A DNA stretch of 37,981 nucleotides from Actinomycetes bacterium (GCA_035489715.1 DATHAP010000207.1:1-37981); one strand, 5' to 3'. Shown: positions 1 through 37,981, numbered from the stretch's first letter. The notes: generated from the letters alone by a model not told the origin. Made by a program: numbers and translations.

Positions 1-2
1 TC

Positions 3-1532
3 CCCACCGAGCCGACGCCCGACCTGCCCCCGGCAGAGCCCGCCCCCGAGGTCCCGGCCGAGCCGCTGCCCGACCTGCCTCCCGCGCAGCCTGCTCCCGA
101 GGTCTCGGCCGAGCCGTTGTCGGACGTACCCCCGTCGGACGAGACGGCCGACCCGGCCGACGCTTCCCCGCCCGCCGAGACTTCTGCGCCCACGCCTGCT
201 CCGCCTGTCTCACCGCCGGCAGCTCCCGGCCCGCACCCGACGCCCGCCACCGCGGCACCCGCGGCAGCACCGGCCGTGGCGGCCGCCGCACCCGCGCCTC
301 CGCCGTCGGACCCGACCGAGTGGGGCCGGGTCGACGACGAGGGCACCGTCTGGGTGCGGACCGCCGACGGAGAGCGCTCGGTCGGCTCGTACCCAGGCGC
401 CGAGGGCCCGGAGGCGCTGGCCTACTTCGGGCGGAAGTACGACGAGCTGGCCGGGCAGGTCCCGCTGCTCGAGCAGCGGGTGGCGTCCGGAGGGGTGAGC
501 CTGGCCGACGCGCAGACCTCGGTCGACCACCTGCGCGAGCAGGTCGTGGACGCCAACGCCGTCGGTGACCTGGCCGGGCTCGCTGCCCGGCTGGACACCC
601 TTACCGACGCGATCACCGCCCGCAAGGCGCGTCGCGACGCCGAGCGCGCCAAGGCCCGTGAGCGCGCTGCCGTGACGAAGGAGAAGATCGTCACCGAGGC
701 GGAGTCGCTGTCGGAGTCGACGGACTGGAAGAAGACCGGCGACCGGATGCGCGCCCTTCTCGACGAGTGGAAGGCTGCTCCGCGACTGGACCGCAAGACC
801 GACGACGCGTTGTGGAAGCGGTTCAGCCACGCCCGGACGACGTTCGACAAGCGGCGCCGCGTGCACTTCGCGGAGCTCGACGAGCAGCGTGGCGAGGCGG
901 CCGCCCGCAAGGAGAAGCTCATCAAGGAGGCCGAGGCTCTCTCGACCTCGCGCGAGTGGGGCGAGACCGCGAAGAGGTACCGCGAGCTCATGGACCGTTG
1001 GAAGGCGGCCGGCCGGGCCCGGCGCGATGTCGAGGACGAGCTCTGGACCCGGTTCCGGGCGGCCCAGGACGTCTTCTTCTCCGCGCGGAGCGAGGTCTTC
1101 GCCGCTCGTGACGCGGACCTCGCGACCAACCTCGAGAAGAAGCAGAAGCTCCTCGTCGAGGCCGAGGCGCTGCTGCCCGTGACCGACCACCGCGCGGCCC
1201 GTCAGGTGCTGCGGACGGTGCACGAGAAGTGGGAGGCGGCGGGGCACGTGCCCCGCGCCTCCAAGGACGCCGTCGAGAACCGGCTGCGCAAGGTCGACGA
1301 GGCGGTACGGGCCGCCGAGCAGGCCGAGTGGGCCCGGACCAACCCGGAGGCCCGCGCTCGCGCCGAGGCGACGGTGACCCAGCTGCAGGCGAGCATCGCC
1401 GGCCTGGAGAAGGACGCCGCCGCGGCCCGGGAAGCCGGGAACGAGAAGAAGGCCGTCGAGGCCGAGACGGCAGCCGAGACCCGGCGCACCTGGCTGGTCG
1501 AGGCGGAGAAGACGCTCACCGAGTTCAGCTGA
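3..1532 (+). CDS. DUF349 coiled-coil protein (5' end missing)
   Basis: The frame is open from the first bases of the window, so the start codon lies upstream; the TTG at 117 is only an internal candidate. The visible N-terminus is a disordered Pro/Ala/Glu-rich tail with a 17-residue tandem repeat at 9-59 and 60-110 and a degenerate third copy from 111. Next comes a conserved segment (about 320-430, EWGRVDDEGTVWV) and then a long charged helical region with three DUF349-type units, recognisable by W-x-x-TGDRMRALLDEWK and W-x-x-TAKRYRELMDRWK signatures near 720-860, 940-1090 and 1160-1300. The protein ends in a coiled coil. DUF349 proteins are common beside rel in actinobacteria, and their biochemical role is poorly defined. 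No signal peptide or membrane segment is visible. Confidence 0.88.
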   Translation, partial: PTEPTPDLPPAEPAPEVPAEPLPDLPPAQPAPEVSAEPLSDVPPSDETADPADASPPAETSAPTPAPPVSPPAAPGPHPTPATAAPAAAPAVAAAAPAPPPSDPTEWGRVDDEGTVWVRTADGERSVGSYPGAEGPEALAYFGRKYDELAGQVPLLEQRVASGGVSLADAQTSVDHLREQVVDANAVGDLAGLAARLDTLTDAITARKARRDAERAKARERAAVTKEKIVTEAESLSESTDWKKTGDRMRALLDEWKAAPRLDRKTDDALWKRFSHARTTFDKRRRVHFAELDEQRGEAAARKEKLIKEAEALSTSREWGETAKRYRELMDRWKAAGRARRDVEDELWTRFRAAQDVFFSARSEVFAARDADLATNLEKKQKLLVEAEALLPVTDHRAARQVLRTVHEKWEAAGHVPRASKDAVENRLRKVDEAVRAAEQAEWARTNPEARARAEATVTQLQASIAGLEKDAAAAREAGNEKKAVEAETAAETRRTWLVEAEKTLTEFS

Positions 1533-1546
1533 CGCACGATGGTCGC

Positions 1547-1591
1547 GCTGGCGGGCGTCCGGGTCATCTAGTGCACCGCAGCCCCGCCAGC
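1547..1591 (+). terminator. Possible terminator after the DUF349 gene
   Basis: A perfect 9-bp inverted repeat (GCTGGCGGG at 1547-1555 and CCCGCCAGC at 1583-1591) with a 27-nt loop begins 14 nt after the DUF349 stop codon. There is no T-tract, and the long loop weakens the case. Confidence 0.35.
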
Positions 1592-1680
1592 CGGGTGCTC
1601 CACCGCGGCGGTCACCTTCCCGGCGCCTGCGGCACACTGCCCGAGTGGCGCCGCGTGGGCGGCCCGAGCGAGGGGGTCCG

Positions 1681-1848
1681 ATGGTGGGAGGCGTGCTCTT
1701 CGGGAGCGCGGTCTTCCTTCTGGCCTCGGTTGCCATCCGGGACACCGCCGCGGTCGAGATCCTGATGATTCTCGCGCTGTCTGTCGTGGCCGGCACCTGG
1801 AAGGCCAGGTCGGTGCGCAAGGCCCGCGAGGTCCGACCCTCGGCCTGA
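1681..1848 (+). CDS. Small two-helix membrane protein (55 aa)
   Basis: This short gene starts at ATG 1681 behind a purine-rich GAGGGGG at about 1671-1677. An in-frame ATG at 1645 lacks such a site. The product has two hydrophobic stretches: residues 2-19 (VGGVLFGSAVFLLASVAI) and about 24-41 (AAVEILMILALSVVAGTW). A basic tail rich in Arg and Lys follows (about 43-51). This fits a small double-spanning inner-membrane protein. I recognise no family. It follows the DUF349 gene on the same strand and is followed by a large palindrome. Composition and ribosome-binding site support a real gene, but no function can be assigned. Confidence 0.6.
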   Translation: MVGGVLFGSAVFLLASVAIRDTAAVEILMILALSVVAGTWKARSVRKAREVRPSA

Positions 1849-1882
1849 CCTGAACTCGTCCCAACCTGAACTGGCCCTGACC

Positions 1883-1962
1883 GGAGATCGTTTGCGACGT
1901 CGTAGGCCACGACACGCCGGCGTACCGGCGTGTCGGGCGGCCAGACGTCGCAAACGATCTCC
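1883..1962. repeat. Palindromic repeat element, copy 1
   Basis: Perfect 19-bp outer arms (GGAGATCGTTTGCGACGTC at 1883-1901 and its complement at 1944-1962) enclose a perfect 10-bp inner hairpin (GACACGCCGG at 1911-1920, loop CGTA, CCGGCGTGTC at 1925-1934). A GGCC pair (1905-1908 with 1939-1942) lies between. A related copy lies at 23780-23857. The element sits between the convergent small membrane gene and iolD, so it could also terminate transcription from both sides. It resembles REP-like or MITE-like dispersed palindromes; there is no open frame inside. Confidence 0.85.
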
Positions 1963-2026
1963 GCCGCCGCCGCCGCAGCCCCAGCCCCAGCCGCAGCCGC
2001 GGCCGCGGCCGGTGCGGCCGGGCCGC
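1962..2026. repeat. Low-complexity CCG/CAG-rich tract
   Basis: Iterated CCG, CCCCAG and CCGCGG units fill the space between the palindromic element and the iolD stop codon. No coding potential or clear regulatory site is seen. Confidence 0.6.
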
Positions 2027-2027
2027 C

Positions 2028-3935
2028 TCAGTCGGTGAGCCAACGCAGCTGGCGCGCCTTCTCCTCGTCGTAGGACGGGCGTCCGGCGAGCCCTGAGGGC
2101 ACTCCGACCTCCCACCACGCCCCCGCCTCGGTCCATGACGACGGGTGGGTGCGGCACACCACGACGGCCGGCCGCCGCGACGACACGGCCGCCGCACGCG
2201 CCCGCCCGTACGCCGCCGCCAGGTCCTCGACCGAGCCGTCCGGTGCGACCGCCTCGACATGAGCGCCGAGCGACGCGGCGTGCGCGGCGAAGTCGACCCG
2301 CATCCCGGCCTCGGCCCCAGGGCCGGCGCAGTCGTCGAGCAGGTTGTTGAAGCCGTCGGCGCCCTGGCCGGTCTGCAGCCGGTGGATGACCGCGTAGCCG
2401 CCGTTGTCGCAGACCACCGCGACGAACGCGTGGCCGGACAGTGCGGCGGAGTACAGCTCGGAGTTGAGCATCAGGTAGGAGCCGTCGCCCAGCAGCGCGG
2501 TGACCAGCCCGTCGGGGTGGGTCGTGGCCCGGGCCATCGCCGCTCCCCAGGGGCCGGCGACCTCGTACCCCATGCAGGAGAAGCCGTACTCCAGGTCCAT
2601 CGTGGCGCCCGACGTCGCACCGACGAGCGGCGGCGACCCGGTCCGCCACCCGCCGTGCATCTCCCCGGGGAAACCGCCCGACGAGCCGAGCACGTAGTCG
2701 TCCGGGCCGCTGGCGTCGTTGACGACGCCCACCACCTGCGCGTAGGTCAACGACCCGTCCGGCGCGACACCCTTGCGCAGCCCGTCGACGTGCGCGTCCC
2801 ACAGCGCCCGCTCGGCGCCGGCCCGGGCGCTCCAAGCCGCATCGGCCGACCACCCGGCCAGCGCCGGCGCCAGCTCCTCGACGACCGCGAGCGCGTCGCC
2901 GACCACCGCGTGCGCACCGTGCTTGACCGCGTCGAAGCGTGCGGCGTTGACGGTCACGACCCGCACCGACGGCGAGAACACCGTCCACGACGCGGTGGTG
3001 AAGTCCTGCAGGCGGGTGCCGACCGCCACGACGACGTCGGCCTCCGCCGCGAGGATGTTGGCCGACGCCGACCCGATGATGCCCAATGGTCCGGCATGCA
3101 GCGGGTGGTCGTGGGCGATGGCCGTACGTCCGGCAGGGGTCTCGACGACAGGGATGCCATGGGCGTGGGCCAGTCCGACGACGGCGTGCCCGGCACCCGA
3201 GTAGCGCACTCCCCCGCCCACCACGAGCAGTGGCCGCTCCGCGGAGCGGAGCAGGGTGGCCGCCTCGGCGACCGACTGCGCGTCCGGGCGCGGCCGGGGC
3301 ACGCGGTGCACCCGCCCGGCGAACATCGCCACCGGGAAGTCGTGCTCCTCCACCTGGACGTCCTGCGGGAGGGCGAGCACCACGGGTCCGGTGTCCGCCG
3401 GGTCGGTGAGCACCCGCGCCACCTGCGGCAGCGACGACAGCAGCTGCTCGGGCCGCACGACGCGGTCGAAGTAGCGCGACACCGCACGGAAGGCGTCGTT
3501 GACCGACGCCGTCGGGTCGCCGAAGTGCTCGACCTGCTGCAGCACCGGGTCCGGCGCCCGGCCGGTGAAGGTGTCGCCGGGCAGGAGCAGCAGGGGCAGC
3601 CGGTTGGCATGCGCCAGACCGGCGGCCGTCACCATGTTCAGCGCGCCCGGCCCGACCGACGACGTGGCAGCCATCACCTGTCGGCGGTCGGTCGCGCGGG
3701 CGTAGCCCACCGCGGCCAGCGCCATCCCCTGCTCCGTCTGGCCGCGCCAGGTGGGCAGCACGTCCTGCACCTCGTTCAGGGCCGTGCCGAGACCCAGCAC
3801 GTTGCCGTGGCCGAAGATGCCGAACACCCCGGCGAAGAGCGGGACCACGGTGCCGTCGAGCAGCTCGCTGCGCTGGGCGGTCATCCAGCGCACCAGCGCC
3901 TGGGCAGTCGTCAGGCGGACGGTCGAGGTCGTCAC
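2028..3935 (-). CDS. iolD: 3D-(3,5/4)-trihydroxycyclohexane-1,2-dione hydrolase IolD
   Basis: IolD is a thiamine-diphosphate enzyme that opens the ring of trihydroxycyclohexane-dione to 5-deoxyglucuronate in myo-inositol degradation. The 635-residue product has the family's usual length and the three-domain ThDP fold. The N-terminal Glu region (TEQGMALAAVGYARA) would activate the cofactor, and the C-terminal GDGSYLMLNSELYS...CDNGG segment is the ThDP/Mg motif. SCMGYEVAGPWGAAMA is typical of IolD. The start is GTG 3935, placed by a GAGGAG ribosome-binding site at 3942-3947 and a 4-nt GTGA overlap with the iolB stop. A longer upstream frame is only read-through of iolB sequence. It is the last gene of the iol operon. 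Confidence 0.95.
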   Translation of the reverse strand: MTTSTVRLTTAQALVRWMTAQRSELLDGTVVPLFAGVFGIFGHGNVLGLGTALNEVQDVLPTWRGQTEQGMALAAVGYARATDRRQVMAATSSVGPGALNMVTAAGLAHANRLPLLLLPGDTFTGRAPDPVLQQVEHFGDPTASVNDAFRAVSRYFDRVVRPEQLLSSLPQVARVLTDPADTGPVVLALPQDVQVEEHDFPVAMFAGRVHRVPRPRPDAQSVAEAATLLRSAERPLLVVGGGVRYSGAGHAVVGLAHAHGIPVVETPAGRTAIAHDHPLHAGPLGIIGSASANILAAEADVVVAVGTRLQDFTTASWTVFSPSVRVVTVNAARFDAVKHGAHAVVGDALAVVEELAPALAGWSADAAWSARAGAERALWDAHVDGLRKGVAPDGSLTYAQVVGVVNDASGPDDYVLGSSGGFPGEMHGGWRTGSPPLVGATSGATMDLEYGFSCMGYEVAGPWGAAMARATTHPDGLVTALLGDGSYLMLNSELYSAALSGHAFVAVVCDNGGYAVIHRLQTGQGADGFNNLLDDCAGPGAEAGMRVDFAAHAASLGAHVEAVAPDGSVEDLAAAYGRARAAAVSSRRPAVVVCRTHPSSWTEAGAWWEVGVPSGLAGRPSYDEEKARQLRWLTD

Positions 3936-4894
3936 AGGGCTCTCCTCACGGCTTCGTGGGGCACCGGTCCGTCGGCGGACGTCATCGGCACCCGTGGGTC
4001 CAGCTGTTCGCCGTCCCACGTGCCGCGCACCCACCCGTGGTCGGGGTCGTCGCAGAACGCCATGGACCGGTCGGCCCCCGGACCGGCCAGCACGTTGAGG
4101 TAGTACATCGGGTAGCCCGGTGCGGCCACGCACGGGCCGTGGTAGCCGTGCGGCACCAGCACCAGGTCGCCGTCGCGCACCTCGACGTCGAGGTCGATCG
4201 GCTCGAGCCCCGCCTTGTCGTGCTCGGCGTCGGTGTAGGTGCGGTGCAGCCCGAAGCCCTGCCCCGACGGCGTCACCTGGTCCGGCCCGGCGATCCGGTA
4301 GTAGTAGATCTCCTCGTTGACGACCTCGCACGGCGCGGTCGGGTCGTGCTTGTGCGGCGGGTAGCTCGACCAGTTGCCCGGCGGCGTCAGCAGCTCGCAG
4401 GCCACCAGCCGCTCCGCGTGGTCCCAGACCCCGGGGACGCCGAAGCCGGTCACCTGCCGGGTCGCTCCCCCCGCCCCGCGCACCTCGACCGGCACGTCCT
4501 CGGCCGGCCCGTAGGCCGGTGGCCGCCGCCGCTCGCACATCGCCGACGGCAGGGCGACCTCGGCGCCGGCCACGCTGAGCAGCGTCAGCACGCTGTCCCG
4601 TCCGGCGTAGGCGAAGTCCGTCACGCGGGCGAACACCGAGTCGCGACCGACCAGGTCGTACGTCGCCTCGCGCTCGCCCGGGGCCACCTCTGCGGCGGCC
4701 GTGACCCGCAGGCTGCCCGAGAGGGGCAGCACGAAGACCTCCGCCGCGCCGGTCAGGACGGTGCGCTCCACGCCGGGCAGCAGCCTGACGACCCGTAGGC
4801 CGGCGTAGGTCCAGCCGGCCACCTGCGGCGTCAGCCCGACGAGGTCGCCGTCCTCCGGGCCGGTGAGAGCCCCCCGCGGGTGGACCAGCCTCAC
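3932..4894 (-). CDS. iolB: 5-deoxy-glucuronate isomerase IolB
   Basis: IolB converts 5-deoxyglucuronate, the IolD product, to 2-deoxy-5-keto-gluconate. The 320-residue protein is a bicupin. The metal-binding cupin region is clear in GNWSSYPPHKHD followed by EEIYYYRI, and the C-terminal half has HGYHGPCVAAPGYPMYYLNV, both strongly conserved in IolB. Start is GTG 4894 with GGGAG just upstream; it overlaps the preceding aldolase stop by GTGA, and its own stop overlaps the iolD start by the same four bases. Expression is therefore probably translationally coupled in the order aldolase, iolB, iolD. Confidence 0.95.
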   Translation of the reverse strand: MRLVHPRGALTGPEDGDLVGLTPQVAGWTYAGLRVVRLLPGVERTVLTGAAEVFVLPLSGSLRVTAAAEVAPGEREATYDLVGRDSVFARVTDFAYAGRDSVLTLLSVAGAEVALPSAMCERRRPPAYGPAEDVPVEVRGAGGATRQVTGFGVPGVWDHAERLVACELLTPPGNWSSYPPHKHDPTAPCEVVNEEIYYYRIAGPDQVTPSGQGFGLHRTYTDAEHDKAGLEPIDLDVEVRDGDLVLVPHGYHGPCVAAPGYPMYYLNVLAGPGADRSMAFCDDPDHGWVRGTWDGEQLDPRVPMTSADGPVPHEAVRRAL

Positions 4895-5814
4895 GGCAGC
4901 TCCCTGTGGGCCGCTCGGAGCACCCGGCCGGCCGCCGCGACCGCCCCGCTGACGTCGCCGTCCGGCGGGTAGAGCAGCGCCCGGCCGACCACCAGCCCCC
5001 GCACGGCCGGCTGCCGCAGCGCCCGGCCCCAGGACCGCAAGTCGGCTGCCGGGTCCGGCCCGGGCACGCCGCCCAGGACGACGCAGGGCAGCGTGGTCGC
5101 GGCGAAGACCAGCTCCGGGTCGTCGCACGAGGGCAGCTTGAGCCAGGTGCTGCTGCTGGTGACGCCGAGCGCGGACGCCACGGTGATGGCCCGGACCAGG
5201 GAGCCCGAGTCCCGACGGAGCTGCAGGGCCCCGGCTGTGTCGCGCTCGTAGGGCAGCGGCTCCACCATCGCCATCAGGCCGCGCGAGGCCAGGTCGCTCA
5301 CGGCCCGCGCGCACGCCTCGATCGTCGGTGCTGTGCCGGGGTCCGCGTCGTCGATGCGGAGCAGCATCTTGCCGCCCTCGAGCCCGAAGCGCTCGACCGC
5401 GTCCGCGTCGTATCCGGTGAACCGGTCGTCCATCGTCCAGGTCGCGCCGTCGAGACCGCCTCGGTTCATCGAGCCGATGACGACCTTGTCCTCGAGCGCG
5501 CCAAGGAGCAGCAGCTCCTCCACCACGTCCGGGGAGCCGAGCACCCCGTCGACCGACGGGTCGGCGAGAGCGGTGAGCAGCCGGGCGAGCAGGGAGCGCC
5601 GGTCGGCCATCGCGAGCGGGTCGCCCCCGGTGCCCAGCGCCCCGCGCGCGGTGTGGTCGGCCGCGACCAGGAAGAGGGTGCCGGCGTCGGATAGCAGCCT
5701 GCCGGGTCGGCGGCGCCCGGCGTAGGCCTTGGCGACCGCTGCCGGGTCGGTCGCCCGGGTCTCCAGCAGCGCGGCCCACTGATGGTCCGTGACGGCCTGC
5801 GAGACGTCGGTCAC
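4891..5814 (-). CDS. LacD/DeoC-like class I aldolase of the inositol cluster (Cgl0158-type)
   Basis: This 307-residue (beta/alpha)8-barrel protein resembles the Cgl0158-type proteins encoded in actinobacterial inositol clusters, related to LacD/DeoC class I aldolases. By position it should cleave 2-deoxy-5-keto-gluconate 6-phosphate (the IolC product) to dihydroxyacetone phosphate and malonate semialdehyde, the step done by IolJ in Bacillus; that assignment is inference. Lys226 in STWLKLPSC is my best guess for the Schiff-base lysine, and Lys149 in EGGKMLLRID is a second conserved-looking lysine. GTG 5814 overlaps the iolC stop (GTGA), and the stop overlaps the iolB start the same way. No separate IolJ-like class II aldolase is in the window. 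Confidence 0.85.
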   Translation of the reverse strand: MTDVSQAVTDHQWAALLETRATDPAAVAKAYAGRRRPGRLLSDAGTLFLVAADHTARGALGTGGDPLAMADRRSLLARLLTALADPSVDGVLGSPDVVEELLLLGALEDKVVIGSMNRGGLDGATWTMDDRFTGYDADAVERFGLEGGKMLLRIDDADPGTAPTIEACARAVSDLASRGLMAMVEPLPYERDTAGALQLRRDSGSLVRAITVASALGVTSSSTWLKLPSCDDPELVFAATTLPCVVLGGVPGPDPAADLRSWGRALRQPAVRGLVVGRALLYPPDGDVSGAVAAAGRVLRAAHRELP

Positions 5815-6782
5815 GACCGGCTCCGCTGGCTGTCCACGAGGTCCTCCAGCTCGGCGAGGGTCGGCATGGCGTCGGCGCAGGCCAGTCGGGAGGCCACGAT
5901 CGCTCCGGCGGCGTTGGCGTGCACCGCGATCTCGACCGGGTCCCACCCGGCGAGCAGCCCGTGCACCAGCGCAGCGCCGAAGGCGTCGCCGGCGCCGAGG
6001 CCGCACACCACCTCGACCAGGTGCGGCTGCACCGTGGTCATCCCCTCCCGGGTGGCGACCAGCACGCCGTCGGCCCCCTGCTTCACCAGCGCCAGCCGCA
6101 CCCCGGCGCCGATCAGCCGGTGCGCCGCCTCGACGGGGTCGGTCGTCCCGACCGCGACCTCGGCCTCTGCCCTGTTGCCGACGACGACGTCGACGTGCTC
6201 CAGCATCGCCTGGTACTCGTCGTGGGCGTGCTGCGGTGAGGGCCAGAACATCGGCCGCCAGTCCAGGTCGAGCACCGTGTGCCGACCGCTCCCCTCCGAC
6301 GGTCGGCCGCGGCGGCGCAGCATCTCGAGCTGGGTGGTGCGCGCCGGCTCGACGGACACCCCGGTGCCGGTCACCCACAGCAGCGGCACGTCGCGGACCA
6401 CGTCCCACGGCACGTCGTCCTCGCGGAGCACGAGGTCCGGCGCGACCGGGTCGCGGTAGAACAGCAGCGGTGGGTCCTCCGGCGGGTCGAGCTCGCAGAA
6501 CACCACCGGTGTGTGCAGGGTGGGTTCGGTGCCGACGTGGCTCGCGTCGACGCCGAACCCGGTGAGCGCCTGTCGGACGTACGTCCCGAAGCCGTCAGCA
6601 CCGACCTTGGTGAGGACCGCCGACCGGCGCCCCAGCCGCGCCGCACCCACCGCCACGTTGGTGGCCGTGCCGCCCAGGGACTTGGCGAACGTGCGCACCT
6701 CCGCCAGCGGCCCGGTCTGCTCCGGGTAGAGATCGACCCCGACCCGGCCGACGGTGAGGACCTCGAGTCTCGTCGAGGTCAC
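5811..6782 (-). CDS. iolC: 5-dehydro-2-deoxygluconokinase IolC
   Basis: IolC phosphorylates 2-deoxy-5-keto-gluconate with ATP. The 323-residue protein is a PfkB/ribokinase-family sugar kinase: the N-terminal glycine-rich substrate motif is KSLGGTATNVAVGAARLG (about residues 35-52), and the C-terminal signature GLGAGDAFGAALVHG contains the catalytic base Asp266. TVGRVGVDLYPEQ near the N-terminus is characteristic of IolC rather than fructokinase. The start is GTG 6782 with GAGGGAG upstream. It lies 39 nt after iolA and overlaps the downstream aldolase by GTGA. An insert around residues 158-170 (RRRGRPSEGSGRHT) lengthens a surface loop and does not touch the catalytic motifs. Confidence 0.93.
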   Translation of the reverse strand: MTSTRLEVLTVGRVGVDLYPEQTGPLAEVRTFAKSLGGTATNVAVGAARLGRRSAVLTKVGADGFGTYVRQALTGFGVDASHVGTEPTLHTPVVFCELDPPEDPPLLFYRDPVAPDLVLREDDVPWDVVRDVPLLWVTGTGVSVEPARTTQLEMLRRRGRPSEGSGRHTVLDLDWRPMFWPSPQHAHDEYQAMLEHVDVVVGNRAEAEVAVGTTDPVEAAHRLIGAGVRLALVKQGADGVLVATREGMTTVQPHLVEVVCGLGAGDAFGAALVHGLLAGWDPVEIAVHANAAGAIVASRLACADAMPTLAELEDLVDSQRSRS

Positions 6783-6821
6783 CGCTCCCTCACCATCGGC
6801 AGCATCGGGTGCTCCTGGTCG

Positions 6822-8318
6822 CTAGCTGGACGTCGGGAAGTGGAAGCTGGACCCGGCGGGGTGCTCGACCTGCGGCCACCGCGAGGTCACGACCTTGGAC
6901 CGGGTGTAGAACGCCACTCCGTCGGCGCCGTGGATGCGGGACTGGCCGAACAGCGAGTCCTTCCAGCCACCGAACGAGTAGTAGGCCATCGGCACCGGGA
7001 TGGGGACGTTGATGCCGATCATCCCGACCTTGACCCCGCGCTGGAACCGCCGGGCCGCCTCGCCGCTGGAGGTGAAGATGGCGGTGCCGTTGCCGTAGGG
7101 GTTGGCGTTGATGACGTCGATGGCCTCGTCGACCGTCGTCGCGCGCACGACCGACAGCACCGGGCCGAAGATCTCTTCGCGGTAGACGTCCATCTCGGTG
7201 GTGACCTCGTCGATCACCGTCGGGCCGACCCAGAAGCCGTTCTCGTGACCCGGCACCATATAGCCGCGGCCGTCGACCGCGAGCCGGGCGCCCTGCGCCT
7301 CGCCGGTGCCGATGAGGCCGGTGATGCGGTCCCGCGCGGCCGCGGTGACGACCGGGCCCATCTCGCTGTCCTCGTCGCGGCCCGGCCCGACGCGCACCTT
7401 GCCCGCCTTGGCGACCACCGCGTCCACGATGCTGTCGCCGGCGTCGCCGACCGTGACCGCCGCGGAGATGGCCATACAGCGCTCGCCGGCCGAGCCGAAG
7501 GCCGCCGCCACGAGGTGCTCCGAGGCGAAGTCGACGTCGGCGTCCGGCAGCACGATGGCGTGGTTCTTGGCGCCGCCGAGGGCCTGCACGCGCTTTCCAT
7601 GAGCAGTGCCGTGGTCGTGGATGTACTTCGCGATGGGTGTGGAGCCGACGAACGACACGGCGGCGACGTCCGGGTGCTCGAGGATCGAGTCGACGGCCTC
7701 CTTGTCGCCGTGGACGACGTTGAAGACGCCCCCGGGCAGCCCGGCTTCGGCCCACAGCTCGGCGACCAGCAGCGAGACGGAGGGGTCGCGCTCGCTGGGC
7801 TTGAGCACGAAGGTGTTGCCGCACGCGATGGCCACCGGGTGCATCCACATCGGGACCATCACGGGGAAGTTGAACGGCGTGATGCCGGCGACCACGCCGA
7901 GCGGCTCACGGAAGCTGAAGACGTCGACGCCGGTCGAGACCTGGTCGGAGTAGTCGCCCTTGACCAGGTGCGGGATGCCGCAGGCGAACTCGACGACCTC
8001 GAGACCGCGCTGCACCTCACCCAGGGCGTCGGACACGACCTTGCCGTGCTCGTCCGAGATGACCTCGGCCAGGTCGCGAGCCCGGCGAGTGACCAGCTCA
8101 CGGAAGGCGAACAGCACCTTGGTGCGCTGGGAGAGGGACGACTGCCCCCACTCGTCGAAGGCCTTCTTCGCCGACGCGACAGCGCTGCCCACGTCGGCCC
8201 GGCTCGCCAGCACGACCTGGGCCTGCTGCTCGCCCGTCGCAGGGTTGTACACCGGCGACATCCGGCTCGACGTCCCCGCACTCGCCGCGCCGTCGATCCA
8301 GTGCTCGATGGTCCTCAC
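6822..8318 (-). CDS. iolA: CoA-acylating methylmalonate-semialdehyde dehydrogenase
   Basis: This aldehyde dehydrogenase (498 aa) converts malonate semialdehyde, the last iol intermediate, to acetyl-CoA and CO2; the same family acts on methylmalonate semialdehyde in valine degradation (MmsA). The motifs are PFNFPVMVP at about 148-156, the NAD-binding VSFVGST, and catalytic Cys281 in GERCMAISA. The typical C-terminus (FGGWKDSLFGQSRIHGADGVAFYTRSKVVTSRWP) is present in full. Start GTG 8318 is preceded by GAGGAAGAGG. A 64-nt gap separates it from iolE upstream. Its presence inside the iol operon supports the inositol role over a valine role. Confidence 0.94.
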   Translation of the reverse strand: MRTIEHWIDGAASAGTSSRMSPVYNPATGEQQAQVVLASRADVGSAVASAKKAFDEWGQSSLSQRTKVLFAFRELVTRRARDLAEVISDEHGKVVSDALGEVQRGLEVVEFACGIPHLVKGDYSDQVSTGVDVFSFREPLGVVAGITPFNFPVMVPMWMHPVAIACGNTFVLKPSERDPSVSLLVAELWAEAGLPGGVFNVVHGDKEAVDSILEHPDVAAVSFVGSTPIAKYIHDHGTAHGKRVQALGGAKNHAIVLPDADVDFASEHLVAAAFGSAGERCMAISAAVTVGDAGDSIVDAVVAKAGKVRVGPGRDEDSEMGPVVTAAARDRITGLIGTGEAQGARLAVDGRGYMVPGHENGFWVGPTVIDEVTTEMDVYREEIFGPVLSVVRATTVDEAIDVINANPYGNGTAIFTSSGEAARRFQRGVKVGMIGINVPIPVPMAYYSFGGWKDSLFGQSRIHGADGVAFYTRSKVVTSRWPQVEHPAGSSFHFPTSS

Positions 8319-8382
8319 GGGGTGACCTCTTCCTCGCAGGGTGGCTGCGGTCGGCCGCAGCCCAGACGTTGCCCGGACAACA

Positions 8383-9258
8383 CTAGAGCGCCAGCCCGCG
8401 CAGGTGGTCCACGCTGGCGCGGACGTCCCCGGCGGCACGGTCGCCGTCCGCCTCGGAGCCCAGGACAGTGTCCTGCTCCATGACGTACCACCCGTCGTAG
8501 CCGGACCGCTCCAGGGTGGTGACGATCGCGGCGATGTCGACGTCGCCCTTGCCCAGCGGCCGGTACATGCCCGCGGCCACCGCTTCGGTGTACGTCGTCC
8601 TGCCGGACTGGACGCGCTCCGCCCAGGCCCGGTCGACGTCCTTGAGGTGCGCGTGCACGATGCGGTCGGTCGCCTGGGCCGCGAGGGCCGCCGGGTCGCT
8701 GCCGCCGATCAGCAGGTGGCCGGTGTCGAGGCACAGCGGGACCAACGATCCGTCGAGCACGCGGCTGACGTCGTCCCCGGTCTCCACCATGGTGCCGACG
8801 TGCGGGTGCAGGCAGGCCCGGACCCCGCGGCCGGCGGCGTGGTCGGCCAGCCGGTCCAGGTTGCCCAGCAGCCGCTCCCAGTCGGCGGCGTCCAGCTCGG
8901 GCCTCGCGTCGTAGCCGTCGGTGCCGCTCGCCGCGGCCAGCACGAGGACACCAGCGCCGGCGGCCAGGAAGCCGTCCAGCGCCCGGTCGACCGCGGGCAG
9001 GGGGTCGTGCCCGACCTCGTGCAGGACGACCGGGACGAAGCCGCCCACTGCGGCCAGACCGTGCTCGGCCAGGGTCGCCGCCTTGGCCGCCGGGTCGTCG
9101 GGCAGGAAGCCGTCCGGTCCGAACTCGGTGGCCCGCAGCCCCACCTCACGCATCTCGGAGAGCACCCGGCCCGCGTCGAGCTGGTGGCCCCAGCCGGGCA
9201 CCTCGCAGACCCCCCACGAGATGGGGGCGCCGGCGACCCGGTCGAGCAGCGAGGTCAC
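8383..9258 (-). CDS. iolE: Inosose dehydratase-like TIM-barrel protein IolE
   Basis: IolE dehydrates 2-keto-myo-inositol to 3D-trihydroxycyclohexane-1,2-dione. The 291-residue product is a xylose-isomerase-like TIM barrel of the AP-endonuclease-2 superfamily. Features are GAPISWGVCEVPGWG at the N-terminus, EFGPDGFLP, and the metal-ligand-type segments HPHVGTMVE, LCLDTGHLLIGG and HAHLKDVD. The opening and the LDTGHLLIGGSDP segment favour IolE, although isomerases such as IolI or IolH share the fold. Start GTG 9258 overlaps the iolG stop by GTGA, so the dehydrogenase and dehydratase steps are translationally coupled. Confidence 0.9.
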   Translation of the reverse strand: MTSLLDRVAGAPISWGVCEVPGWGHQLDAGRVLSEMREVGLRATEFGPDGFLPDDPAAKAATLAEHGLAAVGGFVPVVLHEVGHDPLPAVDRALDGFLAAGAGVLVLAAASGTDGYDARPELDAADWERLLGNLDRLADHAAGRGVRACLHPHVGTMVETGDDVSRVLDGSLVPLCLDTGHLLIGGSDPAALAAQATDRIVHAHLKDVDRAWAERVQSGRTTYTEAVAAGMYRPLGKGDVDIAAIVTTLERSGYDGWYVMEQDTVLGSEADGDRAAGDVRASVDHLRGLAL

Positions 9259-10256
9259 CGGCGGACCTCGTCGAGAGGCACCGGCCGGTGCTTGGCGCGC
9301 GACAGCTCGCACGCCTCGGCGACGTAGAAGGCCTCCAGCGCGTCGGCGACGGTGCAGCTCGCCTGCTCGGCGCCCGCCACGATGCGGGTGAAGGCGGTCA
9401 GCTCGGCGACGTACGCATCGTGGAAGCGCTCCATGAACGCGGGGTACGGCGCCCCGCCGGGGAAGGTGACTCCGGGCTCGACGGACCGCAGCGGCAGCCG
9501 GTCGTCGAGCCCCACCGACAGGCTGTCCTCCGAGCCCAGCACCTCGAGCCGGACGTCGTAGCCGCGCGCGTTGTAGCGGGTCGCGGACACCAGGGCGAAC
9601 GCGCCGTCGTCGAGGGTCAGGACGACCGCCGCCGTGTCCACGTCGCCATGGTCGGCGAAGAACGCGGCACCCCGGTTGCCGCCCACGGCGTAGACCTCCT
9701 GGACCTCCTGGCCGCTCACCCAGCGCACCGAGTCGAAGTCGTGCACGCCGCAGTCGCGGAAGATGCCGCCGGAGTGCTCGACATAGTCCGCGGGCGGAGG
9801 GGCCGGGTCGAGCGTGCCCGATCGCATGGTGTGGACCCAGCCGAGCTCGCCCGCTGCCACGGCCTGCCGGGCGGCGACGTAGCCCGCGTCGAACCGGCGC
9901 TGGAAGCCGATCTGGACCTGGACGTCCGAGCCGGTCAGCTTGTCGAGGACCGCGAGCGTGCCGTCGACGTCGGCTGCGACCGGCTTCTCGCAGAAGGTGG
10001 GGACCCCCGCGTCGACCCCGGCGAGGATCAGCGGCGCGTGGGCGTCGGTCGCCGCCGCAACGACCAGCCCGTCGATGCCGGCCGTGAAGAGGCCGTCCGG
10101 GCTGGCGACGCTCTCGACGCCGAGCGACGCCGCGGCGGCCTCGGCCCGCCCGGGCACGGCGTCGGCCACCACCAGGGAGTCGACCTCGGGGATGGCCCGC
10201 AGCGTGCCGGCGTGGAAGGCACCGATCCGGCCGACGCCGGCGAGTCCGATGCGCAT
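9255..10256 (-). CDS. iolG: myo-Inositol 2-dehydrogenase IolG
   Basis: IolG oxidises myo-inositol to 2-keto-myo-inositol with NAD+, the entry step of the pathway. The 333-residue Gfo/Idh/MocA protein has an N-terminal Rossmann motif (IGLAGVGRIGAFHAG, residues 3-17), the CEKP motif with catalytic Lys91, GFQRRFD typical of inositol dehydrogenases, and the catalytic pair Asp168 and His172 in RDCGVHDFDS. The start is ATG 10256, after a GAGAGG sequence. It is the promoter-proximal gene of the leftward iol operon and diverges from the GntR regulator across 114 nt. Activity on other inositol isomers or glucose cannot be excluded from sequence. Confidence 0.93.
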   Translation of the reverse strand: MRIGLAGVGRIGAFHAGTLRAIPEVDSLVVADAVPGRAEAAAASLGVESVASPDGLFTAGIDGLVVAAATDAHAPLILAGVDAGVPTFCEKPVAADVDGTLAVLDKLTGSDVQVQIGFQRRFDAGYVAARQAVAAGELGWVHTMRSGTLDPAPPPADYVEHSGGIFRDCGVHDFDSVRWVSGQEVQEVYAVGGNRGAAFFADHGDVDTAAVVLTLDDGAFALVSATRYNARGYDVRLEVLGSEDSLSVGLDDRLPLRSVEPGVTFPGGAPYPAFMERFHDAYVAELTAFTRIVAGAEQASCTVADALEAFYVAEACELSRAKHRPVPLDEVRR

Positions 10257-10300
10257 GCGGTGACCTCTCGGGGACGTGGGGCGGCGACGGCTGCGGATGG

Positions 10301-10329
10301 ATCGTTCCGCGCCGGCGACCCGCTGTCAA
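10301..10329 (-). promoter_or_regulatory. Candidate promoter of the iol operon
   Basis: On the minus strand a consensus -35 TTGACA (10329-10324) is followed after 17 nt by AACGAT (10306-10301), a moderate -10. It lies in the iolG-regulator intergenic space beside the operator-like palindrome, with a leader of roughly 40 nt to iolG. Confidence 0.45.
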
Positions 10330-10334
10330 TGATT

Positions 10335-10347
10335 AGACATGATGTCT
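10335..10347. promoter_or_regulatory. Operator-like palindrome between iolG and its regulator
   Basis: AGACAT-G-ATGTCT is a perfect 6-bp inverted repeat around one central base. An imperfect TGTC-N8-GACA (10324-10339) overlaps it on the iolG side and includes the -35 TTGACA. The site sits in an unusually AT-rich patch and is the natural candidate target of the divergent GntR-family protein. Confidence 0.55.
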
Positions 10348-10348
10348 T

Positions 10349-10354
10349 TACATA
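10349..10354 (+). promoter_or_regulatory. Possible -10 element for the GntR-family gene
   Basis: TACATA lies immediately downstream of the palindrome and 16 nt before the first ATG of the regulator gene. No good -35 is seen. Its position would let a bound regulator repress its own gene; this is inference. Confidence 0.3.
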
Positions 10355-10370
10355 GTGCCCGCTCTGCGAG

Positions 10371-11153
10371 ATGCTCCGCGGCATGGCCACGCCGACCCTC
10401 CCCCGGGACCGCGGCGGCGCACCGCTCGCCCTCGACCTCGACCGGTCCAGCCCGGTGCCGCTGTGGTTCCAGGCGGCGCAGCAGCTCGAGGCGGCGATCG
10501 ACCGGGGCGACCTGCGGCCGGGGCAGCGGCTGGACAACGAGATCGAGCTCGCCGACCGGTTCGGCCTGTCCCGGCCCACCCTGCGCAAGGCCATCGAGCA
10601 GCTGGTCGGGCAGGGGCTCTTGGTGCGCAAACGCGGGGTCGGCACCCAGGTCGTGCAGAGCCAGGTGAAGCGCCCGGTCGAGCTGTCCTCGCTCTTCGAC
10701 GACCTGGCGAGCACGGGTAGGCGTCCCACGACCGCGGTGCTCTCCTGCCGCGAGGTGCCGGCCGACGAGGCCGTGGCCGCTGCGCTGGGCCTGCACGCGG
10801 GTGACCCGGTGCTGGCGGTCGAGCGGCTGCGGTCGGCGGACGGCGAGCCCCTGGCGATCCTGCGCAACTGGCTGCCGACCGACGTCGGCGAGCTCACGGC
10901 CGAACTCCTGATCGAGCACGGGCTCTACGCGCTGCTCCGCCGGTACGGCGTCCACCTGCGGATCGCCAACCAGCGGATCGGAGCTGCCGTCGCCGATGCC
11001 GGCCAGGCCCGGCTGCTGGGCAGCCGCAAGGGTGACCCGCTGATCACCATGGAGCGGGTGTCCTACGACGACACCGGCCGGCCGGTCGAGCTCGGTCGGC
11101 ACCGCTATCGGGCCGACGCCTACAGCTTCGAGATCACCGTCGTCGGCAGGTGA
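10371..11153 (+). CDS. GntR-family (HutC/UTRA) regulator of the iol operon
   Basis: The 260-residue protein has an N-terminal winged helix (about 28-95, with PVPLWFQAAQQLEAAI, the recognition region LADRFGLSRPTLRKAIEQL and the wing GLLVRKRGVGTQV). A C-terminal UTRA ligand-binding domain follows (about 110-255), ending in the typical YRADAYSFEI strand. HutC-type regulators bind small metabolites there and release DNA. Its divergent position next to iolG and the palindrome between them suggest it represses the inositol genes and itself; the inducer is unknown. It is analogous to, but not demonstrably the same as, IolR of corynebacteria. Neither ATG 10371 nor ATG 10383 has a clear Shine-Dalgarno sequence, so the start is uncertain by four codons. 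Confidence 0.88.
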   Translation: MLRGMATPTLPRDRGGAPLALDLDRSSPVPLWFQAAQQLEAAIDRGDLRPGQRLDNEIELADRFGLSRPTLRKAIEQLVGQGLLVRKRGVGTQVVQSQVKRPVELSSLFDDLASTGRRPTTAVLSCREVPADEAVAAALGLHAGDPVLAVERLRSADGEPLAILRNWLPTDVGELTAELLIEHGLYALLRRYGVHLRIANQRIGAAVADAGQARLLGSRKGDPLITMERVSYDDTGRPVELGRHRYRADAYSFEITVVGR

Positions 11154-11163
11154 GTTCAGCCGC

Positions 11164-11190
11164 CAGTGCTGCATCTCGAGTCAGGCACTG
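11164..11190 (+). terminator. Weak stem-loop after the regulator gene
   Basis: CAGTGC (11164-11169) and GCACTG (11185-11190) form a 6-bp stem with a 15-nt loop starting 10 nt past the stop. There is no T-tract. The rest of the gap to 11401 shows no convincing gene or RNA. Confidence 0.28.
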
Positions 11191-11401
11191 CCCCAAGCGA
11201 CGCGGAGAAACGGCGACAGGCCGTTCGGGCGGCGGAGGCCTGCAGCGCCAACTCGGTGTGGGGCAGGTTTCCGCGGAAACGCGCGGGCGCACCTGAACGG
11301 CAGGTACACGTCAAGCCCAGACATCGGACGCTTGCATCGTTATGCAGTAGGCGGGCCGCTCGGTCACCGGCAGACGCTGATCCGCCGTGTGCCCCGCTGT
11401 C

Positions 11402-12322
11402 CTAGTTCGCGAGGAGGGTGGCCGTGTCCATGAAGGTCGCTGACTCGCGAGCGTGGCCGAACCAACGGAGGTAAAGGCCGGTCGTGACGCGCTCGACGAA
11501 ACCCCATCGCCACACGCGCTCGGGATCGACGTTCGCGGGCTCGGCCAAGCGGCGACATTCCTCACGCAGCATGGGGCGTGCCGCGCCGGGCTGGAACGCC
11601 TCGGCATCCGCGATCTCCCGGCACGCGTCCCGCATGACCACCCCGAGGTCATAGGCGCGCTCGCCGACGAATCCGTCCGGGTCGATCAGTGCCCAGCCTT
11701 CTCCGCGGCGGAGCACATTTCCGGCGTGCGGGTCACCGTGACACACCACCTCCGCCATCTCAGACGCCGCCAACTCCTTGGCGTACTCGGTCGCGACGAT
11801 GAGCACGTCCTCATGCTGGCTCCCGTAGCGCGGACCCAGATCGGCCAGGATGGCCAACAGATCCGATGCTTTGCTCTGGAACGGATGACCACAGGTCAGT
11901 GGCACTCGCCAGGCCTCCCGCAGCAAGGGCACGAGTACCTGGCCCTGGCCGCCCAGCGTGGACGACTCGTTCCCGAGATCGTGGCCAAGTCGCTCAAGGA
12001 GCAGGGCGCCACGGTCGGCTTCCCACGCCAGGATCCTCGCGTAGCCGTGACCCCCTCCAGCTCGCAAGACGCGCACGGATACGTCTAGGGCCCCCGTTTC
12101 CGCGATCTTGAGGACGGCCGCCGAGCCATCAGCGCGCCTCACCGCCAAGGGGGGCGTACCCGCTCCGCCCTGGAGCCAACGCTCGACCGTCAAGCCCCAC
12201 TCCTGGCACACGCTCCGCACCACCGCACGGAAGTGCTCAACGGACGCCGAGAGGTCCCGATCGGAGACACTCCGCCTCCGCTCGGCCTCTGTCACAGCGT
12301 GATCGATCGGGTCCCGGGTCAC
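11402..12322 (-). CDS. APH(6)-like aminoglycoside/hydroxyurea phosphotransferase
   Basis: The 306-residue protein has the kinase-like fold of the streptomycin 6-phosphotransferase family. It shows the ATP-lobe segment AAVLKIAE, then LLLERLGHDL, the catalytic loop CHGDPHAGNVLR (His195, Asp197, Asn202) and the metal-binding Asp214 in ALIDPDGFVGERAYDLG. The last is the APH(6) form (IDP-x-G-x-x-GE-x-AYD) of the usual DxG motif. It may phosphorylate an aminoglycoside, hydroxyurea or another small metabolite; resistance cannot be claimed from sequence. Start GTG 12322 fits a leaderless transcript. The gene lies alone between the iol regulator and rel, a position not part of the conserved neighbourhood, which suggests acquisition. 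Confidence 0.82.
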   Translation of the reverse strand: MTRDPIDHAVTEAERRRSVSDRDLSASVEHFRAVVRSVCQEWGLTVERWLQGGAGTPPLAVRRADGSAAVLKIAETGALDVSVRVLRAGGGHGYARILAWEADRGALLLERLGHDLGNESSTLGGQGQVLVPLLREAWRVPLTCGHPFQSKASDLLAILADLGPRYGSQHEDVLIVATEYAKELAASEMAEVVCHGDPHAGNVLRRGEGWALIDPDGFVGERAYDLGVVMRDACREIADAEAFQPGAARPMLREECRRLAEPANVDPERVWRWGFVERVTTGLYLRWFGHARESATFMDTATLLAN

Positions 12323-12329
12323 TCGAGCA

Positions 12330-12335
12330 ACCGTA
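12330..12335 (-). promoter_or_regulatory. Possible -10 of the APH-like gene
   Basis: On the minus strand TACGGT lies exactly 7 nt before GTG 12322, the spacing expected if transcription begins at the start codon (leaderless mRNA). No -35 is recognisable. The remaining gap 12336-12606 shows no gene that I can support. Confidence 0.3.
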
Positions 12336-12606
12336 CCGAGGACGTCTTCTGTGGCGGACTGCCCGCGCGACCGGTTGTGGCCGATCGGTCCGGTGGGAGC
12401 GGCATCTCCGCGCGGCCGTGCTGGTGATGCCACAGCACTCCACCAAGATCGTCCCACGACACCACAGTGCGACGGCGGTGCCTCGACAGTGCCTGAACGC
12501 CGCGCTTGGTGTCTCCGGTGTGCGTGCCGTTGACAGGGCCACTGTGGTGGCGGGGGACGCTCTCGGAGCCAGGCGGTCAGCCCGCAGGGCTCGGAGTGCG
12601 ATTCGC

Positions 12607-14985
12607 TCAGGCCTTCCCGCTGGTGACCCGGTAGACGTCGAAGACGCCGTCGACCCCGCGCACCGCCCGCAGCACGTGGCCGAGGTGCTTGGGGTCGCCC
12701 ATCTCGAAGGTGAAGCGGGAGATCGCCACCCGGTCCCGGGTGGTGGTCACCGAGGCGCACAGGATGTTGACGTGCTGGTCGGACAACACCCGGGTGACGT
12801 CGGAGAGCAGCCGGGACCGGTCCAGCGCCTCGACCTGGATGGCGACCAGGAAGACCGACGACGCGGACGGCGCCCACTCCACCTCGACCATCCGGTCGGC
12901 CTGGTTGGCCAGCGCGACCGCGTTGACGCAGTCCTGACGGTGGACGGACACGCCGCTCCCCCGGGTCACGAACCCGACGATGCCGTCACCCGGGACCGGC
13001 GTGCAGCAGCGGGCCAGCTTGACCCAGACGTCGGACGCGCCCTTCACGACCACTCCGGGGTCCTTGGAGGTCCGCGGCCGGCGGGTCGTGACGCCGGGCG
13101 TGGTGACCTCGGCCAGGTCCTCGGTCGCGCCGTCCTCGCCACCCAGCGACTCGACGAGCTTGCCGACGATCGACTGGGCCGACACGTGGTTGTCGCCGAC
13201 CGCGGCGTAGAGGGCGGAGATGTCCGGGTAGCGGAGGTCGTGGGCCAGCGTCGTCAGCGTCTCGGACGTGAGCAGCCGCTGCACCGGGAGGTTCTGCTTG
13301 CGCATCGCCTTGGCGATCGCGTCGCGGCCGTGCTCGATGGCCTCCTCGCGCCGCTCCTTGGAGAACCACGACCGGATCTTGTTGCGCGCCCGCGGGCTCT
13401 TGACGAAGGTCAGCCAGTCGCGGCTGGGACCGGCACCCTGCGCCTTGGACGTGAACACCTCGACCAGGTCGCCGTTGTCGAGCGTGCTCTCCAGCGGCAC
13501 CAGCCGGCCGTTGACCCGGGCGCCGATCGTGCGGTGCCCGACCTCGGTGTGCACGGCGTAGGCGAAGTCGACCGGCGTCGCGCCTGCGGGCAGCGCGATC
13601 ACGTCACCCTTGGGCGTGAAGACGAAGACCTCGGCCGACTTGAGGTCGAAGCGCAGGCTCTCGAGGAACTCCCCCGGGTCCTCGGTCTCCTTCTGCCAGT
13701 CCAGGAGCTGGCGCAGCCATGCCATGTCGTTGGCAGCGGTGTCGGCGGAGACCCCGTCGGCGGCGCGCACGCCGCGCGGGGGCTCGGCCGCGGTCGCCCC
13801 CGGGTCCTCCTTGTACTTCCAGTGCGCCGCCACGCCGTACTCCGCGCGCCGGTGCATCGCGAAAGTACGGATCTGCAGCTCGACCGGCTTGCCCTCGGGA
13901 CCGATCACCGTCGTGTGCAGCGACTGGTACATGTTGAACTTGGGCATCGCGATGTAGTCCTTGAACCGGCCGGGGACCGGGTTCCACCGCGCGTGGATCG
14001 TGCCGAGGGCGGCGTAGCAGTCGCGGACCGAGTCGACGAGGACCCGGATGCCCACCAGGTCGTAGATGTCGGCGAAGTCGCGGCCGCGCACGATCATCTT
14101 CTGGTAGATCGAGTAGTAGTGCTTGGGCCGTCCGGTGACCTGGGCCCGGATCTTGGCGCCCTTGAGGTCGGCCGTCACGTGGTCGATGACGCTGCCGAGG
14201 TAGTCGCTGCGGCTCGGCGCCCGGTCGGTGACCAGGCGGACGATCTCGTCGTAGACCTTCGGATAGAGCGTCGCGAACGACAGGTCCTCGAGCTCCCACT
14301 TGATGGTGTTCATGCCCAGGCGGTGGGCCAGTGGGGCGAAGATCTCGAGGCACTCGCGGGCCTTCTGCTCCTGCTTCTCCTGGCGCAGGTAGCGGATGGT
14401 GCGCATGTTGTGCAGCCGGTCGGCGAGCTTGATGACGAGCACCCGGATGTCCCGGGCCATCGCGACGACCATCTTGCGCACGGTCTCGGCCTGCGCCGAC
14501 TCGCCGTACTTGACCTTGTCCAGCTTGGTCACGCCGTCGACGAGGTCGGCGATCTCGTCGCCGAACTCGGCGCGCAGCTCGCTGAGCTTGTAGTCGGTGT
14601 CCTCGACCGTGTCGTGCAGCAAGGCGGCGCACAGCGTGGGCGGGGTCATCCCGAGCTCGGCCAGGATCGTGGTGACGGCCAGCGGGTGGGTGATGAAGGG
14701 GTCACCGCTCTTGCGCAGCTGCCCGCGGTGGTGCAGCTCAGCCACCTCGTAGGCCCGCTCGATAGTCCGCAGGTCGGCCTTGGGGTGGGTCTGGCGGACG
14801 ACCCGGAACAGCGGCTCGAGCACCGGGTTGCCGATCGGCCGCTGGGCACCCAGCCGGGCCAGCCGGGCACGCACCCGCCGCGACGGAGGTGCGGTCGCCG
14901 TCAGCCCCGGCGCAGGCGCGCCCGACACGTCGTCCGGCGTACCCGTCTCCAGGTCGACCGGACTCGGCGTGGGGGCGTCGGCCAC
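12607..14985 (-). CDS. rel: Bifunctional (p)ppGpp synthetase/hydrolase Rel
   Basis: Rel makes and degrades the alarmone (p)ppGpp, controlling the stringent response; it binds the ribosome and uncharged tRNA. The 792-residue protein has all long-RSH parts. There is a disordered N-terminal 45 residues, then an HD hydrolase domain with intact His124-Asp125 in [11 protein letters not shown] and [11 protein letters not shown]. The synthetase domain carries [10 protein letters not shown] and [14 protein letters not shown] (about 305-365). A TGS domain ([24 protein letters not shown]) and a C-terminal ACT domain complete it. Both catalytic domains look active, as in actinobacterial Rel. Start GTG 14985 has an AGGAG site 7 nt upstream. 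It follows apt on the same strand, with about 75 nt between. Confidence 0.96.
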
Positions 14986-15059
14986 GAGCCGCTCCTGCTG
15001 GTCGAAGGTGCTTCCACGAGTCTAGGCCCGCGGGGTCGCCGCCCGCAGGACGTCGGAGG

Positions 15060-15614
15060 TCAGACGCGGAGCAGCACGTGCGGGTCGGCGATGCCCGCCT
15101 CGGCCAGCGCGTCGCGGCCGGCCAGGAAGCCGAGCTCCATGAGCACCGCCACCCCGACGACCTCGCCGCCGCAGCGGCGGACCAGCTCGACGGTGGCCGC
15201 GGCCGTGCCGCCGGTCGCCAGGACGTCGTCGACGACGAGGACGCGCGCCCCGGCCAGGAACGCGTCGGAGGTCACCTCCAGGACGGCGGAACCGTACTCG
15301 AGGTCGTACGTCGCCGAGACGGTCTGGCCGGGCAGCTTCCCCTTCTTCCGCACCGGCACGAAGCCCGCGCCGAGCTCCAGGGCGACCGGGGCCCCGAGCA
15401 CGAACCCGCGGGCCTCGATCCCGGCCACCGTGTCGACCGCCGCCCCGCGGAACGGGTCGGCGAGCCCGTCCACCGCCTCGGTGAACGAGGTGTGATCGGC
15501 CAGCAGCGGCGTGATGTCCTTGAAGACGATGCCCGGCTTGGGGAAGTCCGCGACGTCGCGGACCCTCGCGAGCAGGCGCGCTGCCCGCTCTACCTGCTCG
15601 GCGTCGGCCGTCAC
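15060..15614 (-). CDS. apt: Adenine phosphoribosyltransferase
   Basis: Apt converts adenine and PRPP to AMP in purine salvage. The 184-residue protein has the family's N-terminal DFPKPGIVFKDITPLL segment, GIEARGFVLGAPVA, and the PRPP-binding loop VLVVDDVLATGGTA at about 125-138. Start GTG 15614 overlaps the secF stop by GTGA, so translation is coupled to the Sec genes; rel follows downstream. The secDF-apt-rel order is a conserved actinobacterial arrangement. Confidence 0.95.
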   Translation of the reverse strand: MTADAEQVERAARLLARVRDVADFPKPGIVFKDITPLLADHTSFTEAVDGLADPFRGAAVDTVAGIEARGFVLGAPVALELGAGFVPVRKKGKLPGQTVSATYDLEYGSAVLEVTSDAFLAGARVLVVDDVLATGGTAAATVELVRRCGGEVVGVAVLMELGFLAGRDALAEAGIADPHVLLRV

Positions 15615-16801
15615 CGCTTCTTCTTGCCGGACCTGTTGCGGCCGCCGCTCTTGCGCTGCTGCGGACGTGGACGCGACGCCGGGCGCCGGTCGCTCGGGCG
15701 CGGCCGGGCCGCCGTGGCCGCGCTGGTCGCGCCCACCGGCTCCGCATCCTCATCGGCTACCTCGTCGTCGACGTCCGCGTCGGACGTGGCCGCGGCAGCC
15801 CCGCGCGACGCGCTGGGCGGGCCGCCGGTCGTCGCGGCCTTGCCCTGGCGCGCGGCGACCCGCTTGGCGAGCGCCTGCATCGCCGGCTCGCGTTCCTTGA
15901 ACCCCGCGAGCAGGGCGGGGGCGACGAACACCGAGGAGTAGGCACCGACAGCGACACCGATGAAGAGGGCCAGCGAGAGGTCCTTGAGCGGGCCGGCGCC
16001 GAGCAGCACCACGCCGGCGAAGAGGATCGCCGCGATCGGGAGGAGCGCGATGATCGAGGTGTTGATGGACCGCACCAGGGTCTGGTTGACGGCCAGGTTC
16101 ACCGCGCCGCTGTAGGTCATCCGGCTGCCGCCGGCCAGGCCGGCGGTGTTCTCGCGGACCTTGTCGAAGACGACGACGGTGTCGTAGAGCGAGTATCCGA
16201 GGATGGTCAGGAAGCCGATGACTGTCGCCGGTGTGACCTCGAAGCCGACCAGCGAGTAGAGACCTGCCGTGATCAGGAGGTCGTGCAGCAGCGCGATCAT
16301 CGCGGCGACGGCCATCTTCCACTCGAAGTACAGCGAGAGGAAGATGACGATGCCGATCAGGAAGAACACGAGCGCCCGCAGGGCCTTGGTGGAGATGTCC
16401 CTGCCCCAGCTGGGCCCGATGAACTGCGTGCTCACGTCGTCGCGCGCGACGTCGAACCGCTCGGCGAGGGCGGTCTGCACCTCCTCGAGCTCTGCGCTGG
16501 TGAGCGTCTCGGTCTGGGCCCGGACCGTGTTGTTGCCGACGCGCTGCACGACGATCTCGCCGCCCACGACGTCGCCGACGGTGTCCCGCACCGACTCCTC
16601 GTTCGCCGACGGCGCGGCGACCCGGAACTCCGCGCCGCCCCGGAACTCGATGCCCAGCGTGAGGCCTCGGACCAGCAGCGACACGACAGAGATGACGATC
16701 AGGACGAGCGAGACGGTGTACCAGAGCTTGCGGTGCCCGATGAAGTCGTAGGAGACCTCGCCGCGGTACAGCCGCGCACCGAGACTGCCCACACGGCTCA
16801 T
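15611..16801 (-). CDS. secF: Protein translocase subunit SecF
   Basis: SecF pairs with SecD to drive late steps of Sec-dependent export using the proton motive force. The 396-residue protein shows a first membrane helix (about 26-45), the IEFRGGAEF motif (51-59) and the P4-type periplasmic domain. A bundle of five helices follows, with the conserved GYSLYDTVVVFDKVREN segment (202-218). The C-terminus from about 325 is an extra hydrophilic tail, first acidic (DADVDDEVADEDAE) and then strongly basic (PRPQQRKSGGRNRSGKKKR), longer than in classical SecF. It starts at ATG 16801 and overlaps secD by ATGA. Confidence 0.95.
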   Translation of the reverse strand: MSRVGSLGARLYRGEVSYDFIGHRKLWYTVSLVLIVISVVSLLVRGLTLGIEFRGGAEFRVAAPSANEESVRDTVGDVVGGEIVVQRVGNNTVRAQTETLTSAELEEVQTALAERFDVARDDVSTQFIGPSWGRDISTKALRALVFFLIGIVIFLSLYFEWKMAVAAMIALLHDLLITAGLYSLVGFEVTPATVIGFLTILGYSLYDTVVVFDKVRENTAGLAGGSRMTYSGAVNLAVNQTLVRSINTSIIALLPIAAILFAGVVLLGAGPLKDLSLALFIGVAVGAYSSVFVAPALLAGFKEREPAMQALAKRVAARQGKAATTGGPPSASRGAAAATSDADVDDEVADEDAEPVGATSAATAARPRPSDRRPASRPRPQQRKSGGRNRSGKKKR

Positions 16802-18588
16802 GACGTCGCCTCCTTGGTGGTGCTGGTGGCGACGGCAGGGCGCCGCGACGGGGGCCGGGTGGTCAGGGTCCGCTTGGGTGCGCCGAGCCGCTCCGGCGAG
16901 AGCCCGCTGAGCGGGTGACCCTGGCCGAAGAACTTGGTCCGCGCCAGCAGCGTGACGAGCGGCTTGGTGAACAGGAACACCACCACGATGTCGATCAGGG
17001 TGGTCAGGCCGAGGGTGAACGCGAACCCGCGGACCCCGCCCACGGAGAGCAGGTAGAGCACCGCGGCGGCGAAGAACGACACGAAGTCGGCAGCCAGGAT
17101 GGTCCGCCGGGCGCGCGCCCAGCCGGTCTCGACGGCGACCCGCAGGGTGCGCCCGTCGCGGACCTCGTCGCGGATCCGTTCGAAGTAGACGACGAACGAG
17201 TCCGCGGTGATGCCGATGGCGACGATGAGGCCGGCGACGCCGGCCAGGCTGAGCCGGAAGCCCAGCTGCCAGCCGAGCAGCGTCACCATGCCGTAGGTGA
17301 TGATGCCCGCGACCACCAACGATGCCGTGGTGACGAGGCCGAGGCCCCGGTAGTACAGCAGCGAGTAGAGAACGACCAGCGCGAGGCCGATCGCCCCGGC
17401 GATCAGGCCGGCCCGCAGCTGCTCGCCGCCGAGGGTCGCGGACACCTCCTGCACCTCACCGGGGTCGAACGTCAGCGGCAGGGCACCGAACTTGAGGACG
17501 TTGGCCAGGTCGCGCGCCTCGTCCTGGCTGAAGTTGCCGCTGATCGTCGCCTCGCCGTTGGTGATGACGGCGTTGGTCGTCGGGGCCGAGACGGAGAGCC
17601 CGTCGAGGACGATGGCGAACCGGTTGAGGTCGCCCTGCTCGGAGAAGAGGCGCCGGGTGACGTCGCCGAACTTCTTCTTGCCCTCGCCGTTGAACTTGAG
17701 GTTGACGACCCAGCCGCCGGTGGCCACGCCCTGGTTGTTCATGGCGAGGTCGGCCGTGGCGGTGTCGACATCGGTGCCGAGCACCTCGGCCGGGCCGAGG
17801 ATGTACTTCTCGGCGCCGTCCTCGTCGCAGGTGACGAGCGGCTTCTTGGGGTTGTCCTTGCCCGGCGCGCGCAGCGTCTGGCGGACCGCCTCGGGGTCGC
17901 TGCAGTCCAGCGCGGCGAACTCCTGCTGCAGCTCGGGGGTGATCGCTGCCTGCCCCGTGCCCGTCGGCGCGGACGCGGTCGGCGTCGGGGACGGAGTCCC
18001 GGTTGCCGAGGGCGAGGGACTGCTGGCTGCCTGCAGCGCCCGCGGAACCGCACGGTTGTCGGTCGAGGCGGTCGGTGAGGGGGACGGGCTCGTCGAGCTG
18101 GTCGCTGAGGGGCTGGCCGACGGCGTCGAGGTGGCCGCGCTGGGCGACGCGGTGGAGGCCGGCGTCGCGACGCCCGGGCCGCTCAGCAGCACCTGTCGGA
18201 ACCGCAGCTCGGCGGTCTGCTGGACCGTGTCGAGGATCGACTTGTCCTGCTTGCCGGGGATCGAGATGACGATGTTGTCGCCCGCAGTGGTGACCTCGGA
18301 CTCCGCGACGCCGAAGCTGTCGACCCTGTTGCGGATGATCGACACCGCCTGGTTGAGCGAGTCCCGCGGGACCGGTCCGGCGCCCTCGGCGCGGCGAGGG
18401 GTGAGGATCACGCTGGTGCCGCCCTCGAGGTCGAGACCGAGCCGCGCCTGGTAGCGCTGCCCGGCCGAGAGCTTGTCCTCACCGAGCGCCGAGGGCGCGG
18501 CCAGCCAGACGAAGCCGTAGAGGAGGCCGATGAGCACAGCCAGGACCGCGAGCGTGCGGCCAGGGCGTGACTGGGCGGGTGGTGCCAC
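16798..18588 (-). CDS. secD: Protein translocase subunit SecD
   Basis: SecD is the larger partner of SecF. The 596-residue protein has an N-terminal membrane helix (about 11-31), GLDLEGGTSVIL (51-62), the P1 domain with NRVDSFGVAESEV, and five C-terminal helices including VAGLIVAIGITADSFVVYFERIRDE. The P1 region is interrupted by a low-complexity Ser/Pro/Thr/Ala linker at about 137-212, followed by a CDEDGAEKYILG segment; such linkers occur in actinobacterial SecD. Start GTG 18588 lies 48 nt after yajC. The overlap with secF (ATGA) suggests equimolar synthesis. Confidence 0.95.
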   Translation of the reverse strand: MAPPAQSRPGRTLAVLAVLIGLLYGFVWLAAPSALGEDKLSAGQRYQARLGLDLEGGTSVILTPRRAEGAGPVPRDSLNQAVSIIRNRVDSFGVAESEVTTAGDNIVISIPGKQDKSILDTVQQTAELRFRQVLLSGPGVATPASTASPSAATSTPSASPSATSSTSPSPSPTASTDNRAVPRALQAASSPSPSATGTPSPTPTASAPTGTGQAAITPELQQEFAALDCSDPEAVRQTLRAPGKDNPKKPLVTCDEDGAEKYILGPAEVLGTDVDTATADLAMNNQGVATGGWVVNLKFNGEGKKKFGDVTRRLFSEQGDLNRFAIVLDGLSVSAPTTNAVITNGEATISGNFSQDEARDLANVLKFGALPLTFDPGEVQEVSATLGGEQLRAGLIAGAIGLALVVLYSLLYYRGLGLVTTASLVVAGIITYGMVTLLGWQLGFRLSLAGVAGLIVAIGITADSFVVYFERIRDEVRDGRTLRVAVETGWARARRTILAADFVSFFAAAVLYLLSVGGVRGFAFTLGLTTLIDIVVVFLFTKPLVTLLARTKFFGQGHPLSGLSPERLGAPKRTLTTRPPSRRPAVATSTTKEATS

Positions 18589-18609
18589 GAAGAGCTCTTC
18601 TCGGGTCGG

Positions 18610-18627
18610 CCGGCGCGAGCGCGCCGG
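18610..18627. promoter_or_regulatory. Perfect 18-bp GC hairpin between yajC and secD
   Basis: CCGGCGCG-AG-CGCGCCGG folds into an 8-bp stem (or 7 bp with a 4-nt loop) in the 48-nt spacer between yajC and secD. It may stabilise or partially attenuate the message; a function is not shown. Confidence 0.4.
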
Positions 18628-18636
18628 GAAGGTGCG

Positions 18637-19026
18637 CTAGCGGGTGCTGTGGTCGTCTCGGGGGTCCGTCGGGTCGACGTCCTGGCTCGTCCTGGAGTCC
18701 CCCGTCATGCTGTCGTCGGCGGAGACGGAGTCGTGGTCGGCATCGGCCGTGTCGTCGTCGACCGTGTCGCGCGTCAGCACCTGGCCGACGGCGGGCTTCG
18801 CGACGCGCACCGTGGTCCCGGGTGCGACCTCCAGCTGGATGGAGGTGTCGTCGACGCCGACGACGGTGCCGTAGATTCCCGACGTCGTCATCACTTCGAC
18901 GCCCGGCGCCAGGCGCTGCTGCAGCTCGAGCGCGGCCTTCTGCCGGTTGCGGGCCGGCCGGACGATGAGGAAGTAGAACGCCACCAGGATGAGGACGAAC
19001 GGGAGCAGGCCACTGACGGCGTCCAC
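18637..19026 (-). CDS. yajC: Preprotein translocase subunit YajC
   Basis: YajC is a small accessory protein of SecDF. The 129-residue product has one N-terminal membrane helix (about 6-23, LLPFVLILVAFYFLIVRPAR) followed by the cytoplasmic YajC core (QKAALELQQRLAPGVEVMTTSGIYGTVVG) and an acidic Asp/Ser-rich tail of about 35 residues. GTG 19026 is chosen because GGAAGGA lies about 11 nt upstream and the longer in-frame start would add a Pro-rich stretch before the membrane anchor. It stands upstream of secD on the same strand. Confidence 0.93.
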   Translation of the reverse strand: MDAVSGLLPFVLILVAFYFLIVRPARNRQKAALELQQRLAPGVEVMTTSGIYGTVVGVDDTSIQLEVAPGTTVRVAKPAVGQVLTRDTVDDDTADADHDSVSADDSMTGDSRTSQDVDPTDPRDDHSTR

Positions 19027-19167
19027 AGGTCTGAGACGTCCTTCCGGAGGGTGAGGTGCCGGGAGCCCGGCGAGACGGGGCGGGAGTCTACAGGCCCCGG
19101 CTGGCACGAACCTGGACGTCGGCCACGCCGGCCCGTCGGTGCGGGCATCGGCGGCCAGCTGCCCCGG

Positions 19168-20259
19168 CTACACCCCTGAGCCGTCCTCCGGGGCCGGCTC
19201 GCCGAGGTCCGGTCCGAACAGGCCGGGCAGCTCGGCGAGGTTCCGGGGCGGGGCGACGCCGAGGTGCGCCCACGCAGCCGGGGTGGCCACCCGCCCCCGC
19301 GGGGTGCGGGCCAGCAGGCCGGCCCGCACGAGGAACGGCTCGGCCACCTCCTCGACGGTCTCGCGCTCCTCGCCCACCGCCACGGCCAGGGTCGACACGC
19401 CCACCGGCCCACCGCCGAAGTGCCCGACGAGGGCCTGCAGCACGGCCCGGTCCAGCCGGTCCAGACCCCGCTCGTCGACCTCGTAGACCAGCAGCGCCTC
19501 GCGCGCGACGTCGAGGGTGACGACGCCGTCGGCGCGCACCTGGGCGAAGTCGCGGACCCGGCGCAGCAGCCGGTTGGCGATCCGCGGCGTGCCGCGGGAC
19601 CGACCGGCCACCTCGGACCCGCCGTCGGCGGTCAGGTGCACGCCGAGCAGCCCGGACGAACGCGCCAGGACCCGCTCGAGGTCGACCGCCTCGTAGAAGT
19701 CCATGTGGGCGGTGAACCCGAAGCGGTCGCGCAGCGGGCCGGGGAGCAGGCCGGCCCGGGTGGTGGCGCCGACCAACGTGAACGGCGGTATCTCGAGGGG
19801 GATCGCGGTGGCGCCCGGGCCCTTGCCCACGATGACGTCGACCCGGAAGTCCTCCATCGCGAGGTAGAGCATCTCCTCGGCCGGCCGCGACATCCGGTGG
19901 ATCTCGTCGAGGAAGAGCACCTCGCCCTCGGCCAGGCTGGACAGGATCGCCGCGAGGTCTCCGGCGTGCTGGATGGCCGGGCCGCTGGTGATGCGCAACG
20001 GCTGCTCGAGCTCGGCGGCGACGATCATCGCCAGTGTCGTCTTCCCGAGGCCAGGTGGCCCGGACAGCAGGACGTGGTCGGGCACCCGGCCGCGGCCGCG
20101 GGCCGCCTCGAGCACCAGGCCGAGCTGCTCGCGCACCCGGCGCTGCCCGATGAACTCGTCCAGGGTGCGCGGTCGCAGCGCCGCCTCGACCTGGCGCTCG
20201 TCCTCGACGCCGGGCAGGTCGACGGTCAGGCCGGGGTCCACCAGCCGCTCGCCGCTCAC
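19168..20259 (-). CDS. ruvB: Holliday junction DNA helicase RuvB
   Basis: RuvB is the hexameric ATPase that drives branch migration with RuvA. The 363-residue protein has Walker [10 protein letters not shown] (67-75), Walker B LFLDEIHR (115-122), the sensor segment [21 protein letters not shown], and the C-terminal winged helix ([39 protein letters not shown]). Start GTG 20259 overlaps the ruvA stop by GTGA. About 140 nt separate it from yajC; no clear terminator is seen there. Confidence 0.96.
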
Positions 20260-20873
20260 GTGCGGCTCAGCGAGCGGAGGGCCACCTTGAGCAGCGCGGC
20301 CACGTCGGGCTGCTCACCGGCAGCGACGGCCTCGTCGGCCGTCGCTGCGGCGACGCCCACTCCCTCTTCGGCCTCGCGGGCCGACCAGCCGAGCCCGACC
20401 AGGGCACCGTGCAGCTGGTCGCGCCAGCCCCCCGCGACCACCGGCGCCCGCCCGGGCGACCCGCCACGGCGTACGGCACCGAGACGGTCCTTGAGCTCGA
20501 GCACGATGCGCTGGGCGCCCTTGCGCCCGATGCCGGGCACCTGGGTGAGGGTGGCGAGGTCCTCGGTCGCGACCGCCTGCCGCAGCGCGTCGGGGTCGTG
20601 CACGGCGAGCATCGCCTGGGCGAGGCGGGGGCCGACCCCGCTCGCGGTCTGCAGCAGCTCGAAGACGACCCGCTCGTCCTCGTCGGCGAAGCCGTAGAGC
20701 GTGAGCGAGTCCTCGCGCACCACCAGGGACGTGGGCAGGTGCGCGCTCTCGCCGATCCGCAGCCCGGCGATCGTCGTGGGCGTGCACGACACGCTGAGGC
20801 CGACCCCGCCCACCTCGACGACGGCTCCGTCGGGGGCCAGTGCGGCGACCCGGCCGGCCACGAACGCGATCAC
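20256..20873 (-). CDS. ruvA: Holliday junction branch migration protein RuvA
   Basis: RuvA binds four-way junctions and loads RuvB. The 205-residue product begins with the OB fold ([28 protein letters not shown]), then FGFADEDE-like [30 protein letters not shown], the helix-hairpin-helix [23 protein letters not shown], and a C-terminal domain III ([17 protein letters not shown]) that contacts RuvB. GTG 20873 overlaps the ruvC stop (GTGA) and its stop overlaps ruvB the same way, giving a ruvC-ruvA-ruvB operon. Confidence 0.95.
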
Positions 20874-21391
20874 GCCCGCACCCCGGCGGCCAGCGCTGCC
20901 GCCGCGAGGCGGGAGTGGGCGGCGCCGCGCCAGACGTGGCAGATGGCCAGGCCGAGCGCATCGGCCGCGTCGGCCGGCCGTGGCGGCTCGGCGAGCCGCA
21001 GGATCTTCGTCACCATCGCTCCCACCTGCGCCTTGTCGGCGCGGCCGCTGCCGGTCACCGCCGCCTTCATCTCGCTGGGGGTGTGCAGCGCCACCGGCAC
21101 GCCGGCCCGGGCAGCCGCGGTGATCGCCACCGCGCTGGCCTGGGCGGTGCCCATGACGGTGCGCACGTTGTGCTGGCTGAAGACCCGCTCGACCGCGACC
21201 GCGTCCGGCCGGTGCTCCGCCAGCCAGGCCTCGACCGCGCGCTCGATGGCGAGCAGCCGGGCGCCGATGTCGTCGCCGGGCGGGGTGCGCACGACGTCGA
21301 CGGCGACCAGCTGAAGCGGCCGGCCGGCGCTGCCCTCGACCACACCGAGACCGCACCGGGTCAGCCCGGGGTCCACGCCGAGCACCCGCAC
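20870..21391 (-). CDS. ruvC: Crossover junction endodeoxyribonuclease RuvC
   Basis: RuvC resolves Holliday junctions by paired nicking. With GTG 21391 the product is 173 residues, the family's standard length. The four acidic catalytic residues are Asp7 (VLGVDPGL), Glu68 (AVAVERVF), Asp141 and Asp144 ([14 protein letters not shown]). A GGAGG ribosome-binding site (21404-21400) lies 8 nt before GTG 21391, which favours it over GTG 21400 and ATG 21418; the latter would fall inside the LexA-type box. It heads the ruvCAB operon and is divergent from the HTH/Clp-N gene pair. Confidence 0.95.
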
Positions 21392-21411
21392 CTGCTGCAC
21401 CTCCACCCGTC

Positions 21412-21425
21412 CGAACATGTGTTCG
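21412..21425. promoter_or_regulatory. LexA-type SOS box upstream of ruvCAB
   Basis: CGAAC-ATGT-GTTCG matches the core of the actinobacterial/Gram-positive LexA site CGAAC-N4-GTTCG exactly. A third half-site, CGAAC, follows at 21429-21433. On the minus strand TAGCGT (21437-21432) is a plausible -10, which would place the transcription start inside the box, a repressing position. It lies about 20 nt before the ruvC start. Confidence 0.82.
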
Positions 21426-21505
21426 GGACGAACGCTACCCGCGCCGCACCGTCCAGCCCGGCAGCGACGCGCCGACCGCACCAGCCACGAACGGTCGGTC
21501 CGCGC

Positions 21506-21521
21506 GTCAACGTGGGTTGAC
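21506..21521. promoter_or_regulatory. Upstream operator of the HTH/Clp-N pair
   Basis: GTCAACGTGGGTTGAC is an imperfect copy of the perfect palindrome at 21534-21549, with centres 28 bp apart. It overlaps the -35 TTGACA of the rightward promoter. Confidence 0.7.
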
Positions 21522-21546
21522 ACTTCGCGGTGCGTCAACGTACGTT
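21517..21546 (+). promoter_or_regulatory. Promoter of the HTH/Clp-N pair, probably leaderless
   Basis: Consensus -35 TTGACA (21517-21522), 18-nt spacer and -10 TACGTT (21541-21546). Transcription would start about 7 nt later, at the ATG at 21554, so the first gene is probably translated from a leaderless message. The two GTCAAC palindromes cover the -35 and the -10. Confidence 0.6.
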
Positions 21547-21549
21547 GAC
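21534..21549. promoter_or_regulatory. Downstream operator of the HTH/Clp-N pair
   Basis: GTCAACGTACGTTGAC is a perfect 16-bp palindrome covering the -10 element and ending 4 nt before the ATG. With the copy at 21506-21521 it probably binds a dimeric repressor cooperatively; the adjacent HTH protein is the first suspect. Confidence 0.72.
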
Positions 21550-21553
21550 AGGC

Positions 21554-21799
21554 ATGACGTCCGAGACCGAGGTGGCCGAGCTGGCGACCAGCCAGGACCC
21601 GGCCGTGGGCCTGCGTGCGGTGGCCGCCCTTCGGCGGCTGGCCGACCAGCTCGAGGCGCTGCAAGTGGGCAACGCCCGGGCGCAGGGCTGGTCGTGGGAC
21701 GCCATCGGCGCCCTGCTCGGCGTCAGCAAGCAGGCGGTGCACAAGAAGCACGCGCGGACGGCGCGACTGGTCGGCCGGTCCCCGCGACGGGAGGACTGA
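21554..21799 (+). CDS. Small helix-turn-helix protein (putative autoregulator)
   Basis: The 81-residue protein has an amphipathic helical N-terminus ([29 protein letters not shown]) and a clear helix-turn-helix at about 45-66 ([23 protein letters not shown]), ending in a basic tail. Similar small HTH proteins are encoded beside Clp N-domain proteins in other actinobacteria, as I recall. ATG 21554 has no Shine-Dalgarno sequence, but sits 7 nt after the -10, consistent with leaderless translation; the upstream in-frame ATG at 21530 falls inside the promoter and is rejected. It is followed after 3 nt by the Clp-N gene. Binding to the GTCAAC palindromes and autoregulation are inferred from position. 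Confidence 0.82.
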
Positions 21800-21802
21800 G
21801 CG

Positions 21803-22381
21803 ATGTTCGAGAGGTTCACGACCGACGCCCGCGCGGTCGTCGTGGCGGCTCAGGAGCTGGCCACGGCACGCGGCGACCGATGGGTCGGCACCGAGCACCT
21901 GCTGCTCGCGGTGGTGGACGACGACGGGGAGGTCGCCCATGCTCTGGCGTCGCTGGGCCTGACGGCCGAACGGGTCCGCGCCGGGCTCGACGCTCCCCCG
22001 CCGTCCGACGCCCTGAAGTACTTGGGCATCGACCTGGACGCGGTCCGCCGGCGGGCCGAGGAGGTCTTCGGTCCCGGGGCGCTCGACCTGCCCGTCACCG
22101 AGGCATCTCGCCGCTGGTGGCGGCGGGGCAGAGCAGCTTGTCTTACCGACGCCCGGGCGAGCACGGGTGGGGCGCGACCGAGGTTCTCGGCCGACGGCAA
22201 GAAGTCGCTGGAGCTCGCCCTGCGCGAGGCCATGCGGATGGACTCCCGCGAGATCAGGCTCGAGCACGTGGTGCTCGGCCTGCTGCGCGCCGACGGAGCG
22301 GCCACCCGGCTGGTCAACCGGCTCGGGATCGAGCCCGGCGACGTACGGCAGGCGGTCCTCGACCTGCGCCGGGCGGCCTGA
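21803..22381 (+). CDS. Clp N-terminal domain protein without ATPase domains
   Basis: The 192-residue protein has two Clp-N repeats as in ClpC/ClpA N-domains: [20 protein letters not shown]...[11 protein letters not shown] (1-60) and [34 protein letters not shown] (about 128-165). A variable Arg-rich linker joins them. There is no Walker motif, so it is a stand-alone N-domain, perhaps an adaptor or decoy for a Clp protease or a stress sensor acting with the HTH protein. A GGGAGG sequence lies about 11 nt before ATG 21803. It converges with yebC, only 20 nt apart. The linker is unusually basic ([10 protein letters not shown]) but the frame is uninterrupted. Confidence 0.85.
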
Positions 22382-22401
22382 CCCGACCGCGCCGGGAGGC
22401 G

Positions 22402-23154
22402 TCAGCCGACGGCGGCCATGACGTCGTCGCTGACGTCGAAGTTGGCGTAGACGTTCTGCACGTCGTCGGAGTCCTCGAGGGCCTCGATCAGCCGGAACAC
22501 CTTCTTGGCGCCGTCCTCGTCGAGCGGGACGCTGACCGACGGCAGGAAGGACGCCTCGGCCGAGTCGTAGTCGACGCCCGCGTCCTGCAGCGCGGTGCGC
22601 ACGGCGACCAGGTCGGTCGCCTCGGACACCACCTCGAAGGCCTCGTCGAGGTCGTTGACCTCTTCGGCGCCGGCGTCGAGCACGGCAGCGAGCACGTCGT
22701 CCTCGGTCAGTCCGTCTGACTTGGGGACGATGACGACGCCCTTGCGGTTGAACAGGTACGAGACCGAGCCCGGGTCGGCCATGGATCCGCCGTTGCGGGT
22801 CATGGCGGTGCGGACCTCGGCGGCGGCCCGGTTGCGGTTGTCGGTGAGGCACTCGACCAGCACCGCGACGCCGTTGGGACCGTAGCCCTCGTAGGTGATC
22901 GTCTGGTACTCCGTGCCGCCGGCCTCGGCACCGGACCCGCGCTTGACCGCGCGGTCGATGTTGTCGTTGGGCACCGACGACTTCTTGGCCTTCTGGATGG
23001 CGTCGTAGAGCGTCGGGTTGCCGGCCGGGTCACCGCCGCCGGTGCGCGCGGCCACCTCGATGTTCTTGATCAGCTTGGCGAACATCTTGCCGCGGCGGGC
23101 GTCGATGACCGCCTTCTTGTGCTTGGTGGTGGCCCACTTGGAGTGGCCGCTCAT
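22402..23154 (-). CDS. yebC: YebC/PmpR family protein
   Basis: The 250-residue protein is a full-length YebC/TACO1 family member, opening with [23 protein letters not shown] and containing [19 protein letters not shown] and [22 protein letters not shown]. The family has been described as a transcription regulator (PmpR) and more recently as a factor that relieves ribosome stalling on proline-rich stretches; the second role would suit a proteome with many proline runs like this one, but that is inference. ATG 23154 overlaps the pdxT stop by ATGA. It is separated from ruvC by the opposite-strand HTH/Clp-N pair. Confidence 0.95.
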
Positions 23155-23756
23155 CGGGAGTCCCTCACGATCGACACGAAGAGCTCGTGCACCCGTCCGT
23201 CGCCCGTGATCTCCGGGTGGAACGACGTGGCCAGCAGCGAGCCCTGGCGAACGGCGACGATCCTACCGTCGGCCGGTCCGCCCTCCACCCGCGCGAGCAC
23301 CCGCACGTCGACCCCGACCTCCTCGACCCAGGGTGCCCGGATGAAGACCCCGTGCACCGGCCGGCCATCCAGCCCCTCCATCCGCACGTCCCCCTGGAAG
23401 GAGGCGACCTGCCGGCCGAACGCGTTGCGCCGGACCGTCATGTCGATGCCGCCGAGGGTCTCCTGGTCGGGCGGGCCGTCGAGCACCCGGTCGGCGAGCA
23501 GGATCATCCCGGCGCAGGAGCCGTAAGCCGGCAGTCCCTCGGACAGGGCCGTGCGCAGCGGGTCCCGTACGCCGAAGGCGCGCGCCAGCTTGTCCATCGT
23601 GGTGGACTCGCCGCCCGGCAGGACGATGCCGGCCAGCCCCTCGAGCTCCGCCGGGCGGCGGACCGGCCGGCCGGTCGCCCCCGCGCGGGCCAGCGCGGCC
23701 AGGTGCTCGCGCACGTCGCCCTGCAAGGCCAGCACGCCGATCGTCGGTTGCGTCAT
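23151..23756 (-). CDS. pdxT: Pyridoxal 5'-phosphate synthase glutaminase subunit PdxT
   Basis: PdxT hydrolyses glutamine and channels ammonia to PdxS for pyridoxal phosphate synthesis. The 201-residue class I glutaminase has [25 protein letters not shown], the nucleophile Cys81 in [12 protein letters not shown], and the His180/Glu182 pair in [13 protein letters not shown] 23756 is chosen because the family begins at [10 protein letters not shown]; the in-frame extension to 23822 would run into the palindromic repeat. It lies downstream of pdxS, with that repeat between, and overlaps yebC (ATGA). Confidence 0.95.
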
Positions 23757-23779
23757 CGGGTCACCACGGGCGGGCTCTC

Positions 23780-23857
23780 GAGATCGTCTGCGACCTTCGG
23801 GCCGGTGACACGCCGTCGTCACGGCGTGTCGGGCAGCCGGATGTCGCGAGCGATCTC
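23780..23857. repeat. Palindromic repeat element, copy 2
   Basis: This is the relative of the element at 1883-1962: outer arms GAGATCGTCTGCGAC (23780-23794) and GTCGCGAGCGATCTC (23843-23857) pair at 12 of 15 positions, and a perfect inner hairpin GACACGCCGT-CGTC-ACGGCGTGTC spans 23807-23830. It lies between pdxS and pdxT, which are usually adjacent, so it may lower pdxT expression or act as a processing or termination structure. Confidence 0.82.
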
Positions 23858-23877
23858 GGTCGCGGACCTCCGCGGTC

Positions 23878-24813
23878 CTACCAGCCGCGCTCGGCGAGGC
23901 GGTGCGGCGCCGGGACGTCCTCGACGTTGATGCCCACCATGGCCTCGCCGAGGCCGCGCGACACCTTGGCCAGCATGTCCGGGTCGTCGTAGAACGTCGT
24001 GGCCTTGACGATCGCCTCGGCGCGCTGCGCCGGGTTGCCCGACTTGAAGATGCCGGAGCCGACGAAGACGCCCTCGGCGCCCAGCTGCATCATCATCGCC
24101 GCGTCGGCCGGGGTGGCGATGCCGCCGGCGGTGAAGAGGACGACCGGCAGCTTGCCGGCGCGGGCGACCTCGACCACCAGGTCGTACGGCGCCTGGAGCT
24201 CCTTCGCCGCGACGTAGAGCTCGTCCTCCGACAGCGAGGTGAGCCGGCGGACCTGGCCGCCGATCTGGCGCATGTGGGTGGTGGCGTTGGAGACGTCGCC
24301 GGTGCCCGCCTCGCCCTTGGACCGGATCATCGCCGCGCCCTCGGTGATGCGCCGCAGCGCCTCGCCCAGGTTGGTCGCGCCGCAGACGAACGGCACCGTG
24401 AAGGCCCACTTGTCGATGTGGTTTGCGTAGTCGGCCGGGGTGAGCACCTCGGACTCGTCGACGTAGTCGACCCCGAGCGCCTGCAGCACCTGCGCCTCGA
24501 CGAAGTGCCCGATCCGCGCCTTGGCCATGACCGGGATCGAGACCGCCGAGACGATGCCGTCGATCATGTCCGGGTCGCTCATCCGCGAGACGCCGCCCTG
24601 GGCCCTGATGTCGGCCGGGACCCGCTCGAGGGCCATCACGGCGACCGCGCCGGCGTCCTCCGCGATCTTGGCCTGCTCGGGGGTGACGACGTCCATGATC
24701 ACGCCGCCCTTGAGCATCTCGGCCATGCCGCGCTTGACGCGTGCGGTGCCGGTGGGCTGGTCGTCGGAGCTGCTCGGCTCGACGGGGGTGCTGGACTCAG
24801 CGGGGGTGGACAC
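23878..24813 (-). CDS. pdxS: Pyridoxal 5'-phosphate synthase lyase subunit PdxS
   Basis: PdxS builds pyridoxal 5'-phosphate from ribose 5-phosphate, glyceraldehyde 3-phosphate and ammonia. The 311-residue TIM barrel carries [21 protein letters not shown] and both catalytic lysines: about Lys98 in [11 protein letters not shown] and about Lys166 in [31 protein letters not shown] forms the phosphate site. An N-terminal extension rich in Ser/Pro/Thr precedes the core. GTG 24813 has GAGG 6 nt upstream; GTG 24825, four codons earlier, is possible but has no such site. Confidence 0.95.
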
Positions 24814-24861
24814 GGAGGACCTCACGGGACGACGGATACAGCTGCTCCCCCATGGTAGGTC

Positions 24862-24878
24862 CTGCCGGCGGTCGGCAG
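24862..24878 (-). terminator. Stem-loop after the DUF3048 gene
   Basis: CTGCCG-GCGGT-CGGCAG, a perfect 6-bp stem with a 5-nt loop, starts about 12 nt past the DUF3048 stop and ahead of pdxS. No T-tract follows. Confidence 0.38.
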
Positions 24879-24889
24879 AGACACGCCGG

Positions 24890-25924
24890 TCAGCGCACGT
24901 CGACCGGTCGGTCTCGGCCGAGCAGCGAGATCCAGACCTCGCCCGGCGCCAGGACGGCCTCCTCGCCGGCGATGGTCCAGGTCGTCGGCTGCCACGACTT
25001 GTCCCGCTCCCACGCGCCCTCGTAGACCTGGCCGTCGCGGAAGAACAGCGCCTTCCCCTTGCCGACGGTCTCGGTCAGCGGCGTGTTGGCGCCGTTGACG
25101 TCGTGGTAGACCGAGGGCCGTACGGTCGTGAACTGCACCACGAAGTTGGACGTGGTGAGGCGACCCCCTTCGGCGGCCTTCGCGGGCACGCCGTCCATGG
25201 ACAGCTGCCACTCGCCCTTCTTCGGCGCCCACGTCCCGGTGACCCGTGCCATCGGGTAGTTCACCGTGAAGGTGGTGGCCTTCTTGCCGCCGGCCGGCGG
25301 GTCACCGAACGAGTAGCCCGGCGCCTTCAGCTCGCCGATCTTGCCGGCGCGCCGGCGCAGCCGGTCGAAACTGCCGATGACGTCGTAGGGCATCGGGCGG
25401 CTGCCGGCGCGCGTGTAGCCGGTGTGGTCCTGGTCGAAGGAGACCAGCTTGAGGTCGGCCGCCTGCAGGTTGTCGGCCAGCCGGTTCTGCGAGCCGGAGT
25501 AGATGAGCCCGACCGTGCCGTACTGCCGGAGCAGGTCGACGTCGGTGATGCGCGCGCTGCGGACCGGCCCGACGTACGTCGGGTAGCGGCTGGAGTAGAT
25601 CGCCGCGATCCGGGTGACGCCGCCCTCGACCTGCTCGACGTAGACGACGTCGGCCTTGGAGAGCCCGGCCTGCGGGTGCGCCTTCGCGGTGTTGTCGACC
25701 TTGACGGCGTAGACCGGCCCGTTGGAAGCACCCATCCGGCCCGACAGCAGGGACGGCTCCGGTGGCGGCGGGGGGGTGCTCGACTCGGTGGCAGAGGGCG
25801 ACGGGGAGGCCTTGGCCTTGGTCTGCGGCTCGGGGTCCGAGGAGCAGGCGGCCAGGGCGAGCCCGGCGGCCAGCAGGCCGGCGACGAGCATGCGGGAACG
25901 GTGGTGCAGCAGGGGGGATCTCAC
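24890..25924 (-). CDS. DUF3048 (YerB-like) lipoprotein
   Basis: The 344-residue protein has a lipoprotein signal: basic start (LLHHRSR), hydrophobic core ([14 protein letters not shown]) and lipobox LAAC with Cys27. A Ser/Pro/Thr linker follows, then a DUF3048/YerB-like domain ([68 protein letters not shown]) and a C-terminal domain ([19 protein letters not shown]). The cell-surface function of this family is not established. Start GTG 25924 overlaps the LemA-like gene by GTGA, so the two envelope proteins are co-translated. Confidence 0.9.
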
Positions 25925-26499
25925 GTGGGACGACGGTACGCGTCCGACGTCACGGCACCAGCGGCGAGGGTCCCCGGCGGCGTGTCGCTGATCTCGAAGG
26001 TCTGCGGCCACGGCGCATGTCCGGCAAGCCGGAGATAACGGACCACCAGCTTGCGGCGCACCACCCGGGCCGAGCGGACCACGTCGTTGTGGAAGCGCCG
26101 GGCGAGCTGCACCCGAAGCCCGGCCGCGGCAAGCTCGGCCACCAGCTCGCGGCCGACCGGGTCGGCCCGGAGGTCGTCGACCAGCTCGGGGTCGGCGAAG
26201 GCGGCCCGGAGCGCCGCTGTGAGGTCGCTCTCCGCCTGCTCCCTGCCCTCGGCGTCGACCTCGCGGGCCTCGTGGGCGGCGTCGGCGAGGAGCAGCGAGG
26301 TGGCCGGGTCGAGCCGGCCCGAGGCGGCGAGCTGCTGAGCGACCGAGGACCGCCGGACCAGCTGGGCGTCCAGGGCGCTCCACGCGCCTTCGCTGCGGGC
26401 GTGCAGCCGGTCCAGGCGGGTGGCGCTGAACGTGAGGTACCACGCCACCAGCAGCACCAGAGCCCCGAGAAGGACGAGCTCGTACGCCGCACTGGACAC
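25921..26499 (-). CDS. LemA-like membrane protein
   Basis: The 192-residue protein has an N-terminal membrane helix (about 5-24, AYELVLLGALVLLVAWYLTF) followed by a helical region that reads like LemA: RLDRLHARSEGAWSALDAQLVRRSSVAQQLA near the start and RRFHNDVVRSARVVRRKLVVRYLRLAG before the end. LemA-family proteins are membrane-anchored helical bundles of uncertain role. The similarity is by pattern only and rather diverged. Start GTG 26499 lacks an obvious ribosome-binding site. The stop overlaps the DUF3048 lipoprotein start. Confidence 0.72.
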   Translation of the reverse strand: MSSAAYELVLLGALVLLVAWYLTFSATRLDRLHARSEGAWSALDAQLVRRSSVAQQLAASGRLDPATSLLLADAAHEAREVDAEGREQAESDLTAALRAAFADPELVDDLRADPVGRELVAELAAAGLRVQLARRFHNDVVRSARVVRRKLVVRYLRLAGHAPWPQTFEISDTPPGTLAAGAVTSDAYRRPT

Positions 26500-26530
26500 C
26501 CGGCGAGGCTAGTGCGCGGCGCGGCTGGTG

Positions 26531-26576
26531 GGCTGCGCGGCTGCGCGGCTGCGACGGGCGACGGGCGACGGGCGAC
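26531..26576. repeat. Two abutting short tandem repeats
   Basis: Three 8-bp units GGCTGCGC (26531-26554, last unit ending in A) run into three 7-bp units GACGGGC (26553-26573) plus GAC. They lie between the LemA-like gene and the cupin gene, just downstream of the latter's stop codon. Confidence 0.8.
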
Positions 26577-26584
26577 ATCCTGCC

Positions 26585-26926
26585 TCAGACGTAGAACCAC
26601 ACCTCGCGGAACTCCGCGTCGACCATGAAGTGCGCGTGCGAGCCGGCCTCGATCCGCACCGCCCGGCCGGCGACCAGCTCCAGCGGGGCCTCGTCGTCGA
26701 CCACCAGCCGCCCGGTGCCGGCCAGGACGTAGAGGACCTCGGTGTGCTCCAGGTCGACCTCGATCGGTCCGAGGCCGCTGCGCCCTGGCCGCCACATCCC
26801 CGCCTGCACCGCCGGCGTGTCCACCAGCATGGCCACCTGCCCACCGGTCTCCTCGTCGTGCTCCCACGCGTCCTCGTCGACCAGCCAGGTCGACACCGGA
26901 CGTGCAGGCTCGAGCTCCTCGGTCAT
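26585..26926 (-). CDS. Small cupin-domain protein
   Basis: The 113-residue protein is a single cupin barrel: LEHTEVLYVLAGTGRLVVDDEAPLELVAGRAVRIEAGSHAHFM follows the cupin motif spacing, although the first motif keeps only one histidine. The N-terminus (TWLVDEDAWEHDEETGGQVAML) may shape the substrate pocket. No substrate can be proposed. The start is ATG 26926, with GGAG 6 nt upstream. It lies 57 nt downstream of pimA on the same strand and may be part of that transcript. Confidence 0.82.
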   Translation of the reverse strand: MTEELEPARPVSTWLVDEDAWEHDEETGGQVAMLVDTPAVQAGMWRPGRSGLGPIEVDLEHTEVLYVLAGTGRLVVDDEAPLELVAGRAVRIEAGSHAHFMVDAEFREVWFYV

Positions 26927-26983
26927 GGAGGACTCCGTTCTGCTCGCTGGTCGGTGGAGCCTGGGCAGCGCCGGTGGGCCGAG

Positions 26984-28177
26984 CTACTCGCGGTCGAGGG
27001 CACCCCCGGGAGCATCGACGACTCGACGCCACCGGTCACGCCAGGGCCGTACGTCTGCCTCGCCCACCGCGTCAGCGCCGGCGGCGACAGTCTCGTAGAC
27101 GGCGAGCAGCTGGTCGACCACCGTGGACCAGTCGAAGCGGCGCACCCAGCCGGTCGCCGCCGCCTGCAGCCGGTCGCGTCGATCCGAGTCGCCCAGGAGC
27201 GCAACGACCGCATCGGCCAGCGCGGGCACGTCCCCGGTCGGGAAGAGCTCGCCGACCCGGCCGTCGTCCAGCACCCGCCGGAAGGCGTCGATGTCCGAGG
27301 CGAGCACCGGCGCACCGGCCGACATGGCCTCGACGAGGATGATCCCGAAGCTCTCCCCGCCGAGGTTGGGTGCCACGTAGAGGTCGACGCTGGCAAGCAG
27401 CCGCGCCTTGTCCGCCTCGCTGACGACGCCGAGGAAGGTGACGGCGTCGCGGACACTCGCCGGCAGGTCCTCGACCGCCTCGTCGGCGTCGCCGCGGCCG
27501 GCCACCAGCAGCCGCACACCTGGCCGGCGTGCCAGGACCGACTTCATCGCGGCGAGCAGCGTCGGCAGACCCTTGCGCGCCTCGTCGAGCCGGCCGATGA
27601 ACCCCACCGTCCCGCCCTCTCCCTGCCGGGCCGGGTCCGGCCGCGCGCCGGCGAAGCGGTCGACGAACACGCCGTTCGGGATGAGCACCGCGTCACCGCC
27701 CAGGTGCTCGACGACCGTCCGCCGGGCGTCCTCCGACACGGCGACCCGGGCGCCGATCTTCTCCAGTGCCGGCTCGAGCAGCGGCGAGGCGGCGAGCATC
27801 GCGCGCGAGCGCAGGTTGGACGTGTGGAAGGTCGCAACGATCGGCCCGGTCGCGGCCCAACAGGCGAGCAGCGACAGCGACGGGGTGGCCGGCTCGTGGA
27901 TGTGCAGGAGGTCGAACTGCCCGTCGCGGACCCAGCGCCGCACCCGGGCGGCCGAGATCGGTCCGATGTTCACCCGGGCGACCGACCCGTTGTACCGAAC
28001 CGGGACGGCCCGACCGGCCGGGACGACGTACGGCGGGAGCGGGGTGTCGTCGTCGGCCGGCGCCAGCACCGACACCTCGTGGCCGCGCTCCCGGAGCACC
28101 TCGCTGAGGTCGCGGACGTGGAACTGCACCCCGCCGGGCACGTCCCACGAGTAGGGGCACACGATGCCGACGCGCAT
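26984..28177 (-). CDS. pimA: Phosphatidyl-myo-inositol mannosyltransferase PimA
   Basis: PimA transfers the first mannose from GDP-mannose to phosphatidylinositol on the cytoplasmic face of the membrane, starting PIM, lipomannan and lipoarabinomannan-type glycolipids. The 397-residue GT-B enzyme of family GT4 begins MRVGIVCPYSWDVPGGVQFHV, where the PGGV loop binds the donor. It carries His118 in ATFHTSN, the VGFIGRLDEARKGLPTLL hinge region and the E-x7-E motif Glu275/Glu283 in GGESFGIILVEAM. Length and motifs match PimA rather than the mannosyltransferase PimB'. It starts at ATG 28177, 7 nt after the acyltransferase gene, in the order pgsA-patA-pimA known from mycobacteria. Confidence 0.93.
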   Translation of the reverse strand: MRVGIVCPYSWDVPGGVQFHVRDLSEVLRERGHEVSVLAPADDDTPLPPYVVPAGRAVPVRYNGSVARVNIGPISAARVRRWVRDGQFDLLHIHEPATPSLSLLACWAATGPIVATFHTSNLRSRAMLAASPLLEPALEKIGARVAVSEDARRTVVEHLGGDAVLIPNGVFVDRFAGARPDPARQGEGGTVGFIGRLDEARKGLPTLLAAMKSVLARRPGVRLLVAGRGDADEAVEDLPASVRDAVTFLGVVSEADKARLLASVDLYVAPNLGGESFGIILVEAMSAGAPVLASDIDAFRRVLDDGRVGELFPTGDVPALADAVVALLGDSDRRDRLQAAATGWVRRFDWSTVVDQLLAVYETVAAGADAVGEADVRPWRDRWRRVVDAPGGALDRE

Positions 28178-28184
28178 CAGCCCC

Positions 28185-29132
28185 TCACCGGCGTGGGGGG
28201 GAGACGTGGGCGAGGTCGGCCAGCCACAGCGGCTGGAGCATGTGCCAGTGCTCGGGGTGCGCGCGGATCGCGTCGCCGAACACGTCGGCGACCTCCTGCG
28301 TCATGCGGGTGACCTTCTCACGCGTGGTGCCGGTCGCCGGGGCGCCGACCGGGTCGTGGAACCGGATCACCAGCCGGTCGCCCGCCCGACCTGTCGCACC
28401 GGGCACCGGCTCGTGCCAGATGCTCACCGGGTGCAGGGCGGCACCGGTCCGCAGCGCGAGCATCGCCGGCCCGGGCGGCATCCGGGTCGGCTCGCCGAGC
28501 AGGTCGACCTCGATGCCCGAGGCCCGCAGGTCGCGGTCGGCGAGCAGGGGGACCAGGCGGCCGCCGCGCAGCCGGGTCGAGAGCGAGTCGAGCAGGTCGC
28601 CGTCCCCGCCGGTGAGCGGCAGGATCTCCATGCCGAGCCCCTGGCGGTAGGCCAGGAAGCGTGCGTAGAGCCGCTCGGGGCGCAGCCGCTCCGCGACGGT
28701 GACGACGGGCACCCCGGTGAGGGTCGCCCACGCGCCGGCGTGGTCCCAGTTGCCCATGTGCATGAGCGCCGCGACCAGCCCCCGGGCGCCCTTCCCGGTG
28801 CTGGCGCGCAGGTGGTGCTCCCCCTCGACCCGCACCCGCGACACCACCCGCTCGGCAGGCCAGTCCGGCAGCCGGAACGCGTCGCACCAGTAGCGGAGGT
28901 AGCTCCGCAGCCCGTCGCGGGTCAGCGCGGCAAGCTCGGCGTCCGTCGCGTCCGGGCGGGCACGTCGCAGGTTGGTCCGCAGCCGTTGCGCCGGCGGGCC
29001 GTCCCGGCGCGCCATCAGGTCCGCGACCAACCGGAAGAGTCCGTACGCCGCCCGCTCGGGCATCCGGCGCACCAGCCACCACCCGGTGGCGTAGAGCCGG
29101 TAGGTCACCCCCTCGACGAGAGCGGCCCGCAC
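28185..29132 (-). CDS. patA: Phosphatidylinositol mannoside acyltransferase PatA
   Basis: PatA adds a fatty acyl chain to the 6-position of the mannose made by PimA. The 315-residue protein belongs to the LpxL/HtrB-like acyltransferases and has the H-x4-D motif HMGNWD with His125 and Asp130, the position reported for the mycobacterial enzyme. It also has LLADRDLRASGIEVDLLGEPTRMPPGPAMLALRTGA. No transmembrane helix is obvious; the family is membrane-associated. I choose GTG 29132, one base after the pgsA stop; GTG 29177 would add 15 residues overlapping pgsA. Confidence 0.92.
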   Translation of the reverse strand: MRAALVEGVTYRLYATGWWLVRRMPERAAYGLFRLVADLMARRDGPPAQRLRTNLRRARPDATDAELAALTRDGLRSYLRYWCDAFRLPDWPAERVVSRVRVEGEHHLRASTGKGARGLVAALMHMGNWDHAGAWATLTGVPVVTVAERLRPERLYARFLAYRQGLGMEILPLTGGDGDLLDSLSTRLRGGRLVPLLADRDLRASGIEVDLLGEPTRMPPGPAMLALRTGAALHPVSIWHEPVPGATGRAGDRLVIRFHDPVGAPATGTTREKVTRMTQEVADVFGDAIRAHPEHWHMLQPLWLADLAHVSPPRR

Positions 29133-29133
29133 G

Positions 29134-29745
29134 TCAGGGGGTCTCGGCGAGCGCCTGACGACGTACTGCCAGCGCACGCTGCACGATCGTCACCGTGCTG
29201 CCCACCGCGACGTACCAGAGCGCGAGCGCCTGGACGTACGGGACGCCGAGGCCCTCGAGCCCGGTCGCGACCAGGACCACGACGAGCCGGTCGGCCCGCT
29301 CGGTGATGCCGACGGCGGCTGTCATGCCGAGCCCCTCGGCCCGGGCTCTCGCGTAGGACACGACCGCCCCGGCCGCCAGCCCGTAGATCGCGAGGGAGCA
29401 CAGCAGGAGGTCGTCGCCGTCGCCGGCGTACCAGAGCGCGATGCCGCCGAAGACCGCCGCGTCGCCCACCCGGTCGAGCGTCGAGTCCAGCCAGGCGCCC
29501 CACCGGCTGGACCGGTCGGACATCCGGGCCATCGTCCCGTCGATCAGGTCGGAGAAGACGAAGCAGGTGATCACCACCGTGCCCCAGAAGAATTCGCCCT
29601 GTGGGTAGAAGCCGAGCGCCGCCCCGGCCACGCCGAGCGTCCCGATGAACGTGACGACGTCGGGGCTCACACCACGACGGACGAGGAACGCGGCGATGGG
29701 CCGGAAGATGCGCGTGAACAGGGCACGCGCGAAGCGGTTCAGCAT
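29134..29745 (-). CDS. pgsA: Phosphatidylinositol phosphate synthase
   Basis: This CDP-alcohol phosphatidyltransferase joins CDP-diacylglycerol and inositol 1-phosphate, giving phosphatidylinositol phosphate for PimA. The 203-residue membrane protein has the full signature D66-x2-D69-G70-x2-A73-R74-x8-G83-x3-D87-x3-D91 (from DLIDGTMARM to DSTLD). Several hydrophobic helices follow. Position next to patA and pimA supports the inositol substrate over glycerol phosphate. It starts at ATG 29745 and reads directly into patA. Confidence 0.92.
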   Translation of the reverse strand: MLNRFARALFTRIFRPIAAFLVRRGVSPDVVTFIGTLGVAGAALGFYPQGEFFWGTVVITCFVFSDLIDGTMARMSDRSSRWGAWLDSTLDRVGDAAVFGGIALWYAGDGDDLLLCSLAIYGLAAGAVVSYARARAEGLGMTAAVGITERADRLVVVLVATGLEGLGVPYVQALALWYVAVGSTVTIVQRALAVRRQALAETP

Positions 29746-29793
29746 GGTGGGCGGATGCTACCGACCCGGGCCCATCACTCCGTGAGCCCAGTG

Positions 29794-30078
29794 TCAGCCG
29801 AGCAGGTCCCGGAGCTGCCAGGCGACACCGGCCAGGGCGGAGAGGCCGACCAGGGCGAGGTAGCCGAGCACCAGCCGGGTGTCGCGCAGCAGGCACTTGC
29901 TGCGGGTGAGCCCGGCCCCCCGGGCCCGGACGTAGCCGGTGAAGCCGAGCGCCGCGAAAGCGACGACCACGGCCGGACCGATCAGCCAGGTGAGCAGCGC
30001 GACGGTGGTGAACACGCACAGCCGCAACGGGTCGTACGTCGCCGCGGCACTCCCGTCGGCCTGCTGGGTGGTGGTCAC
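29794..30078 (-). CDS. Small membrane protein after the radical SAM gene
   Basis: The 94-residue protein has a short polar N-terminus and about three hydrophobic segments: LCVFTTVALLTWLIGPAVVV, AALGFTGYV and LVLGYLALVGLSALAGVAW, with a conserved-looking ARGAGLTRSKCLLRDTRLVLGY loop. GTG 30078 overlaps the radical SAM stop by GTGA, so it is probably made with that enzyme. I recognise no family. It is likely a membrane partner of the operon. It lies 48 nt ahead of pgsA. Confidence 0.75.
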   Translation of the reverse strand: MTTTQQADGSAAATYDPLRLCVFTTVALLTWLIGPAVVVAFAALGFTGYVRARGAGLTRSKCLLRDTRLVLGYLALVGLSALAGVAWQLRDLLG

Positions 30079-31655
30079 GTGATCACCTCGAACGGCAGCG
30101 ACCGGCGACCGGCGGCCACCGACATCCGCTGCGCCGACAGCTGGGGCCAGGCCTGCACGGCGCAGAACGGCGCGCACTGGTCCTGCCGCTCCGACCGGGT
30201 GCCGACGTGGACGCAGCACTGGGTCAGCCGCTCCTCGATCATCGTCGAGACGTCCATGAAGGGCTTGACCGTCACCCGCACCACCCGCTCCCCCAGCATC
30301 CGGCGCAGCGCCTTCGACCGGCCGGGCAGCGCGAGCCGCAGCAGCGAGGCGACGCCGAGGTCGCACTGCTCGCAGAGGTCACGCCACAGGTCGGCGACCC
30401 GAGGGTGCGACAGCGACGACTGCTCGGACAGCAGGCCCAGCAGCGACTCCTTCACCGCCGAGCGGACCTGGCGCGGGATGTCCCGGTCGGCGATCCTGTT
30501 GCTGACCAGGTCGAGGTGCTCCATCAGCCGGTCTTCGCCGACCAGGGACACCAGTGACCGCCACTTCCCCGCGTCGTCGCGGATCAGGTAGCCGACGCTG
30601 CAGCAGTGCGGGTGCGAGCACGGCAGAGCCGTGAGGTCGCGCCAGGTGACCCGGCCACCGGTCTGCGGCCCCAGCCGGGCCAGCACACCGGTGTGGGTCA
30701 GCCGGTCCATCGGGTCGATGGCGCCGGACCGGCCCGACCCGAACTGCGGCTGGATCGACACCCCGCCGACGTAGGGCGTGTCCAGCGCGACCTGGAGCAC
30801 CTCGCCGATCTCCCCGTCGTTGACGCCGAGGGCGGCCGTCATGGTCAGCGTCGTGAAGATCTGCCGGTCCGACAGGGCGTGCAGCGCGTCGGCCTTGATC
30901 CGGCGCAGGTCCGCGCCGCGGTGGTGCCGGTGCGCCTCCGCGCTGACCCCGTCGTACTGCAGGTAGACCTCGACCCGCTCGCGGTGGCGCGCCAGCAGGT
31001 CCCCGAGCCCCCGGTCGCGGGCCAGCCGCAGACCGTTGGTGTTGAGGAGCACCCGCACGACGTTGCGCCGGGCCACCTCGTCGAGCAGCCGCTCAAGCTC
31101 GGGGTGCAGCGTCGGCTCGCCGCCGCTGAGCATCAGCACGTCGAGGCGGCCGTTCTCGCGCGCGATGCGCTGGTCGAGGTTGGCCAGCACATCCTCGACC
31201 GGGACGACGCCGGACAGGTCCGGGGCCGAGTCGGCGAAGCACGTGGGGCAGCGCAGGTTGCAGGTCTCGACGACGTCCTCGAGCAGGATGCAGGTGTGCT
31301 GGGTCTGCATCTCGCCCAGCCCGTCGAGGTAGCCGCCGGGCAGCGGCGCGAACGACCCCGGCGTGTCCGGCTGGTGCGCCTTGGTGGGTGCCGTCCAGCG
31401 CTCCAGCCAGGTCAGGATCTCGGGGTCCTCGTCGTAGAGGGTGCGGACCAGCCCGTGCTCGGGGCAGCCGCGCTCGAGCCACACCCGCCCGGCGCGCTCG
31501 GCCAGCCAGCCGGACAGCCGCGCCACCTCGGTGAGCGGCCGCTCCGGGTGCTCCTCGTGGCAGCGCGGGCAGTAGGCGTTGACGTAGCGGCGCACCCGGT
31601 CGCCGCGCAGCGGCATGCCGGTCGCCGGGGGCAGGGCGGTGTCCTGGTCAGCCAC
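30075..31655 (-). CDS. Radical SAM enzyme resembling tetraether lipid synthase (Tes/MJ0619-like)
   Basis: The 526-residue protein has the radical SAM CX3CX2C motif (Cys132, Cys136, Cys139 in ETCNLRCPTCFADS), the SAM-binding GGEPTLHPE and NTNGLRLA segments, and many further cysteines. At the N-terminus are a CPRC pair (29, 32) and CPEHG (64), suggestive of a rubredoxin-like or zinc site. In the second half are 346, 351, 352, 428, 431, 480, 481, 494 and 498, enough for auxiliary iron-sulfur clusters. This layout recalls archaeal tetraether lipid synthase and its bacterial relatives, which couple lipid chains at methyl or methylene carbons. The exact reaction here is unknown. GTG 31655 overlaps the upstream membrane gene by 8 nt. 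Confidence 0.85.
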   Translation of the reverse strand: MADQDTALPPATGMPLRGDRVRRYVNAYCPRCHEEHPERPLTEVARLSGWLAERAGRVWLERGCPEHGLVRTLYDEDPEILTWLERWTAPTKAHQPDTPGSFAPLPGGYLDGLGEMQTQHTCILLEDVVETCNLRCPTCFADSAPDLSGVVPVEDVLANLDQRIARENGRLDVLMLSGGEPTLHPELERLLDEVARRNVVRVLLNTNGLRLARDRGLGDLLARHRERVEVYLQYDGVSAEAHRHHRGADLRRIKADALHALSDRQIFTTLTMTAALGVNDGEIGEVLQVALDTPYVGGVSIQPQFGSGRSGAIDPMDRLTHTGVLARLGPQTGGRVTWRDLTALPCSHPHCCSVGYLIRDDAGKWRSLVSLVGEDRLMEHLDLVSNRIADRDIPRQVRSAVKESLLGLLSEQSSLSHPRVADLWRDLCEQCDLGVASLLRLALPGRSKALRRMLGERVVRVTVKPFMDVSTMIEERLTQCCVHVGTRSERQDQCAPFCAVQAWPQLSAQRMSVAAGRRSLPFEVIT

Positions 31656-31980
31656 CGCTGTACCCCGCGATCAGGGCGATGCACAGTCCGCCGGCCAGCA
31701 GGAGCAGCAGCCCCCAGCCGATGACCAGGCCGAGCCCGAAGCCCCGCCGCTGCGGCGAGCCCGGCGTGCTGGCGAGCACGATGCCCAGCACCAGCGCCGC
31801 CAGGACCGTCACCGGCACGAGCAGCCCGAAGGCGATGCCGAGCGGTCCGGCGACCGACGCGACCAGCCCGAGCAGGATCGGCACGGCGACCGTGCCGACC
31901 ACGCCGACGACCGCACCGAGGACGACGGAACCGGTGGCGAAGCGGCGCGGCGGTCGCTGCGCCCAGGGCGGCTCGGTCAC
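31648..31980 (-). CDS. Three-helix membrane protein of the Lgt-like/radical SAM operon
   Basis: The 110-residue protein has a proline/arginine-rich N-terminus (EPPWAQRPPRRF) and three hydrophobic helices: SVVLGAVVGVVGTVAVPILLGLV, GIAFGLLVPVTVLAALVLGIVLA and GLGLVIGWGLLLLLAGGLCIALIAG. A short basic loop STPGSPQRR separates helices two and three. GTG 31980 overlaps the Lgt-like stop (GTGA) and its end overlaps the radical SAM start by 8 nt. No known domain is recognised; coupling suggests it works with the two lipid-related proteins. Confidence 0.75.
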   Translation of the reverse strand: MTEPPWAQRPPRRFATGSVVLGAVVGVVGTVAVPILLGLVASVAGPLGIAFGLLVPVTVLAALVLGIVLASTPGSPQRRGFGLGLVIGWGLLLLLAGGLCIALIAGYSGG

Positions 31981-32714
31981 GCCACGGCCTCCTGGTGCCG
32001 AGGCTCCTGTGGCTCCCGGGGAGCGAGGCGGATCCGGGTGCACCGGGCCAGCAGCAGGGGCAGCGCGAGCAGCACCACCCACTGCGACCCGGTCAGACCG
32101 ACGGCGAGCACGTCGTTCGTGCGCGTCGTCTCGACCCAGAGCCGGAAGAGGGCGTACGCCGTCAGGTAGCCCACCAGCAGGTCCGCGGGGTCGGCCAGCC
32201 GGTCCCGCAGCGCCAGCAGCACGACCAGGGCCGTCGCGTGGAAGGCGATCTCGTAGAGGAAGGACGGATGAGCCCCGCGCAGCGCCCACGGCAGGTCGGT
32301 CGGCTGCCCGACCGGCTCGGTGAGGAAGCAGCCGACGCGCCCGACCGCGAGCCCCAGGGCGACCGCCGGTGCGAAGAGCGCGCCGGTCCGGTGCGGGTAG
32401 CCCGCGAGGCGCTTGCCGACCAGCGCGCCGACGTACGCCCCGCAGAGCCCGCCGAGCACGCTCTTGGCGCCCGTCTCCCACGCCTGCACGAGCAGCGAGG
32501 CGTCACCGGCCTGCACCAGCCGGACCAGGCCGGCGGCGCGCATCCCCAGGGCTCCGCCGACGACGACGCCGGCGACCACCACGAGCAGCCGCTCGTCCGC
32601 CGCGCCGCGCCGCCGGACCTCCAGCGCCAGCACGGCCGCGCCGGCCGCGATGCCGGCTGCCACGCACAGCCCGTGCACCAGGGCGGCGTGCTCCTGGACG
32701 AGGACGGGCGCCAT
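31977..32714 (-). CDS. Divergent Lgt-like (prolipoprotein diacylglyceryl transferase family) protein
   Basis: The 245-residue protein has about six or seven hydrophobic helices and the Lgt-family marks GALGMRAAG (54-62), VGRVGCFLTEPVG (124-136, with Arg126) and HPSFLYE (149-155). It differs from a true Lgt: the GRxGNF asparagine is replaced (GRVGCF), and the segment aligning with SFHGG of Lgt reads SVLGG (85-89), so the catalytic-type histidine is absent. It is therefore probably a paralogue acting on another substrate or moving glycerol-phospholipid groups. The start is ATG 32714. It is the first gene of a coupled operon with a membrane protein, the radical SAM enzyme and another membrane protein. 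Confidence 0.8.
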   Translation of the reverse strand: MAPVLVQEHAALVHGLCVAAGIAAGAAVLALEVRRRGAADERLLVVVAGVVVGGALGMRAAGLVRLVQAGDASLLVQAWETGAKSVLGGLCGAYVGALVGKRLAGYPHRTGALFAPAVALGLAVGRVGCFLTEPVGQPTDLPWALRGAHPSFLYEIAFHATALVVLLALRDRLADPADLLVGYLTAYALFRLWVETTRTNDVLAVGLTGSQWVVLLALPLLLARCTRIRLAPREPQEPRHQEAVA

Positions 32715-32840
32715 GGTCGCTCACGCTAGGCCCGTCGGGCCCTTGTGCGACGGCGGCTCGCGGGTGAAGGCTGCAAGGCGTTCGGGTGCGCCCGCGACGC
32801 GGCGCACGGAGTCGACGACGACGTCGCGGAGGCGGTCGAG

Positions 32841-35000
32841 ATGGTCCAGACGAGCAATGCCGGAGCCGCCGGAGCTGCACCGACGGCCGACCAGCCAGGG
32901 TCCGTGCGCAACGTCGTGCTGGTCGGCCACTCCGGAGCCGGGAAGACGTCTCTGGTCGAGGCGCTCCTCGTGGCCACCGGGACCATCCCCCGCGCCGGAC
33001 GGGTGGAGGAGGGCACCACCGTCGGCGACTTCGACGAGGCCGAGCAGCGACAGCAGCGCTCGGTCTCGCTCTCGTTGGCGCCGGTGGTGCACGCAGACGT
33101 CAAGGTCAACCTGCTCGACACCCCGGGCTACGCCGACTTCGTCGGCGACCTGCGGGCCGGGCTGCGCGCCGCCGACGCGGCACTGTTCGTGGTCAGCGCG
33201 GTCGACGGGGTCGACGGCGCGACGCAGATGCTGTGGGAGGAGTGCGCCGCCGTCGGGATGCCGCGCGCGGTGGTGGTCACCAAGCTGGACAAGGACCGGG
33301 CGGACTTCGACGAGGCGGTCGCGATCTGCCAGCGCGTCTTCGGCGACGGCGTGCTGCCGCTCTACCTGCCGATGGCCGCCGACGACGGCTCACCCGGCGG
33401 GGTGATCGGCCTGCTGTCCCAGTCCGTGTCCGACTACTCGGGCGGCAGCCGGGTCGAGCGCGAGCCCGACCCCGAACACCTGCCGCTCATCGAGACCGCG
33501 CGCAGCGCACTGATCGAGGGCATCATCGCCGAGTCCGAGGACGAGTCGCTGATGGACCGCTACCTCGGTGGTGAGGACATCGACCTCAAGGTGCTCGTGG
33601 ACGATCTCGAGACCGCCGTCGCCCGCGGGTCCTTCTATCCGGTGCTCGCCACGGCCGCCCCGACCGGGCTCGGCATGACCGAGGTCCTCGAGGTGATGAC
33701 CCAGGCGTTCCCGTCGCCGCTGGAGCACGAGGTGCCGCCGGTGTCGACGCCCGAGGGCGCGCCCCGCGGCCCGCTGTCCTGCGACCCGGCCGGCCCGCTG
33801 GTGGCCGAGGTCGTCAAGACGACGACCGACCCGTACGTCGGCCGGATCTCCCTCGTCCGCGTCTTCTCCGGGACCCTCTCCCCCGACACGACCGTGCACG
33901 TGTCCGGGCACTTCTCCGACTTCTTCGGCACCGACCGAGGCCACCAGGACCACGACGTCGACGAGAAGGTCGGGGCGATCACGTCGCCGCTCGGCAAGAC
34001 CCAGCGGCCGGTGCCCAAGGCGATCGCCGGCGACATCTGCGCGGTCGCCAAGCTGACCCGGGCCGAGACCGGAGACACGCTGTCCAGCAAGGACGACCCG
34101 CTGCTGATGGAGCCGTGGGTCATGCCCGACCCGTTGCTGCCGGTCGCGGTCGTCGCCAGGTCGAAGGCCGACGAGGACAAGTTGTCGCAGGGCCTCGGGC
34201 GGCTGGTGGCCGAGGACCCGACGCTGCGGCTGGAGAACAACCCCGAGACCCACCAGCTCGTGCTGTGGTGCATGGGCGAGGCGCACCTCGACGTCCTGCT
34301 CGACCGGCTCAAGAACCGCTACGGCGTCGAGGTCGAGACGGTGGCGCTGCGGGTGCAGCTGCGCGAGACCTTCGCCGGCAAGGCCACCGCCAAGGGCCGC
34401 CACGTCAAGCAGTCCGGCGGCCACGGCCAGTACGCCATCTGCGACATCGAGGTGGAGCCGCTCGAGTCCGGCCAGGGGTTCGAGTTCGTCGACAAGGTGG
34501 TCGGCGGCGCGGTGCCGCGGCAGTTCATCCCCTCGGTGGAGAAGGGCGTGCGCACCCAGATGGAGCGCGGCGTCGCGGCCGGCTACCCGGTCGTCGACAT
34601 CCGGGTCACGCTGATCGACGGCAAGGCGCACTCGGTGGACTCCTCCGACATGGCCTTCCAGACCGCCGGCGCGATCGCGCTGAAGGAAGCCGCCCGGGCC
34701 ACCCGGATCCACATGCTCGAGCCGGTCGACGAGCTGCAGGTGCTGGTCTCCGACGAGTACGTCGGCGCCGTCATGAGCGACCTGTCCACCCGCCGCGGCC
34801 GGGTGACCGGCACCGAGTCGGTCGGTAGCGGCCGGTCGATGGTGCGGGCCGACGTGCCTCAGGTCGAGATCACCCGCTACGCGATCGACCTGCGTTCCCT
34901 CTCGCACGGCACCGGCACGTTCGCCCGGACCTACCTGCGGCACGAGCCGATGCCGACCCAGCTCGCGCAGAAGCTCCAGGAGGAGAACGCCGACCACTAG
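32841..35000 (+). CDS. fusA2: Elongation factor G-like protein EF-G2
   Basis: The 719-residue protein has all five EF-G domains. The G domain carries G1 GHSGAGKTS, G3 DTPGYADFV and G4 TKLDKD (in place of canonical NKMD). Domains II and III follow (EVVKTTTDPYVGRISLVRVFSGTL; LPVAVVARSKADEDKLSQGL). Domain IV includes KQSGGHGQYAICDIEVEPL, and domain V is DELQVLVSDEYVGAVMSDLSTRRG. It is the EF-G2 paralogue of actinobacteria (like mycobacterial FusA2), whose role differs from translocation and is not settled. ATG 32841 has GGAGG 8 nt upstream, which decides the start over the longer frame from 32745. It is divergent from the Lgt-like gene. Confidence 0.93.
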   Translation: MVQTSNAGAAGAAPTADQPGSVRNVVLVGHSGAGKTSLVEALLVATGTIPRAGRVEEGTTVGDFDEAEQRQQRSVSLSLAPVVHADVKVNLLDTPGYADFVGDLRAGLRAADAALFVVSAVDGVDGATQMLWEECAAVGMPRAVVVTKLDKDRADFDEAVAICQRVFGDGVLPLYLPMAADDGSPGGVIGLLSQSVSDYSGGSRVEREPDPEHLPLIETARSALIEGIIAESEDESLMDRYLGGEDIDLKVLVDDLETAVARGSFYPVLATAAPTGLGMTEVLEVMTQAFPSPLEHEVPPVSTPEGAPRGPLSCDPAGPLVAEVVKTTTDPYVGRISLVRVFSGTLSPDTTVHVSGHFSDFFGTDRGHQDHDVDEKVGAITSPLGKTQRPVPKAIAGDICAVAKLTRAETGDTLSSKDDPLLMEPWVMPDPLLPVAVVARSKADEDKLSQGLGRLVAEDPTLRLENNPETHQLVLWCMGEAHLDVLLDRLKNRYGVEVETVALRVQLRETFAGKATAKGRHVKQSGGHGQYAICDIEVEPLESGQGFEFVDKVVGGAVPRQFIPSVEKGVRTQMERGVAAGYPVVDIRVTLIDGKAHSVDSSDMAFQTAGAIALKEAARATRIHMLEPVDELQVLVSDEYVGAVMSDLSTRRGRVTGTESVGSGRSMVRADVPQVEITRYAIDLRSLSHGTGTFARTYLRHEPMPTQLAQKLQEENADH

Positions 35001-35030
35001 AGCGCGGGGCGGGCAGCGGCGCGCGCGGGC

Positions 35031-35438
35031 TCAGCGGGCGCCGGGGCGGTCCTCGGGGAGGCGGGCCAGTGCGGGCGTGCTGCCCGGGAGGCGGTGCCGC
35101 AGCAGGGTCGCCACCCGGTAGGCCGCCTCGGCGAGCCACGAGACCGGCGGCGCGAGCAGCACCCTGCCCAGCACGGCGACCGCGCCGCCGGACAGCACGA
35201 GCAGCCGGCCCACGGCACCCGCACCGTGCGAGATCCGCCCGGAGGCCTCGACGAGGTGCAGGGTGCGCTCAGCCTCGGCGATGCTGAGGCCGTACGTCGT
35301 CGGGTCGACGGCCTGGTAGGGCTGCCAGTCGGTGTCCCGGCCACGCGGGAGCCGGTCGACCGCGAGCTCCACGCCGCGGGTGCAGAAGCCGCAGGTGCCG
35401 TCGTAGAGGACCGTGGTGCGTCTGTCGGTCGAGGTCAC
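35031..35438 (-). CDS. DCC-family (DUF393) thiol-disulfide oxidoreductase-like protein
   Basis: The 135-residue protein opens with the family motif VLYDGTCGFCTRGVE (Asp13, Cys16, Cys19), the DxxCxxC signature of the DCC family, followed by DWQPYQAVDP and a conserved hydrophobic C-terminal half (LLVLSGGAVAVLGRVLLAPPVSWLAEAAYR). Family members are presumed thiol oxidoreductases; physiological partners are not known. It starts at GTG 35438. It converges with fusA2, 30 nt apart, and follows the HIT gene by about 60 nt. Confidence 0.88.
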   Translation of the reverse strand: MTSTDRRTTVLYDGTCGFCTRGVELAVDRLPRGRDTDWQPYQAVDPTTYGLSIAEAERTLHLVEASGRISHGAGAVGRLLVLSGGAVAVLGRVLLAPPVSWLAEAAYRVATLLRHRLPGSTPALARLPEDRPGAR

Positions 35439-35498
35439 CGGGCGACCCTAGCGACCGGTGCGCTCGATCGCTGGCCGGGCGACCTGACGCCGGGCGGG

Positions 35499-36068
35499 TC
35501 AGCCCCTCGGCCAGGCGGCGGCCACGAGGTCACGCGTCTCGGCGAGCAGGGCCGGGATCACCTTGGTGCCGGCCAGCACGGTGATGAAGTTCGCGTCGCC
35601 GCCCCACCGCGGCACGACGTGCTGGTGCAGGTGGTCGGCCAACGACCCACCCGCGACGCGGCCGAGGTTGAGCCCGACGTTGAACCCGTGCGGCGAGGAG
35701 GCCGCGCGCACGGCGTCCACCGCCTTGCGTGTGAAGACGGCCAGCTCGAGCGACTCCTGCTCGGTGAGCTCGTCGAGCCCGGCCAGGTGCCGGAAGGGCA
35801 CCACCATGAGGTGGCCCGGGTTGTAGGGGTGCAGGTTCAGCACGGCGTAGACCGTCTCGCCGCGCGCCAGCACCAGGCCTTCCCGGTCGTCGAGCGTCGG
35901 GATCCGGCAGAACGGGCAGCCGCCGTCGTCGGTGCGGCCGGTGCCGTCCTCGCCCGTGACGTAGGCCAGCCGGTGCGGCGCCCACAGCCGCTGCAGCCGG
36001 TCCGGCTCCCCGACGCCCTCGATCGGACCGACCTGGGGACGTACGCCCTCCCGGTCGGCGCCGCTCAC
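35499..36068 (-). CDS. HIT-family hydrolase/phosphorylase (Rv2613c-like)
   Basis: The 189-residue protein has a CPFC zinc-type pair (Cys51, Cys54), the HIT core NLHPYNPGHLMVVPFRH, and the catalytic histidine triad HLHQHVVPRW (His146, His148, His150). It resembles the actinobacterial HIT proteins encoded between thrS and pgsA; the mycobacterial one, Rv2613c, is an Ap4A phosphorylase, so action on diadenosine polyphosphates is likely. Start GTG 36068 is 7 nt downstream of the thrS stop. Diadenosine polyphosphates are side products of aminoacyl-tRNA synthetases, which fits the pairing with thrS (inference). Confidence 0.92.
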   Translation of the reverse strand: MSGADREGVRPQVGPIEGVGEPDRLQRLWAPHRLAYVTGEDGTGRTDDGGCPFCRIPTLDDREGLVLARGETVYAVLNLHPYNPGHLMVVPFRHLAGLDELTEQESLELAVFTRKAVDAVRAASSPHGFNVGLNLGRVAGGSLADHLHQHVVPRWGGDANFITVLAGTKVIPALLAETRDLVAAAWPRG

Positions 36069-36075
36069 GCGGCCC

Positions 36076-37981
36076 TCATACCTGGACCCGGTCGGCGACC
36101 GCCTTCGCGATCTCCTCGACGGCGTCGTCCACCGGCACGCCGTTCTTCTGGTCGCCGCTGCGGTAGCGGAACGACACGGCGCCCTTGGCGACGTCCTCGT
36201 CTCCGGCGAGCAGCATGTAGGGCACCTTCTGCTTCTGCGCTGTGCGGATCTTCTTCTGCATCCGGTCGTCGGAGGTGTCGACCTCGACCCGGATGCCGCG
36301 GGCGCGCAGCTTCGCCGCCACGTCGTGCAGGTAGGGCACGTGCTCGTCGGTGATCGGGATGCCGACCACCTGCACCGGCGCCAGCCAGGGCGGGAACGCG
36401 CCGGCGTAGTGCTCGACCAGCACGCCCAGGAACCGCTCGATCGAGCCGAACTTCGCCGAGTGGATCATCACCGGCTGCTGGCGCGAGCCGTCGGCAGCCT
36501 GGTACTCGAGCTCGAAGCGCGCCGGCTGGTTGAAGTCGTACTGCACCGTCGACATCTGCCAGGTGCGGCCGATCGCGTCCCGCGCCTGCACCGAGATCTT
36601 CGGTCCGTAGTACGCCGCGCCACCCGGGTCCGGGACGAGCTCGAGCCCGGTGTCGGTCGCCGCGTCCTCCAGGACCTTGGTGGCCACCTCCCACTGCTCG
36701 TCGGTGCCGATGAACTTGTCCGAGTCGGCGTCGCGGGTTGACAGCTCGAGGTAGAAGTCGTCGAGGCCGAAGTCCTTGAGCAGCCCCAGCAGGAAGCTGA
36801 GAAGGTGCTTGATCTCGTCGGACGCCTGCTCGGCGGTGACGTAGGAGTGCGAGTCGTCCATCGTCAGTCCGCGCACCCGGGTGAGCCCGTGCACGACGCC
36901 CGACTTCTCGTGCCGGTAGACGGCACCGAGCTCGAAGAGCCGCAACGGCAGCTCGCGGTAGGACCGCCCGCGTGACCGGTAGATCAGGTTGTGCATCGGG
37001 CAGTTCATCGCCTTGAGGTAGTAGGCGCCGCCATCGACGTCCATGGGCGGGAACATGCCGTCGGCGTAGTAGGGCAGGTGCCCGGAGGTGTGGAAGAGCC
37101 CCTCCTTGCTGATGTGCGGGGTCGCCACGAAGAGGAAGCCCTCCTCCTCGTGCCGCCGCCGCACGTAGTCCTCCATGACCCGGCGGATCACGCCACCCTT
37201 GGGGTGGAAGACCGCCATGCCCGACCCGATCTCGTCCGGGAAGGAGTAGAGGTCGAGCTCGGCACCGAGCTTGCGGTGGTCGCGCTTCTCGGCCTCGGCG
37301 AGCCGCGCGAGGTAGGCCTTCAGCGCGTCCCGCGACTCCCACGCGGTGCCGTAGAGCCGCTGCAGCTGCTTGTTCTTCTCGCTGCCGCGCCAGTAGGCGG
37401 CGGCGCTGCGCATCAGCTTGAACGCCGGGATGTGCCTAGTGCTCGGCACGTGCGGACCGCGGCACAGGTCCTTCCACGTCAGCTCGCCGTCACGACGGTG
37501 GTTGTCGTAGATCGTGAGCTCGCCGCCACCCACCTCGGCGTCCGCGCCGTCCGCCGCGCTCGCGGCGCCCGGGCCCTTGAGCCCGATCAGCTCCAGCTTG
37601 TAGGGCTCGCCGGCCAGCTCGGTGCGCGCCTCGTCGTCACTGACCACCCGGCGCGAGAAGGTCTGGCCCTCCTTGACGATCCGCTGCATCTCCTTGTCGA
37701 TGCGACCGAGGTCCTCGGGGGTGAACGGTTCGACGTCGAAGTCGTAGTAGAAGCCGTTGTCGATCGGCGGTCCGATGCCGAGCTTGGCATCGGGGTAGAG
37801 CTGCTGGACCGCCTGCGCCATCACGTGCGCCGTCGAGTGGCGCAGGACGGCCAGCCCTTCGGGGCTGTCGATGGCCACCGGCTCGACGACGTCACCCGCC
37901 TCGACGACGTACGCCAGGTCCTTGAGCTCCCCGCGGACGCGAGCGGCTACGACCGACCGGTCCTCCTCCCCCAGGACCTGC
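36076..37981 (-). CDS. thrS: Threonyl-tRNA synthetase (5' end missing)
   Basis: ThrS charges tRNA-Thr. The frame remains open to the end of the window, so roughly 30-60 N-terminal residues, part of the TGS domain, are missing; GTG 37878 is internal. The visible order is end of TGS, then the editing domain with H-x3-H ([12 protein letters not shown]), the catalytic core with [38 protein letters not shown] (zinc-ligand Cys and motif 2), [13 protein letters not shown], and the C-terminal anticodon-binding domain ([28 protein letters not shown]). It is the head of the thrS-HIT unit. Confidence 0.96.

What the first reader, a model, noticed from the sequence alone, without database searches (positions are those of the whole stretch)
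29794..32714. Coupled Lgt-like / radical SAM operon next to PIM genes: candidate membrane-lipid modification system
Four genes overlap in series (GTGA, 8 nt, GTGA): a divergent Lgt-like protein, a three-helix membrane protein, a Cys-rich radical SAM enzyme and another small membrane protein. The radical SAM protein has an N-terminal CPxC/CPEHG site, CX3CX2C and at least nine further cysteines, a layout like tetraether lipid synthase (Tes, MJ0619), which joins lipid chains between unactivated carbons. Lgt-family proteins bind phosphatidylglycerol. A bacterium using both could make cross-linked or membrane-spanning lipids, methylene-modified chains, or an unusual lipid anchor. The operon lies between pgsA and EF-G2, where the conserved neighbourhood has pgsA directly beside HIT and thrS.
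Basis: partly seen in the sequence, partly recalled or inferred. Interest (0 to 1): 0.82.

Follow-up and report, generated by a model that had tools for sequence, protein, structure and literature searches.

The report
Mobile Lgt-like/radical-SAM membrane cassette
A small block of co-translated genes, shared by scattered actinobacteria and one distant marine bacterium, always pairs a relative of the lipoprotein-lipidating enzyme Lgt with a relative of the archaeal enzyme that fuses lipid tails, which points to an undescribed membrane lipid or lipoprotein modification.

Summary
Four overlapping genes on the minus strand (29794-32714) encode an Lgt-like protein, a three-TM protein (MP1), a 526-aa Cys-rich radical SAM enzyme and a two-TM protein (MP2). 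The Lgt/radical SAM link is obligate: independent searches of 395 class genomes hit the same 23 genomes, adjacent every time, and all 85 actinobacterial loci with enough upstream sequence carry the pair. One Bacteroidota plasmid carries a divergent version. The radical SAM model matches GDGT-MAS (Tes) over its whole length (E 2e-33; next best fold 5e-9). It is not a Tes orthologue: it scores 138 bits against a 450-bit cut-off, its N-terminal auxiliary [4Fe4S] ligands are gone, and Met439 and Tyr459 are Lys and Val. It is not TrsS either. The Lgt-like protein keeps the PG-activating network (R143, E202, Y235, R239) but has Y26H, N146C and H103L. MP1 varies, but its last TM nearly always ends in Gly-x-Cys at the predicted outer face, including in Persicobacter. 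I infer that MP1 is the Lgt-like enzyme's acceptor and that the radical SAM enzyme acts on the lipid chains; this is untested. The PIM/pgsA neighbourhood is incidental, because the cassette is an insertion there.

The parts
31977..32714 (-). Lgt-like protein, 245 aa, first gene of the cassette; keeps R143/E202/Y235/R239/E243/R246 equivalents, with Y26->H14, N146->C129, H103->L87
   Evidence: Pfam LGT 90.7 bits; below the TIGR00544 lgt equivalog cut-off; residue table; AF2 model best matched by 5AZB E. coli Lgt
31648..31980 (-). MP1, 110 aa, three predicted TM helices; last TM preceded by an R-rich loop and followed by Gly-Leu-Cys near the C-terminus (GGLC-IALIAGYSGG)
   Evidence: ORF; hydropathy; GxC-tailed TM protein in 79 of 85 cassettes against 5-7 in 930 kb of flanks
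30075..31655 (-). radical SAM enzyme, 526 aa, with rubredoxin-like N-terminal site, radical SAM core and C-terminal auxiliary Cys domain; third subfamily beside Tes and TrsS
29794..30078 (-). MP2, 94 aa, two predicted TM helices, conserved DPLRLC...SKCxLRDTRLVL; optional partner, not found next to many mycobacterial cassettes
   Evidence: homologues 53-77% identical beside 60 cassettes; no Pfam match above cut-off
29134..29745 (-). pgsA-like CDP-alcohol phosphatidyltransferase, left border of the insertion (not part of the cassette)
   Evidence: pgsA directly beside EF-G2 without the cassette in six relatives of the same family
32745..35000 (+). EF-G2-like gene, right border of the insertion (not part of the cassette)

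Best explanation
This is a mobile, self-contained membrane cassette for an undescribed lipid or lipoprotein modification. SHOWN: the Lgt-like gene and the radical SAM gene form an obligate, usually translationally coupled pair, together with a small membrane protein that almost always ends in TM-Gly-x-Cys and often with MP2; no other gene recurs. The radical SAM fold is that of the lipid-coupling enzyme GDGT-MAS. INFERRED: the Lgt-like enzyme takes diacylglyceryl from phosphatidylglycerol with its preserved Arg/Glu/Tyr network. Instead of a signal-peptide lipobox it serves the Gly-x-Cys at the outer end of MP1's last helix. That helix has signal-peptide topology, but the bulky residue before the Cys should block cleavage by signal peptidase II. 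From the cytoplasmic side the radical SAM enzyme abstracts hydrogen from a lipid chain, of the MP1-bound lipid or of PG, and makes a C-C or C-S bond or another chain modification. MP2 is probably an accessory or docking subunit. The substrate and the bond made are not known.
For: Same 23 of 395 genomes found independently with the radical SAM protein and with the Lgt-like profile, adjacent in all. Only these genes recur across 20 genus-level groups. Lgt-like/radical SAM/GxC-protein also in Persicobacter (Bacteroidota), with the third gene overlapping the radical SAM stop. Whole-chain fold match to 7TOM (TM 0.71, E 2e-33). PG-handling residues of Lgt invariant, while Y26, N146 and H103 are replaced throughout the family (roles in PMC4728403 and PMC13251419). 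GxC-tailed TM protein about 40-fold enriched per kb in cassettes over flanks; MP1-tail hits in whole genomes lie only in cassettes.
Against: No biochemical data. The acceptor role of MP1 rests on position, topology and one conserved Cys. The Gly-x-Cys is not a canonical lipobox. One clade (L134, L159, L161) has the pair and MP2 but no detected GxC protein. The replaced Lgt residues are individually required for E. coli Lgt function (PMC13251419), so the Lgt-like protein might only bind lipid. The radical SAM enzyme is closer by HMM to TrsS than to Tes, and no solved TrsS structure was found, so the fold search cannot separate the two.
Confidence: 0.33

Rival explanations
1. One reading: the cassette makes cross-linked or membrane-spanning bulk lipids (a bacterial Tes-like system), with the Lgt-like protein presenting phosphatidylglycerol and MP1/MP2 as structural subunits.
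For: GDGT-MAS is the best fold match by far and the only close solved relative by sequence (E 1e-29). GDGT-MAS purified from E. coli holds bacterial phospholipids (PMC9433317), and bacterial Tes homologues have been proposed to make brGDGTs (PMC8941075).
Against: Tes score 138 against cut-off 450. [4Fe4S]N ligands lost, Met439 is Lys and Tyr459 is Val; the helices that form the second lipid pocket in GDGT-MAS align to a strongly conserved polar stretch (SEQSSLSHP). No recurrent link to ether-lipid or fatty-acid genes.
Confidence: 0.2
2. Peptide modification: the radical SAM enzyme modifies MP1 (or MP2), for example at the conserved Cys or the CTGxNPxxY tail, and the Lgt-like protein anchors or processes the product, as in a membrane-bound RiPP-like system.
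For: MP1 is short, variable in its N-terminal part, and ends in a strongly conserved tail. It is present as two copies in some loci. Many Cys-rich radical SAM enzymes act on peptides.
Against: Predicted topology puts the tail outside the cell, away from a cytoplasmic radical SAM enzyme (hydropathy and positive-inside). No SPASM hit; peptide-modifying folds match only the core (SkfB TM 0.34). The tail sequence differs completely between clades apart from Gly-x-Cys.
Confidence: 0.2
3. The radical SAM enzyme works as a TrsS-like enzyme on a small molecule or cofactor, and the Lgt-like protein handles a different glycerol-phosphate-type substrate.
For: TrsS is the best HMM (195 bits). The C-terminal cluster region shares the PC-x-HP-x-C layout with TrsS-like proteins and not with MJ0619.
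Against: Below the TrsS cut-off of 490. TrsS-like loci have a methyltransferase partner where annotation was available and no Lgt-like gene; the Lgt-linked proteins form a separate side of the tree.
Confidence: 0.17
4. Ordinary second Lgt for lipoproteins, with an unrelated radical SAM gene beside it by chance.
For: The family matches Pfam LGT. A second mycobacterial Lgt homologue with the same two substitutions is described as having presumed low Lgt activity (PMC13251419).
Against: Perfect co-occurrence and adjacency in 23 of 23 genomes and across two phyla. The window genome has its own canonical Lgt elsewhere.
Confidence: 0.03

Closest known systems
Tetraether synthase Tes / GDGT-MAS (MJ0619, PDB 7TOL/7TOM, NCBIfam NF045702)
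   Same: Whole-chain fold; rubredoxin-like CX2C...CX2H site; CX3CX2C radical SAM cluster; C-terminal auxiliary Cys domain
   Different: No [4Fe4S]N ligands; Met439 is Lys, Tyr459 is Val, C438 is Val; extra invariant Cys (C346, C431, C494); 22% identity; far below the family cut-off; bacterial aerobes; partner is an Lgt-like gene
TrsS radical SAM (seleno)protein (NCBIfam NF045646)
   Same: Best-scoring family HMM; shared C-terminal Cys layout including C346
   Different: 195 against 490 bits; nearest TrsS-like loci seen here have a methyltransferase gene and no Lgt-like gene; no Sec codon in the window gene
Lgt, phosphatidylglycerol:prolipoprotein diacylglyceryl transferase (E. coli, PDB 5AZB/5AZC)
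   Same: Fold and PG-activating residues R143, E202, Y235, R239, E243, R246, G154
   Different: Y26H, N146C and H103L throughout; a CPGC loop in nearly all members but not in the window; a canonical Lgt exists elsewhere in the genome
Second mycobacterial Lgt homologue MSMEG_5408 (PMC13251419)
   Same: Carries the same Y26H and N146C pair, so it is probably the Lgt-like gene of such a cassette (inference)
   Different: Described only as a low-activity Lgt; no radical SAM partner is mentioned in that paper; I could not read the M. smegmatis locus here

Membership tests
Tes / GDGT-MAS | Passes the NCBIfam NF045702 curated cut-off (450 bits) | tested here: not met
   137.9 bits
Tes / GDGT-MAS | Overall fold of 7TOL/7TOM | tested here: met
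   AF2 model pLDDT 85.6, Foldseek E 2e-33, TMq 0.71
Tes / GDGT-MAS | Rubredoxin site CX2C...CX2H and CX3CX2C radical SAM motif | tested here: met
   C29, C32, C64, H67; C132, C136, C139, invariant in 89 homologues
Tes / GDGT-MAS | N-terminal auxiliary [4Fe4S] ligands C73/C77/C80 | tested here: not met
   Replaced by GYLxGLGEMQTQHTC in the actinobacterial family; present in the Persicobacter relative
Tes / GDGT-MAS | Labile Met439 ligand and Tyr459 | tested here: not met
   Lys and Val
Tes / GDGT-MAS | Couples two lipid chain ends | not testable with these tools
   needs biochemistry or lipidomics
TrsS | Passes NF045646 cut-off (490 bits) | tested here: not met
   195 bits
TrsS | Methyltransferase partner, as in the TrsS-like loci seen here | tested here: not met
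   No methyltransferase recurs next to the cassette; TrsS-like loci L016, L143 and L144 have one
Lgt (diacylglyceryl transferase) | Pfam LGT above gathering score | tested here: met
   90.7 against 24.9 bits
Lgt (diacylglyceryl transferase) | Equivalog cut-off TIGR00544 (118.9 bits) | tested here: not met
   53.7 bits
Lgt (diacylglyceryl transferase) | PG-activating residues R143, E202, Y235, R239 | tested here: met
   invariant in 86 members
Lgt (diacylglyceryl transferase) | Essential Y26 and N146; H103 (Trp in canonical actinobacterial Lgt according to PMC13251419) | tested here: not met
   His, Cys and Leu/Ile throughout; Persicobacter His, Cys, Met
Lgt (diacylglyceryl transferase) | Diacylglyceryl transfer to a lipobox Cys | not testable with these tools
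   MP1 has a GxC at a TM end but no canonical lipobox

The most novel reading that the evidence does not exclude
A new membrane-modification system in aerobic bacteria: an Lgt-derived enzyme lipidates the C-terminal Gly-x-Cys of a small multi-pass protein (an uncleaved, C-terminally lipidated membrane protein), and a GDGT-MAS-type radical enzyme then joins or modifies the attached lipid chains, giving a covalently cross-linked or bilayer-spanning lipid anchor.
Probability: 0.15. Interest if true: 0.92.

Novelty: new variant of a known kind. Interest (0 to 1): 0.66.

Why it matters
Bacterial Tes homologues have been suspected of making membrane-spanning lipids, but in the papers read here none has been tied to a defined genetic system in aerobic actinobacteria. 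This cassette gives a compact test case with its own partner genes, in mycobacteria that can be manipulated, and it sits on mycobacterial plasmids. It also turns the 'second Lgt' of mycobacteria from a weak duplicate into half of an obligate radical-SAM pair, and it names a likely acceptor protein.

Tried and rejected
PIM/pgsA link: rejected; relatives have pgsA beside EF-G2 with no insert, and no other cassette lies near these genes. Missing H103 as proof of lost Lgt activity: dropped, because canonical actinobacterial Lgts lack His there (PMC13251419; own canonical Lgt reads IWGA). Phage relatives of MP1 (a weak PF24191 match): none found. Virus-borne cassettes: only generic radical SAM hits. 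Recurrent extra genes near the cassette: none beyond conserved background in Streptosporangiaceae. Insertion-site repeats: nothing convincing, and no G+C anomaly. Literature on Lgt plus radical SAM gene pairs: none found in the library searched.

Full report
OBSERVATION. The overlaps are GTGA, 8 nt and GTGA. Pfam gives LGT for the first, and Radical_SAM with the HMPTM zinc ribbon for the third; MP1 and MP2 have no Pfam family.

LINKAGE. A scan of genome contigs gave 343 relatives of the radical SAM protein, and the best 80 were kept, at 71-78% identity. All 80 are actinobacterial: Nonomuraea, Nocardia, Mycobacterium/Mycolicibacterium, Microbispora, Planomonospora, Planobispora, Microtetraspora and MAGs. 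In all 85 non-window loci with enough upstream sequence an Lgt-like gene lies just upstream on the same strand. The three exceptions (L063, L074, L091) are contig ends. Most neighbours overlap. Only the Lgt-like gene, MP1, the radical SAM gene and MP2 recur across 20 genus-level groups (its other universal clusters are antisense or shifted frames of these genes). Two independent searches of the same 395 class genomes, one with the radical SAM protein and one with the Lgt-like profile, returned exactly the same 23 genomes, adjacent in each. Distribution is patchy within genera, and the cassette occurs on mycobacterial plasmids.

AN INSERTION. In six relatives of the window's family pgsA lies directly beside EF-G2, with no cassette genes found; where measured, the pgsA to EF-G2 gap is at most about 54-84 bp. 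The window cassette is therefore an acquired block, and its PIM-gene surroundings say nothing about function: none of 83 other cassettes lies near pgsA, the PatA-like gene, EF-G2, HIT or thrS.

THE RADICAL SAM PROTEIN. Sequence: PDB best match 7TOL, E 1e-29. NCBIfam: TrsS 195 bits (cut-off 490) and Tes 138 bits (cut-off 450). Every member of a 36-sequence alignment matches both families. The AF2 model (pLDDT 85.6, pTM 0.88) matches 7TOM over its whole length (E 2e-33, TM 0.71). The next fold, SkfB, has E 5e-9 and TM 0.34. Against GDGT-MAS (features from PMC9433317), the rubredoxin site and CX3CX2C are kept. The N-terminal auxiliary cluster ligands are lost, Met439 is Lys, Tyr459 is Val and C438 is Val. 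There are 16 Cys conserved in at least 85 of 89 members; of these, C346 is shared with TrsS-like proteins but not with MJ0619. I read it as a third subfamily beside Tes and TrsS. In a tree, the Lgt-linked proteins, with Persicobacter, lie on one side of a branch (86/74), and the 17 actinobacterial ones form a 100/100 group; the place of long-branched Persicobacter is unsure.

THE LGT-LIKE PROTEIN. The own genome has a separate canonical Lgt. The cassette protein keeps the equivalents of R143, E202, Y235, R239, E243, R246 and G154 in all 86 members, but has Y26H, N146C and H103L/I. These roles come from PMC4728403 and PMC13251419. The latter notes that M. [quoted passage not shown] I infer that it belongs to this family; I could not read its locus. 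The AF2 model's best match is E. coli Lgt (prob 1.00, TM 0.58, E 1.4e-3). Nearly all members carry a CPGC loop that the window protein lacks.

MP1. The N-terminal part varies. The last helix follows a K/R-rich loop and ends in Gly-x-Cys with a short tail: CTGxNPxxY in most, CxALx-type tails in the window clade. A GxC-tailed TM protein is present in 79 of 85 cassettes, against 5-7 in about 930 kb of flanks. MP1-profile hits in whole genomes fall only in the cassettes. In the Persicobacter plasmid (L145) an Lgt-like gene (His, Met, Cys at positions 26, 103, 146) overlaps a 29%-identical radical SAM gene. Its stop overlaps a 59-aa membrane protein ending in GTGIC-GSLLS. So the same three-part logic recurs in another phylum. 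Exception: one actinobacterial clade (L134, L159, L161) lacks a detectable GxC protein.

MECHANISM. Shown: the obligate gene module, the folds, and the residue pattern. Inferred: transfer of diacylglyceryl from PG to MP1's Gly-x-Cys at the outer face, and radical chemistry on a lipid chain from the cytoplasmic side. Loss of the surface-exposed N-terminal cluster would suit aerobic hosts (inference). TrsS-like loci carry a methyltransferase where annotated and no Lgt-like gene, so the partner gene marks the subfamily.

NOVELTY. I found no paper on this gene pair in the held library, which lacks many subscription journals. The parts belong to known superfamilies; the combination and the Gly-x-Cys component appear to be undescribed.

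Noticed in passing
L145:7265-9571: Persicobacter psychrovividus plasmid pPP1 carries a divergent cassette (Lgt-like, radical SAM with intact N-terminal auxiliary cluster motif, 59-aa GxC membrane protein), about 2 kb from a PUFA-synthase-like polyketide gene.
   Followed up: partly
L143:5091-8171 and L144:5055-8072: Haloarchaeal plasmids carry a TrsS/Tes-like radical SAM gene overlapping a methyltransferase gene, beside redoxin and DUF547 genes; a similar radical SAM-methyltransferase pair lies on a Mycolicibacterium vanbaalenii plasmid (L016).
   Followed up: no
PMC7174638, MSMEG_5406: A hypothetical gene numbered close to MSMEG_5408 falls about 9-fold on zinc depletion in M. smegmatis; whether it belongs to the cassette was not verified.
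   Followed up: no
L013:13225-16545: A Mycobacterium avium sputum isolate carries the cassette on a 344-kb plasmid, with two MP1-like genes.
   Followed up: partly
G400:C111:121789-122523: The Lgt-like gene of this genome has one in-frame TGA: a possible pseudogene or sequencing error.
   Followed up: no
L160:2599-2856: The MP1 analogue of this divergent cassette lies upstream of the Lgt-like gene and has a WWDGxxWTxH-type N-terminal segment resembling DUF2510 proteins (resemblance from memory).
   Followed up: no
window:35031-35438: A DCC1-like thiol-disulfide oxidoreductase gene lies between EF-G2 and HIT.
   Followed up: no
L055 and L056: Two contigs of Nonomuraea lactucae carry identical cassette copies: a duplication or an assembly artefact.
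   Followed up: no
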